Of a stretch of DNA of 64,000 bases, positions 1-64,000 are shown piece after piece; positions within the stretch are counted from its first letter, which is position 1, and each line of letters starts with the position of its first letter. The stretch lies in contig JAICXY010000003.1 in the NCBI GenBank assembly GCA_025934495.1, positions 1 through 64,000 of the forward strand, in the 5' to 3' direction. Under the pieces are notes generated by a model. The model did no database searches and was not told the DNA's origin. It saw only the letters and a program-made list of their open reading frames with translations. This DNA is from Candidatus Nitrosocosmicus sp. Lineage in GTDB: Archaea > Thermoproteota > Nitrososphaeria > Nitrososphaerales > Nitrososphaeraceae. Both the position numbers and the translations under genes were made by a program.

Positions 1-180
1 ATCTGTCGATTGAGAAAATATAAGATACTTGCAGATGTATTTAGGAACCGGATCAAGAATACAATAAAGTGTCATATATAGTACAGGTCTGATAAACTAT
101 AGAATGTTATCAGCAGAACTAAAAATCCATATAGTATTCAGTAGAAGGAGTAATATAGGTTGTTTCTAATTATGCAAGAG
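1..180 (+). mobile_element. 3' relic of an IS5-type transposase (family A)
   Basis: The forward strand keeps the degenerate C-terminus of a DDE transposase: a run like VFRNRI followed, after frame changes, by GLINYRM, which resembles the 'VNxR' tail of IS5-type (DDE_Tnp_4) enzymes. Stops and shifts break the frame. It ends near 171-180 in AATTATGCAAGAG, the same terminal sequence seen at about 563-575, 26930 and 31195, so this is the right terminal repeat of the family. A second copy of this tail lies at 48421-48560. It is not functional. Confidence 0.6.
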
Positions 181-235
181 AACTATTGTCTTACTAACCT
201 TTCAACTTTTTTAATATATCAACAAATTTTGCTCT

Positions 236-580
236 GATCAAGGTTAGAGAGAATGCCAGCAAGAGTGTAGGTTATGTAAAGACGACATTAACTAAAAGCA
301 TGAGATCCGTTTTTTATGCCTAATTTAAAGGATTTACCGATACCAAAGATAATTTTTATATCCTATAGTCCTATTGTTTAAATTATATCTATTTATTTCC
401 TATAGTCCTTATTATTTTGCTATTTATTATCGTAAATATCATTAAATTCTTTCACGGTAAGACCAAGGAGGGATTTGAAAAGTTTTGGTTTGGAGGATAA
501 CCTTTCATATGAAAGCAAAGAAAGAACCGGTTAATGAGGAACTATTGCTGTTTGCAGCTAATTATGCAAGATATTTATTA
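236..580 (-). mobile_element. 5' relic of an IS5-type transposase (family A), opposite orientation
   Basis: On the minus strand near 425-495 the reading KLFKSLLGLTVKEFNDIYD can be followed. This matches the N-terminal helix-turn-helix start of IS5-type transposases, and equivalent readings occur at 26765-26840 and 31030-31090. The stretch 255-285 is nearly identical to 26611-26640, which confirms a shared origin. The outer end carries the terminal AATTATGCAAGA repeat near 563. Only the first third of the gene survives, and it abuts the tail of another copy facing the other way. Confidence 0.6.
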
Positions 581-1108
581 TATGAATTTGGAAGAAAAGA
601 TGATAAGAATGTTATATAATGAAGATATTGTAATATTTACATATATAGCTAGGCAAATAAAATGGTTCAAATATTGCTAATACCTTCATTTTATATGTTA
701 TTGTGCAAGAAGAGTTTAGTAAAAATATCAAAGAGTTGGTAAAGAATCTTTGTTAGTCCTCACAGAATAAATCAAAATTTACCGGAAATCTATAAAATAA
801 ATTGAAGATGGCGAGTAAAGAATTTTAACACAAATTCAAAATATTTTTCAATCTTGATGGGATAAATGACAAACAAATATCCCAAAGGTTATCAACAAAA
901 ACAGGGCAAAAAAAATGTTTATTAATATATTCATATACAAATTTCTAAAAGTAGGATTCAATAACAAGAAAACAGGCTTCTGAGTAATACAAGATATTTA
1001 TTGATTTATATGGCTACAAAAAAGAACCTAAAAGAATAAACCTCCAGGTAACAAAATCCAAATGAATCGACCACCCAATTTAGTATTAGTTAAATAAAAA
1101 CCACAGGA
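581..1108. other. Spacer without recognisable gene
   Basis: AT-rich sequence with stops in all frames. I see no conserved coding segment, RNA or structured repeat here. Confidence 0.5.
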
Positions 1109-1699
1109 TTAGCGAATCAATAATAATATTGTAATGCCTAATCCTCCAATACCAAATCCTGCATATGCTAGAAGTTTATTCTTTGCAATTTCTGCGAGTC
1201 CAGTTAATCCGGCCCCTATTATCAATAAAATGGTTATCATATCATATGTTTCTATAGTCTTTGAGATTACTGAGGATGCATTCAATGATTCATTATATAT
1301 TTTTTCTTCTAACGATGCCTTTTCATATAAATTCGCAATGGAATCATTAACAGATTTACCAGCATGTAATTTGTTAAGAAGGGATTGGTATTTAAGGAGT
1401 GATTGTTTATACATCTCCTGATCGTGTTTATTAATTTGGAGTGCCTGTTGATGGATAGTGTTATTTAAATTATCTATTTGTACTTGATATATTTTTTCTC
1501 TTAATTTATGCGATTGATAATCATTCCACCAGTCTTGAGATCTTGTTAAGTGAGAAAGAGTTTGGACTTGTAGATCACTTTTCTTGGAGCTATTTTCTGA
1601 GCCCATAATGGTACTATATATGGCCAAGACTGAAGTAACAATTGCAAATATTGATACAACAAGGAAAAATTTTGTAAGTTTATGATGTGATTCAGCCAT
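1109..1699 (-). CDS. DUF4337-like membrane protein
   Basis: A 196-residue protein. An N-terminal transmembrane helix spans roughly residues 10-30, a soluble helical middle of about 120 residues is rich in Gln, Lys and Leu (probable coiled coil), and two C-terminal helices lie at about 150-170 and 176-195. This order, and the 'QDWWNDYQSHKLRE' segment after the first helix, resemble DUF4337 proteins, whose function is unknown. The gene stands alone between an IS relic and a long spacer. Assignment to DUF4337 is from memory of the pattern; the membrane topology is the firmer claim. Confidence 0.7.
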   Translation of the reverse strand: MAESHHKLTKFFLVVSIFAIVTSVLAIYSTIMGSENSSKKSDLQVQTLSHLTRSQDWWNDYQSHKLREKIYQVQIDNLNNTIHQQALQINKHDQEMYKQSLLKYQSLLNKLHAGKSVNDSIANLYEKASLEEKIYNESLNASSVISKTIETYDMITILLIIGAGLTGLAEIAKNKLLAYAGFGIGGLGITILLLIR

Positions 1700-2400
1700 C
1701 GATCACATGACCTCTGTTTTTCCAGAAAGTGAATCTTTGATACATATAATCTTTAAGATAAAGGGTTGAAAAATAAATACATATATTCTCCAGTATAAAG
1801 TCGTGTATATATGATACCAATTACACATTCATCCTTTTTTCCTAACAATTTATATTTATATTCTATTTATTATCTATGAAACTCTCACTATACTTCACTT
1901 TAAATATGATGTAGTTACTTTACAATTACCATTATTGATACCACCTGTTTTTTCATTATTATAAATTTTTATTTACATTATTTTTTTCTGGTTGTTTATG
2001 CACTACTTTATGCTTCAAGATAATATTTAGGTGTTCATTTTCATCTTGATAAAGAGGAGGTATTTTACTAATTTATGGAATCTCCCTATTAGTTTTAAAT
2101 GATGTTACAATATATGAATTTTTAAAGAAAGAAAATAAGGACATCGAATTTAAAATAGAATTTATTTTCAATTTATTTGAAATCAAAAATTGCTTTTTTA
2201 AGGCAATAATAAATATACAAAACTTTTAAAAGTTAAAGATTTGTTATTTAACAATATTTATATAAAAAAATTAAAAACAAAAAATAAAGGGAAAATTATT
2301 AATAACTAGTAAAATTATAATATTACAAATTAAAGCGTATGTAAAAATAACAAAAGGTATTATGATTTGAAAGTTAAATAATTTAAAAAATAAATAAATG
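1700..2400. other. AT-rich spacer
   Basis: About 700 bases of very AT-rich sequence between two minus-strand genes. It should hold the promoter of the gene at 1109-1699. I see no other feature. Confidence 0.5.
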
Positions 2401-2655
2401 TTATTTGCGATAGGTCGAATCGTCTTCTTTAAAACGACGAGTGAATTCTTTTTCTATTTCTTCCTTTTTTATTATTTCCCCCCTGCGACCAGGTGTTCTT
2501 ACTGCTTGTTGAAAAACTTGTCTTCTTTCATCTTCTAATTCATTGAATCCCCTGTCATGATTATTGATTTGTTGCCTTTTCTTGCGTAACTCGGAAGCAT
2601 AAAATTTAATAAACGTTTCTTCTTGATCATTAACAGTAACATCGCTATTAATCAT
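2401..2655 (-). CDS. Small hypothetical charged protein
   Basis: An 84-residue protein, very rich in Arg, Lys and Glu, probably helical throughout, with segments such as ELRKKRQQ and EKEFTRRFKEDD. It has no signal peptide or membrane segment. Its base composition is clearly higher in GC than the surrounding spacer, which supports real coding. I do not recognise the family. A nucleic-acid or ribosome contact would fit the charge, but that is a guess. Confidence 0.6.
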   Translation of the reverse strand: MINSDVTVNDQEETFIKFYASELRKKRQQINNHDRGFNELEDERRQVFQQAVRTPGRRGEIIKKEEIEKEFTRRFKEDDSTYRK

Positions 2656-3655
2656 TTTTCATCTATAGTATTAGATACTTTATTCCAATATATTAATATT
2701 TAATATACAAGTCAATTAATTAAACAACAAAGATAATTTTGAACAAATTTAATATTTTCAAAATAATGTCCTAATGATTTTACCTTAAATTTTTTTAAGA
2801 GATCGTTTATATATATTTTTATTAAATAGATATTCATTTTTATTTCTGAAATTATTTTATTCACTTTATTATAAATATAATTTAATTGAACATTTGAAAA
2901 AAGAGAAAATAGATTTAGTAATAACACCTCTCAAAATAGATCTAACGAATAAAATTATTTTATTTACTTTTTTTATCGTGTGTCCATAGTATTACATAAA
3001 GGAAAATGTATATCAGATATGGATCTTTCGCTTATTTCTAATTTTGTTATAATGTTTAACAAAGATTTATCTAATCGACTATAGGCTTTAGCTAATTTAT
3101 TTTTCTATGTCTTTGGAATAACATAAATACATTTCTTAGTTCTATCTTTAGTGTATGTCCAGTATTCTCTTTTTATATTTTTTTGTTATGGAAAACTGAA
3201 TTTATTTTGAAATTAAGAAAAATATAAAGGAGGATATTTCTCAAGCAAGAATAAAGTAAATAAACTGATAACGATATGATGATTGTTTTCATATTTTAAT
3301 TATTTACTTACAATGTAAACATCAAAGCTGATTTTTTTTAATTATAACTTTATGTAATTTTATATTTTTATCGTAATCATATAGTGGATTTAAAATTAAT
3401 TTTTATTTCTAATTTAAATTAACAGTTGAAAAGAATTAATTTAAAAATATTCAATGTATTTGCATTCATAATTACAAAAAAGATATTAATCTTATCTTTG
3501 AATTGTTTAATAAGTCGATTTTGTAAATAAGACTTTTTATAAAACCTAATAGTTATTTGTAAAAAATGTAAAAAAAAATAATTAAATTATCAAAAATTCA
3601 TATTTTATCTATAAAATATGGATAACTTTATTAATAGATAGATGGATGAAAGTGT
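2656..3655. other. AT-rich spacer
   Basis: One kilobase of extremely AT-rich DNA. A 71-codon minus-strand frame at 2712-2927 consists mainly of Ile, Lys, Asn and Leu and looks like chance. An AATAGATAGATG stretch at 3633-3644 lies just before the next start codon. Confidence 0.5.
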
Positions 3656-4252
3656 ATGGGTTTATCTCAAACAACCTTAATTTTAATTTGTTTTGTATTG
3701 CTTGTATATATAGCATTCATTATTACCGTCAGTTATACTACAGGGGCTTTGAGGAATGTTTTGGATCAATATCTAAATCTTGATTCTGCACTTTATAATC
3801 TCATCTCTACAGGAACTGATTATATTCATCAAGCAGATACAGGTAAAACTACGTCGACAATATTACTTAATGGTCAAAATTTTAGCAAAAACCAAATTAT
3901 GTTAATAGCTGATTCAACACCATATGCAAGTAAGGGTCATATCGCAGTTACTTTTCCTTGTAATAAAAAAAATCCTGCGCAACCAATATTTCAAGTACTA
4001 GTTGGTAGAGCGCCAGACTTATTCGCAATGCCACTGGGTTATTTACAAGCTATATCTTCAGCTCCCAACATGTGTGTATATCATGGACAATTTGGATTTG
4101 GAGATCCTGTTACTGATGTAGCCTTAAAATACACTGGTGAAGGAAATTTGATATTGAAGGGACCGTATTCAGTAGTGATTACTACTCAGGAAGCATATAT
4201 TCCAAAGGCCAAATCATTTGAGGAACTACAACATTCCCAAATGTCAAAGTAA
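3656..4252 (+). CDS. Membrane-anchored hypothetical protein
   Basis: A 198-residue protein with one N-terminal transmembrane helix (about residues 7-30) and a soluble domain that is probably extracellular. The soluble part contains a beta-rich stretch (residues 65-175) with two cysteines (in FPCNKK and NMCVYH) that could form a disulfide. The ATG at 3656 directly follows an AATAGATAGATG tract, with no Shine-Dalgarno sequence, as expected for a leaderless or short-leader archaeal transcript. I do not recognise the family. The gene stands alone. Confidence 0.65.
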   Translation: MGLSQTTLILICFVLLVYIAFIITVSYTTGALRNVLDQYLNLDSALYNLISTGTDYIHQADTGKTTSTILLNGQNFSKNQIMLIADSTPYASKGHIAVTFPCNKKNPAQPIFQVLVGRAPDLFAMPLGYLQAISSAPNMCVYHGQFGFGDPVTDVALKYTGEGNLILKGPYSVVITTQEAYIPKAKSFEELQHSQMSK

Positions 4253-4424
4253 TATAATACTTGAAATATTAATTATTTTTTTGTTTATTTAAAATAATTA
4301 AATATTTGATATTGTAATGATTTTTGTTTTTATATATATAGGAGAAAGTTAAAATAGTATTAACAATTTTAAGTTGCGAATAATACAATTTTGGCGATTC
4401 TCAAGGTCTAAAAAAATATTCCTG

Positions 4425-4838
4425 TTAAATCATCTCGTTTTCATGTAATTTGTTTAACAATGGATTTAAGATACTCATAAGTTCTTTTTCTCCTAATACC
4501 ATGTGTACACCTATACCAAGAACTATGGATAGCATATTCCTATCTTCCCTCGAAGTATACATTGCACCATTCATTAAATTGAATTCTACCTGATTGGTTT
4601 GTATCCAATCTTTCCATTTTTTTACTCTTTGAGCACTATCTTCTAATGAACTAATAGCATAATCCAAATTGATTCCTTCTTCATTATCAAGAAGATACAG
4701 TTTAATCATTGGAAGCATGAGATTGCCGCCAAAGACCTTTTGATTTTCTTTATTCATTTTATCTATGACTGTTGTCTCCTCATCAAAATCATAATTTTTA
4801 AGGTATTCTTTTTCAATAACCTTCGATTCATTCATCAT
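4425..4838 (-). CDS. Hypothetical cytosolic protein
   Basis: A 137-residue acidic protein, predicted mainly helical, without signal or membrane segments. The C-terminal half holds a hydrophobic helix (MLSIVLGIGVHMVLGEKELM) that may pack in a helical bundle. Two start codons are possible at residues 1 and 2. I do not recognise the family, and the flanks are spacer and an IS relic, so context gives no hint. Confidence 0.6.
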   Translation of the reverse strand: MMNESKVIEKEYLKNYDFDEETTVIDKMNKENQKVFGGNLMLPMIKLYLLDNEEGINLDYAISSLEDSAQRVKKWKDWIQTNQVEFNLMNGAMYTSREDRNMLSIVLGIGVHMVLGEKELMSILNPLLNKLHENEMI

Positions 4839-5121
4839 ATCATAATTGGGAAAAAAATACCCAGCTAAATTCTTATTCCAATCATAGATTTTATAGATAG
4901 TATCAAAATATTCTAATTTCCATAGTTTATTATGATTTTTTTTGGAAATAGCAATACCATAGATCGTAAAATAAAACTAGTATTTCACAGTTGAGGTTTG
5001 TAATTTAGGAAAAATTATATAAATATTAAATTTATCTTTATTTTTTATTTACCTTCAAAATATGAAAGGAGAATTTTTTGGAAAACTAATACAATTTCTA
5101 TTTACCTTTAAATTTTATAAA

Positions 5122-6115
5122 TGCTCTGTTGCATAACTAGATACTATAACTCATTTCTGTATCTGTCTGGTTTATACTATTCTTCTAAATAGGTTATACA
5201 ATGACTTTTAAAATCATCTCCTTTGCCATGTTTTGAAACTTGGTTACAGATACATATACATATATTCTCCAAAGGTTCTCTTTATAGATAAAAAAACTGT
5301 TTCTGCTATCATCTTTACTTCCATACTTTCTTTTCTTTATTCATTTGAGAAGGTCTCTTGTTTGAAACTTGACTTCTCTATTTCTTATCTTGTTGTTTTT
5401 GGACAATATGATTATAGAATTCTTTCTTACTGTTATTGCAGGTGAATCCTTTTCTTTTGCAAAAGATACTTATTCTCATTACTATTATATGAGCATCACC
5501 TAAGGCTAATTCAATTTTAATATCTTTATTGTTTCTTTTCAAATAGATCTATCAATTTTGGCAGACTTTTTGCATTATGTACTTTTTCGTCTATAGTAAC
5601 TTCTAAGGCAAGAATATTTCTTTGGTCTTTATATTTACAGCAATATAGATGGATGGATCTTTTGATAGCCTTTTTTCTTTTTAATCAGCCATTTCTCTTG
5701 CATCCACTGACCGTATTTATTACCTTTATTTCTGTACTGTTTAATGCTATGATTATGCCATCATCATTATCATCCAACATGTTGAAAAAGATATCCAATT
5801 TGTTTATTCTTCTACAAATTTGTGAATAGCATGAATGATCAGGAAGATTCTTTCATATAGTGGCTTTTATGACTCCCTCGATTTGTCTGTATGGTGGATG
5901 AAAATATATTCGGATGTAACCAATGATTAGAATAAAGGAGTCAGGAAAGGAATATGGTTTACCTTTTTTATTTTCATTGATTTTATCAAGATTGTAATCA
6001 CACATGTCCAGAAAATCATGTGAAAAAAGGAATCTCACCTCTTCTTACAAGAGATTGATTATAAGAAGGCCAATTCAACAAATGATTAGTTGGTTCGATC
6101 CCAGCTAAATAGGTT
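5122..6115 (-). mobile_element. Decayed IS5-type element (family B)
   Basis: The minus strand encodes broken pieces of a DDE transposase: an N-terminal LNWPSYNQSLVRRGEI near 6040-6090, a 61-codon open piece at 5853-6038 containing GKPYSFPDSF and YFHPPYRQIEGV, and a DDE-region piece near 5560-5700 containing ILALEVTIDEKVHNAKSLP. The same family is present at 50321-51363 (MNWSDYNQFLVRKGEI and HVHDSKALPEL). The end near 5122 reads TGCTCTGTTGCATAACT, a mutated form of the 17-bp terminal repeat of that other copy. It is clearly non-functional. Confidence 0.75.
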
Positions 6116-6225
6116 TAGTTATACAAAAGCAAATATAAATACAAAATTTATATAATTAATTAAAGATAAAGATAAATAAGTTTTTCGAAATCTTAAATAG
6201 AATGAATTTATAAAAAACATAGCCT

Positions 6226-6336
6226 ATGGAATTTTTTGAAGAGGAGGACGATGAAGATAGAGAGTTTGAAGCAGATTTGTTAGAAGGTGATGATGAAGAG
6301 GAAGATTTGTTAGAAGGTGATGATGAAAATAACTAG
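6226..6336 (+). CDS. Acidic microprotein with an internal tandem repeat
   Basis: A 36-residue open frame starting at ATG 6226 and ending TAG 6334-6336. It is almost entirely Glu, Asp, Leu and Phe, with no lysine and only one arginine. The eight-residue unit DLLEGDDE occurs twice, and the 24 bases encoding it are repeated exactly, separated by two codons. Whether it is translated cannot be judged from sequence alone; the strong composition bias in an AT-rich spacer and the clean repeat argue for it. Function unknown. Confidence 0.4.
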   Translation: MEFFEEEDDEDREFEADLLEGDDEEEDLLEGDDENN

Positions 6337-6910
6337 ATTTTTCAAAGTCTGTATTTTTGAATCCAGTGCTAAATTGAAACATGACTAATCTTTAATCAAA
6401 GTAAAAAGGAAAGATATGCTTTTATAGCATTTCTAAATGATAAACCTAAAGAGTATAGACACAATCCATAACCTATAATTTGCGAGGACGTTCTATTTCT
6501 ATATACTTTAATTGAAATGGACATTTTCGATATAGGTTTTCCTTAAAGTAAGTTAGCAGGGGCAGTAAATACTTTGTTACAATTTAATAATGATTATTTT
6601 TTAACAACTCTAAATTAAATCGATATTGTAAACAAAACAATTATTTTTTGTTTATTTTACCATTATTTTTTGCTATCGTAAAAATGCAAATAAAAATAAA
6701 ATATCTATTTTATAAACAAGATGATTTTAGCCAATTTATTCTGATAGGGGCAATGTAATAATTTAATAGATGTATAAAATAATAAATAGAAAAGAACTCA
6801 TTCTTTTCCTAACGATATCTACTTTTATTATTTCTCACCTAAAAGTAGTATTAAATTAAGCGTTGTTCTTTATTTGTGAAATAAAATTAGTTTATATTCA
6901 AAAGATTGTT
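6337..6910. other. AT-rich spacer
   Basis: About 570 bases with no open frame worth calling and no recognisable relic. Confidence 0.5.
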
Positions 6911-7096
6911 TTATCCATTGCTGTTGACAATTTTATTCACTTCTGTTTTTGATGTTTCTGTAATGTTTTTTACTAGAGGTGAATTTTTAACTTTCTCAAT
7001 ACCATTGAAAACACTAGCTAAAAAATTTGACCAACCCATTCCTATTATTGCAAGTATAATTACTGCTATTAAAAATATTATAATTAAGGTGCTCAT
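6911..7096 (-). CDS. Small single-pass membrane protein
   Basis: A 61-residue protein with an N-terminal hydrophobic helix (residues 2-22) followed by a Gly-Trp turn and a polar tail with Ser, Lys and Asn. It has the look of a small archaeal membrane protein, and Phe, Ile and polar residues are arranged as in real proteins. An overlapping plus-strand frame (6906-7151) is less convincing. I do not recognise the family. Confidence 0.5.
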   Translation of the reverse strand: MSTLIIIFLIAVIILAIIGMGWSNFLASVFNGIEKVKNSPLVKNITETSKTEVNKIVNSNG

Positions 7097-7483
7097 TAAG
7101 GCTTCACTATTATATCGTAAAGCAGATATAAAAAGTAATTGTAGTATTTAAATTTTATGCTTAAATGATTAATATAAACAAATCAGTTATACAGAACAAA
7201 TGGCTTTGTTACCTTAGGAAAGATATTTTATTTTAACTATTGATAAGTGTATCACAATTTTTACAGATATGAAATAGGAATGATATATCATTATTCTACA
7301 GGAAGCCATTGAATTGGTTATACTTGAAATCAATCTGATCAAATAATATTAAGCAGGTTTTTAATATATTTAGTAAAAAATTTCTTAATGCAAATAGATA
7401 GATAATAAAAGGCAGTGGGAAAATCATCTTCAATTGCCTTTTATGATTTCAAATTAATATTAATTTTATTTTATCTCTTTTTG
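7097..7483. other. Spacer
   Basis: About 390 bases without a recognised feature. An AATAGATAGATAA tract lies near 7390, similar to tracts found just before some start codons in this window, but no gene follows it. Confidence 0.4.
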
Positions 7484-8203
7484 TTAAGATATTCCTGTTG
7501 TAAAAATTGAAGATACCAAACACCCGGACAACCCCGAAACCTCGCATCCTAAAATAGTATTAGCGATAATTTTTGATACCCATTTCTTTTGTACTGTCAA
7601 ATCATTTTTTAGATTTGTATTTCCTTGGATAATAGATATGATATTATCAGAATTGATTAATAAATCAACGCTTTTAGAGGTAATATTTACTATAGAAATA
7701 GCAATAGGGGTGCTGGTTTTATCTAAATTTAAAATTTTCAATTTTCCTTGAATATTTTTCCCTAGTGAGACAATCGAATCGGTCTTTTGAATATCCTTTA
7801 TGAGTCCATCAATTAAATTTAATTCAGATATTTTTATTTGATTTTTTAAAAGGAGACTTCGTAAATATATACTAGCCAAATAAGTATCATTTTTATTTAT
7901 ACCGGATTTTACATTCGATATTTGTCTTAAAGACTTTTCAAAAAGTTGATCAATATTATTTGCAAGTTTTTTATTATCTATTATAATATTTGAAGAATTA
8001 TTTGAAAGACAACTTGGTGGGCAATCATCACATTGACTAGTTTTATAATCTATGAAACATCCCAAATAACCCGGTAAAATAGTAGTATTAATATTATTAA
8101 TAGGAACATAATTTAAAGAAAAGGTTTTTTGCGATTGTAAAAAACTTGCTAAAATAATAAAAGGTATAACATATAGAATTATTTTTTTAAAATCAATATA
8201 CAT
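7484..8203 (-). CDS. Secreted or membrane-anchored hypothetical protein
   Basis: A 239-residue protein. Residues 7-25 form a hydrophobic signal or anchor (IILYVIPFIILASFL). Residues 48-65 carry a cysteine cluster, C-x7-C-x2-C-x3-C (GCFIDYKTSQCDDCPPSC), a likely disulfide knot. The rest is helical, with several Asn-x-Ser/Thr sequons that could be N-glycosylated outside the cell. Two further Cys (GCEVSGLSGCLVS) lie near the C-terminus. I do not recognise the family. Confidence 0.6.
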   Translation of the reverse strand: MYIDFKKIILYVIPFIILASFLQSQKTFSLNYVPINNINTTILPGYLGCFIDYKTSQCDDCPPSCLSNNSSNIIIDNKKLANNIDQLFEKSLRQISNVKSGINKNDTYLASIYLRSLLLKNQIKISELNLIDGLIKDIQKTDSIVSLGKNIQGKLKILNLDKTSTPIAISIVNITSKSVDLLINSDNIISIIQGNTNLKNDLTVQKKWVSKIIANTILGCEVSGLSGCLVSSIFTTGIS

Positions 8204-8641
8204 ATTTTACTTTATATTTAGTCCCATATTAGTTATTCTGCGAAAATCTTTTAGATTCAATAGTATTGTTACTCTGAAATAAATAAGTACCTATAAGAAT
8301 TTTGTAAATAAATTGTTAAACACAACTTTATCTTTCACAGTCAAATATTCATTGATATACATTCTTTATACAATATTGAATGCCTAAGATAAATGCTGAA
8401 TAGTTGTTATTTGTTAACGATATTAAAATTAGTAAATTAAAATATGTTTATATTTAGATACATTTACTATGCGAATACAGAATTAGTAAGCTATAATTGA
8501 TTATGGCTTTATTATTTTGCAATAGTAGTAATGTATCGATATTTAGTTTAATTTATCCTTATTAATTTTTATTCTTTAATTTCTAGTCAAGGCAAAAAGA
8601 TATCTTAATCAAAATTTTTGCAATTTTTGACTATCTCTTTG
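8204..8641. other. AT-rich spacer
   Basis: About 440 bases with no recognised feature apart from probable promoter sequence for the flanking minus-strand gene. Confidence 0.4.
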
Positions 8642-8839
8642 TTATTCTATATATTTTTTTATTTTATATTTTGGATTTCTTGAATTATTTCGTAATTTAT
8701 ATCTACAACACGGACAAGATAAGCCATTCCATCTTATGAATATTTCACAAATTTGACACCTTTTTTCATCATCTTCATAACGACATGAATTATAAACTTT
8801 TTTTGATTTATATTTGATACAAATTCCTCTACAAGTCAA
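8642..8839 (-). CDS. Small zinc-binding protein typical of Nitrososphaeria
   Basis: A 65-residue basic protein. It begins MTCRGICIKYKSKK and has cysteine groups CRGIC, CQIC and CPCC arranged as a compact zinc knuckle, followed by a basic tail (KLRNNSRNPKYKIKK). I recognise this pattern as a small zinc-finger protein that recurs, often in several copies, in ammonia-oxidising archaea. Its role is unknown; nucleic-acid binding is a reasonable inference from zinc ligands plus positive charge. The start is fixed by the conserved MTCRGIC opening. Confidence 0.8.
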   Translation of the reverse strand: MTCRGICIKYKSKKVYNSCRYEDDEKRCQICEIFIRWNGLSCPCCRYKLRNNSRNPKYKIKKYIE

Positions 8840-9589
8840 ATTGTGTCAATGCCCTTTTTTATTTTAATATTATTATTTATTTTGAATATAATGCTTTTCA
8901 TATTTTTTTTATCTTTGTATAAAATAACCCATGTTTTTTTATATTTAAATCAGTATATTGTGTATTTCTAATAAAGTTAGTTGATTTATATTGGTGTATT
9001 ATATATGACTTTTTAAACAGTTATTTAATGCTGTTTACTAATAATACATTATCTATATATCTTATTACCCAGATTAATAATTAACTTTTATAGTAAAGGA
9101 TATCCCTATGTTCTCTCTAAAAAGATATAGTTACTAAAGTAATAGTTTAAAAAAGAATAAGTATCACTAACCCTTTTTTCGTCAATTAAAAATAAATGAT
9201 ACAAAAATCGATTTATTTATCATCATTATCAAGATCATCAATCTATTATGGTATTCAAATTTAATTGCATTCCAAGAATTTATATATACGAAATTTTTAT
9301 GTTATCTCTTTTTCTTATATTGCATTTATAATAATTGGTAAATATTATCAATTAAATGTCTGCATTCTCTTTGTTATTATTTTTTAATATTTGAGTAATA
9401 ACACTCAATAGATAAACCATCAAATTAGGAAAATATTGTCCATGTCATTGATATTAAACAAATTACCGTCCATTACCTATTGGAATAAAGTGATATTTCT
9501 CTATGTTATTTTAAAGTTAAACAAAAAGATGAAGAACTCTTGTTCATAATTTATGATATGTCAAACAATGAATAGAGCAAAGGTTGAAG
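8840..9589. other. AT-rich spacer
   Basis: About 750 bases without a gene. I see no coding segment or structured repeat. Confidence 0.4.
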
Positions 9590-9974
9590 ATATAATATAT
9601 ATACTTTACGCCTTTATTTCAAAGAACTATCTTCAAGAAACATAACAAAAGCACTATCGGATTTACCTCTACAAGTCATCAAACTACAGTAAGAGATTAG
9701 GTCCAATAAATCAAACTGCAAAAAGATTGATTAATCGGGAAACAAAGATTGTCAAATCTATAATCGATTAAACTCATTAGAGTTGGCTTAATATATTTGA
9801 ATAGATAATATTGAATCCATGAATAGAGATAGTCTGTTTAAGAATTTCCTATGAATCAAATATCTGTTGCATGGAGCGGTTTCTGTCCGATATTATAGAG
9901 AATAGGGAAAGAACACCATTTTTCACCTGACGAAGTAACATGTATCCTCACGAGCCTATTGGTTTTTGAACTTG
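9590..9974 (+). mobile_element. 5' part of an IS6-type relic, cut by an IS630 insertion
   Basis: From about 9606 the forward frame reads LRLYFKELSSRNITKAL, which matches the N-terminal region of the IS6-type transposase relic at 37308-37994 (LYLYFLDGLSYRNTAKAL). Stops soon break the frame. The matching 3' end of this relic lies beyond the IS630 element, at 11110-11245, so the IS630 copy jumped into an already present IS6 copy. Confidence 0.55.
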
Positions 9975-10071
9975 TATACCAATTAGCACAAGTATGCTAA
10001 ACAATTTATCTGAATAATTATAATAAAACACAAAAGCTATCTAGACCCTTATATCATTCTACATATTCTCA

Positions 10072-10587
10072 ATGCTATCACCGACCAAATCCAAATTGGT
10101 TAATCTATACAAAAAAGAAAATGATCCAAAAGTAAAGGAAAGGTTACTGCTAATTATCAAAGTACAAGAAGATGGACAAATTCCTTTTCGTGTTGTAAAA
10201 GAGATGCATCGAAGTAATCCCTGGGCTTCCGATTGGTTAAAAAGATATGATAGGGAAGGCTTGAAAGGACTAAAAGATAGGACAAAAACCGGTAGACCAC
10301 CTGAGATGTCCGAAGAGATTAGTTTGAGTATAAAGAAAGAATTATCCAACTCTAATCAAGGTTGGACAACCAAACAGGTGGAAGAGTTAATCATAAAGAA
10401 AAGTGGAATAAAATATCACTATACCCACATATATCGTATCCTTCGAAAATGGGGATTTAAACAAAAGGTTCCAAGAAAGGTACATGTTAATACTGCATCA
10501 CCAGAGGAAAAAGAGGCTTTCAAAAAAAGGTTGCCCAAATACTTGTGGATATGCAGCAGCAGCAGCAGGAAGATAGATTTACCATAG
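10072..10587 (+). CDS. IS630 transposase, N-terminal part (DNA-binding)
   Basis: This frame of 171 residues carries the paired winged-helix/HTH region that binds transposon ends: a first HTH at about residues 15-60 (including MHRSNPWASDWLKRYDREG) and a second at 75-145 ending in the linker VPRKVHVNTASPEEKEAFKKR. The frame then meets A7 and runs into chance sequence (a Cys and Ser run from the CAG repeat) before a stop. Reading -1 from the A7 run joins it exactly to the catalytic half, giving a normal IS630 protein of about 335 residues. The last 20 or so residues are therefore out of frame. Confidence 0.75.
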   Translation: MLSPTKSKLVNLYKKENDPKVKERLLLIIKVQEDGQIPFRVVKEMHRSNPWASDWLKRYDREGLKGLKDRTKTGRPPEMSEEISLSIKKELSNSNQGWTTKQVEELIIKKSGIKYHYTHIYRILRKWGFKQKVPRKVHVNTASPEEKEAFKKRLPKYLWICSSSSRKIDLP

Positions 10588-11087
10588 TATCACTGGACGA
10601 ATCATTCTTTTTTTACGATTCTCTGGTAAGACGCGTTTGGATTAATGAAAATAAAAGACCGATTGTCAGAGTAACAGGTTCACATCAGCATTCATGTATT
10701 TTTGGTTCCACAAGTATGGAAGGAAAACAAATATTCAGACAGTATGACAAATTCAATGGCGATACATTCCTTGATTATCTAAAGAAAATACATGCTAAAT
10801 TCCCACAATGCTATTTGTTCATGGATAAAGCATCGCCTCATTACAAATCAAAGAAGGTGTTAAAGTACTTTGAAGAAAATAAAGATACGCTAATTCCACT
10901 ATATCTTCCAACTGCATCACCAGAGTTTATGGTAATAGAGGAAGTTTGGAACATGACCAAACGTGATCTACTTATTCTACAATATTATCAATCATTTGCA
11001 GATTTGAAGAATAAGATTTCTAAATATTTCAGAACAAAACGATTCAATCTTGATATGAGGAACTATTTGTTACGAGATGTAATTTAG
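10545..11087 (+). CDS. IS630 transposase, catalytic DDE part
   Basis: This is the DDE_3 catalytic half. Its three acidic motifs are visible: SLDESFFFYD (first Asp), FMDKASPHYKS (second Asp) and LPTASPEFMVIEEVW (Glu). The apparent ATG at 10545 lies in the sequence read after a -1 shift, so this is probably not a separate protein but the second half of a frameshifted transposase. A five-unit CAG repeat encodes QQQQQ near the junction. All catalytic residues are intact, so the element could be active if the shift occurs. Confidence 0.75.
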   Translation: MDMQQQQQEDRFTIVSLDESFFFYDSLVRRVWINENKRPIVRVTGSHQHSCIFGSTSMEGKQIFRQYDKFNGDTFLDYLKKIHAKFPQCYLFMDKASPHYKSKKVLKYFEENKDTLIPLYLPTASPEFMVIEEVWNMTKRDLLILQYYQSFADLKNKISKYFRTKRFNLDMRNYLLRDVI

Positions 11088-11109
11088 ATAACATATGCTA
11101 ATCAGTATA

Positions 11110-11245
11110 TCATCTTCATTATGTGCATAAAATAATGAGAATATCGTTATTGAAAGAACAATATCATATATCAAAGAGAGAAACCAAAATATGTGAAACC
11201 ATGGCTTGATCTGTTTGCTTATTATTACAATAAGAAATAATATAT
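11110..11245 (+). mobile_element. 3' part of the interrupted IS6-type relic
   Basis: The forward strand near 11145-11240 gives (I)ERTISYIKER and further tail-like pieces, resembling the C-terminus of the IS6-type transposases at 37850-37980 and 42690-42850 (IIERTIQYKKDR, then a QHNK tail). It is the continuation of the relic at 9590-9974, separated from it by the IS630 element. Confidence 0.5.
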
Positions 11246-11455
11246 TTATAGATGCAAAACCATGTTAATTATTACCTTTATAATCTATAAAACTAAAATA
11301 ATTTGTTTTAGATTATTATATTTGATTTTATATATTATTATATATAGAGAAAATTATATGTTTTTTATTTTTTAAAGTAAATAGTTCTATTTTTCTATTT
11401 TTGATTAGAATGGAGGTAAATTTAATAGATAGATAGTAATTGGACTATAGATAAA

Positions 11456-12262
11456 TTGAAAATAGGGAATTATGAAATCCCTGATATAAGATTATCCGAA
11501 GCTATTCAGGATGTTAAAAAAATATTTGATAAAGTCAAGAATACCCAAGATCTCACTCATTATTCAGATATAGCAGTGATGCTAGATTATAAAAGCAAAA
11601 TAGGTGGTGCATTCTACCGAAGGTTAAATAGTTTGACCCTTTTTGGGTTATTGGAAGGTCGGGCTAAATATCGCGTCACAGAATTAGGCGAAAATATTTC
11701 TTATCCCATCAATGAAAATCAAAAATCAGAATTATCTTCAAAGGCATTTTTAAATGTGCCACTCTGGAACAAATTATATAGTAAACATGGAAAACAGTTA
11801 TCAGATAATGTATGGTTTGATATAAAAAACATTACTGGCATTTCTGCTCCAGAATCCCAAGCATTAGAGAAAGAAGTAAGAAAATGGTATTTAGAAGATG
11901 TTGTTTTTATGATGGAGAAATTAATTGTTAGAAATGGGGAGCAAAATGGTTCTATAGTAGAAGATTCTACCAATTCGAATGTAGAATATGATACTAATAA
12001 CCATATAAATAAAAATGAACCAAAAATAATAAACCATGATACTTTTGCAATAAACGAAGCAATATTAGAAAAGATTCCTTTTGGTAGGGACATTATAATT
12101 TACTTACCAAAAGGGAATATACTCAAATCATGGGAAAAAGCTCAAAGATATATGGAACTTTATTTAGAAGATTATGTTGATTATGAAAAGTCATCAAAAG
12201 CATCAGAAATGGCTGAATTGGATAATGTAGAGGGAAATAATGATACATTACAAAAATCATAG
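11456..12262 (+). CDS. Hypothetical protein with N-terminal winged-helix-like domain
   Basis: A 268-residue soluble protein. Residues 10-75 (ending GLLEGRAKYRVTELGE) look like a winged-helix fold, in which 'KYRVTELGE' is a common wing ending in archaeal wHTH proteins. The middle, about 80-155, is helical; residues 165-195 are an Asn-rich linker; and the last 70 residues hold a second helical segment (PFGRDIIIYLPKGNILKSWEKAQRYMELY). The start is TTG at 11456, preceded by an AATAGATAGATAG tract (11424-11436). A DNA-binding regulator is likely but the family is not recognised. Confidence 0.65.
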   Translation: MKIGNYEIPDIRLSEAIQDVKKIFDKVKNTQDLTHYSDIAVMLDYKSKIGGAFYRRLNSLTLFGLLEGRAKYRVTELGENISYPINENQKSELSSKAFLNVPLWNKLYSKHGKQLSDNVWFDIKNITGISAPESQALEKEVRKWYLEDVVFMMEKLIVRNGEQNGSIVEDSTNSNVEYDTNNHINKNEPKIINHDTFAINEAILEKIPFGRDIIIYLPKGNILKSWEKAQRYMELYLEDYVDYEKSSKASEMAELDNVEGNNDTLQKS

Positions 12263-12479
12263 ATATTTTTTTAGATAATTTGTTTATGTATTACCTTTTT
12301 TAATACAAAACTGGAATGTTTAAAAATAAAAATTAATACAATAATTAAAAAACAATTTAATAATGATGTTGTCTATTATTCAATCCTAATCATTTAAAGT
12401 ATTTTATATTAATGTCAAAACAATGAAATAATGAAAATCATATACAAAATATTATAATTTAGTAGTTTTAATTATAACT

Positions 12480-12758
12480 ATGAATGAATTACAAGTCAAA
12501 CAACAATTAATAAGCAAATTAGAAAATAATGATTATTTTATAGAATGGGGAAGTAAAATTGCAATAGTATTCAATAAAAGAAATAAGAAATTTAGAATAG
12601 AAGTTACTGATGGTACATATTCTTTAAATTATGACTCTGATTACGAAATTATCAAAGTTGAAATTAACACCCGTGGAATGCATGAAATGATTCTAAGATC
12701 AAGCCTTCCTGATAAAGAGCAAGTTAGAAATTACTTTAGAAAAATTACCGCATATTAA
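12480..12758 (+). CDS. Small hypothetical protein
   Basis: A 92-residue protein with no signal or membrane segment. The order is one helix, a beta-rich middle (YFIEWGSKIAIVFNKRNKKFRIEV) and a C-terminal helix (DKEQVRNYFRKI). The ATG at 12480 has no leader ribosome site, which fits leaderless transcription. I do not recognise the family. It stands between two short spacers upstream of the epimerase gene. Confidence 0.55.
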   Translation: MNELQVKQQLISKLENNDYFIEWGSKIAIVFNKRNKKFRIEVTDGTYSLNYDSDYEIIKVEINTRGMHEMILRSSLPDKEQVRNYFRKITAY

Positions 12759-12940
12759 AAATAACTATTGATATTGGATTTTATCTAATTCAGTTCACTT
12801 ATTGACTGAAATTTTTGTAATAGTAAATATTGGCTAATTTAAAATCAGATTATTATTTTATATCTAAATCAAAAGCATTATTCTTATGATTTATAAAATT
12901 ATTAATAATACATATATGATAATTAAGAACTGGAGATATT

Positions 12941-13369
12941 ATGCGAGTTGATCATATCGCAATTGCAGTAAATAGTGCTGAAGATGCCCTTGAAAATTAT
13001 AAAAAATTATTAAATGTGGATAAAATAGAGATCGAAGAAGTCCCAAATGAAATGGTAAAAGTTGTAATGATAAATTTGCAAGATACTCGAATAGAGCTTT
13101 TAGAACCTACCAGTGAAAATAGTCCCATAAGTAAATTTTTAAAAGACCGTGGCGAGGGTATTCATCATATAGCTATTACCGCAGATGAAATAGAAACTGA
13201 TGTAAACCATGCATTGGATAAAGGTATAAAGTTCCTCGGAGGTTTAAGAACAGGTTCGTATGGTAGAAAAATAACTTTTATTCATCCAAAGTCCCTAAAT
13301 GGTGTATTGGTAGAATTATGCCAGGCACCTCCTCAGGATGATGGACAAACTTTAGAAAACAAAATATAA
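12941..13369 (+). CDS. mce: Methylmalonyl-CoA epimerase
   Basis: A 142-residue VOC-fold protein that interconverts (S)- and (R)-methylmalonyl-CoA. In ammonia-oxidising archaea this step belongs to the 3-hydroxypropionate/4-hydroxybutyrate carbon-fixation cycle. It starts MRVDHIAIAV and contains IELLEP, GEGIHHIAI and VELCQ; His5, Glu52, His76 and Glu125 fit the four metal-ligand positions of the family. Length is normal. A GGAG at 12932-12935 lies five bases before the ATG, one of the few clear Shine-Dalgarno sequences here. The gene is monocistronic. Confidence 0.9.
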   Translation: MRVDHIAIAVNSAEDALENYKKLLNVDKIEIEEVPNEMVKVVMINLQDTRIELLEPTSENSPISKFLKDRGEGIHHIAITADEIETDVNHALDKGIKFLGGLRTGSYGRKITFIHPKSLNGVLVELCQAPPQDDGQTLENKI

Positions 13370-13489
13370 AATAAATAATAATATTGTTTTTAATCCATTA
13401 TTTTTTTAACGAAAATTATGGTGATTTAAGAATTGGAATAATTGAAACTTTTTCGTTAAATTAATTAATATAATCTATACAATATTATT

Positions 13490-13987
13490 ATGAGATTTAT
13501 AGTCATAATTTTACATGGGATTATATTATCTTCGTTTATTATATGGACTATTTATGATATACCTCATTTTAATATAGTGAAAGATTCTATTGTGTATGCA
13601 AGTCCAAATTCATCTCACCTATCTAAAAAAAATGAAATATCCAGCAATTTTATAGAAAATTATACAGTATCCAAAACGGATAATAATAAAATGAAAGGAT
13701 TACTAATAGTGAAAATATTAGTTAATAATAACGTTGGAAACAAAACCCCTTTTGATTTTATCATCAATATACATGCAAATGATCCATCTATTGCTTCATT
13801 TCATGGAAATTCATCTGGAACTCATGTTATGTTAGGGATGGGGATGTATAGCGTTTCCGAGTTGCCCATTCCTGGTTATTTCAGTTCATATTCTACAGAT
13901 TGTTTTGGTGGGATTATGGCAATTGATATTAAGCATTGTATTATTACCAATACATATTCTCCACCACATTCTTCAATTTCCAAGTAA
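13490..13987 (+). CDS. Secreted protein with a prealbumin/SpaA-like beta domain
   Basis: A 165-residue protein with a signal or anchor helix at residues 2-22. Residues 70-155 follow the pattern of the Cna-B/prealbumin-like repeat common in surface proteins: a strand (LLIVKILVNNN), 'PFDFIINIHANDPSIASFHG', a glycine-rich loop (SGTHVMLGMGMYSVSE), 'PGYFSSYSTDCFGGI' and a closing 'CIITNTY'. Two Cys are placed as in related domains (about C137 and C148). It is probably an exported surface protein. Matching to the fold is by pattern; function is unknown. Confidence 0.7.
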   Translation: MRFIVIILHGIILSSFIIWTIYDIPHFNIVKDSIVYASPNSSHLSKKNEISSNFIENYTVSKTDNNKMKGLLIVKILVNNNVGNKTPFDFIINIHANDPSIASFHGNSSGTHVMLGMGMYSVSELPIPGYFSSYSTDCFGGIMAIDIKHCIITNTYSPPHSSISK

Positions 13988-14007
13988 TTCGATAGACCAA
14001 TCAAATC

Positions 14008-14265
14008 ATGTCTACTATAATTAGAATAACTGTACTTTATTTTGCTAATGTTAAAGATATAACTGGTGTAAAAAAGGAAACAATGAACTTAACACCGGAT
14101 ACATCTATAAAAAAACTTTTAACCAATATATCTTCAAAATACCCTGCTATTAAAAGTATATTAGATGTTGTCAAAATTTCTGTAAATTATAAAATGATGG
14201 AGATGAATACAATTCTAAATGATGGAGATGAAGTAGCGCTCTTACCTCCCGTTTCTGGAGGATAG
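14008..14265 (+). CDS. moaD: Molybdopterin synthase sulfur carrier subunit MoaD
   Basis: An 85-residue ubiquitin-like protein ending in the required Gly-Gly, whose C-terminal thiocarboxylate gives sulfur to cyclic pyranopterin monophosphate in molybdenum-cofactor synthesis. Visible family features are the first strand ITVLYFANVKDITG, the helix SIKKLLTNISSKYP and the terminus EVALLPPVSGG. It lies 7 bases upstream of moaE, so the two synthase subunits are co-transcribed. Confidence 0.92.
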   Translation: MSTIIRITVLYFANVKDITGVKKETMNLTPDTSIKKLLTNISSKYPAIKSILDVVKISVNYKMMEMNTILNDGDEVALLPPVSGG

Positions 14266-14272
14266 ATAAAAA

Positions 14273-14824
14273 ATGCATTGTGATAACGATAAAGAAGATT
14301 TGAATAAAGAATCATATGTAAATGGCGATTCTCTATCTATAGGGAAAGATCTAAGTCAGGGTGTTCATTTAGATAACGATCATCACCGAATAACAACAAA
14401 AGAAATTGATATAGACTCTATTTTAAAATCGGTAAGCACAATTGGTGATACGGACTCCACAACTATTGGAGCAACAGTTCTTTTTATAGGTTCGGTTAGA
14501 AACTTTGGTAACGACGGTCAAGTTCAAAGTATGAAATATGAATCCTATATGGGAATGGCCGAAGAAAGAATTAAAGATATTGAAAATATTGTAAAAAAAA
14601 AATGGGATATAAAGAAAATAAAAATAATTCATAGAATCGGTGAATTGGCATTAGGCGAAAATAGTATAGCAATAGCAATCGCAACTTCTCATAGTAAAGA
14701 TGCATTTGAAGCTTGTAATTTTGCTCTTTATAAAATAAAACAAGAGGTACCTATATGGAAGAATGAAAAGTTAGCAGATGGTAGATTAAAATGGGTTGAT
14801 GGAAAACCTATTGAGAAATATTAA
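14273..14824 (+). CDS. moaE: Molybdopterin synthase catalytic subunit MoaE
   Basis: The large subunit of molybdopterin synthase, partner of MoaD just upstream. Family motifs are GATVLFIGSVRNF, the helix MKYESYMGMAEERI, HRIGELALGE and EVPIWKNE, where Lys163 corresponds to the catalytic lysine of the 'IWK' motif. At 183 residues it is longer than the usual 150, because the first 40-50 residues form a low-complexity acidic extension before the fold starts; an internal start is possible, but no ATG or ribosome site near residue 50 argues for one. Confidence 0.92.
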   Translation: MHCDNDKEDLNKESYVNGDSLSIGKDLSQGVHLDNDHHRITTKEIDIDSILKSVSTIGDTDSTTIGATVLFIGSVRNFGNDGQVQSMKYESYMGMAEERIKDIENIVKKKWDIKKIKIIHRIGELALGENSIAIAIATSHSKDAFEACNFALYKIKQEVPIWKNEKLADGRLKWVDGKPIEKY

Positions 14825-15460
14825 CATTATTAAAAATTTATTAATTCATTATAGGGGTTGTATTTGAGATTTAAAGCCTAATCCAAAATTATCTACCATA
14901 AATAATTATACAAAGAGAGAACTATACTAATCCAAAACGGGTCTCTTTCTTTTTATATCCTGTTTTCTGAATCTGTTCTACCATCATGAATTGGTTCTTT
15001 TCCATATAATATATCTTCCAGTATTATGTTTTTTGCGATTTAAAATCAATTTAATTTATTTTTCATCTTTTCTCATTTTCTCCTATTGAGTAAATGTAAT
15101 ACATAATATATTCAATTAATAGTTGTTACCGATTTTACGGATTTAAAATTTTGTGCTCTATCGAGAATAGCTTCTCTTTTCTTGTTTTTCCATCTTCTGT
15201 TTTATGAGAAAATGTGAAATATACCATTTAATACTGAATTATAGACTCCACACAAGTTACTAATTTTTATAAAATATGTAGTAGAATATAATAACATGAT
15301 AATTAAGAAAGAAGGTAGAATACCTTCCTTATCAGCTAAAATGTATATTTTAACATTGAAAAATAAAAAAATTACAATAACCTAAATCTATTTCCATATA
15401 ATTGGTTAACAAAAGGCATACTATTTTAATTCAATTGTATTTAACTAAATAGATAGGAAA
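14825..15460. other. Spacer downstream of moaE
   Basis: About 640 bases with no recognised gene. The end holds an AATAGATAGG tract at 15448-15457, four bases before the next start codon. Confidence 0.4.
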
Positions 15461-16636
15461 TTGCTAAATGGAAAACGTATAGTAATTCTTGGCGCAGGTT
15501 TTGGTGGATTAGCTTCTGCTAACATATTGCGAAAAAATCTTTCATTAAATCATCAAATTACCGTTATTGATAAAAAAGATTACTTTTTGATGGGATTTGT
15601 TAATCTATGGATTTTAAATGGAGATAGAAGATTTGAAGAATCAAAAATTTCTTTAAATAATCTAAAAAATAGAGGCATATCTTTTATACATGATGAGATA
15701 ATTGAAATAAATCCTATAAAAGGATACATTAAGACATCAAATCAAAAATACGAATACGATTATTTAATAATAGCTTTAGGTGCTGAATATGCTCCCGAAC
15801 GAGTCGAGGGATTTGTAACAAATAGAGGTTATAATCTATATGACGTACACCAAATTCTCGATATTAGAAATGAAATACTTAAATTAGAACAAGGAAGAAT
15901 AGTAATATGTATAACAAACTTTCCCTATAAATGTCCTCCAGCACCATATGAAGCATCTTTGCTAATTAATGATATTTTGATTAAAAACAATACTAGGAAT
16001 AATATTGATATTGATATATATGCACCTTCTCCAACACCTTTACCTGTAGCAGATCAAAAGGTAAATAAAGATGTAAATGACTTACTTGAAAAAAACCATA
16101 TTTGTTTTCATCCATTACATAAAATAAAATCGGTCTCAAACAGAAAATCTCTAGAATTTGAATTTAATAGTGAGAAAACAGTACACGTAGATTATAACAT
16201 CTTAATAATTATTCCTCCACATCGATCTCCTTCAATAGTAAATAATTCTGGTTTAATCAAGAATGGTCAAAATTGGATTGACGTTGACAAATTTACTTTA
16301 AAAACAAAATATGAAAATGTTTTTGCAATAGGCGATGTAACAGAAATTAAAGTTGATAAGAATATATCCATCCCTAAAGCCGGGATCTTTGCAGAAGGTC
16401 AAGCAAAGGTTGTTTGCGAACAAATTTTAAACGATATTAGAAATCAATCAAGTAATCCCCGGTTCGATGGAAAAGGATTTTGCTTTATGGAGATAGGTAA
16501 TAAAAAGGCAGGTTTTATAAATACAGATTTTTATAATTTCGGTGGCCCACTTACAATTCTTGAACCGCCTTCTGAAGAATCATATAGAAAGAAAATCGAC
16601 TTTGAGAAAAACAGACTAAATGATTGGTTGGGATAA
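15461..16636 (+). CDS. SQR/FCSD-like FAD-dependent oxidoreductase
   Basis: A 391-residue flavoprotein. The FAD-binding GxGxxG is at residues 11-16 (VILGAGFGGL), the first half ends in DYLIIALGAEYAP, and the second FAD motif is NVFAIGDVTE near residue 290. Residues near 150-160 read NFPYKCPPAPYEA, which carries a cysteine at the place where sulfide:quinone oxidoreductases have a redox Cys. No second redox Cys pair is obvious, so a sulfide, thiol or quinone substrate is open. Start is TTG at 15461. It belongs to the sulfide:quinone / flavocytochrome c reductase superfamily and stands alone. Confidence 0.8.
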   Translation: MLNGKRIVILGAGFGGLASANILRKNLSLNHQITVIDKKDYFLMGFVNLWILNGDRRFEESKISLNNLKNRGISFIHDEIIEINPIKGYIKTSNQKYEYDYLIIALGAEYAPERVEGFVTNRGYNLYDVHQILDIRNEILKLEQGRIVICITNFPYKCPPAPYEASLLINDILIKNNTRNNIDIDIYAPSPTPLPVADQKVNKDVNDLLEKNHICFHPLHKIKSVSNRKSLEFEFNSEKTVHVDYNILIIIPPHRSPSIVNNSGLIKNGQNWIDVDKFTLKTKYENVFAIGDVTEIKVDKNISIPKAGIFAEGQAKVVCEQILNDIRNQSSNPRFDGKGFCFMEIGNKKAGFINTDFYNFGGPLTILEPPSEESYRKKIDFEKNRLNDWLG

Positions 16637-17029
16637 TTCCAACGATTGGTTATTTAGATATGTGGTTTTGATTAAATACTTTGTAAAGTTAAGAATTAAA
16701 ATGTTATTTTTAATCAAATGCATTTGGTCATGTAAAGTAATATTTGATAATTATACTAAAATGACCGTAATTTTTTTTATAAAAAATTAATGTTTTTGAA
16801 TTATATATTTAAAACAATTATTTAAAGAATTTTTCTCTATTATATATACCATTTAGCTTGTAATTCAAACCTTATCGAAAATTTTTCTGTTTATTTTAGA
16901 AATTCATAGTTTATATATTTATGTTAATTGGCATAGATCACAATATTGATATTCTTTAATAATGACGATATAGGCCTTAGACATCAAAATACATAACTTT
17001 TGAGGATTTTACAAAATATGCTTTTGGAA
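16637..17029. other. AT-rich spacer
   Basis: About 390 bases with no recognised feature. Confidence 0.4.
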
Positions 17030-17520
17030 TTCTAGCCGTAATTTTATGTCCATTTGAAGAGATGCCAATAACAGCAAGAATCCATGGGCTTCTAATGGTC
17101 ATAAGTACAGATTGAGGTAAATAAATTCGAAGAAATACGGAATTTTAAATGTGTTTGAAATATACGATTCCAGACAAATTATATGATGCAAGTAAAATGC
17201 TATAAAAAAAAGAAAACAAAGAAACAGTTATTAACTTTTTTAACAGATTAGATAGAAAATACGATAAAATTTCAAAATTTCTTGTATTTGAAAATATATC
17301 AGTGCACAAAACTCGAAAATCCACTTGAAAGAAATAAAGTGGTTATGGTTACAAAGGTACGCGATTAACAATTCTGAATTAAAATATTGACCAAGAAATA
17401 GTAATAGCATTAGCAAATGGTTGTATATGTACAATAAAAATCGTGTTAAATCAAAGACAAAAGTCATACAAGACTATAGATGAATTTGAAATTCTTAAAT
17501 GAATCGAGTGTTTATATCCG
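17030..17520 (+). mobile_element. Decayed IS630-type transposase relic
   Basis: Short forward-strand pieces match the catalytic half of the IS630 copy at 38056-39180: FFNRLDRKYDKISKFLVFEN, then ISVHKTRKS, in line with FIKRVDQKYDSNVKQIFLIL and ISIHKSNK there. Stops and shifts are frequent, and the N-terminal half is missing or unreadable. No ends were identified. Confidence 0.5.
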
Positions 17521-17747
17521 AAACATTGTTTATCCATACTTTAATTGTATTCTATTATTTGCAAAGTATGCTGGTACCCACCAAAAAAGATAAGCAATTA
17601 TTTGATAAGTTTATTTAATTTTGTCATATTATTATCAAGATGCAGACGAGCATGAGTCTCATGATAGATTAAACAATTATCGGAGAAATTGGAATAATCA
17701 ATAAAGACAATATATATAGGCAAATGTGGTTTACTAAAGTGTAAAGA

Positions 17748-18737
17748 TTGAAAAAGATATCCTTTTCTCTAATTCCATTAATTTTCATAATTTTTATTAT
17801 TTGTATAACATTATTTTCAGCACAAAAAGTTAATAGTACAACACGTATAACATTACAACCCCTACAACAAGGCTATAACAGTTCCAAGGTGGTAATCATT
17901 GCTTTTGATGATTCACCAAGAAGTCAATTCACATTAGCTAAACCAATTTTAGATAAATATGGATTTAAAGGTAGTTTTTTTACAGTCTGCAATTTTGTCA
18001 CTGGTACTGGGAATCACCATGACAAGACACGCATGACATGGCAGGACATTAAAGATTTACAAAACGAAGGCCATGATATTGAATCACATACAATGACCCA
18101 TACTGATCTGAATTTTAAAACACAACAAGATTTAATATATGAAGTAGGCGGATCGAAGCAATGCCTTTTAAACCATGGAATCAATTCTACTATTTTTGCA
18201 TATCCAGCTAGCTCTGGAAACCAAAATGCTACGGTAATTAATGCTGTTTCTAACTATTATGATTGGGCAAGAAGTGGAGATGCACCGCTAGCGTTTTTGC
18301 ATTGCAATGGATATAAAATAGAGAACAATTGTAATCCAATTAGCAAAAGAGGATTAATACCCTATGAAAATAGATATGATGTTAGAAATTGGAGCGATCG
18401 TCCAAAATCACCTGGTCCTAATGAATTAGCTATACCTCTTAATAGAACACAGATGCTTTATCAATTCATTAATGAAGTAAATCTTCAATCAAAGTATAAT
18501 AAAAATGGATGTATAAATGCAATTCCAATAGTTGTATATCATGACTTTATTAAAGATAGCAATTTACAATATATGCCCACCAGATCAATAACTGAGGACA
18601 CCTTGTTTGCATCCGAGATGAAATATCTGCATGATGCTGGATTTAAAGTATTAAAGGCATCAGATCTCGGATATAATCCAAATAATGGTTATATGTATAT
18701 AAGAGGACCTACCAATGAAATGATGAAAAATTGTTAA
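17748..18737 (+). CDS. Secreted polysaccharide deacetylase (CE4/NodB-like)
   Basis: A 329-residue exported protein with a signal or anchor helix at residues 5-25. The NodB domain begins KVVIIAFDDSPRSQ: Asp54-Asp55 are the catalytic base and metal-ligand pair. The second motif is SHTMTH (His114 and His118, the metal ligands). Further conserved stretches include IFAYPASS and, near the end, PIVVYHDF. The family removes acetyl groups from N-acetylated polysaccharides, so a role in the cell envelope or in degrading external glycans is likely. Start is TTG at 17748. It stands alone. Confidence 0.85.
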   Translation: MKKISFSLIPLIFIIFIICITLFSAQKVNSTTRITLQPLQQGYNSSKVVIIAFDDSPRSQFTLAKPILDKYGFKGSFFTVCNFVTGTGNHHDKTRMTWQDIKDLQNEGHDIESHTMTHTDLNFKTQQDLIYEVGGSKQCLLNHGINSTIFAYPASSGNQNATVINAVSNYYDWARSGDAPLAFLHCNGYKIENNCNPISKRGLIPYENRYDVRNWSDRPKSPGPNELAIPLNRTQMLYQFINEVNLQSKYNKNGCINAIPIVVYHDFIKDSNLQYMPTRSITEDTLFASEMKYLHDAGFKVLKASDLGYNPNNGYMYIRGPTNEMMKNC

Positions 18738-19320
18738 ATTATCAGCAATTTTTACAATATTAAAATAGAATATACATTGGGTAGTACACATCTACTTACA
18801 ATTGTCTTCTTTTTCTCAATACTATACCTTCAAAAATGGAAAAGTAAATGTTCTCAAAAGTAAATATGTAAGCAGAAGAGTTAAGTTTTTTTACAATAGT
18901 TCATTGTTAGAATACTTTCAAACTCTATTGTTCCGATGTCCTTTTAAGATTTTATCTAAGCCAATAATTGATTTATAGGCTATTACAAGGTTAATTTAAC
19001 GCCAGTTTTAGCAAAAATAAGGCTTATTTTGCATTTCTTTCTCAAGGGAGTAAATAACGTGGAAACGTTAGTTACCATTTAGACCATATAGATCTATGTA
19101 AAACATTAAACTTAATTTTTTGAATACTTTTGCACACTATTTTTGATGCTTATGATTTTAAATATTAATTCAGAATTTAATCCCACATATTATGGATAGT
19201 TGGATAGCTTAATTACCAAACATCACTCACTTTTTTTATCATTTTTACCTGTTCTAAATTTTATCTACAAAGACGTTATATCTATCAATATCTATTAGTA
19301 TTTAATGCTTAAATTGAAAC
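18738..19320. other. Spacer containing two adjacent hairpin-forming sequences
   Basis: No coding sequence is recognised. Two dyads lie close together: one at 19011-19032 and a stronger one at 19050-19075 (separate entry). The remaining sequence shows nothing. Confidence 0.4.
19050..19075. other. Hairpin with 11-bp stem and GGAA tetraloop
   Basis: The arms GTAAATAACGT (19050-19060) and ACGTTAGTTAC (19065-19075) pair with one A/G mismatch, and the loop is GGAA, a GNRA-type tetraloop. A weaker dyad, GCAAAAATAAG / CTTATTTTGC, lies 18 bases upstream. This could be part of a structured RNA or a relic of a transposon end. It is not followed by a T-run on the plus strand, so a simple terminator is unlikely. 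Confidence 0.4.
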
Positions 19321-19575
19321 TATGATAATACTGTTTGTAATTATCGCAATAATTGGCATGATTTTAACAGTGACACTTACAATTCAATCATCAAATGCAA
19401 ATTTATAAACTTCAGTCCAATTTACTAGAATCCTAAAAAGGGTAATACAAATACTATTGCAGCTTCTTTAGATTATGGCGGTATTAAATGTTAGGATCAA
19501 AACGGTGGAACGGTTGCAACAGCAGGTATCAAATAAGATTCCGATTCTATAGGAATTCATGGAATTTAAGGTTCT
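19321..19575 (+). pseudogene. Relic of a small secreted protein gene
   Basis: From ATG 19321 the frame reads a good signal-like helix (MIILFVIIAIIGMILTVTLT) then stops after about 30 codons. In other frames the sequence goes on with Asn-, Thr-, Gly- and Ser-rich text up to about 19570, as in the many small exported proteins of these archaea. Several shifts are needed, so this is a decayed gene at best. The family is not identified. Confidence 0.3.
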
Positions 19576-19961
19576 AATGACAGACGCATTTTGAAGGAAT
19601 TATTCAAAATAATTAAATTATTTAATTGCTTATACTCTTTTATTTTTTTTTCATGTCAACCCAATATTTTTAATGATTTATTATATCTATTTTTTTGCTA
19701 TAGTAAATTAATTGATAGCTCATAGTGATTATATAGTTAATTTAATAGATTGTATGTAATGTGATTACAACATAATAATCATAGGATTGTATAGGACATT
19801 TTATTTATTAACTATTCATGTTTAATAATTTTTTCATTTTTTTTAGGTAAAAACAAAACGGAAAAAATTGTAATTAAATTCACCAATAAAAAATAAACAA
19901 CAAAAATGCAAATAGTCATTTAAAATAGGTAATTATTGTTATTTTTATTAACTATACCTTT
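19576..19961. other. AT-rich spacer
   Basis: About 390 bases upstream of the radical SAM gene with no recognised feature other than probable promoter sequence. Confidence 0.4.
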
Positions 19962-21080
19962 TTGATATATCCATATAAATACAACCGGTTTCACAAATAT
20001 TTAATGGAGCAGCTACTTCGTACAATCAAACTTTTAGGAAATTGGTCTGCTAACCGCGTTATAGGAAGAAGGCGTCCATTAATTGCGGTCTTTAGTCTTA
20101 CACATTATTGTAATTTTTATTGCCCTATGTGTCCTTTTGGAGATTCGGATAAGGTTAGTCAAATTAAATTTGCAAAAAAAAATGATTTGAGTACAGAGCA
20201 ATGGAAATTAATTTTTGATAAGGTTTCAAAGAATTGTATTTGGTCCATTATAGAAGGGGGTGAACCAACTAGTCGCCCTGACTTTATGGATCTTGTTCGC
20301 CATATCTACAATTTAAAGCTCCCTATAACATTAATTACTAATTGTTCTTTACTTCATAAAATCGATCTAGTTGAATTGAAAAAATATATTCAATTTATTG
20401 TTTGTAGTATTGATTCTGTATTTGAGGATTCATATTGCAAAGTACGAGGCGTTCCCCCTCATATTTACCGAAAGGTAATAGAAAATTTACATCTTTTGAC
20501 AGAATATAAAGTACCACACTACTTTAACAGTGTCATAACCAAATATAATACTGAAGAATTCATTGACCAATCCTATTTTGATAAAGCATTGGAACTAGGC
20601 TCTAATGCTGTTTCTTTTACTTTTGTAGAAGATCGATCTGATGTTAATTACTCTTTGCTTCCAGATCAAAAGACGATGATCGATGTTTGTAAAAGTATAC
20701 TGGATTATAGAAAAAAACACTCTAATCCACAAATAATGATACCCTCGCAATATTTCGAGCAGATAATCGAAAATGGAAGAGGCCTTTTTGATGAATGCGG
20801 AGTATGGAAAAGTATATTTGTTAATGGCAATGGTACAGTTCTAGTCCCCTGTTGGAAGTTTAATAGTCCTCAAAATACTTATAATCTGTTGGAGCAAAGC
20901 ATAGATGAGATTTGGAGTGCACCCCAATGGGAGATTGCCAGAACATGTCATGACTGCAAAGTGCTAGGATGTATATGGTACTCTTCACAACCGGTAACTA
21001 CATTTGCAAAAAATTACATGACAGGTCTTTCAAAAATGATTTCACAGAACAAGCCTGAATATATAAAAGATACTCCGTAA
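19962..21080 (+). CDS. Radical SAM protein with C-terminal Cys cluster (SPASM-like)
   Basis: A 372-residue radical SAM enzyme. The [4Fe-4S]/SAM motif C-x3-C-x2-C is HYCNFYCPMCPF (Cys50, 54 and 57 counting from TTG 19962). It is followed by the usual IIEGGEPTSRPDF loop and the strand LPITLITNCSLL. The C-terminal third has Cys in DECGVWKS, LVPCWKF and CHDCKVLGC, as in SPASM-type auxiliary-cluster domains. An ATG at 20004 (residue 15) is an equally good start. The substrate cannot be told; the gene is monocistronic. Confidence 0.8.
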   Translation: MIYPYKYNRFHKYLMEQLLRTIKLLGNWSANRVIGRRRPLIAVFSLTHYCNFYCPMCPFGDSDKVSQIKFAKKNDLSTEQWKLIFDKVSKNCIWSIIEGGEPTSRPDFMDLVRHIYNLKLPITLITNCSLLHKIDLVELKKYIQFIVCSIDSVFEDSYCKVRGVPPHIYRKVIENLHLLTEYKVPHYFNSVITKYNTEEFIDQSYFDKALELGSNAVSFTFVEDRSDVNYSLLPDQKTMIDVCKSILDYRKKHSNPQIMIPSQYFEQIIENGRGLFDECGVWKSIFVNGNGTVLVPCWKFNSPQNTYNLLEQSIDEIWSAPQWEIARTCHDCKVLGCIWYSSQPVTTFAKNYMTGLSKMISQNKPEYIKDTP

Positions 21081-21334
21081 TGTTTTGAAATAAATTTTTA
21101 CTTTAATGGATAACTAATTTCTCCTATTTTATCATAAAAATCTAGTAGTTTAAAATTCTATTGTATTTATGTTTGTTAATCCATTCCAGAGAATGTTTAT
21201 TTAATTGTTATGGTTGTAGATTTGATCTTCAATTAAACTATAGTTTATAATCCCTTTATTACGGTAGAAACCCCTTTTTTATAAGTATTTCTTTCTATAT
21301 CTTTCAGGATCGAGCTTTGAGAATAATTGCATAT

Positions 21335-22750
21335 TTATTTTTGCTCTGGTTTCATTATCTCTTTTAAAACTCTGCCCGCTTCTTTTTCTTTCCACCATGT
21401 ATTACCAAATTTACTTTGCATATAAATCTCCAATTCGAATGCCCTTATGGCTGCAAGCAAATAACTTGGCACATACATTATTGAATCAGGTAATATATGA
21501 TGCAATAACCAATATTCCCCCGGCATCTCAAATCCCGTATATTCTTTGATAAGTTTAGAATATGCTTCGCTAGCTTGATCCAATGTAAAATTCTTTCGTC
21601 AGAATTTTAGATTCATTAAAGAATTTGCAGTTTAAAAGGTAATAAAAAATAAATCCATAAATATATTTCCAGAATTTAATTCATTAATTTTACTTGATCC
21701 ATCTGTGTCAACAAAATTTCTGCTAAAAAAATATGATTCTTTAAGCCCTTCAAAAAATATGGAGAATATTTCAATTATGCCATTAGACATTTGAGATTTA
21801 TCTCAATAATTGTTATCTTTGTCTATTGACGCAGCATGCACTGAATGAATACTTCCATGGAAACAAACCTGAAGATCAAAATATGGACTTGACTTGACTT
21901 TCGCTTTTGTATAATATACAGATATCCCCAGGTATTTTAACAAAAAAACACGCAGATGAAATACATTTATTCTTTCTATCTTCGCTATCAAAATGAATTT
22001 TTGATAAATCAAATTCTAAATTATTGAATAATTCTTTTACTTTATTGATTGGATCTCCCGATGAAAAATTATTTTCTATATCTACATAAACTTTAATTCT
22101 ATGATAATAAAATAATAATAGTATTCATATTCCCGATCTAGTAATTGTTTACTTATATCTATTAACGCCTCTCTAAAGGGTTTTTTAGATCTATTAACAA
22201 GTTATGTTATAAATCAACTAGTTTGTAATATAATATATTTTCATTTTCCAAATTTCCCGATAATGCACCTAGTTTGTCACTATCTTTTGATGCATTAATG
22301 GATTCATATGCTTCATAAGCTTGTCTTATGTCCAAACCCTCTTCTAATATTTGTGATATACTTTTAGTTTTTTCGATAAATTCATTAAATACTTTTTTTC
22401 TGGCTTGCTTGGGAATTTTTCTCAATACTATAGAACTGCCTACATCTATTCCTATTTACTGGAATTTATTTAATGAGTAAGTAGATGATATAATTTTTGT
22501 ATTTCTTGCTTTATGTTTTCTAAATACAATTTTATGGTCTTTGAATAGACCATACTTTCTATAGCGTTTACAAGTAGAGAACGTGGTTGAGAAAAGGAAT
22601 TAATAAAAATCCTGGAATTTGAGTTTCATCTCATCAAGGTTTTTAACTATTTCTTCATCATATACAAAACCACCACCATATTGTTTGTATTGTTCATCTG
22701 TATCTGGAACATAAAGGCTCTCAATCTTACACCATTGCTCAATGTTCAAT
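21335..22750 (-). pseudogene. Decayed gene, probably a zinc metallopeptidase
   Basis: The minus strand holds good coding pieces in changing frames: a 72-codon piece at 22207-22425 (KIPKQARKKVFNEFIEKTKS...), a piece around 21800-21860, and an 82-codon C-terminal piece at 21335-21583 ending WWKEKEAGRVLKEIM. Near 21840 it reads VCFHGSIHSVHAA, which resembles a damaged HExxH zinc motif as in M3-type peptidases, followed by SNGIIEIFSIFFEGL. A further piece near 22650-22730 reads VPDTDEQYKQYGGG. Several stops and shifts mean it is not functional. The peptidase assignment is inference. Confidence 0.5.
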
Positions 22751-23111
22751 ATTAAAGAAATTGGCTAAAGCAATATTAATCAAATGTTTTTTTAATTTCA
22801 ATTTTTTGTATCATGAAAGTTTTTTGAATAATGTTTAATTTTACCTGCAAATAAACTCACTCTTAAAATAAAAAATGCTGGAATATATTAGTACATGAAA
22901 AACAAATTTCTTACTTTTGCTAATTTAATCATAAAATAGAAATTTGTGTCTTCTATCTATTAGCAATATTTTCAATGCATTAATCTTTTTGATTGAAATA
23001 ATCTCTTGCAAATTGACATTATAAATAAAATGTCATACTTCTCTTTTGTAGATCTAATTTTATTTTATATTGACGATATTAAACATTGATAAATATTAAT
23101 TTAAGTATAAT
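22751..23111. other. AT-rich spacer
   Basis: About 360 bases between the decayed peptidase-like gene and the 3' end of the membrane-protein gene. Nothing recognised. Confidence 0.4.
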
Positions 23112-24296
23112 CTATTTATTATTTTTAATCAGTTTTTGCATAGTGTATCCTCCTATAAATGCAGAAAATAAAGAAATAGGAACAACAATAGGTAGAATGA
23201 TTGGAAATAGGATCTGTAGTAGAAATTCCTCTGTTCTAATATCACTTGATGGTTTAAAAAATCCACCGAAAATATCTGCAGTCCATGGAAAGAAAATAAT
23301 AATAAAAAATAAAGAAAGTAGCATCGAAGTAAACATATATCTTTTTCCATGATCGATAGAATTATTTATAGTACCAATTTTGTGATCATATTTTAAAAGA
23401 ATAATGTCTGCAGCAATTGCAGGCAATATATTTAATAGATAAAATGGAAATAGTCCCATAAAATACGAATTGGATATAATTGTAGCACTTGCTTGTATAG
23501 CAATAATTACAGCAGTTATTGAGGTAAAAATAAAAGGTATTTTAGAAGAATAAGATACCGCTGTTAAGCAAAGACTAATAATAAAAGGAATAAGAATAAT
23601 CGCCGCAAATATTGCAGTAAATGGTTCAGGATTAAAATCAAAATACTGTCCTTTTGAGAAAGGAAGAGTAAACAAAAGTATCATACCTACTGCAACCATT
23701 AGAAAGATTCCACATGATGTTACAAAACATGCCCTGGTAACAAAAGATAAAGAATTGGTTTTATAATGTCTATAAATTCCTATTAAACCACCTAAAGCTA
23801 TAAAAAGCATACCTGTTGCGAGTATAGAATGAGGCGGACTCATTAATCCATCAAATCCAAATTTAGTATGCCACCAAAAATCAAACGGTCCAGCAGTTAT
23901 TTGCAATATTTCTCCAATAATGGAGAGTTTGATGGGAAAAGGCAATACTTGAGATGAATTTGAAATATTTTGCATTAATAGCCTCAAATTGTTTTGATAT
24001 AGTTTTACGCGTGGGAAAAATAGTATTCGTAAAATTGTACTAATAATAGACAAAGCTACTCCACCATAAATTACAGTATGAGGCGGCGTTAAGAAGGATT
24101 CTACATTCTTGCTCCCGTGCCAAACAATATCCCAATTGGCACCACCTATCTGCATACCCACTCCAATACTTATAAGAAAATAAAGTAGCAATGAAGTTGG
24201 AAAAGATTTTGTTATAGTTGGGAAATCCATTTTTGGCATGAAATAATAAATATTTGAATGTCTATCTTCTAATTTATTTGTATTTTTACTAATCAT
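23112..24296 (-). CDS. Polytopic membrane protein with conserved Trp/His motifs
   Basis: A 394-residue integral membrane protein with about ten hydrophobic helices. Two repeat-like motifs stand out: NWDIVWHGS followed about 13 residues later by PPHTVIY, and then DFWWHTKFG followed by SPPHSIL. The repeated pattern W-(D/W)-x-W-H and PPH suggests two halves that place His residues near the membrane surface, as for metal or heme contact. I know similar 'WDxxWH...PPH' proteins only as uncharacterised. A start at Met22 (after MP in YYFMPKMDFP) is also possible. It stands alone. Confidence 0.7.
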   Translation of the reverse strand: MISKNTNKLEDRHSNIYYFMPKMDFPTITKSFPTSLLLYFLISIGVGMQIGGANWDIVWHGSKNVESFLTPPHTVIYGGVALSIISTILRILFFPRVKLYQNNLRLLMQNISNSSQVLPFPIKLSIIGEILQITAGPFDFWWHTKFGFDGLMSPPHSILATGMLFIALGGLIGIYRHYKTNSLSFVTRACFVTSCGIFLMVAVGMILLFTLPFSKGQYFDFNPEPFTAIFAAIILIPFIISLCLTAVSYSSKIPFIFTSITAVIIAIQASATIISNSYFMGLFPFYLLNILPAIAADIILLKYDHKIGTINNSIDHGKRYMFTSMLLSLFFIIIFFPWTADIFGGFFKPSSDIRTEEFLLQILFPIILPIVVPISLFSAFIGGYTMQKLIKNNK

Positions 24297-24879
24297 ATTC
24301 GATGTCTATATCATAATATAGAGGATTAAATAATTGAAAACTACTAATTTATAATTTTTTTATTTCAAATTAGTAGCTAAAATATAAAGTTAAAAACTAG
24401 ATTAAATAGATACAATTGAATTACTAAGAATGAAGAAGCATATTTATCTTTGATTTTTCATTTTTGAAAAACTTATCTTAACCTATTTTAATTAATTGCT
24501 TATACTTAATCTAATCCAACCACTAATTTGATTTGTTCTATCGACGTCTCTATATATATCATCTGTGATTATTGTTTGATCATTCTAGTGCTGATTGATA
24601 AAATCATTCGATTTCAATCCTCTTTTTAGAAGTATATCCATAGCCTTTACTGAATAAATTAAATTCATTCAATTGTTTCTTTTGCCATGTTCGTACAATT
24701 TTATATCATTGTAACCAAGGTCAGCCATCATATAAAGGAAGTCGTTAAGATATATCAAATACCTCCAACAAATAGATATCCTATTGTCTATAGTCTGGTA
24801 CAGATTTGTCGTGATAATTTGAATTATACCAACTCCAATTATATTAACAATTACTTGAGAATAACGACTCTAAATTTAG
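24297..24879. other. Spacer
   Basis: About 580 bases with no gene recognised. The part from about 24590 on may be decayed mobile DNA, but I could not align it to anything. Confidence 0.35.
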
Positions 24880-25542
24880 GATATAATTTCTTGTTATATT
24901 GATGAGCAAATAGATTTGGTCATTGTTTCACATGTTTTAGTGTATAATTCTACTTTCTTCGATATGGAAAGTAGTAGTAGTCTCAAAATTTTAAGTTCTA
25001 TCCTTAATGTAGTGCATCGTCCTTTCTTTAATGCTTTTCTCAAATGGAGAATAAAGATGATGTTTTAGTTTCAGAAACTGGCAAGCTTGTGGTGGTACCA
25101 TGTTCCTCCATCGGTTGAAACAGAGTGCTTACCATATTCCTTTAATAGGTTTGATATAAAATGCTCTGCTACAAACATATTTCGTTCTTTTGATATGTCC
25201 ATTGCAAGGATTTCTTTATGTTTTGGTTCTATAGTTACCCAAAGCCATATGTATTCAGAACCTACCCTTATTTGTGTTTCATCAACAATAAATTCATCAA
25301 CATTTGTTTTCCTGTAAACCAGTCTCTTTGGTTTATACTTTTGAATCCAATCTCTTATTACTGTGTGACTTTTGTGAACAAAATTGATAATTATATCACA
25401 GTACTCCCTAAATAAAGACCATTAAAATACAGATGTAAAGCATATGCTATACCCTTAAACTTTATACTATTTCTTGTCTTACCCATCATAACTTATGCAA
25501 GGAAGAAAACTATAGCTTTTTGCTTATATTTACAGAGCAGGT
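24880..25542 (-). mobile_element. Decayed IS6-type element
   Basis: The minus strand gives VDEFIVDETQIRVGSEYIWL and WVTIEPKHKEILAMDISKE, then YGKHSVSTDGGTWYHH, matching the DDE domain of the IS6-type relics at 37308-37994 and 42182-42868. The frame is broken after the second Asp region. The outer end near 25530 reads TTTACAGAGC, close to the family terminal repeat (inverse of GCTCTGTTAAC). The other end was not found. Confidence 0.65.
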
Positions 25543-25628
25543 CAAATAATTATATAATCCTTCCACTTTAGCATTGTAATGTTAATATACCATCGAGCCA
25601 TATTCATATAGAAGAAGGATATTGTGTA

Positions 25629-26249
25629 ATGTCAAATTTGATTTTACATAAAGCAAATGACAGTATATACAAAGATCCTTTAACATTTATAGACACAATA
25701 GATAATAGCAAACACATTGTACTTTGCTATGAGAACCTACAATATGGAAAAAAGATTCAGTTGAGATTTATAAAAAATGGATTGCAAAAGGGAGAAAATT
25801 GCATTTTTATAACATGTGATGATGATTCAGAATTGATTGAAAGTGAAATGATGAATTATGGCATCGATGTTGAGGGATTTTACAAAAAAGGCTTGTTAGA
25901 TGTTTGGAAAGCACCTAATATCATGGATCACTCTGACGAAGTTATTAGAGATGCTGAAGGAATCATAGATAAAGTATTTTATGGTCTTGCATCTCCCTTC
26001 CGTTTAGTGGCTAGAATGTTTGATAAAATAAAGACCGAAGAGCAAATTATTGCTAATACGGTTTTAGAACGATTATTCAACTCCAAATTTGAAAGGTTTA
26101 AGGGTTTACTTTTATGTCCTTACGATTTAAATAATAATCCTCTTGAATCTAATAGAAGATGGGTGGAGAGTATACTAGAAAATCATCATTCAGTCATTTT
26201 TATAACAGACGCTGTCGAAGAAGGGATAGCCTTTGATACAATTCAATAA
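25629..26249 (+). CDS. MEDS-domain sensory protein
   Basis: A 206-residue cytosolic protein that spans one MEDS domain (named after methanogen/methylotroph DcmR sensors), a RecA-like fold related to KaiC-type ATPases but usually without the P-loop. Typical pieces are HIVLCYENLQYGKK, KGENCIFITCDDD, GLLDVWKAPNI and FKGLLLCPYDL. No Walker A motif is seen. In archaea such proteins occur alone or fused to histidine kinases and are thought to bind a small ligand. A second MEDS protein lies at 53560-54108. Confidence 0.8.
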   Translation: MSNLILHKANDSIYKDPLTFIDTIDNSKHIVLCYENLQYGKKIQLRFIKNGLQKGENCIFITCDDDSELIESEMMNYGIDVEGFYKKGLLDVWKAPNIMDHSDEVIRDAEGIIDKVFYGLASPFRLVARMFDKIKTEEQIIANTVLERLFNSKFERFKGLLLCPYDLNNNPLESNRRWVESILENHHSVIFITDAVEEGIAFDTIQ

Positions 26250-26945
26250 TATCTTTTAATTTTCCAAATAATAGGTATTGTTTTCTTCCTTTTTTATAGC
26301 GTATTTTTTGAAGCATATAGCCACAATTGTTAACCATAATCTGATTCTTTACGGTATGTCTTTTCTTTTTGCCTGAATAGTACGCCTTGAGTTGTATCTT
26401 ATCAACAGATCTTGATATCTGTTGTTAGGTACAATCTATAAAAGTAAGAAAGCCTGGAAAATATTTTTCTACTTGTTCAGGAGTTCGGAGCCTCTTTGTA
26501 ATATTGTATACTTTCTGTGGGTCGGCAAACATTTTCTAATCATATTCAATATTCAATCTTTTGAATATCTCTCTGCAGATAGTACTCTTCTGATCCAAAT
26601 CAAATAAAAAGCCAGCAGAGTGTAGGTTATGTAAAGACGATAATGGACTACAAGCATTAGGAATCTATTTTTGATATCTAGGTTGAAAGGTCTGCCTGCG
26701 CCTATATCTCTTTCTCGATCTTTTCGTTTGGATGATAAAAGCGTGGTATCTCATGCTTATCATATTTTTTTATTATCTTCTCGTAAATATTATTAAATTC
26801 TGATTATGTTAGGCCAGTAAATGATTTGAAAAGTAGTAGTGGTTTTCTGGATAACAATAGTATGAAAGCAAAGAAAGAACAAATGATGGAGACCTAACGG
26901 CCATAAAGCTGTTTGTGATAATTATGCAAGAGATCTTATATCTTC
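26250..26945 (-). mobile_element. Decayed IS5-type transposase (family A), most complete copy
   Basis: The minus strand can be read, with shifts, from the N-terminal SFTGLTQSEFNNIYEK through RPFNLDIKNRFLMLVVHYRL, AGFLFDLDQKSTICREI, NITKRLRTPEQVEKYFPGFL and FIDCT to KKRHTVKNQIMVNNCGYM. These are standard IS5-type (DDE_Tnp_4) features, including the first catalytic Asp (FIDCT). The 3' third is missing. The right end near 26930 carries AATTATGCAAGAG. It lies directly after the MEDS gene's stop. Confidence 0.75.
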
Positions 26946-27184
26946 TTTTAATACATCAGGATTACTTGAAAGTATTTTCTAATGAATGCCGTTTAAAGTA
27001 TAGGTATAAAGAGTATATGGTATCTAAGTTTTGTTCTCTTCTTAACTGAAATAAAAGATAAAAGCAATAATTAATCTAAATCTTTTTCCTTTATTTTGCC
27101 AAGCCTTATAATATATAATTCATGTCCAATAGAATTGATACTTATTAATAAATGTTATTTGGTATATAATTATTAGTAATAAAA

Positions 27185-28630
27185 TTGGTTTATTTTTTAA
27201 ATTCTAATATAGAAATACCTTTATTACTATTATATGTGTTGGTAATCTCCTCACTTTCTTTTTTATTAGCGTCCTCTTTTAGATCTCGTTTATCAATACC
27301 TATAATAGAGAGACAGAGTGGATATTTTCTTGGACAATCTTTAAATCTCGAGGTAAATAATGACCAATCTTATATAAATGGAAAATATCAAATACTGAAT
27401 AAAGATCATAGCAACAATAAAACCTATACTTTTTTATCGAATTATAATTCTGAGAACGAAAATAACATTTATGTTAAAAATAGTTTATTTAAAGATTTAC
27501 CATTTATTAGTATTATTATTCCAGCAAGGAATGAAGAAAAACATATCAAAAAATGCTTGTTATCTTTATTATCTCAAGAATATCCTAATTTTGAAGTTAT
27601 TGCTGTAAATGATAATTCATCAGATAATACCTTAAAAATTATGGAAGATATCAAAAACAATAAATATTATAAAACTATCGGATTATCGTCAGAAAAATTA
27701 AAAATTATTTCTTTAAATGGAAAGCCTGAGAATTGGACTGGCAAGACATGGGCATCTCAAAATGGTTATATTCATAGCAACGGATCTATTTTACTTTTTA
27801 CTGATGCTGATACTTATTATGCTAAAAAGGATGTATTATTACAAACCGTTCTCTATATGAAAAATAAAAATTTAGATGTATTAACGGGTATTCCTTCACC
27901 TGAAAAATTGGATAATTTTTGGGCAAAGATAGCGATACCTTTATGGGACTCTATTAGCGTTTTATTTGGTGTTGATTCTGCGGATGTTAACAATCCGCAA
28001 TCAAAAATTGCCTATCTAATAGGATGTTTTTTTCTTATAAAGAAGGAAGTATTTATCGATATTGGAACATTCGAGTCTGTTCATGATGCAATACAGGAAG
28101 ATAAAGCATTAGGAGTAATTGTTAAAAAAAGAGGATACAAAATAAAACTTGTTAGACTAAAAGAAATGATTTATACTCTATGGGTCGATGACCTGACAAC
28201 ACTTTGGCATGGGATAGGAAGAACGTTGGCACCTCTTGTAATGAAAAATAGGATTAAAGTTATTTTAAATTTACTAATTATCTTTTTTGCTTCTGTATTA
28301 CCATTCATTCTTTTTCCTATTTTATTGTCAGCTAGTTTTGATAAATTACTATTTTTTCCAACGTTAAAGATTTCTTTTAATTTTAACTTATTTTTTATGC
28401 TCCTTGATCTGATACCTTGTGGAATAATGTTTATTTTGGTTTCAAGAAAATATAAAGAATATAGAACCGAACCATTGTTTTCTTTAACAATTATTTTTGC
28501 ATCGATCTTTGTAATTATTGCATGTATATATAATATTGTACCTTTAATAATATTTGGAAATACCAAACCTATCTTATGGCAAGGTAGAAAATATATATAT
28601 AACAAAAAACAGGAGGGATTTACTATATAG
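27185..28630 (+). CDS. Membrane glycosyltransferase family 2 (CrtQ-like)
   Basis: A 481-residue GT2 enzyme in the membrane. One helix at residues 10-30 precedes an Asn-rich linker; the catalytic domain starts near residue 107 with ISIIIPARNEEKHI, then EVIAVNDNSSDNT, the metal-binding TDAD (206-209), and QEDKALG (304-310) with the catalytic-base ED. Three or four helices follow at about 350-470. The order resembles carotenoid/lipid glycosyltransferases such as CrtQ and other hopene- or lipid-modifying GT2 enzymes. The acceptor is unknown. Start is TTG 27185; the gene stands alone. Confidence 0.8.
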   Translation: MVYFLNSNIEIPLLLLYVLVISSLSFLLASSFRSRLSIPIIERQSGYFLGQSLNLEVNNDQSYINGKYQILNKDHSNNKTYTFLSNYNSENENNIYVKNSLFKDLPFISIIIPARNEEKHIKKCLLSLLSQEYPNFEVIAVNDNSSDNTLKIMEDIKNNKYYKTIGLSSEKLKIISLNGKPENWTGKTWASQNGYIHSNGSILLFTDADTYYAKKDVLLQTVLYMKNKNLDVLTGIPSPEKLDNFWAKIAIPLWDSISVLFGVDSADVNNPQSKIAYLIGCFFLIKKEVFIDIGTFESVHDAIQEDKALGVIVKKRGYKIKLVRLKEMIYTLWVDDLTTLWHGIGRTLAPLVMKNRIKVILNLLIIFFASVLPFILFPILLSASFDKLLFFPTLKISFNFNLFFMLLDLIPCGIMFILVSRKYKEYRTEPLFSLTIIFASIFVIIACIYNIVPLIIFGNTKPILWQGRKYIYNKKQEGFTI

Positions 28631-29087
28631 CAATTTTAAGTATTTATCTATTTTGTATTATAAATTGTTGTGATATTATTGACGATATTATTTTGAAGAA
28701 TAAGTAGATGATTCAAATTAAAAAGAGAAAATCGCAAAATTAACACCTTGGTTAGACCCTGATCCAATATAGAAAATATTTGTACCATATAAACACATAA
28801 AAGAAAATTTTCGATGGAAAAGGTGCATATCTTTATTTGAATAATTTATTTATTAATTCTGATAAATTAAAATCAAATTACCTGTCATATTTGAGGAAAA
28901 CCTGAGAAAAAACTAATATTTTTAATCAAGTCGTCCTTTTATCAATCATAAAAATAATGTTATTTTTTGTCCGAATGATCATTTTATATTTCCCAATGAG
29001 AATTATCTTTCTTTGATAATAGAAGAAAAATATAGAGTACAGTATTACAAATTAATAAATCCGTATGTATTAATTTAGTATCTTCTT
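28631..29087. other. AT-rich spacer
   Basis: About 460 bases with no recognised feature. Confidence 0.4.
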
Positions 29088-29333
29088 TTGTATAATTTGA
29101 ATTTGAGCAAAGTACATAAGAAAAATTTTCGAAATGAGGGCGAAGATTATCTTTCTATTGGATATGTAGATACTACAAAATATTTGACAAAAAGCCAACG
29201 AAAAGAGGATAGTAAAAATAACTTTATTTGTAAATATTGCAAAAGGCGGCTTACCAATGCATTTGATTTAAAAGATCATATGCGGAATAAACATCTTCAA
29301 AAAATATCAAAAGAAAATATAAAAATTAAATAG
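29088..29333 (+). CDS. Small C2H2 zinc-finger protein
   Basis: An 81-residue basic protein with one C2H2 finger near the C-terminus: FICKYCKRRLTNAFDLKDHM followed by RNKH, giving C-x2-C-x12-H-x4-H. The N-terminal 45 residues are polar and have no known domain. Single C2H2 fingers are common in small archaeal proteins and are presumed nucleic-acid or protein binders. Start is TTG 29088; the next in-frame ATG lies too far into the finger. Confidence 0.7.
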   Translation: MYNLNLSKVHKKNFRNEGEDYLSIGYVDTTKYLTKSQRKEDSKNNFICKYCKRRLTNAFDLKDHMRNKHLQKISKENIKIK

Positions 29334-29433
29334 AATTAAATCAATTATTAATCTTGTTAATTGCTTCCAATTTATTAAAATGGTGGAATTATTTTAAAAG
29401 GGGATTTATTCAACTCTTTTATCATTTTCTTTA

Positions 29434-30396
29434 TTAAATATCTTCAATAAATGATTTTATTACTTCTGTCCATCCATCTCCAATATTTGTTTGATTATAT
29501 CCTCCACCGCCTAATGCGATTATTTTACCATTACAATATTTATGAGATAGTTTATGCAATTTATCTGCGGCATATGAATGTGATTTTGAAGTATATTGTA
29601 AATGGGTTAAAGGATCTCCTGCAATACCATCTGCACCGCACTGTAAAATTATCAGATCGGGTTTTGCGATATTATCAATGAATTCTTCAACAAATTTGAA
29701 TGCATTGATAAAATCATCATCATCTGAATTTGGATTTAAAGGCAAGTTTATTTTTGTACCTCTAGCGTTTCCAGATCCTATTTCTGCTTTATTGCCTGTA
29801 CCAGGATATAGATAACGACCATCTTCATGGATATCTGCAATAAACACATAGGGGTCTTTTTCAAATTCATAATAAACACCATCCCCATGATGAGCATCTA
29901 TATCGATATAGGCTATCCTAGATAAACCATATTTTTCTCTTGCAATCATGATCAAAATCCCTATATCATTAAATACACAAAAACCTCCGGCTGAATCTCT
30001 TCTTGCATGATGAAGACCGCCAATAGGATTAAATGCATGTAATATTCCATCTTTTTTCTCCATTACTAAATCCAATGCTTTGATACTTGTTCCAACCACA
30101 AAACAAGATGATTCAAAAATGCCATTAAAAGCGGGTGTGTCTCCTGAATCTAAAAAACCAGTCCCCTGTTTTGACGATTCCTTAACTAAATCAATATATC
30201 TTTTACCATGAAATAGTAAAAGATCTTTCTCATGTGAAATTTCTGGTCTTTCAATTTTTATTTTATTTGATTTATCAAGATTCGTTGAACTGAACTTTGA
30301 CCAAAAAGAGTATATTCTGTCAGAATTAAATGGATGGGATGAACCGAATCCATATTTTGCCAATTCGTTGCCGAAAAATACTACTGTTTTGCACAT
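29434..30396 (-). CDS. Histone-deacetylase-family amidohydrolase (AcuC-like)
   Basis: A 320-residue member of the arginase/deacetylase superfamily. The active site is complete: NPIGGLHHA (His129-His130), DIDAHHGDG (Asp167 and His169 zinc ligands), CGADG (Asp256 ligand) and GGGGYN (catalytic Tyr300). The family removes acetyl groups from lysines or acetylpolyamines. The open frame extends 42 codons upstream to 30522, but the conserved opening VVFFGNELAKYGFGSSHPFN begins just after the ATG at 30396, so I place the start there. Substrate could be acetylated chromatin protein (Alba or histone) or enzymes such as acetyl-CoA synthetase. Confidence 0.88.
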   Translation of the reverse strand: MCKTVVFFGNELAKYGFGSSHPFNSDRIYSFWSKFSSTNLDKSNKIKIERPEISHEKDLLLFHGKRYIDLVKESSKQGTGFLDSGDTPAFNGIFESSCFVVGTSIKALDLVMEKKDGILHAFNPIGGLHHARRDSAGGFCVFNDIGILIMIAREKYGLSRIAYIDIDAHHGDGVYYEFEKDPYVFIADIHEDGRYLYPGTGNKAEIGSGNARGTKINLPLNPNSDDDDFINAFKFVEEFIDNIAKPDLIILQCGADGIAGDPLTHLQYTSKSHSYAADKLHKLSHKYCNGKIIALGGGGYNQTNIGDGWTEVIKSFIEDI

Positions 30397-30539
30397 ATAT
30401 TTTATGATTTGCTTAACAAAGAGATTAAGATTTACCCCAAGGTGAATTGTATTTTGAATAATATTTATTCTTGTGCACAATTTTTCATCAATATCGATCG
30501 TATTACTCAACCGTGATGCCAAACCATACCAGGTTATGA

Positions 30540-31215
30540 GTTATGTAAATACATCGATAATATTTATAATAAAAATATCTTTTGTATTTGTTTTACTTGA
30601 CTTTTTTCTATATACCTGCTTCAAATAAACTTTAGGCAGTTTATTTTTGTTGGTGAAAACAATCACAATCTGTTTCCAAAGGCACCTATACAATACCTTA
30701 GATAATTGTTATCCACGAAATGCTTTAATAATAGTATATCTTTTATTTTTACCTCGAGAATAGTACCTCTTTTTCCTTCAATCTTTAGCTACCGATCTTG
30801 GTATTTGCTGCTTTTTAGTGAATCCATAAAAGCAAAAAAGCCCGAAAAGATATCTATCTAATTATTCTGAAGGTTTTAGCCTCTTTTTTGTTTTTTTGAA
30901 TGAAAGCGATAATATACTAAAAACATAAGAAACATATTTTTTAAGTTAGGTTTGAATGATCTTCCTGAAGTATATGTATTTCTTTTTTGGTCTTGTCTTT
31001 TGGATAAACGTTTTAATTCGTATTTACCATATCTTTTTGTTATTTCTTTATCGTAAATATCGTTAAATCTGTAATGGAAGACTAGCAGCAGTAAATAATC
31101 TGAAAACAATGGCTTTTTGAATGATCTCTCATATGAAAGCAGAAATAAAAGGTTGATGAGGATATTGTAATTATAAAAATGTTTACAAGTAGTTATGCAA
31201 GAGATCTAATGATGC
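30540..31215 (-). mobile_element. Decayed IS5-type transposase (family A)
   Basis: The minus strand gives FNDIYDKEITKRYGKYEL, RSFKPNLKNMFLMFLVYYR and, further on, a KNKRYT piece, which line up with the copies at 26250-26945 and 236-580. Stops and shifts are frequent. The right end near 31189-31205 reads AGTTATGCAAGAGATCT, the family terminal repeat. The upstream part of the open frame that runs into the deacetylase gene lies next to it. Confidence 0.65.
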
Positions 31216-31299
31216 AATTCTATATGTAACATTTCAAAAATATTATTTATACATTAGAGCTTTAGATTGCTATTAGCCAAAATCAAGGCAGAAATATCT

Positions 31300-32205
31300 T
31301 TATTGACGCTCCAATGCATATCGATCCCATTTGGCATATATAGCCTCTGCATCATAGGTGCTCTGTAGGAAAGAAAGCAGGACCTCATCAGGTGATTTTG
31401 CATTACGAACCACATCATATGGCAGTACAAACTCGCCTAAATCTTTCTGGTAGAATGCTTCCGGTGGTTGTACCGAGTAGTCCTTGAATCCTTTTGGTTC
31501 AGGGTAGGCATAAGCGTAGAAAACAGGTCTATCCACTGGACCACCACCTGGCCAAAAACCGCAACTACTCAATTCGTGTGAATATGCATCTACCATGACA
31601 AAACGGCCGCAGTTTGGTACACCGGGATGAGGTGGTGCTTTACGTCCGGAAAAACGAGTGGCGGCTAGATCAAAAGCTCCCCAGAAAAAATGCACAGGAC
31701 TCGCTTTGCCTATGAACCTTGAACGGAACAATGTAAACACCCGACTGGTCTGAATTAGAATACGCCAAAACCGTTGTGTGTATTCTGGATCATAGGATGC
31801 ATGTTTATAATCTTCTTCAAAGGGAGTCCGATCCGACACTTCTACAGGAGTAGTCCAAATAGTTATAGGCATGTCAAGCGATCTCAACGCTGCCATTGTT
31901 TCTTGATAAAACTCAGAGACAGAGCAAGGTCGGAGGGATATTGTTCTGGTAGAGCCATCAGTCGTTTCAATGATTAGCCGGTGAGCAATGAAATCAAAGT
32001 CAATCTGCAAATGCCGATTATTATAGGGCATAGCAGATGTCGTTATTCCACGGGATGTAACGTAAAATGTAGTATTCCACCAATGATTTATAGGTGGAGA
32101 AAGGGCAAGCCGGATTTTACCAATGATTTGGGTCCACCTATGTAGTGTATCATACGTATCTTTCCAGGCTGTAAATGGCAGTTCTGGCCAAAGGTCAGTA
32201 GTCAA
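31300..32205 (-). CDS. DUF5996 family protein, probably acquired from bacteria
   Basis: A 301-residue soluble protein. It opens WPELPFTAWKDTYDTLHRWT and contains SPPINHWWNTTFYVTSRG, CSVSEFYQETMAAL, VHFFWGAFDLAATRFSGR and SCGFWPGGG, all as in DUF5996, a family known mostly from bacteria and of unknown function. The conserved Trp, His and Arg residues suggest a small-molecule-binding site. The gene is visibly richer in GC than its neighbours and uses more CG-containing codons, which points to fairly recent transfer. It stands alone beside IS relics. Confidence 0.85.
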   Translation of the reverse strand: MTTDLWPELPFTAWKDTYDTLHRWTQIIGKIRLALSPPINHWWNTTFYVTSRGITTSAMPYNNRHLQIDFDFIAHRLIIETTDGSTRTISLRPCSVSEFYQETMAALRSLDMPITIWTTPVEVSDRTPFEEDYKHASYDPEYTQRFWRILIQTSRVFTLFRSRFIGKASPVHFFWGAFDLAATRFSGRKAPPHPGVPNCGRFVMVDAYSHELSSCGFWPGGGPVDRPVFYAYAYPEPKGFKDYSVQPPEAFYQKDLGEFVLPYDVVRNAKSPDEVLLSFLQSTYDAEAIYAKWDRYALERQ

Positions 32206-33177
32206 TAATTTCCTTCAACCCCCCATCAAACCAATAAATTATGTATTGAAAAGATAACGATTTTGATAACGAGTGTTTGCCTAACAATGATATTTAATAT
32301 GCTCTTTGATCGTATAATAAAACATAAGAAAAGTTGTAGTGGTATAGGTAAGGAAATATACATAATAAAAGTGAACAGGATCATCTATCTAACGTTTTCT
32401 ATAAAGAATACGATGAGCAACAACTACCAAATTGAATAAAAATAAATGTTATAATATTTCATATAATTTATATAATAATCTCTTATTAAGATGCAATAAT
32501 AAAATCATCCAAGTCCATATCAAATGCTTTTAATTATTCAAAACAAAGTCGAATTATTCTATTGTAATGATAAATTAAGATTATGATTGCAAACTTTGTT
32601 CAAGTTTAAGAAAGCCATTTATTATTAAATATTTCAAATAGACTAACCCTGATGTTTTACATGCATTTATCCAATTTGTGTTACAAATTAATGAAATTTA
32701 ATGTATCTGGTTTAGAAGTACTCAAATTTGTTGAAATTAGTCTATATGCATCCTTAACTTGAGCCCAGGTTTTAAATAATCCATTTTAACAATTTGAATA
32801 GGATTTGCAATTACATTTTTAATAGCTATGGTATTTGAACAATCGTTCAGCTTCATCAAACATTAGCAGCCCATGGGTTTTCTTGGTATGGATAAGATAC
32901 AATATTCATAATAATGGATATTTTTCTTATTTTGTATATTGAATTTGTGCAATAATAATGTGCTTTATACATACGTGGCAAGTCTTTTCAAAAACAATTT
33001 AACCAATTGTAAAAGTTACATGGGATTTTTAAATAATTTAATCTATGCAAATAAGAGTTATACTTGGCTTGGAAAATTTCGGTCGCTAATATTTTATCAA
33101 TTATTCTTTCAATACTTCTCCAGATCTTTACTGTAGTATGTTTAGATGAGATTATAATTATTAGGATATATAGGAAA
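32206..33177. other. Spacer
   Basis: Nearly a kilobase without a gene. A minus-strand piece near 32845-32895 reads THGLLMFDEAERLFK and may be a fragment of a lost gene, but nothing around it supports an identification. Confidence 0.4.
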
Positions 33178-34619
33178 ATGGCTGAAACTATAAATAGTGA
33201 TAACAAAAGCAATAGAAGAAAGATTTTAATCATTGGCGGGGTAGCAGCAGGAACTAGTGCCGCTTCAAAAGCAAGGCGAATAGATCCTATGGCAGATATT
33301 AAAATAATCCAAGAAGAGCCTTTAGTATCATATGGTTCTTGTGGGATACCGTATGTATTAGAAGGATTAATAGAAGGTTTTGATAAATTAATTGCAAGGT
33401 CTTTAGAAGATTTCAAAAACAAACATCATATAGATATACTAATAAATACTGTAGCAACGAGAATCGATCCTTCAAAGAATCAATTATCCATAAAAAATGT
33501 ACACAGTAAAAAAGAAAAAGTGTTTGATTATGATTCACTAGTAATAGCTACTGGTGCACGAGCAATTGTTCCTGAGATAAGAGGTTTATATGAAGGAAAT
33601 AAGGCTGCTCCCATTAGAAATCTATTTTTTTAAGGAATTTTGAAGATGGAATCAACATTGAAAAAGGATTAAGAAATAAAAAATCGGCTATTATTGTAGG
33701 TTCAGGACTGATTGGTATCGAAATGACACAGGCATTTAAAAAAAGAGGGCTTAATGTTACATTAATCGAAAGAGCAGACCATGTACTTGCCAATATTTTG
33801 GACAACGATATGGCTAAAATGATAGAAGAAGAACTCAAGTATAATGAAATAAATTTAATTTTAAATGAAAAAGTTGAGGAGATTATTTTATCTTCGTCAA
33901 ATGGTTCTTTGAATTTAGATAATAAACTGTTTGCGATTGGTATAAAAACAAACAAGAGAGAAATTTTTGCAGATTGTATATTATTAGGTGTAGGGGTAAA
34001 ACCAAACTCTGAAATTGCCAAAGATGCTGGGATAGAATTAGGATTTCAAAATGCTATAAAAGTTGATGATTTTATGAGAACCAATATCTCTAATATTTTT
34101 GCTGCTGGCGATTGTGCAACTGCCAGAAATTATATCACAAATAAGGATGACTATCTGCCATTAGGAACAACTGCAAATAAACAAGGAAGGATAACAGGAG
34201 AAAATGCTGCAGCAACAGAGAGTAATACAAAATTTGAAGGAATTGCTGGTTGTGCCATAACAAAGACATTTGGTCTATTTGCTGCAAAAACAGGCCTTAA
34301 TATAAAGGAGGCATTAGAGAATGGTTTTGATGCTATTGAAAATAAAATAGAAGATGTTACAAGAGCAGGTTATTATCCTGATAACAAGCCAATATGGATA
34401 AAACTTGTGGCAGATAGGAAAAGTAAGCGAATATTAGGTGCACAAATTGTTGGAGAAGAAGGTGTAAAAGGCAGAATCGATCTAATTTCTTTTGCATTAT
34501 TAAAAAAGGCTACTATAGAGGATTTAGCAAATTATGATTCTTGTTATGTTCCCCCAATATCTCCTGTTTGGGAGCCTCTTAATATTGCAGCATTACAGAT
34601 AATGAAATTATTTATTTGA
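33178..34619 (+). pseudogene. CoA-disulfide-reductase-like NAD(P)H:flavin oxidoreductase, frame broken at a T7 run
   Basis: The two frames 33178-33633 and 33635-34619 together give a full-length pyridine-nucleotide-disulfide oxidoreductase of about 480 residues. The first carries ILIIGGVAAGTSAASKARR (FAD motif) and SYGSCGIPYV, whose Cys55 is the redox Cys of CoA-disulfide reductases; the second carries the NAD motif IIVGSGLIGIE, the FAD motif IFAAGDCA and the C-terminal SCYVPPISPVWEPLN typical of that family. The break is at T7 (33625-33631): one extra T would give NLFFLRNFEDG and restore the frame. It may be a sequencing error, slippage-controlled gene or fresh pseudogene. ATG 33178 is the best start; the frame opens further upstream without homology. 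Confidence 0.8.
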
Positions 34620-35199
34620 AATACGAATCTAATGCTTTAATATAATTATATCAAGTTTATGGATGTCCTAAACAATATACAATAAATTTTGCTTGATTGT
34701 GATTTGATATAGAAAAGTAGTGCTTTGTTGCATGATTATTTTAATTATTATTTTTTACCGTTTTGTTGATGAAAATATAACGTAAGCAGAGAAATTAATT
34801 AGCATTGTCATAGATGGAGCATAGTTTTAACTAACTGTTTTTCCAATAATTCAACAAAGTAGAAAAGTAATAATATTTCAGTAGCAATTTGACCGTTAGA
34901 TACAAATTTCATATTTATGTGAAAGAACATTAAATCGAACTCAAATTACTAAATAAACCAATCATCATTTTGTTTAACTATCTGCTATAATATTTGAGAT
35001 AAGAAAAATAGTTTTATCTTATAATAAATTCAAAGATCAAACAATGATAATATACCAACATATTCGTAGTTAGATATCCAAATATTCACTTTTAAGATAG
35101 TGATTATACAAAATAGTTCTGTTCAATTAATGGGCATAATGAATAGGCATGTTAAGTTAGGGCGATAGATCTAAAGATGTGGAGGTATCAATACGGTCT
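34620..35199. other. Spacer with a solo IS end
   Basis: About 580 bases without a gene. It includes an isolated terminal repeat of the family B IS5 element at 34721-34737. Confidence 0.45.
34721..34737 (+). repeat. Solo terminal repeat of IS5 family B
   Basis: TGCTTTGTTGCATGATT is identical over all 17 bases to the left end of the element at 50321-50337. No transposase relic follows, and no inverted partner was found nearby, so it is an isolated end left by deletion or a short non-autonomous derivative. Confidence 0.6.
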
Positions 35200-35880
35200 A
35201 TGGTCACATTGAACACCAAAGGACATCTACCAAGATAATTATTATATGTGTATATCTACTCTTTATACTTATTTCCTAGGTTTGTTTCAGAAATACATCT
35301 AGATAGATCTTTACAGCCATTTGCAGAAAAAAAGTCATTGTAGCAATATAAGAAAGAGTACAAAAGTTAGATTCAAAACAGGTCTATCCATGTGAGTAGG
35401 AAAGATGTATCTGATTGATGGAACATATACAAAAATAGGTGGTACTGAAACATGGATATGAGTGGCAATAGACCCTATGCATAGTAGTTTTGGAATGGAG
35501 ATTCATCTCCAGGTACAGAAAGGAATATGCTAGTAGTAGTAGTAGTAAAATCTTTTTTTAAATCGTTAATAGAGAAGGGCATGGAATAGACACATATATG
35601 TATGCTATATAGAGTATATTTTGTATAGTGTTACTTGGTCCTAAAGTCGGTAGTTCTCTATGTCTCGAGCATTAGTTACATTCATCATATGAGATAGTTG
35701 TGGAAAGAATAATGCGATATAAAAGATAGAGCCGCAGAAGGATTTGACGATTACTATCCCCATATATGAACGAAGAATATGAATTAGAATGTTCTATAGA
35801 TATGGATTATAATGATGACGATGACGATGACGAGGTAATTTGTTTAATGTGCTGTACGAGCCCACATCAAATTTAGATTG
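35200..35880 (+). mobile_element. Heavily decayed IS6-type element
   Basis: Forward pieces YLIDGTYTKIGGTETWIW and VAIDP (35405-35475) match the first DDE region of the IS6-type relics (IIDETLIRIGSQYVWLWVAI). Near 35740 the text GFDDYYPHI-like matches the C-terminal FDDYFP of those copies. The region has grown short repeats: a run of GTA near 35530-35548 and a GATGAC run near 35814-35832. It is long inactive. Confidence 0.55.
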
Positions 35881-36381
35881 TTAATTCGATTGATCAGAGT
35901 TTATCCGTTAACAGTTGTGTAAAATGTTGATTAGATGTATTTGTAAACTCATTATAATTGTGTTGATATCTGAATTATTACAGCAGTAGTATTTTATTGA
36001 TATTGAAATAATTAAAAATAAGTGGTTAAAACAACTACAAATTCTATACAATAATCATTATCAACATGTTACACAGCTGTTAAGTAACAGGTCATTTTTT
36101 TAAAAGTAACATAAAAATATGACCCAATTTTTTTATAAACCTTTTTTAATATTAAATATGCTATCGTGTTTAAACAGGGTATAGTCATAATTTTATATTC
36201 TCAACTATGAGACAAGCCTAAGAGGCATTGGCATATGTTATACATGCACTGATATCCAAATAAAACGACCACAGTTTAACTAATTTATATATTATCATAT
36301 CTTCACAATATCCATTGTGATACATGTTCTACTAAATCGCTCTATTTGCTATGTTCCGAACAAGTTTTCGAAAATGTATGA
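35881..36381. other. AT-rich spacer
   Basis: About 500 bases with no recognised feature apart from the probable promoter of the next gene. Confidence 0.4.
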
Positions 36382-37317
36382 ATGTCCTCCATGTCACTCA
36401 GAGGATTAACTATTGCAATTACAGGAAGCCGGAGGGCATCCGAGCTAGCCAAGATTGTGGAAAATTTCGGTGGCAAGTCATATATTGCTCCAACCGTTGG
36501 AATTGAAGCAAATTTAAGTAAGCCTAATGAGACCATTATTGAATTCATTAATAGAATTGTAAAACAAGAAGCTGAATATGTGATCTTCATGACTGGACCA
36601 GGTGTTTTTTCTCTTATAGCGTTGGCTAGGAGCATTGGAATGGAGGATGCGCTACTTACCTCTTTGAGGAAAGTTACTATCATCGCAAGAAGTACAAAAC
36701 CACAGATGATCTTGAGAAAATTTGGTATTAAAGTAGATTTGGTACCGCAAGAAAATACTCTTAAAGGTATCTTAGATTTACTCAAGGATACAGACATAAC
36801 GGGAAAGACTATTGCGATATTATGGCATGGCCAAGAGCAATCGACAAAGATAAAAGAGGAACTTTACAAGGCAGGGACATTGAACATCATTGAGGCATCA
36901 AGTTATAAATACTCTTTTGAAACTCAAAAGGATGGGGCCTCGATACTACGGTCAATGGGGTTTCAATTCCTTGCTCCTGAAGAAGATAAGGTAGTCAAAC
37001 TTATAGAGGATATTATTAGTGGAAATATCGATGTTATAACCTTCACAAGTCCTCCCTCCGTCAGAGATCTTTTCAAAATAGCAAATATTCATCACATGGA
37101 CAGCTCATTAAAAGATTCACTAAAGGGGAACGTCATCGTAGCTGCAGTAGGCCCTTCTACTAGAGAAGCACTTGAAGAGAATGGTTGTTATGTAGACGTA
37201 ATGCCCCCAATTTTTAAGATGGGACCTATGGTTAAGTCTCTTTGTGATTACATTGATCGGGAAGGAATATCCAAGGAAACATATTCTGCCAAAAGAAGAA
37301 AAAGAGGGCCCTGTTAA
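36382..37317 (+). CDS. hemD: Uroporphyrinogen-III synthase
   Basis: A 311-residue HemD-fold protein, which closes hydroxymethylbilane to uroporphyrinogen III in heme and B12 synthesis. It opens LRGLTIAITGSRRASELAKI and contains YVIFMTGPGVFSL, VTIIARSTKPQMIL, DVITFTSPPSVRDLF and VAAVGPSTREALEENG, in the order of the family, with the two domains linked around residue 130. The fold ends near LCDYIDRE; the last residues (KRGPC) and the stop codon lie in the end of an IS6-type element, so the original tail was replaced. Function is probably kept. No other heme gene is nearby. Confidence 0.85.
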   Translation: MSSMSLRGLTIAITGSRRASELAKIVENFGGKSYIAPTVGIEANLSKPNETIIEFINRIVKQEAEYVIFMTGPGVFSLIALARSIGMEDALLTSLRKVTIIARSTKPQMILRKFGIKVDLVPQENTLKGILDLLKDTDITGKTIAILWHGQEQSTKIKEELYKAGTLNIIEASSYKYSFETQKDGASILRSMGFQFLAPEEDKVVKLIEDIISGNIDVITFTSPPSVRDLFKIANIHHMDSSLKDSLKGNVIVAAVGPSTREALEENGCYVDVMPPIFKMGPMVKSLCDYIDREGISKETYSAKRRKRGPC

Positions 37318-37994
37318 CTTAAGAAAACGCTATAGCTGAAAAATTGTTATACCATATATTGAAATATCAAAGAAAGAGAACCAATCCTAAAGATATTGCT
37401 TATTCTTTGTATCTCTATTTTCTTGATGGTCTTTCCTATAGAAATACAGCAAAAGCATTACAAGGGTTTGTTCGCAGAAGCCATATATCAATATGGAAAT
37501 GGATTTAGAAATACAGACCAAAGAAACTTTTAACCAAGAGAAAAAAGATTGATGAATTTATTATAGATGAAACATTGATTAGAATTGGTTCTCAATATGT
37601 CTGGTTGTGGGTTGCAATTGAACCAAAGAATAAGCAAATCCTTCATATGGATATATCCTTTGATCAAACAATGCTTATTGTAGCTGAGCATTTTATTGCA
37701 TCACTGATAAATATCTATGGCAAGTACCCTGTCTCAACAGACGATGGAACTTGGTATCCACCGCAAGCATGTAAGTTTTTAAAACAAAGACATCATCTCC
37801 ATTCTACTTATGAGAAAAGCATCATAGAGAGAGCGAGAGCGAGAACGAGCAATCCAATACATCAAGGAAAGAACTGAAGGGTTTGACGATTACTTTCCAG
37901 GTAGAATAAAGAAATGTAAATTAAAACATGTAAGTAAGTGGTTTAATCTTTTCACCGATCAACACAATAAACAGATAATGCGTTAAGTTAACAG
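37308..37994 (+). mobile_element. Decayed IS6-type element at the end of hemD
   Basis: The transposase reads LYLYFLDGLSYRNTAKAL, then an in-frame stop, then IDEFIIDETLIRIGSQYVWL, STDDGTWYPPQACKFL and, after a shift near 37850, GFDDYFPGRIKKCKLK. The first two Asp positions of the DDE triad are visible. The ends are CTGTTAACTTAAG (37311-37323) and its inverse at 37982-37994. The stop TAA of hemD lies in the left end. The right end runs straight into an inverted IS630 fragment. Confidence 0.75.
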
Positions 37995-38055
37995 TCATGT
38001 AAACACATGGATACTTTCTTCTTGTAAACTAATACTGCTTGTTTTAGCAACATAA
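37986..38055 (-). mobile_element. Inverted 3'-terminal fragment of an IS630-type element
   Basis: Read on the minus strand this stretch gives AKTSSISLQEESIHVFT and a stop, then the terminal GTTAAC. That is the same as the C-terminus and right end of the IS630-type copy just downstream (AKTSIIILHEEGIHKFT, 39110-39180). So two IS630-type copies lay in opposite orientation and only about 70 bases of this one remain. The junction with the preceding IS6-type copy falls in the shared sequence TTAACAG. Confidence 0.6.
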
Positions 38056-39180
38056 TACATTTAGCTCACTTCTATTTGAATTATCATTGTGAGGGACACC
38101 TTCCTCAGAATGCTTACCACATATGAAAGGAACTATTTGCATCTAATGCTTGATGAGGATACGGAAGCAGGATATAGAGCCAAGATTATCCTACTCAAAA
38201 ATGATGGATACACAGTTCCTGAAATAAGAAGAACGACTAATCATCATGATAGCAACATAAGAAAATGGATACATCGTTTTAATGAGAAAGGATTGGATGG
38301 AATAGTCTCAAAAATACACGAGCACAAACCAATCAAAATAACCAATGATATAGAAAAAAGGATTGTTGAAATAGTAACTAGTAATCCAAGAACTGATTAT
38401 GGACTATCATTTTCAACATGGTCATTGCGTGTATTGGCGGGATTCATTACAAAGGAGATAAATATGGTCGAAAGTATAAGCCATACTCAAATTAGAAATA
38501 TCATTCTAAAGCATGGTATCAAATGGAGAAATTCTAAAATAACTTTGGGAACCAGCCTGGACCCAGAATATCATTTGAAAAAAAGAGAATCGAAGAATTA
38601 AGATATAATCTGCCTGCTAACTCAATCCTAGTTTATGAGGATGAAAAGGGACCAATAGTAGCAAAAACATATGGGGGAGCCTCATGGTCCTTAATTCAAT
38701 TCAAAATATCCAAAGCTCAAAAGATAAGCGGAATTTTGAATGTATTTGGTGCTTATGACCATACAAATAACCAAATGTTTACTCATGGTTACAAAAAGAA
38801 AACAGGAAAACAGTTTTTGGATTTTATAAAAAGAGTGGACCAAAAATATGATTCCAATGTAAAGCAGATATTTTTGATACTGGATAACATTTCGATACAC
38901 AAATCCAACAAAGTAAAATAAACGATGGCCAAACAATACCCAAGAATACATCTAGTATTTCTTCCAACTAGATCTCCTGAATAAAACCTAATTGAAGTCA
39001 GATGGTCATTGATGCATAGACAAGCCATAAACAATTCCACATTTTTAAACGAACAAGATATCGGTAAAGCCGTATCTGGTTGGACAATTGATTATAACAA
39101 AAAACATACAGCCAAAACAAGCATAATTATTTTACATGAAGAAGGCATCCATAAGTTTACGTAACTGTTAACAGAGCCGA
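38056..39180 (+). mobile_element. IS630-type element with disrupted transposase
   Basis: An N-terminal frame at 38089-38601 (GTG start) has the HTH part (GYTVPEIRRTTNHHDSNIRK) and a second helical domain. The catalytic half follows in another frame from about 38580: LVYEDEKGPIVAKTYGG (first acidic motif), FLILDNISIHKS (second) and LPTRSPE with a stop inside, then LIEVRW. The right end at 39166-39179 is GTTAACAGAGCC. At least one shift and two stops make it inactive. It differs clearly from the IS630 copy at 9975-11109. Confidence 0.75.
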
Positions 39181-39366
39181 ATAAACAGACCAATAGTTTA
39201 ATATAATCTATTAGAAAAAATTTTGGTGGAGTAATTACAATAATGCCAATTGCAATGCCAATAATAATAAAATCCTACTGCCAATGCATAATGCAGTTTC
39301 TTTTGTAAATAATATTATATATTCAAATAATTTCTCATTGTTCTCGAATATTGAAAATAACATTGA

Positions 39367-39482
39367 AAAGTTCCTATGATGAATCCTTTCAATTAATAAA
39401 TAAAGGTTATAGAAAATTACCTGAAATTGTTATTCAGGTAACCAATAGAGAATCAGTATTTTATTTCATAGAACAACCATAG
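39367..39482 (+). pseudogene. Possible tail of an ABC transporter ATPase gene
   Basis: An open piece of 38 codons reads FQLINKGYRKLPEIVIQVTN followed by RESVFYFIEQP and a stop. It precedes the ABC-2 permease relic and could be the C-terminus of the matching ATPase. There is no motif that proves this; the call rests on position. Confidence 0.25.
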
Positions 39483-39599
39483 GCGCTATAAAATTTTTTT
39501 TTATTTATTAAAATGTCAAATAAAGGATCTTGAAATCTATGCATAATCCTGACCTTATAAAGAAAAGTACATTGATTGGATAATACTTATTATGATATC

Positions 39600-40025
39600 A
39601 ACATTTACAATAAAATAGCATAAAAGTTGAGTATAATACTCTGTATACAAAATTTTGGCTCGCATATCACTGCATTACCAATTATTATTTGCTCTGCGAT
39701 TTTAATTTGGGGAACAATGTCTGCCCTTGGTTTTTTTGTTTCTTCTTTTCTTTCACATACAAGAAATATTAGACAATTGATATCTTTTATAACAGTATTA
39801 ATAGCAGTATTACCACCTGTGTTTTATTCAATTTATCCACTTCCACCAGAAATACGTTATTTAGGCTATGTATTTCAACAAAACAAGTATCAATTACAAT
39901 TCAACATTTAACGGGATTTCCTGTTCCTATAGAATGGTCATTATATCACGCCCTATTGGTTCAGGGTATCATTTTATAGGATTCATCATTTTAGCTAACA
40001 AAAGATCTATTTGGAGAAAAAAATA
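39600..40025 (+). pseudogene. Relic of an ABC-2 type transporter permease
   Basis: A 94-codon frame (39627-39911) holds two transmembrane helices with LPIIICSAILIWGTMSALGF, FFVSSFLSHTRNIRQLISF and VLPPVFYSIYPLPPEIRYLG, as in the C-terminal half of ABC-2 permeases. The reading continues in another frame as QHLTGFPVPIEWSLYHALLV and then ILANKRSIWREK. At least two shifts and the missing N-terminal half show it is a pseudogene. Confidence 0.6.
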
Positions 40026-40201
40026 ATGAGATCTATTATATTATATTAAAATGGAGAAATTTGTTAAATAAGCGAAAACCATATTTGAGAAATCATCAAA
40101 TTTTTGGGAATGATTAAACATTTTCTTGGTTTGTCGTCTAATTCATTTTATTTAAATATGATTTTAGTTAGTCTTATCTATAACCATGATTTAATGAGTA
40201 T

Positions 40202-40618
40202 ATGATCGATTCGACGATGGTAACGTTAGAGGACTTAATTAAAGATATACGTTCACTAGAAAATATCATGTTGTCAATTAGAAGCGAAGGTGCAGTAGCT
40301 GAATTAAGAATAGACAAAGATACTCCGTTTCGTATTAATGATCAGTATGCAACAATTGGAGATGAAAAAGGTCAATGGCATGCTCATGTTAATATTCATG
40401 AAGCAAAGGAAGCTAGATTTGTAATGGAAGAAAAAGAAAATGGAAGAAAAAGTTATAGTCTAAGATTATTTAATTCTAATAATTTATTGATATTGAGAGT
40501 AAATTTTTTGAAAATGTATACTCCCGAAAATATTGTCATACAAGAAAGATTATCACAATATGAAAAGTTATTTTCAAAGTATGGAGAAAGGGAAACATTG
40601 CGATTAGTAGGAAGATAA
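40202..40618 (+). CDS. HutX/ChuX-like small protein
   Basis: A 138-residue cytosolic protein. The pattern EGAVAELRIDKD, then WHAHVNIHEAKEARFVMEE, then SYSLRLFNSNNLLILRVNF resembles one half of the heme-utilisation HutX/ChuX/HmuS fold, where a conserved His (H at about 61-63) and a 'S-x-x-F-F-D-x-x-G' strand occur. In these archaea such short proteins are uncharacterised, and heme binding is not shown by the sequence. It is convergent with the DUF6925-like gene at 40660-41700, 41 bases away. Confidence 0.6.
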   Translation: MIDSTMVTLEDLIKDIRSLENIMLSIRSEGAVAELRIDKDTPFRINDQYATIGDEKGQWHAHVNIHEAKEARFVMEEKENGRKSYSLRLFNSNNLLILRVNFLKMYTPENIVIQERLSQYEKLFSKYGERETLRLVGR

Positions 40619-40659
40619 TATAAAATGCCAAGATAACTTTTATACAAACTTAATTTTTA

Positions 40660-41700
40660 TTAATTTTCAAGTTCGGGTGATATTTGCTTTGCCCAGGTTT
40701 TCAATGAATGAAAATTAATTGCTCCTAACTTTTCAAGTGTAAGGATGCCTTTTTTTCGAATGTCTTGCCCATAGCCTTTGTCGCAAACTATTTGAGCCAA
40801 AACTATCCTTATGAGATCTTGTTTGTGCTCATCAGCATACATTTTTGAAATTAACTGAAAGTTATCCTTTTCTAGGTAATTACAAAGCAGATCTCTAGTA
40901 AAAATTTTGTTTTTGAAATTAATTTTATTGCCATATAACTTCATCATCATTTGGAACTCATCTTTTTCATATCCCTGCCATTCGGTATATTTTCCATTTC
41001 CATCAATCACTCCCCCAAATGGATCGATTTGAATTTGCGAGCTCATATCATCCTCTACTGGGATTGGAAAATTTATTCCCTTAAGTATAATATTAGGGAG
41101 AAGGTGCGTATGAGGGCCATCAATTTCATCTTTTGTGGTGGGTATTTTTTGTTTGACGACTATAGATGCAAATTTTGAATTAAACATACGAAACGGAGAA
41201 AATTCTATAATGGTTTTTAAAAATTTTGAATCATCAATTATATATTCTCCTTCATTTTGTTTCAGATATCTTTGTAAATTTTCATTGTTTACTATGATTT
41301 TTGCCTCAAAATCGTTATAACCAATTCCTAAATCCCATATTACTCCATGATCCTTATTATTATTCCATTCACCAATACAAGTTAATCTATTTCTCTTTGA
41401 TAGTTGAGCATCTTTCTTTGAGACGCATAGATAAATGTTCTGGGACCAAGGCGAACATCTAAAATTGGCATTTTCTGCTATTATTGTAGTAAGACTATCA
41501 TTAATTTCTAATTCTAAAATCGCTTTTTCTGTTTCGACAGTCAAAATATTGGTATCATAATTAAAATTTTGGTATATTGTATTAAGATCAGTATCAGTAA
41601 TAGAAAATTCTGCTACGGCACCATTTCTGACTATTGCCCAGCTTGATCTTTTGCTTAGAGATGCATTTTGTATTAACTGTTTAATACCACTATCAATCAT
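40660..41700 (-). CDS. DUF6925-like protein
   Basis: A 346-residue soluble protein. It opens with SSWAIVRNGAVAEFSI, then has SPWSQNIYLCV, WDLGIGYNDFEAKI, SPFRMFNSKFASIVVKQKIP and DGPHTHLLPNIILKG. I recognise this order from DUF6925, otherwise found mainly in alphaproteobacteria, of unknown function; the GPHTHLLP motif is the most conserved part. The last 110 residues continue beyond that domain. The first motif (NGAVAEFSI) resembles EGAVAELRI in the facing gene. Possible ancient transfer from bacteria. Confidence 0.65.
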   Translation of the reverse strand: MIDSGIKQLIQNASLSKRSSWAIVRNGAVAEFSITDTDLNTIYQNFNYDTNILTVETEKAILELEINDSLTTIIAENANFRCSPWSQNIYLCVSKKDAQLSKRNRLTCIGEWNNNKDHGVIWDLGIGYNDFEAKIIVNNENLQRYLKQNEGEYIIDDSKFLKTIIEFSPFRMFNSKFASIVVKQKIPTTKDEIDGPHTHLLPNIILKGINFPIPVEDDMSSQIQIDPFGGVIDGNGKYTEWQGYEKDEFQMMMKLYGNKINFKNKIFTRDLLCNYLEKDNFQLISKMYADEHKQDLIRIVLAQIVCDKGYGQDIRKKGILTLEKLGAINFHSLKTWAKQISPELEN

Positions 41701-42009
41701 GAATTAGGTTAACTTTGGACATCTAAAAATTATTCGATCTTCAGTTGATACTTTTATTAGTAATTGTTAACAGTTTTAAAGAATCTAATATATGTTGGAT
41801 GGTTTAACCAAGTATTTAAACATAATGAATGTTATACAAAGATATGAACACATTTGAAAAATATTTTCCAATATTTAAAAATCAGATTATCTATTGGTTC
41901 AAAATTTTTGAATAAACATGGTAAATCTTTTTTATTAGTAACGTATGAAAGGAGAATAATGCATTGTAATAGTCATATATAAAAACGTGCTCATTATCAT
42001 AATCCCCTG

Positions 42010-42986
42010 AATAATCCTCTAAAGTCCAAAGTAAAAAATAACAATACAGAATTCAAGTTTTTGGGTTCAATGTTATCTGGAATGTTTTCTCGTTCATCTT
42101 TTTCTTCCAAGATGCACAGATTATTTCGTGACGGCAAAGCTAAAAAAACAGAATTTATGGCATTCATTACAAATGATGCAGATAGGCTCTGTTAACTTTA
42201 GGAAAAACCTATAGATTGAATACAATCATATGTTGTATTTTTACTAGAAATAGAACATCTTCACAAATTATCAGTTATGGATTACATTTGTATTTTCTCG
42301 GATTATCCTTTAGAAACACGGCTAAAGCATTATCTTTTTTAAAAATAATAGAAATAAGTCATCTTGTATTAATCTGAAACTGATGGCTACAAAAGTACAA
42401 ACCATTGAAATATTTCAAGAAAAGGAAAATCAAAGAATATGTCATCGATAAAACTGTGATAAAATCCGGTCCTGAATTAATATGGCTTTGGATTGTAATT
42501 GAACCAAAGAATAAAGAAATTCTTTCGTTCCGCATACCGAAAGAACGAAATATGTTTGTAGTAGCCGAACGAATTCTATTTCACGTTATAAACATGTATG
42601 GAAAACATCAAGTTTAATCTGATGGCTGTACTTGATACCCACAATCTTGTAAGTTCCTGAACCTACATCATCACCTTCTCATACCTCTTTTGAAAAAAGC
42701 ATAATTGAAAGAACAATACAGTACAAAAAAGATAGACCCAAAGAATGTTTTGACGATTATTTTCCTTGTAAAAAGAACAAATGTAAATTACATAATATAA
42801 GACAATGGCTCAAGTTGTTTGTTTATCAACATAATAAGGAAATACTATCTTAAGTTAGCAGAGCCTTTTGATGCAATAACTAAAAATATAGAGCAAATTT
42901 GATTCATACAGGAACTTGAAATTCTAACTCGAATCATCAAGTATTTTTCTAAATTCTTTTATCCCTCTAACATGCCTTTTTTTTAA
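42010..42986 (+). pseudogene. Unidentified gene interrupted by an IS6-type element
   Basis: Before the element an open frame reads KFLGSMLSGMFSRSS, KMHRLFRDGKAKKTEFMAF and ITNDA (to 42181). After it, from 42869, the same frame resumes: DAITKNIEQI, an in-frame TGA, then FIQELEILTRIIKYFSKFF and a stop at 42984. The join lies exactly in the 8-bp target duplication, so both parts come from one gene. No proper start codon precedes the first part (the stop before it is near 41980), so its 5' end is also damaged. I do not recognise the family. Confidence 0.5.
42182..42868 (+). mobile_element. IS6-type element with 8-bp target duplication
   Basis: A 687-bp element. The ends ATAGGCTCTGTTAACTT and the inverse of its right end (AAAGGCTCTGCTAACTT) match at 15 of 17 positions. 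The flanks are TGATGCAG (42174-42181) and TGATGCAA (42869-42876), an 8-bp duplication with one change, which is what IS6 elements make. The transposase is broken: after an early stop comes KEYVIDKTVIKSGPELIWLW, GKHQV, and later ECFDDYFPCKKNK. This copy best defines the family's boundaries. Confidence 0.8.
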
Positions 42987-43203
42987 TTAATCATTTTTTG
43001 AAGTATGATGAATCTTGTAGAGGTGTAAGACTATTTGTTTTATTTTTTTATTGCTTGTACATTGATGATCTATATTTCATCTAAAAAAGATTGCTCCCTA
43101 TTATTGGAAGAAAAACTTTTCTTTAACTTTACGTTATTTTGAATTCTCAATTAATTTACCTGCATAATACAAATTTATATTTATCTGCTTTTGTAATGTA
43201 TCA
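42987..43203. other. Short spacer
   Basis: About 220 bases between the interrupted gene and the 3' end of the NiCoT gene; nothing recognised. Confidence 0.4.
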
Positions 43204-44085
43204 TTATTTATTTTGAAAATGATAATCGGGTTTATCCATATCATGTTTTAAATCATTCATAGTAGAATACTCCTTCTCTTCTGATATTGATAATTCATTT
43301 CCTCGCCTATTACGAGTAACAAATCCATATCCAAAACTGGACCCGATTATTACTAATGCCAAAACAGGTCCTGTCATCGGAGGTAAAATCTTTGCACCAG
43401 TTATTATTTCATAAGATGTAAGAGCTGCAACTGTCATAGCTGCCCCACTCAAAGCATATGACATATATCTAAAACCTTTTTTATCAAATATTTTATGAAA
43501 TGCCGATCTTAAAATAACACTATCTAGAGTATCAACAGGTATCATACCTAAAGCAAAAAATCCTGCTAAAATTAATGCCACCTGTACTCCAAGTGTTGCT
43601 GAAGCTACAGCTGATAATGTAAGAGCAGAAATCTGAGTAGCAGTATCAAATCCAAGACCAAATACCATGCCAGTAATCAGTGAAGACCAAAATGGTCCTA
43701 ATATACCTGTTTTAGTAGATACTTTACCTGCAAGAATAGCAGAGCCTGTTTTTCCCCATTTTTTCATCGAATAAAGGTTAATTGCACCTATTGTAGCTAA
43801 AGCAATAGTTCCAATAACTCCTCCCCAAAGAGAAAGCTCGTCAACTTTACTGCTAGTAGCACTACCTATTACATATATTATTAAAAGCATTTCAGCTAGC
43901 ACAGATATCATATGTCCTAAACTAAATCCTGTGCCAACCCATCGAGATCTTTTTTTAGCATTGTGAAGTCTAACAAGGTTATCAATTGCAGTAATATGAT
44001 CAACATCAAGTGCATGACGCATTCCAAGCATTAACATTGAAGGAATAGATAATACTAGAAATGACTTTATATCTACTACTACCAA
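43204..44085 (-). CDS. NiCoT-family nickel/cobalt permease
   Basis: A membrane permease of about 293 residues and eight helices that imports Ni2+ or Co2+. The family signature RHALDVDHITAIDN lies in the second helix region, followed by GTGFSLGHMISVL and the other conserved segment LGFDTATQI. The open frame begins at TTG 44100, but GGAGGT (44098-44093) stands 7 bases before another TTG at 44085, so I place the start there. Nickel would supply urease or hydrogenase-type enzymes, and cobalt would supply B12, which these archaea make; sequence alone does not decide the metal. The last 35 residues form a polar cytosolic tail. Confidence 0.88.
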   Translation of the reverse strand: MVVVDIKSFLVLSIPSMLMLGMRHALDVDHITAIDNLVRLHNAKKRSRWVGTGFSLGHMISVLAEMLLIIYVIGSATSSKVDELSLWGGVIGTIALATIGAINLYSMKKWGKTGSAILAGKVSTKTGILGPFWSSLITGMVFGLGFDTATQISALTLSAVASATLGVQVALILAGFFALGMIPVDTLDSVILRSAFHKIFDKKGFRYMSYALSGAAMTVAALTSYEIITGAKILPPMTGPVLALVIIGSSFGYGFVTRNRRGNELSISEEKEYSTMNDLKHDMDKPDYHFQNK

Positions 44086-44092
44086 TTTATTT

Positions 44093-44098
44093 ACCTCC
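44093..44098 (-). promoter_or_regulatory. Shine-Dalgarno sequence of the NiCoT gene
   Basis: GGAGGT on the minus strand, 7 bases before TTG 44085. A strong ribosome site is unusual in this window and argues against the upstream TTG at 44100, whose own codons contain it. Confidence 0.6.
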
Positions 44099-44100
44099 AA

Positions 44101-45249
44101 ATGTTAATATCATAATAATACTTTTTTATAAAAAAGTAATACTTAAGGATTGTTAAACATGATGTATATTACGTAAAGACCCCACATATGAAACAATTTA
44201 CAAATGTAATTTACCAATATGAAACATTTTTGAAATCACTAACAATTTTTTTTTAGTTTTCATATTATCTTTATCATGCTATGAAATGTCCATGAAGAGA
44301 TAAAACATAATAGCATAATAGACAATATCATAATAAACATGTTCCACATTGTAGCAAATACGCCAAGATCATAATAAACAATACCAACATTCATTTGATC
44401 ACAACAAAAAACAGAAAAAATAGGCAAAAGAATACCCCTTGTATCTATGCCAAAAAAATAGTAAAAATATTTATAAACATTTTTTAGTATGTAAAAAAGT
44501 AATGCTCTTATTATCTACTTGTTTCTTTTAAAGAATATAGTCACTAAAAAAATAATAACCATTAATAAATTAGAAGGGACTAGGTCAAGTAAATATGATA
44601 CACGATTATAAAAGCTTATTTCAAATAAAAAGCAGTACTTTCTCAAGGAGCCATCCAACATATAGATATAACAAGATTTGATCCTCGTCCTTTTATTGTA
44701 AGTAATAGGTCTATGATCCTTCAAGATAGAAACCTTTCTAGAGCGTGTATTATTTATCATAAAATGATTGAAGATGAATTGGATCTACAGAATCATATAT
44801 ACTAGGCCGGGTTTTTTGAATCTCGGTTTTATTCATTACCTTGGAAGTCCATTTGTAGATGAAAAATTGTAAGAACAAATTCATATCGATAAAATTTATG
44901 ATACTTTCATTATTGAAGATCAACTCCCCATTTGTGACGAACGATATATGAGATAGTTAATTCTTTGCAACCAAGCCATATTCTTCACATGAATTTGTAA
45001 TGGAGAAGGGCAAATATCTGCTTCATAAAGAAGTGTATTTGAACAAATGGTTTATGGCGAGGCAACCATAACATTTCCATTGTTTGCAGGATTTGCACGT
45101 CGCAATAAGAAATGGATAAATAGAAAGGAAAAACAGTTAAGAGCATATCCTAAAATTATCTTTCTATAAATGATCATACAACAGGATAACTGTACCAATC
45201 AAAGATAGTTTTTTGACTTTTTCTCATATCGGGTGAACAGTTTCCTAAA
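44101..45249. other. Spacer
   Basis: About 1.1 kb without a supported gene. An 81-codon minus-strand frame at 44515-44760 has no family resemblance and is left uncalled. From 44770 to 45200 scattered plus-strand pieces look like decayed coding sequence, but I could not identify it. Confidence 0.4.
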
Positions 45250-46090
45250 TCAGTCATGCCACGAGTTGTTTCGCTCTATAACCCATCTTTTTGCAGAATG
45301 TTTTTTTCGATTTGAGCAATGCTGTACTGTAATCTTGATCTCCACTTGATCTCCTCTTACTCTTCTTTTTCCCTTTGAAGGAATATGCAGTACATATTCT
45401 CGTTTGATTAATTCTTGCTCTTCAGATTCGGAATTGTATATCTTATCTAAACATAGATGTTGAATCTTTCTTTTTCTTTCTATCTTTTTAGTTTTATGTG
45501 ATGGGAGTGGTCTTCTGATAACTGCATTATCAACCACATCTGTTACTAGTTTGATGTCATGCGTGCTTGCTGAAGAAGAAATAACTGAAGATATAGGGAT
45601 TCCTTTTTTATCTGTTAAAATATGTCTTTTTGTTTAGCCTAGTTTGCTTCTTCTATCAGTGGTGGGATTATATCCAGTCATCGCCCCACCCTAAAGGTGA
45701 CTTTATAGATATGCTATCGATGGATTGCCATGCCCAGTTGATACCAATACAGTCATCATATATTTTCAGTAATCTGATCTATCCCTTTTTGAATACATCT
45801 GATCTATTCTATTCTATTCCTGAAAACCTACGGTGACAGGTATATAGAACCCGATCCGTATTCTTTGGGTAGCATCTTCCATTTACATCCTGTTCTTAGT
45901 ACATAGAGAATTACATCGATCACTTTTCTGTATGGGATAATTGGTCGTCTACCAACTGTCCTAAGAGGTTTCTCCTTTGGGAAAGTACTCTTAATCTCAT
46001 TCCATAATTCATCAGGAATCTTGAGTACGGTAGATTGTTTATTGTTCTCCTTTGATCTCTCCTTCTTCTGTATGAAGGTCACAGTTTATC
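45250..46090 (-). mobile_element. Decayed IS5-type element (family C)
   Basis: The 84-codon piece at 45828-46082 reads IPDELWNEIKSTFPKEKPL, then RKVIDVILYVLRTGCKWKML and PKEYGSGS, the classic DUF4096 N-terminus of IS5-family transposases. The 95-codon piece at 45250-45537 holds the C-terminal half, with the DDE-like RPLPSHK, CLDKIYNSESEE and a final KRWVIERNNSW ('RWxVERxxxW' is the typical catalytic Glu motif). The middle is out of frame. It is a different IS5 subgroup from families A and B. Confidence 0.75.
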
Positions 46091-46204
46091 AAAAGAGGAA
46101 AAGAGCTATAATCCTATCGAATTTTGGAATAGGTTCTTAGTTATAGTGATTAATTGAAGAAAATTTTTATGTTCTATTACGCTTGATCTAGAATTTATTA
46201 AAAA

Positions 46205-46288
46205 TGACGATTTTTTTGACGGTTTGACGGAAAGAATGACGATAATGACAATAAAATGACGGAGGTACAGAAATTGACCGATTGACTT
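46205..46288 (+). repeat. Array of eight direct TGAC repeats
   Basis: TGAC occurs at 46205, 46217, 46225, 46237, 46246, 46257, 46275 and 46283, all in the same orientation, most often as TGACGG or TGACGA. Spacings are 12, 8, 12, 9, 11, 18 and 8 bases. The array ends 47 bases before the start codon of the HTH/coiled-coil gene and just upstream of a TATA-like sequence, so it is placed as an operator or iteron-like binding array. I found no other such cluster in the window. Confidence 0.65.
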
Positions 46289-46297
46289 ATTTTTTTA

Positions 46298-46306
46298 TTT
46301 ATAAAG
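46298..46306 (+). promoter_or_regulatory. Probable TATA box of the HTH/coiled-coil gene
   Basis: TTTATAAAG stands 30-38 bases before the TTG at 46336, the expected distance for an archaeal promoter with a short or absent leader. The TGAC array lies directly upstream of it. Confidence 0.45.
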
Positions 46307-46335
46307 ATTTTTGATATATATAGTAATATAAAAAG

Positions 46336-48255
46336 TTGGTAGTTTCTAATCCTTCCATTACATCTCTAGTAATACAGGGGTATCTTAATGGTAAATCCAG
46401 AGACCAAATAGCTAAAGAATTAGGGATATCTACAGGTACAGTCTCAAAGATAATTAAAGAGTGGAAATTAAGATTAGGGATACCCATTGCTGAAGAACTA
46501 CGAGACTTTGCTATTTTGGTTAAAAAATCAGATATCCCCATAGAACAATGTGCAGAAGGCTATAGAATGAAAAATATAATGAAAAACCTTGGAATTTTCG
46601 ATGATATTGACGATGAGAATGTCGTTGACTCCATTGGCAATGGCATTGGCAATAGCGATGACAATAGGAGAATAAGATACAATGAATTTTCATTTTTTGT
46701 AAAGGAGATCTATATGAATTGTAAAAGACTCGGAATTAAACCGATTATTATATCTTCTTGGATTCATGATTTATTTTCATGGTATTCTCCATATGTTAAT
46801 TTAGGATCTTCAGTAAATGGAAAGAGGATTGATGGTGAAGAAAAAAGAAATGATAAAAAACCTGCTGTGTCATCTCCTCCTCTGAAGACACCATACCTTT
46901 CTCAAGAAGCCAAACCAATGCCCGTTTCAAACTCCGATGAATTCATCATTAATCAAAGTTCCAATGCATTTACAAACAATATTACAGCTGACTTGAATCC
47001 CAAACAAAATACCGGTTCTTTAAATAATATAGAGTCTCCATTTGTTTCTCAGATTTCTAACTATATCGCCAAAAAGAAAAAAGAGTGTAGAGAATTAGAA
47101 AATTATAAATGGAAATTAGAGAAGGATATCAAAATAAAAGAATCAAAAAAAAATCAAAAAGAATTTGAACTTGAGCTATTAAAACAAGATAAAAAATATG
47201 TTATGACATTTATTGATTGGTTTTATGATTTAAAAAGAGAGCTATGGGAAAGATTCACTATTAAAATAGAGGATTTTGGAACGTTTACTTCGGTTATAAA
47301 CGATTTTAAAAAAAATGGCTTTGATATAGCGAAAATAATGGAAAAATACATAAGTGCAATCTCGCTAGATGATAAAATAAAAAAAGAAAGTGATGAACTT
47401 CAGATTCTCCATAGCCAAAAAATAGAGTCAAACAAAACTTTGGCACTGTGGCAAGACCAAGTAAATCAACATCAGCATACTATGGACATCTATTACCAGC
47501 TTGAAGATATGAATTTGGGACTCAAAGAGTTAAAACAACTAGTATACCTCATTTTAGAAGTATCAAAAGCTAACAATATTTCACCAGATAGAGCAGTTTT
47601 AAAATTCCTTGATGATATTGAAAAAGATTATGATAATAAACTTGGATTTGAGACCAAATTAAAAGAAAAACAAGATGAGCTTGCCTTTTTGAACAATAAA
47701 GTGATCAATTGCCGTACCATATTACAATCACAATCATCTATAGGAGCGGCCTTCTCCAATCTATTGCAAAAAGGAATAACTGAATCAGATATTATAACTA
47801 TCAATCAACTGGTTGAAGTTTGTACAAAAAGTAATAATATTGATTTTAGTAATTCTAAAATTGGTATTCAAAATGAAGACTTTATTACCAAATATAAGAA
47901 TACTAATGATAGCAAAGTTAAATCAGAATACTGGAAGATGTGGATAAATGACCTAAAAAGATATGGTGATATCAAGGTAACAGTACAAGAGTATCAAGTC
48001 AATGCAGAAAAGTTGCAAAAACAAGTTTATAATCTTGATAAACAAAAACAAGAGAGTACCAACTATATACAAACCGCAATCTCTTTTATAAATTCATTAA
48101 ATAATGAAATTTCTTATTACAAAGGATTCATAGATCAAATTAAAGATCAGAAAAATAAAATTAATTTAGCTTCCAGGGTTTCATTGTTGCCTATTTTCAT
48201 TCTAGTAAATAAAAATTCAGAAAAAGATGAAGAAAAAGATGAAGAAAACAATTGA
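46336..48255 (+). CDS. HTH and long coiled-coil protein
   Basis: A 639-residue protein. Residues 15-45 form a helix-turn-helix (SRDQIAKELGISTGTVSKII). Residues 45-160 hold a conserved helical part (RDFAILVKKSDIPIEQCAEG, then FFVKEIYMNCKRLGIKPIII and SSWIHDLFSW). A polar, Ser/Pro-rich linker covers 160-240. From about 245 to 615 the sequence is almost all coiled coil. The end has a short hydrophobic patch (SLLPIFILV) and a KDEEKDEEN tail. I recall similar multicopy proteins of unknown function from Nitrososphaera-type genomes. Start is TTG 46336. The eight TGAC repeats upstream suggest DNA binding with self-regulation, or a structural or segregation role. Confidence 0.75.
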   Translation: MVVSNPSITSLVIQGYLNGKSRDQIAKELGISTGTVSKIIKEWKLRLGIPIAEELRDFAILVKKSDIPIEQCAEGYRMKNIMKNLGIFDDIDDENVVDSIGNGIGNSDDNRRIRYNEFSFFVKEIYMNCKRLGIKPIIISSWIHDLFSWYSPYVNLGSSVNGKRIDGEEKRNDKKPAVSSPPLKTPYLSQEAKPMPVSNSDEFIINQSSNAFTNNITADLNPKQNTGSLNNIESPFVSQISNYIAKKKKECRELENYKWKLEKDIKIKESKKNQKEFELELLKQDKKYVMTFIDWFYDLKRELWERFTIKIEDFGTFTSVINDFKKNGFDIAKIMEKYISAISLDDKIKKESDELQILHSQKIESNKTLALWQDQVNQHQHTMDIYYQLEDMNLGLKELKQLVYLILEVSKANNISPDRAVLKFLDDIEKDYDNKLGFETKLKEKQDELAFLNNKVINCRTILQSQSSIGAAFSNLLQKGITESDIITINQLVEVCTKSNNIDFSNSKIGIQNEDFITKYKNTNDSKVKSEYWKMWINDLKRYGDIKVTVQEYQVNAEKLQKQVYNLDKQKQESTNYIQTAISFINSLNNEISYYKGFIDQIKDQKNKINLASRVSLLPIFILVNKNSEKDEEKDEENN

Positions 48256-48420
48256 TAATATTTGAAATAAAATTTAAACTATACTATTTATTTCAAAAAA
48301 CAAAAAGAAAAGGAAACCTCGAATTATCCAAAGAAGAAGAAGAAGAAGAAGAAAAGAGTATAACAAAATTCATTTAAAAAAGAGAATAGTGATAGAGAGC
48401 ATACTATATTTATCAATTGA
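48256..48420. other. Spacer with a GAA run
   Basis: A GAAGAAGAA-type run lies near 48332-48353; nothing else is seen. Confidence 0.4.
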
Positions 48421-48560
48421 AAAATAAAGGATAATGAGTAATGTATTTAGAAACAAAGTGATGAATTACAATAAGTATTAGATATAGTCGCAGGGCTAGT
48501 AAACTATAGGATGATGAAACAACATCGTTATAAGAAAGGAGGAACATCAATAGCGAACCG
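48421..48560 (+). mobile_element. 3' relic of an IS5-type transposase (family A)
   Basis: The text around 48438-48510 (NVFRNKVMNYNKY and then an open GLVNYRM-like stretch broken by stops) is the same tail as that at 1-120. Only this end is left. Confidence 0.5.
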
Positions 48561-49411
48561 AATGAAATATTTTTACTTATATAAAAGATCTATTATTTAA
48601 AATGTAAATATTTGTAATTTGTTAAAAATTACTGGAATAATATGCTCTGTCGAATATGTCAACATTTAAAAGGACAACATGGCAACAAACCACCCTTTTA
48701 TTAATGTAAGATAGTTCTCAAAGTAAAATTGTAAAATTTCAAAAGTATGAGATCATATTAGAGAACCCTGAAAGGCATAAAACAAAACTATTAGATTTAT
48801 TAAAGGAGAAAAAGAAGCAAGCAATTAAATAAAATAATTAAAAATGTAGTTATTTAAATAATGGCAATAAAGTCCCAAAATCTACACAATGATAAAAAAT
48901 GCAAAAATATTCATTATTATAACAAAAAATCACATTTTTAATTCATTTGAGATATAATTAGCTATGCGATAAAATTATTATCTTTTGTATCCGAATTTAT
49001 CAAAAGAGATTTCAAGGAATGCTATAAAAGTAATAAGATTTTGAAAATACAATACACGAAATTTATACAGACAAAAATCTTTTCTGTCAATAGATATATC
49101 TCTAGGAAGGTATTTCATCATAGACTTGAAAAAATCTACATGTCTAATCATGTTGTTTCTTCAATTACCCAAAGGATGGTGAACCAACATCTCACTTTGA
49201 GTAAAGTAATTGCTAAAGAAAATTTTCTAACTTTATTAGGTGTACATCACATAAAATAGCATCTGTAAAGGTAAATTTTAGATTATATAATGTTGATAGA
49301 TAGAAAAGCATTAAATTTGTTAATGGATTTCTAAAACAGAAGTTTGTAATGTATAAACCGTAATAATAAATAAAAAAAATTTTATTAAATAAAAAATTAG
49401 AAATTAATTAA
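48561..49411. other. Spacer with a possible zinc-knuckle relic
   Basis: About 850 bases without a supported gene. At 48642 a short frame reads MLCRICQHLKGQHGNKPPFY and stops; shortly after, a different frame reads KYEIILENPERHKTKLLDLL and KEKKKQAIK to a stop near 48832. Together they look like a decayed small protein with a CxxC motif. A 72-codon TTG frame at 49041-49259 has no resemblance to anything and is not called. Confidence 0.3.
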
Positions 49412-49798
49412 TTATTTTTTTGTGTTATTTCCACCACTAAACAGGTTTTTTAATCCTTGCATCATGTTATTTGCAGTATTAGAAATGGTTTTGCCTGTTT
49501 GATTTAATGCGGCTCCTGCACCTTGAGTTGCATTTTTAGCTGCGGCTCCTGCACCTTGAGTTGCATTTTTAGCTGCACCAGATGTTTTATTCATTGCGGC
49601 TCCTGCACCTTGAGTTGCATTTTTAGCTGCACCAGATGTTTTATTCATTGCGGCTCCTGCACTTGCCTTTGTCTGATTGGCTGCATTACTGGCATTTTGT
49701 GAAAATACATTTGTTGCTACAAGGGTACTTGCTGTTAAAAGTGCAAAGGCTCCTATTGCAACTACTGCTATTGTTAATACTATTTTGCTATCCATCAC
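49412..49798 (-). CDS. Exported repeat protein (KNATQGAGAA repeats)
   Basis: A 128-residue protein. Residues 6-33 form a signal or anchor helix. The rest is built of short repeats of KNATQGAGAA and MNKTSGAA, rich in Ala, Gly, Asn and Thr, with an Asn-x-Thr sequon in nearly every unit (N-glycosylation sites in an exported archaeal protein). The pattern resembles LEA-like or apolipoprotein-like amphipathic 11-mers. Similar short exported repeat proteins are frequent in these archaea. Unequal copies of the unit in the DNA (49513-49650) show that repeat number can change. Confidence 0.7.
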   Translation of the reverse strand: MMDSKIVLTIAVVAIGAFALLTASTLVATNVFSQNASNAANQTKASAGAAMNKTSGAAKNATQGAGAAMNKTSGAAKNATQGAGAAAKNATQGAGAALNQTGKTISNTANNMMQGLKNLFSGGNNTKK

Positions 49799-50105
49799 TT
49801 AAAGAGTTTATAACTATACTTTAAATTTTATGTTTATAGATCCGATAAATCAATTAACAAATAACAAAACCTATTACAAATGAGTATTCATTTAATTTAA
49901 ATAAGAAAATTAATATTCAGTCAAGATCCAAATAAGTTTCTACTTCATTAGCTTTAATAAAAGACTATTGCCAAGGAAAAATGGCGATAAAGAATTTATA
50001 GACTGCAAAAAATCAATTATGATTTCTCTTTTTAATGACTTTGTATTTTTGGAACCACAGATAACAAAATGGAGACAATATCTATAAAAATAGGAAAAGA
50101 AGACA
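49799..50105. other. Spacer
   Basis: About 310 bases; probable promoter of the exported repeat protein gene, otherwise nothing recognised. Confidence 0.4.
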
Positions 50106-50312
50106 ATGAGAAAATATTTGAATCATTTCTACCGCTTGCAAAAAGAATCTATCACAAAAAGAGGATAATCAGGAGAATGGTTGGATTACTATACAAGGTT
50201 CCATTTTATAGAATACTATAGAAAAAGGATTAAACAGGCAATTGATCCAGAAAAACTTATTGAAAAATATTTGTATTTGAATCTGAGGAAAAAGAATATG
50301 ATAATAAAATGA
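50106..50312 (+). pseudogene. Unidentified coding relic
   Basis: From ATG 50106 the frame reads MRKYLNHFYRLQKESITKRG, one TAA, and then SGEWLDYYTRFHFIEYYRKR, IKQAIDPEKLIEKYLYLNLR and a stop at 50310. A single stop in 69 codons of this AT-rich DNA, and normal-looking composition, suggest a recently broken or truncated gene. The family is unknown. It ends 8 bases before an IS5 element, which may have cut it. Confidence 0.35.
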
Positions 50313-50320
50313 ATAGATCT

Positions 50321-51363
50321 TGCTTTGTTGCATGATTCCCTCTCTTAAAACTTATTTAACTAACATTAATAAAAAAATTGTATGAACTGGTCTGACTATA
50401 ACCAATTTCTAGTTAGAAAAGGCGAAATCTTGCTTAGATTTGATGTCATCAACAACTAGGATATCAAATTAAGAGATGAACCCGGCAAAATAGGTGGGCC
50501 ATTTCATTATCCTAACACAGTTCTTCTTTTACTTGATTATGCTAAACCATCTCTCGTCATCCTTATAGGCAAACAGAGGGAATAGCACAAGGCCATACTA
50601 AAGGGAAAGTACCTTCTATCCCCGATTATAAAACAATAAATATAAGGATAAATCGGCTAGATATCAAAATAAAAGAAGATGATAACAAAAACAAGGAATT
50701 TGAAGACGAATACATTGTCATTGCAATAGACAGTACTGGAATAAAGGTAACAAACAGAGTCCAATGGATGGATGAGAGATAAATGGGATGTGAAAAACAA
50801 CAAGAAAGAAAGGATATTTAAAATACAAATAGTAGCCGTTAATGTCAAGACAAAGAAAATTCTGTCAATAAAGGTTACCAATGAACATGTTCATGATAGT
50901 AAAGCATTACCGGAATTAGTTGAAGAAAATATTATAAAATCAAATGGCATGTCAACAACAGCAATAGGCAAATTATTTACTGATGATGGTGCTTACGATA
51001 GTAATAATATTTTTTAGGTATCTAAGAGACAACGTAATCAAACCTTGTATTAAAGTAAGAACGAATGTAAGAATTAAACTGAAAACAGGTTATCCTTAGA
51101 AATTTATCAGTGTTGGGACAAAGAAATAATTTGCAAAGATGGAAAGAGGACAGCATTGTAAGCTACGGGAAACGATGGATTGTTGATAGAAACCGTGTTC
51201 TCTTGTATAAAAAGAACATTTGGTAGAGAATATGTATACTCTGTTAGATTAAAAAATATGATACAGGAGATAATGTTGAAAGCATTATTGTATAATAGGT
51301 TGATATCTATATAGGCAAAAGGGATAGTAAAATCAAAGATTATAGTAATCATGCAACAGAGCA
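50321..51363 (+). mobile_element. IS5-type element (family B) with both terminal repeats, transposase broken
   Basis: The ends TGCTTTGTTGCATGATT (50321-50337) and AATCATGCAACAGAGCA (51347-51363) are inverted repeats with 16 of 17 matching. Inside, the transposase reads MNWSDYNQFLVRKGEILLRF near 50380, then in other frames MRDKWDVKNNKKERIFKIQI, VNVKTKKILSIKVTNEHVHD and FTDDGAYDSNNIF (50772-51017). Several stops and shifts make it inactive. Length 1,043 bp. No clear target duplication was found. Confidence 0.8.
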
Positions 51364-51502
51364 TAAGGATACAAATTAAAATATATAGAAAATTGAATAC
51401 CTTTTGCGGATTTCAAAAGATAATCATATTATAACAGACAATGCATTAATCTAGAAATACCTTTGCTATATAATAGAGATAATAATTAAATATTATCAAT
51501 GA

Positions 51503-52672
51503 ATGTTGACTTTATTGCAAAATAATAAGGATCTCCAAATATCGGAATTAATTTTTGATCTTATTAAAGAGCAAATAATTCTTAATGCTATTTCTACTGT
51601 TATTAATTTAAAAATACCTGATTGTTTAAAAGATGGACCCAAAACTGTAGAACAGTTAGCAAAAAAAACCAATACACATCCAAATTCTCTTTCCAGACTA
51701 TTGCGTATGTTATCTAGTATTGGTATCTTTACCAAAGTAAAAGAGACACAAGAAGAAGATGGACATGAAAGAATAAAATATGGACTTACGCCTACAGCAT
51801 CTTTGCTTCAATCAAATGAAAATAATATGTTAAAAAATTTCTCTCTCCTGTTAGGGAGGCAGTCATTTAAACGATCTATTGATGATTTACAATACGTTAT
51901 ACAAACAGGAGAAAATTCATTCAAACACATAAACAACCTGAATATATTCGAATATCTTCAACAAAATCCTGTTGATGCAAAGATATTTAATGAAGCAATG
52001 ACAGCAATGACCTCATCACAGGTCTCATCAATTTCTGCTTTATATGATTTTTCACAGTTTAATACTGTTGTAGATATAGGAGGCGGGCAAGGACTATTTT
52101 TATCAAGTATTTTAAAGGATAATTCCAATCTAACGGGTATAGTATTTGACTTACCATATGCAATTGAAAGTGTTGAAAAACAACAAATTCAGCATATGGA
52201 TTCTAGTTCCAATGTTGATAATAATGGTATATTATCTCGTTGTAAATTCATATCAGGAGATTTCTTTAAATCTATTCCTTCTGGCGCAGATGGATACATT
52301 ATAAAAAACGTGCTTTTAAACTGGGATGATGAATCTGCATCAACTATCTTAAAGAATTGCTTGAATGCAATGAACTTTTCAATGAAATCTAATCAAAAAT
52401 ATAAAAAAAATAATGATCATAAAATAAAACCAAAATTGATAATTATTGATATGATTATGCCAGAAAATAATGAAATATCTTTTGGCAATTTACTGGATAT
52501 AATGATGATGATATTAACTCAAAATGGAAGAATAAGAACCAAAAAAGAATTTACCATACTGCTTGAAAGCTGTGGCTTTGAAATTACGAATATATTAGAT
52601 TCATCATCGACTTCCGATCCTATGAGCTTTTTAAGCATTATTGAAGCAATGCCCAAACCTATTAGTGATTGA
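51503..52672 (+). CDS. SAM-dependent O-methyltransferase (plant-COMT/hydroxyneurosporene type)
   Basis: A 389-residue methyltransferase of the O-methyltransferase family 2. The N-terminal dimerisation and winged-helix part (residues 10-110) includes IFDLIKEQIILNAISTVINL and EQLAKKTNTHPNSLSRLLRM. The SAM site is VVDIGGGQGLFLS near residue 190, followed by GIVFDLPYAIE and SGDFFKSIPSGADGYIIKNV, then the acceptor region with LLNWDDESASTILKNC. Inserts at about 225-240 and 290-310 are Asn- and Lys-rich. Substrate unknown; quinone, carotenoid or small phenol are possible. Confidence 0.85.
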   Translation: MLTLLQNNKDLQISELIFDLIKEQIILNAISTVINLKIPDCLKDGPKTVEQLAKKTNTHPNSLSRLLRMLSSIGIFTKVKETQEEDGHERIKYGLTPTASLLQSNENNMLKNFSLLLGRQSFKRSIDDLQYVIQTGENSFKHINNLNIFEYLQQNPVDAKIFNEAMTAMTSSQVSSISALYDFSQFNTVVDIGGGQGLFLSSILKDNSNLTGIVFDLPYAIESVEKQQIQHMDSSSNVDNNGILSRCKFISGDFFKSIPSGADGYIIKNVLLNWDDESASTILKNCLNAMNFSMKSNQKYKKNNDHKIKPKLIIIDMIMPENNEISFGNLLDIMMMILTQNGRIRTKKEFTILLESCGFEITNILDSSSTSDPMSFLSIIEAMPKPISD

Positions 52673-52973
52673 GTAATACATCCTAGACTTAATTTCCATT
52701 ATTTTAAAGTTAAAAAGCAAAAATAGAAAATCTTTTTATTATTTTAAATTCTAAAATAGATTAAATACCTTTTTTCTTTATTCCAGAAATTTAAATATGT
52801 AGTAAATCCCGAGGTAAATAGTCAAATTTAATAATATTAAGTATTTTGTATTTAAGAATAATATTTTAGTAATTGTCTACGCAAATAATGATTAAAATCT
52901 GGCCATTAACTTTAACAGTCACAAGAAAGAAATAATGAATTTATAAATGCATTATTAAATAAAGGGTTTGCTT
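52673..52973. other. AT-rich spacer between convergent genes
   Basis: About 300 bases with no recognised feature. Confidence 0.4.
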
Positions 52974-53369
52974 TTATTTAGCTGTGCTATTTGTTTCCCA
53001 TATAGCAAAGCTATTGTTCTCCGTATCAAGACATATTGCAAAATATCCCATTCCAGGCACGGCTGTTTTTTGAAGTATTACTTTACCTCCTAATTCTTCT
53101 ACTTTTGCAGAATGCTCATCTATAGATCTTATATCAATATAATTTGTAATTCCTTGATGTTGTGGACTTTGTCTTTTTAACATACCCCCTCGTAACGCTT
53201 TATTTCCTTTGTCGTCTGTTGTTGTTATAACATAATATTCCATATCTGCAGGCATGTTATTATCTGCCCCTTGAAATTTTTCAATTGTCCATCCAAATAA
53301 TTCGTTATAGAATTTCTTTGATCTTTCGATGTCATCTGAAGGGATTTCAAAATGAACTATTGTTGGCAT
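52974..53369 (-). CDS. VOC/glyoxalase-family protein
   Basis: A 131-residue single VOC domain. It opens IVHFEIPSDDIERSKKFYNE and LFGWTIEKF, has RGGMLKRQSP in the middle and closes with MGYFAICLDTENNSFAIWE; His6 and Glu124 stand at metal-ligand positions. Such proteins are often of unknown substrate (isomerases, dioxygenases, or bleomycin-type binding proteins). On the minus strand GGAGGA lies ten bases before the ATG, supporting the start. It is divergent from the MEDS gene at 53560. Confidence 0.8.
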   Translation of the reverse strand: MPTIVHFEIPSDDIERSKKFYNELFGWTIEKFQGADNNMPADMEYYVITTTDDKGNKALRGGMLKRQSPQHQGITNYIDIRSIDEHSAKVEELGGKVILQKTAVPGMGYFAICLDTENNSFAIWETNSTAK

Positions 53370-53559
53370 TTAAAACAGTTCCTCCATTTTTATTAAATGT
53401 GATTGTTTCACTTGAACTAATATATAAAATGTGTTTATAAATATATGAGAGTAAAAGTATAGTTATTTTACAAAACAAGAAATATTTCTGTATTAAGAAA
53501 TGTCATAAATACTATCTCACCAAAATTCTTATATTTTATGCCTCTGTATAATAGATTTA

Positions 53560-54108
53560 TTGGCACAAAGGCTACAGACTATCGAGCAAGGAAATCATAT
53601 AATTGCGGTCTATCCTAGCAAAGAGGAAAAATTCAATGAAGCCTTTGCCTTTCTAAAAGGAGGTCTTGAAAGGAATGAGGTTGTCGTTATGACAACCACA
53701 GATCTGCCAACAGATGACATTCGTGCTAGGATGAAAAATGAATGGCAATTGAATGTTGTCGAACTTGAATCCAGAGGAGACATTATTATCAGAACCACTA
53801 AAGAAGCGTATTTTCCTGATGGGATACCCAATATTCAGCGAACAATTGCATTGTGGTCTACGTTAGTAGAAAACTGTCTTAGCAAAGGCAAGAGAGGAAT
53901 GCGAGTATTTGGGGATATGAATGCATTTTTCAAAAGTGGGTTTACAAAAGAATTACTTGAATATGAATCATGTTTGGAACAAAGATTTAACTTTCCTATT
54001 ATTGGCATTTGTGCATATGATTCCAAAGATATCAACAATAATGTAACATTAGAGCAAATAAGACAACTACAGCAACACCACAGTACTATCTGGATGGAAG
54101 GTTACTGA
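53560..54108 (+). CDS. MEDS-domain sensory protein
   Basis: A 182-residue cytosolic MEDS-domain protein. It reads GNHIIAVYPSKEEKFNEAFA, then FLKGGLERNEVVVMTTTDL, KEAYFPDGIPNIQRTIALW, MRVFGDMNAFF and FNFPIIGICAYD, all in family order. There is no kinase domain and no clear P-loop. It is convergent with a histidine kinase gene (54209-55498), 100 bases away, so the two may belong to one signalling unit. Start is TTG 53560. It shares only the fold with the MEDS protein at 25629-26249. Confidence 0.8.
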   Translation: MAQRLQTIEQGNHIIAVYPSKEEKFNEAFAFLKGGLERNEVVVMTTTDLPTDDIRARMKNEWQLNVVELESRGDIIIRTTKEAYFPDGIPNIQRTIALWSTLVENCLSKGKRGMRVFGDMNAFFKSGFTKELLEYESCLEQRFNFPIIGICAYDSKDINNNVTLEQIRQLQQHHSTIWMEGY

Positions 54109-54208
54109 ATGATTGAATGGTTAATGGATCGATAATAAAAAACTGTCAACATGGGGTTGTCAAATGAAGTGAATTTAAAAACTTCAACAAGGACATCACA
54201 AGATAATA

Positions 54209-55498
54209 TTATTGTTCCTGCGCTGCAGGAAAAATTATACCAAATACAGTTCCCTGCGTGCAGTTCTCATATACTCTGTCTCCTACCCAGATTTTGCCTT
54301 TATACCTTTCGACCAATGTCTTTACTATAGATAAACCTAATCCGCTTCCCTTAGCTTTGGAATAAAACCGTTTGAACAATTCCTTTTTCATCGAATCCGA
54401 TATCCCTTTACCATAATCAGATATAGTTACCATCCAATATTTTACTTCGCCAATAAAATACTCCCTTATTAGAACATCAATTTTAACCTCCGACGATTCT
54501 GTGTATTTCATACTGTTGGAAAATAAATTAACAAAAATTTCCTCAAGCAGATCTTCTGCGATTACATTTATGCCAGATGGATTATTATGATCGTCCACTA
54601 CATTTAAAGAAAATTTAATTCTTTTGCCTTGTGGGTTATTGTCATATAATGTTTGCTCCAGTGTAGTGTATGCATTTCTGATAGCATCTGGGAGATTCTT
54701 TATTATTAACTTTAGATCCTTTTGTGTGTATAGTCGTTCTAATCTACGTATGTTATCTACAAGTGATTGACCTTTATTTAGTGCGTTTTTTGCAGTTGTA
54801 ATAGCTGAAAAAATTCTTTCGTTATTTTGGGATAAACCATTTGTGTCATTGTTATTTCTTTTTATAATGGAAGTTACAATATTCAAGCCACTTTGTATTA
54901 TCTGATGATAATTTCCTATATCATGTGAGATTAAATCAAACAAAAGTTCAGAGTGCATTTTTTCCTTTATGGTTTTGTCATGATTTTCTTTCTCTTCCCA
55001 TATGAGATCAAAACAATAAACAGTATTTCTCACTATAGAAATGTCTTTAGAATATGACCAATTATCAAGGGAAAAAATAGTATCGCTGTCTCGGTTATCA
55101 TGTTGGTTGGATTGTATTTGCATATTGACTGAAAAAGAAAAAATACTCTGCTTGTCTCTGATAAAGAACAAGGAATTTAACTTGGCCTTGGGTAATAATG
55201 GTTTTATTGATCTATATCCGATAAATGGGACTAAATATTTAGTTATACGCGTGCTATCCTCGTCAAATGGACATAACAATCTGATAATGATATTCTTGGC
55301 CAACTTCTGTGATATAACATAATCAATTATCTTGTAATATGACAAGAATTGCAATGATGCAATTCCTGGCAACATTATGTCCATTTCGCATTCAACTGAT
55401 TGTATAAATTTGTACAACCTATCAAGAAATTTTTTGTCTATTTTTGATGGATAGTAATTATTATAGTTATTTTCTGTATGTTCATTATGTTCACACAT
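54209..55498 (-). CDS. Cytosolic sensor histidine kinase
   Basis: A 429-residue kinase with no membrane segment. Residues 15-165 form a sensory domain that resembles the PLD-like/TrmB-type sensor part (NIIIRLLCPFDEDSTRIT, then LFFIRDKQSIFSFSVN). The H-box is LLFDLISHDIGNYHQIIQSG (His192), the N-box EIFVNLFSNSMKYTE (Asn328), followed by ISDYGKGIS (G1) and FKRFYSKAKGSGLGLSIV (F and G2). No receiver domain is fused, and none lies beside it. It faces the MEDS gene at 53560-54108. Confidence 0.88.
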   Translation of the reverse strand: MCEHNEHTENNYNNYYPSKIDKKFLDRLYKFIQSVECEMDIMLPGIASLQFLSYYKIIDYVISQKLAKNIIIRLLCPFDEDSTRITKYLVPFIGYRSIKPLLPKAKLNSLFFIRDKQSIFSFSVNMQIQSNQHDNRDSDTIFSLDNWSYSKDISIVRNTVYCFDLIWEEKENHDKTIKEKMHSELLFDLISHDIGNYHQIIQSGLNIVTSIIKRNNNDTNGLSQNNERIFSAITTAKNALNKGQSLVDNIRRLERLYTQKDLKLIIKNLPDAIRNAYTTLEQTLYDNNPQGKRIKFSLNVVDDHNNPSGINVIAEDLLEEIFVNLFSNSMKYTESSEVKIDVLIREYFIGEVKYWMVTISDYGKGISDSMKKELFKRFYSKAKGSGLGLSIVKTLVERYKGKIWVGDRVYENCTQGTVFGIIFPAAQEQ

Positions 55499-56371
55499 TT
55501 TCTATATTTACACCGAATATTGCAATGGCATATCCAATATAGTGGATTTTAAAACTGCCAAGCCTATAAAATTATCTATATTCAAGTTATGTAAGTTATG
55601 ACTTGTCATTCTGTTTCTTATATTATATGTATTTATCAAAAATATCAAGGTCATTATTATAGTGACCATTTACCAAAATATGTTGAATGTCTTGGTTTTG
55701 GAAATAGGAAACTATCAACCAGACATGCTTGAACCGTATTTACTTATCATTAGAATCTTCAATTATCGATTAGGAATTCGAATCCCATTTTCCATTTTGC
55801 ATAGATCTGGTTGGGCTAATAGGTAAAATTTATTTTAAATCCCCCCCCAATCAATACCAACGGTTTTGATGTCTTGTTTGAGTATATCATTTTTAAATGA
55901 AAATATGATTTGTGATGTATATACTTCCAAACATATTGGCTGTATTATTTAATAAAATGACTTTAGGTTTTTAAATGTTAATTGGATCTTGCTGAATTAT
56001 GATATTTTTTGAATCACTTTATCTGCCCAAATAAGACCATACTTGGACTCATAATATATCTTCTCTATTGTATTCCTGTATCAAATTATAATTACTAGTA
56101 AATGGAAATAAAGATCTTTCTTCCTATAAGAGATTTGGCTGTTCTTTAATAACACCGGTATTATAAAGATAATATCCTAAAAGATATAATTATTTTTAGA
56201 TTATCTAAAAATTTGAGGTTTAACCATTGAAGAAAAATCACATAATTTCTATATGATGGTAAAGCAAAAAGGAAGTAATTGACTTGAATTGGCTCCAATC
56301 CTTTTTTATATAATTTATTGCTTTTGAATATTTTTTACATTCAGATGTTGAATTTGGCAGTTCAGGGCTGT
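55499..56371. other. Spacer
   Basis: About 870 bases with no recognised gene. There is a C9 run at 55842-55850, rare in DNA this rich in A and T. A tRNA-like T-loop near 55775 was examined and rejected. Confidence 0.45.
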
Positions 56372-57829
56372 TCATTTATATTTTTTCTTTTCAAACCTAT
56401 AAAGTATTTTATTTTTAAGTTTGTTAAACTGGGTGTGATACTGAAATACAATGATTACTATTACTACTATAGAGAATAAAGATGCGGCTAGCAAAAAAGT
56501 TAAAGGAGTGGTACCAAGGATATTAACATCTTTTGTAAGAGAATATGCATCCACTATGGCACCGAAAACAACGAATATCGAGAATAATGTAAAGATTGCA
56601 ATTAATTTATCTAGTCGATCCTGTTTAATTCTCAGATATACTTCACTGTTATAGTTACGATTCTGATCGATTGACTTTATATTATATATAATATGTCTTT
56701 CCATATGTTCTAGTCGCCATTGCTTTTCAAGTTTTGAAAGTAATAAGGGATGGTCAGAGTAAAGAATGGCATTCATTCCGTCATGAAATTGATCTAAATG
56801 TTTAATACTACTGGACCTTATATTCTGATACTTTTCTATTTTGTCTTTGACTGCTTTTTCTTTAATACCTTTTGAAAATTCAATTGATTCATCTTTTAAA
56901 ATAATTTTGGTTAAGAAAAAATTTAAGAGGTAGAGCCCATAGCAGAAATATTGTCCAATCTCTATCAAATCAATTATTTTTTTAATTTCGTCAATTTTTT
57001 GACTTGACGGGATAATTATAAGTGACCTTCCTAAACCAAAGAAAATATATTTATCAAATAAATAAGGAGTATCATCTTCAGGTGTTTGTTGAAGCAAATA
57101 AATTAAATTTTTATTGATTCCTTCATTGAAGTTTTTTCCTTTTGCCTCCTTGAATAATTCTTCATTATCGCAAAAACAATAAATTCTATGTATCCATAGA
57201 AATTTTGAATCAACATGAGAAATGTTAATACCATTATCAAAATAAGATTCATTTTTCTCTTTTGAAAGAAATATAGTATAATCGGTATTGCTAGATAATA
57301 ATTTAGTTAGTGTATTATTGAAATTTTTAACTTCCTTTAATAATATAGTATCTATTTCTTCATCTATCTTTTTTTCTACTATGTCTTTTAAATATGCCGT
57401 ATTTATACTATTATCTTGAAACTCAAATCCAACCTTGAGAGAAAATATTCCTATGCCCGAAGTAAAGAAATTAATATGTTTATTAATAAATGTGATTTTA
57501 GTTTTTCCTGTAGACAGTTTTTCAGTGAGTTCAAGATTTTCTATATCAATTGAAATGAATCCTTTAGAGAAATCTTGTTCATCAGAAAAAATGTTTGGTT
57601 TAATTTCCTCATATATTTTACCTGCAGTTTTGATGAATACATGATTATTCTTATCTAATGTTTTTGTTATATTTTCTGTATATTCTTTTATTAAATTCTC
57701 AAAATGAGTTTGATATGATATATTTTCTTTTTTTCCTAACTGCTGTAACAATTCTATATTAAGATAGATACCGGTAGCAAATGGTGCAATAATATACATA
57801 AAAATATCCATTTTAACAGTCAACATCAA
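56372..57829 (-). CDS. Membrane protein with two C-terminal helices (CorA/RMND1-like topology)
   Basis: A 485-residue protein. A hydrophobic N-terminus (MDIFMYIIAPFATGIYLNI) is followed by about 390 mostly soluble residues (alpha/beta to residue 270, then helical), and then two close transmembrane helices (about 420-440 and 448-470) with a basic tail. The approach YLRIKQDRLDKLIAIFTLFS into helix 1 resembles CorA-type channels and RMND1/DUF155 proteins, but the CorA GMN motif is absent. The better start may be the Met at residue 7 (57811). Function unknown. Confidence 0.6.
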   Translation of the reverse strand: MMLTVKMDIFMYIIAPFATGIYLNIELLQQLGKKENISYQTHFENLIKEYTENITKTLDKNNHVFIKTAGKIYEEIKPNIFSDEQDFSKGFISIDIENLELTEKLSTGKTKITFINKHINFFTSGIGIFSLKVGFEFQDNSINTAYLKDIVEKKIDEEIDTILLKEVKNFNNTLTKLLSSNTDYTIFLSKEKNESYFDNGINISHVDSKFLWIHRIYCFCDNEELFKEAKGKNFNEGINKNLIYLLQQTPEDDTPYLFDKYIFFGLGRSLIIIPSSQKIDEIKKIIDLIEIGQYFCYGLYLLNFFLTKIILKDESIEFSKGIKEKAVKDKIEKYQNIRSSSIKHLDQFHDGMNAILYSDHPLLLSKLEKQWRLEHMERHIIYNIKSIDQNRNYNSEVYLRIKQDRLDKLIAIFTLFSIFVVFGAIVDAYSLTKDVNILGTTPLTFLLAASLFSIVVIVIIVFQYHTQFNKLKNKILYRFEKKKYK

Positions 57830-58469
57830 GCATCAACTATTTAAGATTGAATAAAGAAAAAAATAATCAAAGTTTGGATAATATAATTTGTTTTTTGTTT
57901 AAAAGTTTAGAAAGGACACGGTAATAAAAAATCATTTGTAGAAAAGCCTATCTTTTTTTTATGTAGTATTATAGAATAAAAAGAAAAACGAACTAAAACC
58001 AATGAACTCAAAGCATAACAATTTAGCGACACAATATTTTTCTGAAATAAAGTTAAGATGATACACTAGATCTACAAGGGAATAAGGGATCTTTGCATTT
58101 GAATTTACAATTACTAAAATATATAATTCATTTTTAATTTTTATAACTAACTGATTTAAAATTTAACCGAATCAGTGTTTTAATTTAAAAATAATATCAA
58201 ATCATAAAAAATAATGGAATCTCTATGTTGAAGAAAATAATATACCATTATCCGACAGTTTCGATAGATTTTTAACTCAATTTCTTGTTAGATTTAAATA
58301 TTTTATATTTCTATATATTTTTTAAACTGAAACATTACATAACAACTCTTAAATGCATAACATCCAAAATCTCTGTCAGGATTGGTAAAACAGGATACCC
58401 AGTTCTAGATAATATATATTTAGTGACATCCACTAAAATGTGGTAAATAAATGATCTATGCAAAACTGA
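57830..58469. other. AT-rich spacer
   Basis: About 640 bases with no recognised feature. Confidence 0.4.
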
Positions 58470-58943
58470 GTTATTGGTATTAAAGATTCACTAGTTTTCG
58501 TGGAAGAAAAAATGATTTTTCTTGATTTTACATCTTAATTTCCTTGTATTGAGCATGGATGTCCTTTTTGGACAGATTATGGTTCATTGAATTTTAGACC
58601 AGGATCAATTGTTATAGTTCCGTTTACATTGCCAATATTATCAACTGACAATACGTTTATCCAATCGACCTTCGTATACTACACTTCAATCGTCAAAATG
58701 ATCTGACATATTTGTTATATGACAATAAATCCGATAGTAATTTTATTGACATGACACCCTGTAATAGGAATACCAAATGTTTGGATTTTTTACATAAATT
58801 ATGATATTGGATTTAACTCCGCTATATTTGATATAAGCATAATAATAATTGAGATCTTGAAAGGATTTTATAAGTTATTATATATTTTTAATTTTAGCTT
58901 TTTTGGAAGTTTACCTGCGATATCTTTTATAATACATCAATAG
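58470..58943 (+). pseudogene. Unidentified decayed gene
   Basis: One forward frame is open over 158 codons except for three stops: TAA 58536, TGA 58704 and TGA 58752. It reads IGIKDSLVFVEEKMIFLDF, then EHGCPFWTDYGSLNFRPGSI, VIVPFTLPILSTDNTFIQST and, later, IGIPNVWIFYINYDIGFNSA. In DNA this rich in AT, chance would give about a dozen stops. It has no match I can name. It should be a recently lost gene. Confidence 0.4.
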
Positions 58944-58988
58944 TATTTGAACTAATGTGTAATATAAAGAAAAGGATGAGAAAATAAA

Positions 58989-59198
58989 ATGGAAAATAAA
59001 AGTAATAAGTCATATCATTCAATATTTATTCGCAATGAAAGTTATAACAATTTTAATAAAGAAATAGAGAAAAACCTAGAAAACCTGAATCCCCTAATTC
59101 ACAAAATAATATCTGTAAATCACAGTATGTCATCTACTGAATATACTGCTCTAATAATATACGAATCGGATAATAATATAGTTAAAGAACAATATTGA
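58989..59198 (+). CDS. Small protein, possibly Cse60-like
   Basis: A 69-residue protein. The pattern FNKEIEKNLENLNPLIHKII followed by SVNHSMSSTEYTALIIYES resembles the bacterial Cse60 family: a helix that begins 'LExxIN' and a final strand 'YSALIIYE'. Otherwise nothing is known. ATG 58989 follows a purine-rich stretch (AGGATGAGAAAAT). The gene lies alone between a decayed gene and a spacer. Confidence 0.45.
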   Translation: MENKSNKSYHSIFIRNESYNNFNKEIEKNLENLNPLIHKIISVNHSMSSTEYTALIIYESDNNIVKEQY

Positions 59199-59753
59199 TA
59201 ACAATTAATTTACATCAACCTATCTAAAACCATAGATAGATATACAAATTACCGTTTAAGAAATAAATGAATAAAGAAGCGAAGTTTATTTTGAAAATAT
59301 GCATGCATATTCAATCAAATACTTGAACTGGGTCAATTCGATTAAATTATCAAAATAAACCATAAATATTGTAAAAGATAACACATAATAAAAAATTATA
59401 ATTTATAAATACACTATTAAGTTTGCTTACATAACAGAGTATCTCTATCTAAATATTTAATATATTAGTTGAGGCTTGTCATAAATCAAATTATCTTGAT
59501 ATATTATACAACAGCTCAAATCTAAACCTCGAAATATCATTTTGAGATATACTGTACCAAAGTAACTCGATAGATTAAAGGAATATACTCTTTAACATCC
59601 TATATATGATAGGCTACACATCTTGTGCAGGATATTACGAAATCTTGATAGACCGTATAATTAAAACATATAATAATATATGGAATCTTTTTGTACTAAT
59701 TTTCAATATGTCTCTATAAATATTTTAATAAATTTTATATCATATTTGTTATA
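59199..59753. other. AT-rich spacer
   Basis: About 555 bases with no recognised feature. Confidence 0.4.
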
Positions 59754-60068
59754 TTGAGTCAACAACCGCAATTTCTGTATCTTATCACGAGAGGATGGAA
59801 AACGGCAAAACATCACAAAATAGAGATTTGGTTTGTGGAATATTGCAAGAAATACTATATTATTTCTGAACGCAAAAAATATGCGCATTGGGTTCAAAAT
59901 ATTTTGCATAATTCTAATGTTACATTCACCATACTTAATAAAACGTTAAAAGGATATGCAAGGTTGGTTGATTTTACGGAGTCAGAATTAATTACAAATG
60001 TTTCAAATTTGATGAATCAGAAATATGGATGGAACGATGGATTAATAGTAGAGATATATTCAGTTTAA
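59754..60068 (+). CDS. Deazaflavin-dependent nitroreductase-like protein
   Basis: A 104-residue protein with the split-barrel fold of the F420-dependent (DUF385, 'deazaflavin-dependent nitroreductase') family. It opens FLYLITRGWKTAKHHKIEIW and goes on with FVEYCKKYYIISERKKYAHW, VQNILHNSNVTFTI; the W-V-x-N-I/L-x-x-N-P/S pattern is diagnostic. It lacks the usual 20-30 residues at the N-terminus, so it is a short form. F420 is made by these archaea. Start is TTG 59754. Substrate unknown. Confidence 0.75.
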   Translation: MSQQPQFLYLITRGWKTAKHHKIEIWFVEYCKKYYIISERKKYAHWVQNILHNSNVTFTILNKTLKGYARLVDFTESELITNVSNLMNQKYGWNDGLIVEIYSV

Positions 60069-60319
60069 AAATATTAATAACTATACAAAAGACAAAAATT
60101 TTCCATTTAGATGTTCAAAGATCCAAGGAAATAATGTAGATTATTCCGAGGATATTGTGCTGTGTTTGTTTAAAGTAAACGTACTACCGTATGGAGATAA
60201 GGAAGGGAATAATTATCATTATACAATCTATTATAATTTGCCTTTCTCAAGTCTGCCCAAGAATATTTGACAGGTCTTCGTTGATAGTCCTTATTTTAAG
60301 GAAAATAAATTCAGAGATA

Positions 60320-60520
60320 ATGATTATTTTATCAGTGTTATGGTTGATTATTTTAGGGGAATATGGAACTGTAGCACTAAAAAGTTGGTCAAATGGTAAA
60401 GTCCAATTAGGAAAAGTAATCGAAAAAATACAAAGTGATGATAATTTAGAAAAATCCGTTTCAGTAGATTATTATCTTAAATGTGAAACAATTGATAGAA
60501 AAAAAAAGAATCAAGGGTAA
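60320..60520 (+). CDS. Small single-pass membrane protein
   Basis: From ATG 60320 a 66-residue protein has one hydrophobic helix (MIILSVLWLIILGEYG) and a polar tail (GKVQLGKVIEKIQSDDNLEK). The open frame extends upstream to 60191 but that part has no protein-like pattern. Composition supports coding, but there is no recognised family. Confidence 0.35.
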   Translation: MIILSVLWLIILGEYGTVALKSWSNGKVQLGKVIEKIQSDDNLEKSVSVDYYLKCETIDRKKKNQG

Positions 60521-60834
60521 AGAAAAAAGTAATATCTGATTTCCTAATATGAGGCATTTTTTTGAATATAAGTTGTAATTTGCATGAGCATTAAAAAAAA
60601 ATTAAATACATTGATCCCGAATAATACCCCCATTGACTTTACCTAACCATACAAAAAAACACCTTGAATCCATATAATATATTGCTCAAAAAGAGTTTAA
60701 TCCTATAGCAATTGTATTGAAAGAACATCTCATAATAGTAACAATGCCCTTAACATATATTACAACTTTGACATATATGGCTTGGTAAGAGTGAACTATG
60801 AAGATTAAAGTAGTATGCTGTATCACATAATAAC

Positions 60835-60999
60835 ATGGTTTTTATGATAAAATGTAAACAATGCAATATAGATCATATTTCTAATTTATACAGAATGGAT
60901 GGACATATATTTCGTAGGCATTTTTCAAACAATGAATGTTGTCCTAGTTGTGGACAGGTATCTAAATATAATGAATTGGATTATAATTTTAAACTATAA
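60835..60999 (+). CDS. Zinc-ribbon microprotein
   Basis: A 54-residue protein from ATG 60835 to TAA 60997-60999. A second Met at codon 4 is an alternative start. It has MIKCKQCNIDHIS at the front and NECCPSCGQVSKYNEL near the end, giving C-x2-C about 25 residues before C-x2-C, the ligand set of a rubredoxin-like zinc ribbon. Four other residues between (MDGHIFRRHF) are basic or aromatic. No family is known to me; such ribbons usually serve in nucleic-acid or protein contacts. Confidence 0.55.
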   Translation: MVFMIKCKQCNIDHISNLYRMDGHIFRRHFSNNECCPSCGQVSKYNELDYNFKL

Positions 61000-61574
61000 G
61001 TATCCGATCTTCCACAATAGAGTTAATAGAATTGACATTTAAGATACATATTTTAATAATTGTGGAGTTTCCATAAAGAAATTAGTAAATTTATTGATTA
61101 CAATTTATATCAAAATCAAGAAATAGATTTGATTATGATATGTGATATATTTATTTATAATTCATAAAAATTTCTATATTATCTAAATATAATGATAAAC
61201 AGATCAAATAATTTTTCTCCAATTTTATCAATGGTTAATGTATATGATGTTGAATGCGTTCTAAAATTAATCGGGAAGGCAAGTAAAAGTTATTGATGGG
61301 TTGAGTAATTCTCCCCCTATAGCACATTAACCTATAATTAATATATGATGGTCATAGTGGTACCTATTGATAATCATACCTTATCATAATATTAGTTAAG
61401 AAATGAATCTTAAATTAGATTTAGATAATTCAGCAAATGACCTTTCAACTAGGTATTGACTATTAAAAATGATGAGATAAAGAAAGAAATATTTAGCATA
61501 TCTCCAACTTTTTGATTGTATCTATATATCAAATATTCTGTCATATTATTCATTATTGTTCTGCAAGTTATAAT
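61000..61574. other. AT-rich spacer
   Basis: About 575 bases without a recognised feature. Confidence 0.4.
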
Positions 61575-62300
61575 TTTTATATTATTTCCAAAGGTACGAT
61601 ATGTCTAGGCACTGGAAAGGCTTGGTTTGTAGATGCAATGTCATTCTCTGTTGAATTCCAATTTCTAACATCGCTATTTTCTCTGAAACGCTCAGGACTA
61701 CTTGTCTTCGGAATCGCAATGATGTAATACAAGTATTTACAAGGTTGACCACCATTTGATGAAGGGTTTTCTGACTTCCCTTAACAATCTTTGTAAGTAT
61801 TTGTTTACGGTTGCTCTATAGAGGGTGGGGAAAAATTGCTATAACTAGATGTGTATACCCTTACTACATCTATTTCCTTTTTATTACAACATGTAAGTAG
61901 TTTCGTTTGATTCCTGGAATTTAAATTATAAGTGACTTGATCGAATGAGATTTGCTCATTGATAAGAGCTATTTCAGACTCTTTTAGTTATTTCAAATCA
62001 AAATTGCTGACTCCAATAAATTTTACTAGACCTTTCCATTTCCAATGTCTCCATACTCATATGATGTCTCCCATATTGAATGGTTGCTGCTAGGCCAATG
62101 AATCAACTATAAATCAAACCTCTCGGTATTTAATCATTTTAAGCTGTATTCATAAGCCATAAATGTATCATATTTGAAAGCATTTGATAGTAAGATCTTT
62201 CTAGCAAAAATAAATCGTTCCATCGCCCTGCAATAGTTTGGCCTAACAATTCAAGTTCTAATAGAAGAGACTCCTGGAAGATTATAGATTTCATAATGAC
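61575..62300 (-). pseudogene. Aldo/keto reductase pseudogene
   Basis: The minus strand reads, in pieces, ILLSNAFKYDTFMAYEYSL, LNTERFDL (stop) LIHWPSSNHSIWE, GLVKFIGVSNFDLK (stop) LKESEIALI, QISFDQVTYNLNSRNQTKLL and, at the end, IIAIPKTSSPERFRENSDVR. These follow the aldo/keto reductase order: 'IDLYLIHWP', 'IGVSNF', 'YNL', 'IPKTSxPxRxxEN'. Several in-frame stops and shifts show it is dead. The family reduces aldehydes and ketones with NADPH. Confidence 0.7.
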
Positions 62301-62406
62301 TTTGTAATCATAACTTTATCATGCCAAAACTATACAAAAAGTTTGTACAGAATAAGGGTAATTGTAAATTATTTGTTATTATGTTTTGAGTATGATATTG
62401 AATGAA

Positions 62407-63360
62407 TTATTTAACATTTATAGGTCGTGGCAAAAGTTGTATTTCCTTATCAAATCTTCTCCCATATCTATTTATTCCCAGGATTACTTTGTCTTTAATA
62501 TTCTTTTTTCTAATATCCAATGATACTTGAAATGAATCGATAACCCTTTTACCGTCAAGTGATTCTATAATATCCCCCTTTCTTAAATCTGCATATTCCC
62601 CAGGACTATTTGATTGTACATCTGCAATAAGGGCACCTTCGTGTGTAGGCAATCTGTAATATTTTGCTAATTGCCTTGTTATCTTTATTGTTGAAATTCC
62701 TATCCATGGTCTGTTTGTAACCTGACCATTTTCAATTAAATCTAATAATATTGATTTTGCAATATTTATCGGAACTGCAAAACCAATTCCTTGCGCATAT
62801 GGTATCTTGGCAGTATTTATTCCTATAACCTGGCCATTTGTATTGATTAGCGGACCACCAGAATTTCCGGGATTAATTGAAGCGTCTGTTTGAACTAATT
62901 CCTGGATCCCATTTTCAAATTGTAATTTTCTGCTTAATGCGCTTATAATACCTGCAGTAACAGTCGGGCCACCATCAAGGCCAAATGGATTTCCTATTGC
63001 AATTACTATTTGTCCTATTTTTAAATCGTCTGAATTTCCAAAATCAGCAAATGGTAAAGCCTCTTTTGATTCAATTTTAATTATGGCAAGATCAGTAAGA
63101 TCATCCGAACCCACAATAACACCATCGAAAATATTGCCATCTTTAGTTGTAATTTTTATCTTGTCTGCTCTTTCTATAACATGATTATTGGTAAGTATAT
63201 GTCCTTTTTTATCAACTATTACACCAGAACCAACACCCTCTATAGGAAATATGCGCAATAATTGATCTTTCATCATTCTCACACTCGCGATATTTACTAC
63301 ATTTTTACTTCCCTTTTCTACTGCATCTATGATTAAATTTTCATTATAAATCGGAATCAA
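62407..63360 (-). CDS. HtrA/DegP-like serine protease with PDZ domain
   Basis: A 317-residue trypsin-like protease. The catalytic triad is complete: TNNHV (His60), DLTDLAIIK (Asp90) and NPGNSGGPL (Ser167). Also typical are VGSGVIVDKKGHIL, AIGNPFGLDG and IGFAVPINIAK. A PDZ domain spans about 225-310 (LIADVQSNSPGEYADLRKGD, DIIESLDGKRV). There is no signal peptide, so the enzyme is probably cytosolic, unlike bacterial DegP. It would serve in protein quality control. The start MIPIYNEN fits the family's short N-terminus. Confidence 0.9.
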   Translation of the reverse strand: MIPIYNENLIIDAVEKGSKNVVNIASVRMMKDQLLRIFPIEGVGSGVIVDKKGHILTNNHVIERADKIKITTKDGNIFDGVIVGSDDLTDLAIIKIESKEALPFADFGNSDDLKIGQIVIAIGNPFGLDGGPTVTAGIISALSRKLQFENGIQELVQTDASINPGNSGGPLINTNGQVIGINTAKIPYAQGIGFAVPINIAKSILLDLIENGQVTNRPWIGISTIKITRQLAKYYRLPTHEGALIADVQSNSPGEYADLRKGDIIESLDGKRVIDSFQVSLDIRKKNIKDKVILGINRYGRRFDKEIQLLPRPINVK

Positions 63361-63827
63361 TTATTGGATTCCTCCTTCGAGATATTAGTATTGGTGTTTA
63401 AAAATTCTCTTAATGATCTTAATAATGTAGCAAATAATGGAAATGATTCAAATCTTTTATTTTCGATTACAAATATTTTTGTATTCACTTATTATATATA
63501 TTGAGGTAATCTAATATAAATAATAAAGTAACTTTAAGTAAACTAAATTACCATATCGAAACTTGATGCCTATTCGCTTTAAAAACAGGGTATTGTTATA
63601 TTGCTTTGTTAAATGATTAGAAAAATTGTAAGTTAAAATTATATTATGTTCGAGTTATAACAATTATAATACAGATTAAACATTAAAAATTATACCTTAA
63701 TTAATAAGATAAAAATAAAAATTATAATTAAATCTTATATAACATTCTTCGAATAGTTTGTTTACTATGCAAGCTAACAAATGCTATTATATTTAAAAAG
63801 CACATCAATTCTGGACTGAATTAAGTA
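63361..63827. other. Spacer between divergent genes
   Basis: About 470 bases that must hold the promoters of the protease and the epimerase. A degenerate family B IS5 end, TGCTTTGTTAAATGATT, lies at 63602-63618 (15 of 17 identical to the end at 50321). Confidence 0.45.
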
Positions 63828-64000
63828 ATGTTATCAAATGCAGATAGTAAGGTAATGCTAATAACGGGCACTAGACCTGAAATTATAAAGTTATATCCTC
63901 TTATGCGATTATTTGATACCGAAAATATAGATTATACTTTTGTACATACAGGTCAACATCATGATTTTAATTTATTTCTAAATTTTATTAAAGAATTTAA
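63828..64000 (+). CDS. wecB: UDP-N-acetylglucosamine 2-epimerase (start only)
   Basis: The window ends inside this gene after 57 codons. The text KVMLITGTRPEIIKLYPLMR and DYTFVHTGQHHDFN is the conserved start of non-hydrolysing UDP-GlcNAc 2-epimerases, which make UDP-ManNAc for surface glycans and N-glycans. Start is ATG 63828. It is probably the beginning of a glycan gene set beyond the window. Confidence 0.8.
   Translation, partial: MLSNADSKVMLITGTRPEIIKLYPLMRLFDTENIDYTFVHTGQHHDFNLFLNFIKEF

Follow-up and report, generated by a model that had tools for sequence, protein, structure and literature searches.

What is the job of a membrane protein with a two-fold pattern of Trp-His and Pro-Pro-His pairs in the genome of an ammonia-oxidising soil archaeon of the family Nitrososphaeraceae? 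The protein is encoded in the window, the whole 64,000-nucleotide stretch of DNA analysed here (positions 1-64,000, forward strand, of contig JAICXY010000003.1, assembly GCA_025934495.1, Candidatus Nitrosocosmicus sp.). The original prediction, made from the letters and a list of reading frames, had described a ten-helix protein whose motif pairs might be metal or heme ligands. By the open reading frame list and translation, a 394-amino-acid (aa) frame with an ATG start lies on the minus strand, and both of the motifs quoted in that prediction are present in it. Its features are:

23112..24296, minus strand: whole gene, encoding a 394-aa membrane protein, a putative stand-alone AmoC/PmoC relative (reading frame and translation, homologues, relation to AmoC)
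23631..24215, minus strand: core, residues 28-222, five long predicted helices common to AmoC and to 200-aa Nitrosopumilaceae proteins (A3 alignment, AlphaFold2)
24078..24131, minus strand: motif 1, D56-x3-H60-x12-H73, with the spacing of PmoC CuC, D156/H160/H173 (invariant in 51 sequences; PmoC ligands from PMC12576850)
23829..23882, minus strand: motif 2, D139-x3-H143-x12-H156, aligned with PmoC CuD, N227/H231/H245, with Asp for Asn (invariant in 51 sequences; AmoC alignment)
23622..23666, minus strand: conserved loop LPFSxGxYFxFNPxP, residues 211-225, placed by prediction on the His-loop side of the membrane (conservation; charge-count topology)
23115..23630, minus strand: C-terminal half, residues 223-394, further predicted helices absent from AmoC and the 200-aa relatives (AlphaFold2 secondary structure; lengths of relatives)

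A single-sequence search with the 394-aa protein found no match in Pfam, NCBIfam or PDB, and its best PHROGs match was at chance level (E 0.18). The gene is single-copy in its assembly. A viral origin was rejected, with no phage match and no confirmed viral contig. Foldseek against a viral library gave no informative match. AlphaFold2 modelled the whole protein with a pLDDT of 81, a pTM of 0.84 and about 10-11 membrane helices, and the core alone with a pLDDT of 88 and a pTM of 0.86. In the models, H60 lies where helix 1 ends and H73 where helix 2 begins; H143 and H156 have the same places on helices 3 and 4. By charge count, Lys and Arg are concentrated at the C-terminus and in the loops on the side opposite the His loops; from this distribution, both His loops and the LPFS...FNPxP loop are predicted to lie outside the cytoplasm, and are probably extracytoplasmic.

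Alignment of 51 archaeal sequences revealed that D56, H60 and H73 of the first motif and D139, H143 and H156 of the second were invariant, as were W55, W142, D149 and G150. Loss of the His residues among relatives was one part of the outcome that the original prediction had named as counting against it; all four were invariant. Its wording of the motif stood less well. W59, the first Trp-His Trp, is not conserved, the conserved Trp being W55, which adjoins D56, and the Pro-Pro preceding each His is common, not invariant. Because the Asp and His residues are invariant in these 51 sequences, the repeat is better written as D-x3-H-x12-H, twice. HHalign matched hairpin 1 to hairpin 2 with a probability of 97.5% (E 6e-12), and none of nine control window pairs exceeded 3.1%. 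Thus, the two-fold pattern is beyond chance.

Relatives were found in 62 of the 70 Nitrososphaeraceae genomes, often as several paralogues. Nitrosopumilaceae encode 200-aa proteins (L063-L071) with the core, the two motifs and the full set of six ligand-type residues; these differ in being without the C-terminal half and without Pro-Pro-His in motif 2 (mostly WSH). Actinobacterial hypothetical proteins of ~480 aa (e.g., WP_138230750.1, WP_185279132.1 and WP_212728630.1) share the homologous core and the repeat, scoring 44-67 bits with the archaeal profiles and 97.3% by HHalign for hairpin 1 against hairpin 2. They are distinguished by an AmoC-like R-D kept after the first His, by a C-terminal extracytoplasmic domain starting AHDPGQG and by a position mostly beside copper genes. 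This domain (A-H-D-P-G-Q-G; e.g., L113:6917-8362) is reminiscent of near-N-terminal-His copper domains and has no Pfam family. Deep archaeal relatives of 300-320 aa (L074, L075 and L076, from G140, G239 and G285), outside the ammonia oxidisers, carry an AmoC-type N-E-x-x-H in motif 2.

The likeness of the motif spacing to the CuC and CuD sites of PmoC was noticed first, and AmoC searches were run afterwards as a test of it. The CuC site comprises Asp156, His160 and His173 and the CuD site Asn227, His231 and His245, with spacings of 4/13 and 4/14 (PMC12576850). In the AmoC of the window's own genome, these positions correspond to D41/H45/H58 and N113/H117/H130, a spacing of 4/13 twice. The separation between motif 1 and motif 2 is 71 in the actinobacterial relatives, 71 in PmoC and 72 in AmoC. 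Profiles A1, A2 and A3 were built from 18, 51 and 56 relatives, with no AmoC included. When searched against 177,635 PDB sequences, each profile ranked the same three AmoC chains first (best E 0.007, 0.001 and 0.0015, respectively), and a phmmer search of PDB with one actinobacterial relative (E up to 10) returned six chains, every one from AmoC or PmoC, the best at E 0.22. Archaeal AmoC scored up to 35 bits with A1 (E 7e-8 at PDB database size), and 454 reversed or shuffled AmoC control sequences scored at most 7.5 bits. Among 2,631 open reading frames, the matches of A2 and A3 at E up to 10 were confined to the family, its actinobacterial and deep archaeal relatives, and AmoC. AmoC aligned with profile positions 5-140 of 182, with the core in register.

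Profile-profile comparison by HHalign with an AmoC/PmoC (CuMMO-C) alignment gave probabilities of 92% for the archaeal core, 95% when actinobacteria were added and 87% for actinobacteria alone, as compared with at most 68%, 32% and 4%, respectively, for block-shuffled AmoC controls and less than 1% for a reversed control. Hairpin 1 gave most of this signal (85-93%); hairpin 2 alone was in register and not significant (2.5%). Foldseek searches with the whole and core models, run without a positive control, placed no PmoC or AmoC among the best 50 PDB matches, none of which had an E below 0.001. No archaeal family protein matched above the PF04896 or TIGR03078 cut-off, and an actinobacterial relative scored 13.6 bits against Pfam AmoC (cut-off 26.7). 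In a tree with long branches and an uncertain deep order, AmoC and PmoC formed a supported branch of their own, to which the actinobacterial relatives were closest; the archaeal family lay across the midpoint. As judged from sequence comparison, the 394-aa protein is well supported as a distant stand-alone homologue of AmoC/PmoC, and we infer that the family may share the PmoC fold. The original prediction knew relatives only as uncharacterised, which agrees with the libraries searched, and missed this relation.

Among 398 Thermoproteota genomes, AmoC and the family occurred together in 61, AmoC only in 11, the family only in 4 and neither in 322. One of the four family-only genomes carries AmoA, and almost all Thermoproteota with the family are ammonia oxidisers, organisms whose metabolism is copper-based. 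The phylogenetic profile against amo genes that had been proposed with the original prediction thus finds the family in 61 of the 72 AmoC-bearing genomes, an overlap confounded by descent because nearly all of these genomes fall in one order. Ten of the 11 AmoC-bearing genomes without the family are at least 97% complete. The occurrence of these 11 genomes argues against a family essential to ammonia oxidation, and for the same reason the protein was rejected as the missing archaeal hydroxylamine-oxidising enzyme. Assembly G000 matched AmoC and Monooxygenase_B with no AmoA match, probably an assembly gap. The suggestion that the genomes of the closest relatives (G013 and G014) lack amo genes was rejected: they have no AmoC match, but AmoA is present, so they are ammonia oxidisers. 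A PF04896 match above cut-off (G314:C35:34534-34965) in a Thermoproteota genome outside the known ammonia-oxidiser order, with no archaeal AmoA match, may be contamination.

In the window, the gene stands alone. No amoA- or amoB-like genes were recognised within its 64 kb; in this archaeal family, amo genes are in any case dispersed (PMC10030591). The window also holds a DUF5996 gene that looks recently acquired (31300-32205, minus strand; ~45% GC against a local ~28%), a NicO-type nickel/cobalt transporter, another metal-related gene (43204-44100, minus strand), and transposase-like fragments with helix-turn-helix domains (10072-11087 and 37575-38601). Directly upstream of the family gene and on the same strand, 8 of 20 archaeal neighbourhoods have a gene, c1, whose product is a beta-sandwich protein anchored in the membrane and bearing an invariant P-H-x5-H-x-P...D-x-Q-x-E motif; L122 is probably a ninth. 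The c1 genes are:

L120:5733-6323
L129:6390-6959
L130:6188-6760
L131:7883-8452
L132:6186-6770
L133:7355-7933
L134:7484-8062
L135:6149-6727

In the sample, 20 genomes of ammonia oxidisers carry c1; the window's genome lacks it. Searches with c1 gave no match in Pfam or, at E up to 10, in PDB. c1 is a candidate partner of the AmoC-like protein. Its identification as an AmoB relative was rejected on the PDB result, and its equivalence with the actinobacterial C-terminal domain was unsupported (HHalign 0.2%). A TetR regulator adjoins the family gene in three archaeal loci and two Mycolicibacterium plasmids. The conserved neighbours in the 20 archaeal neighbourhoods are the beta-sandwich protein or the TetR regulator, neither of them a known copper gene.

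The actinobacterial relatives have other neighbours. In Leifsonia, the relative lies beside a four-helix copper protein, a multicopper oxidase, an HMA-domain protein and heavy-metal P-type ATPases; in Streptomyces F2, beside a multicopper oxidase, a cupredoxin and DUF305; and in S. mirabilis, beside a cupredoxin, an HMA protein and a P-type ATPase. The M. chubuense relative stands beside CopY-type regulator, HMA, TlpA and CcdA proteins, a less strong copper context, and the Rubrobacter locus had no copper-gene neighbours. As controls, 49-kb stretches were read from three of these plasmids; apart from a single metal P-type ATPase cluster and a single Nramp gene, they contained little of this kind. 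This bacterial copper context is a small sample of only about six loci, all on plasmids, which are rich in metal-resistance genes.

On balance, we consider it somewhat probable that the protein is a stand-alone distant AmoC/PmoC homologue with copper handling as its most likely job. The best reading is of a membrane copper-binding protein for which copper handling is more likely than catalysis, and it is favoured because of the bacterial neighbourhoods and the carboxylate in motif 2. The core consists of a helical hairpin in two copies, with one D-x3-H-x12-H per copy, and if PmoC is a guide, the pair would bring two Asp and four His together. These residues may form one or two copper sites, CuC- and CuD-like, at the extracytoplasmic membrane edge, and copper bound at the outer membrane face could then be buffered, relayed or detoxified. 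Copper binding, membrane side and handling role are all inferred. The metal-handling role envisaged by the original prediction is thus supported by AmoC/PmoC homology, motif spacing and the copper-gene neighbourhoods of bacterial relatives; of its metal or heme ligands, the metal alternative gained from the spacing and homology, and heme was left with no heme-family match. Heme A synthase (CtaA) was rejected, with no Pfam match and a weak Foldseek likeness (TM 0.30).

The same ligands could instead serve catalysis. A stand-alone copper oxygenase or oxidase would activate O2 at a CuC/CuD-like site with quinol electrons and oxidise a small substrate, subunit B being replaced by c1 in archaea or by the fused C-terminal domain in actinobacteria. 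In its favour, the ligands and their spacing are almost unchanged, many relatives have a gene directly upstream for a conserved beta-sandwich partner that is membrane-anchored and has invariant His, and the gene adjoins TetR regulators, which often respond to ligands, in Mycolicibacterium and some archaea. Published work places the pMMO reaction at CuD, in subunit C (PMC12576850, PMC11194816). However, the neutral ligand set of CuD has been argued to set the Cu(I) state, which its Asn would favour (PMC11194816), and this Asn is Asp in 51 of 51 sequences. Moreover, no PmoA-like partner was seen, c1 is missing from the window's genome, and the bacterial context indicates copper resistance. We regard an oxygenase as rather unlikely.

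A site for another metal (e.g., zinc, or a di-metal centre) in a transporter or hydrolase, with the AmoC/PmoC likeness a convergence on a short helix-hairpin motif, is more doubtful still. Such convergence would fit the absence of PmoC from the best 50 Foldseek matches (searched without a positive control) and the non-significant match of hairpin 2 alone, and the 68% reached by block-shuffled AmoC with the archaeal profile indicates that fragments of the motifs account for some of the signal. In contrast, AmoC/PmoC came top in PDB for each of the separate archaeal profiles and for one actinobacterial sequence, the whole core is in register with AmoC, and the actinobacterial motif separation is that of PmoC and within one of AmoC. 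Finally, an assembly or copper-insertion factor or accessory subunit of archaeal AMO is very improbable: 61 of the 65 family-bearing Thermoproteota genomes have an AmoC match and one more has AmoA, but shared descent explains this overlap, nearly complete AmoC-bearing genomes are without the family, the neighbourhoods read show no linkage of its genes with amo genes, AMO proteomics names AmoX, AmoY and AmoZ and not this family (PMC10030591), and the actinobacterial hosts are not known to oxidise ammonia.

A copper-handling homologue of AmoC/PmoC would bear on the origin and active site of AmoC/PmoC, which have been debated for decades. To our knowledge, subunit C was known hitherto only within three-subunit enzymes, and in the open-access literature on stand-alone PmoC- or AmoC-like proteins and on internal duplication of PmoC we found no description of the family. 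We suggest, tentatively and with considerable doubt, that the monooxygenase copper site arose by duplication of a copper-binding hairpin and that the stand-alone family is a surviving relative with the duplication still visible, which may be a one-subunit copper oxygenase. Stand-alone relatives would point to a common ancestry of the monooxygenase site and a copper-handling membrane protein. Since some of these free-standing relatives, with the duplicated ligand set intact, occur in cultivable actinobacteria, a CuC/CuD-type site could be studied as a single protein, and a family found in most ammonia-oxidising archaea gains a testable copper hypothesis.

Among known systems, CopC/CopD of ammonia-oxidising archaea (PMC7785015) resemble the family in the suggested copper-handling role at the outer membrane face; they are a separate family with no sequence match, and the archaeal proteins had no Pfam match to the CopD copper transport family. 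The closest comparison is with AmoC/PmoC (PF04896, TIGR03078). As far as sequence can tell, the 394-aa protein is not an AmoC, because it falls below the Pfam cut-off, has Asp in place of the CuD Asn (Asp139 in all 51 sequences), has no amo genes beside it, belongs to a separate clade and carries an extra C-terminal half; its gene is also stand-alone and its internal repeat still visible. What it shares with AmoC/PmoC is a core of significant homology, the CuC-type D-x3-H-x12-H, a similar motif separation and, in the second motif, the two His in the CuD position (H143 and H156).
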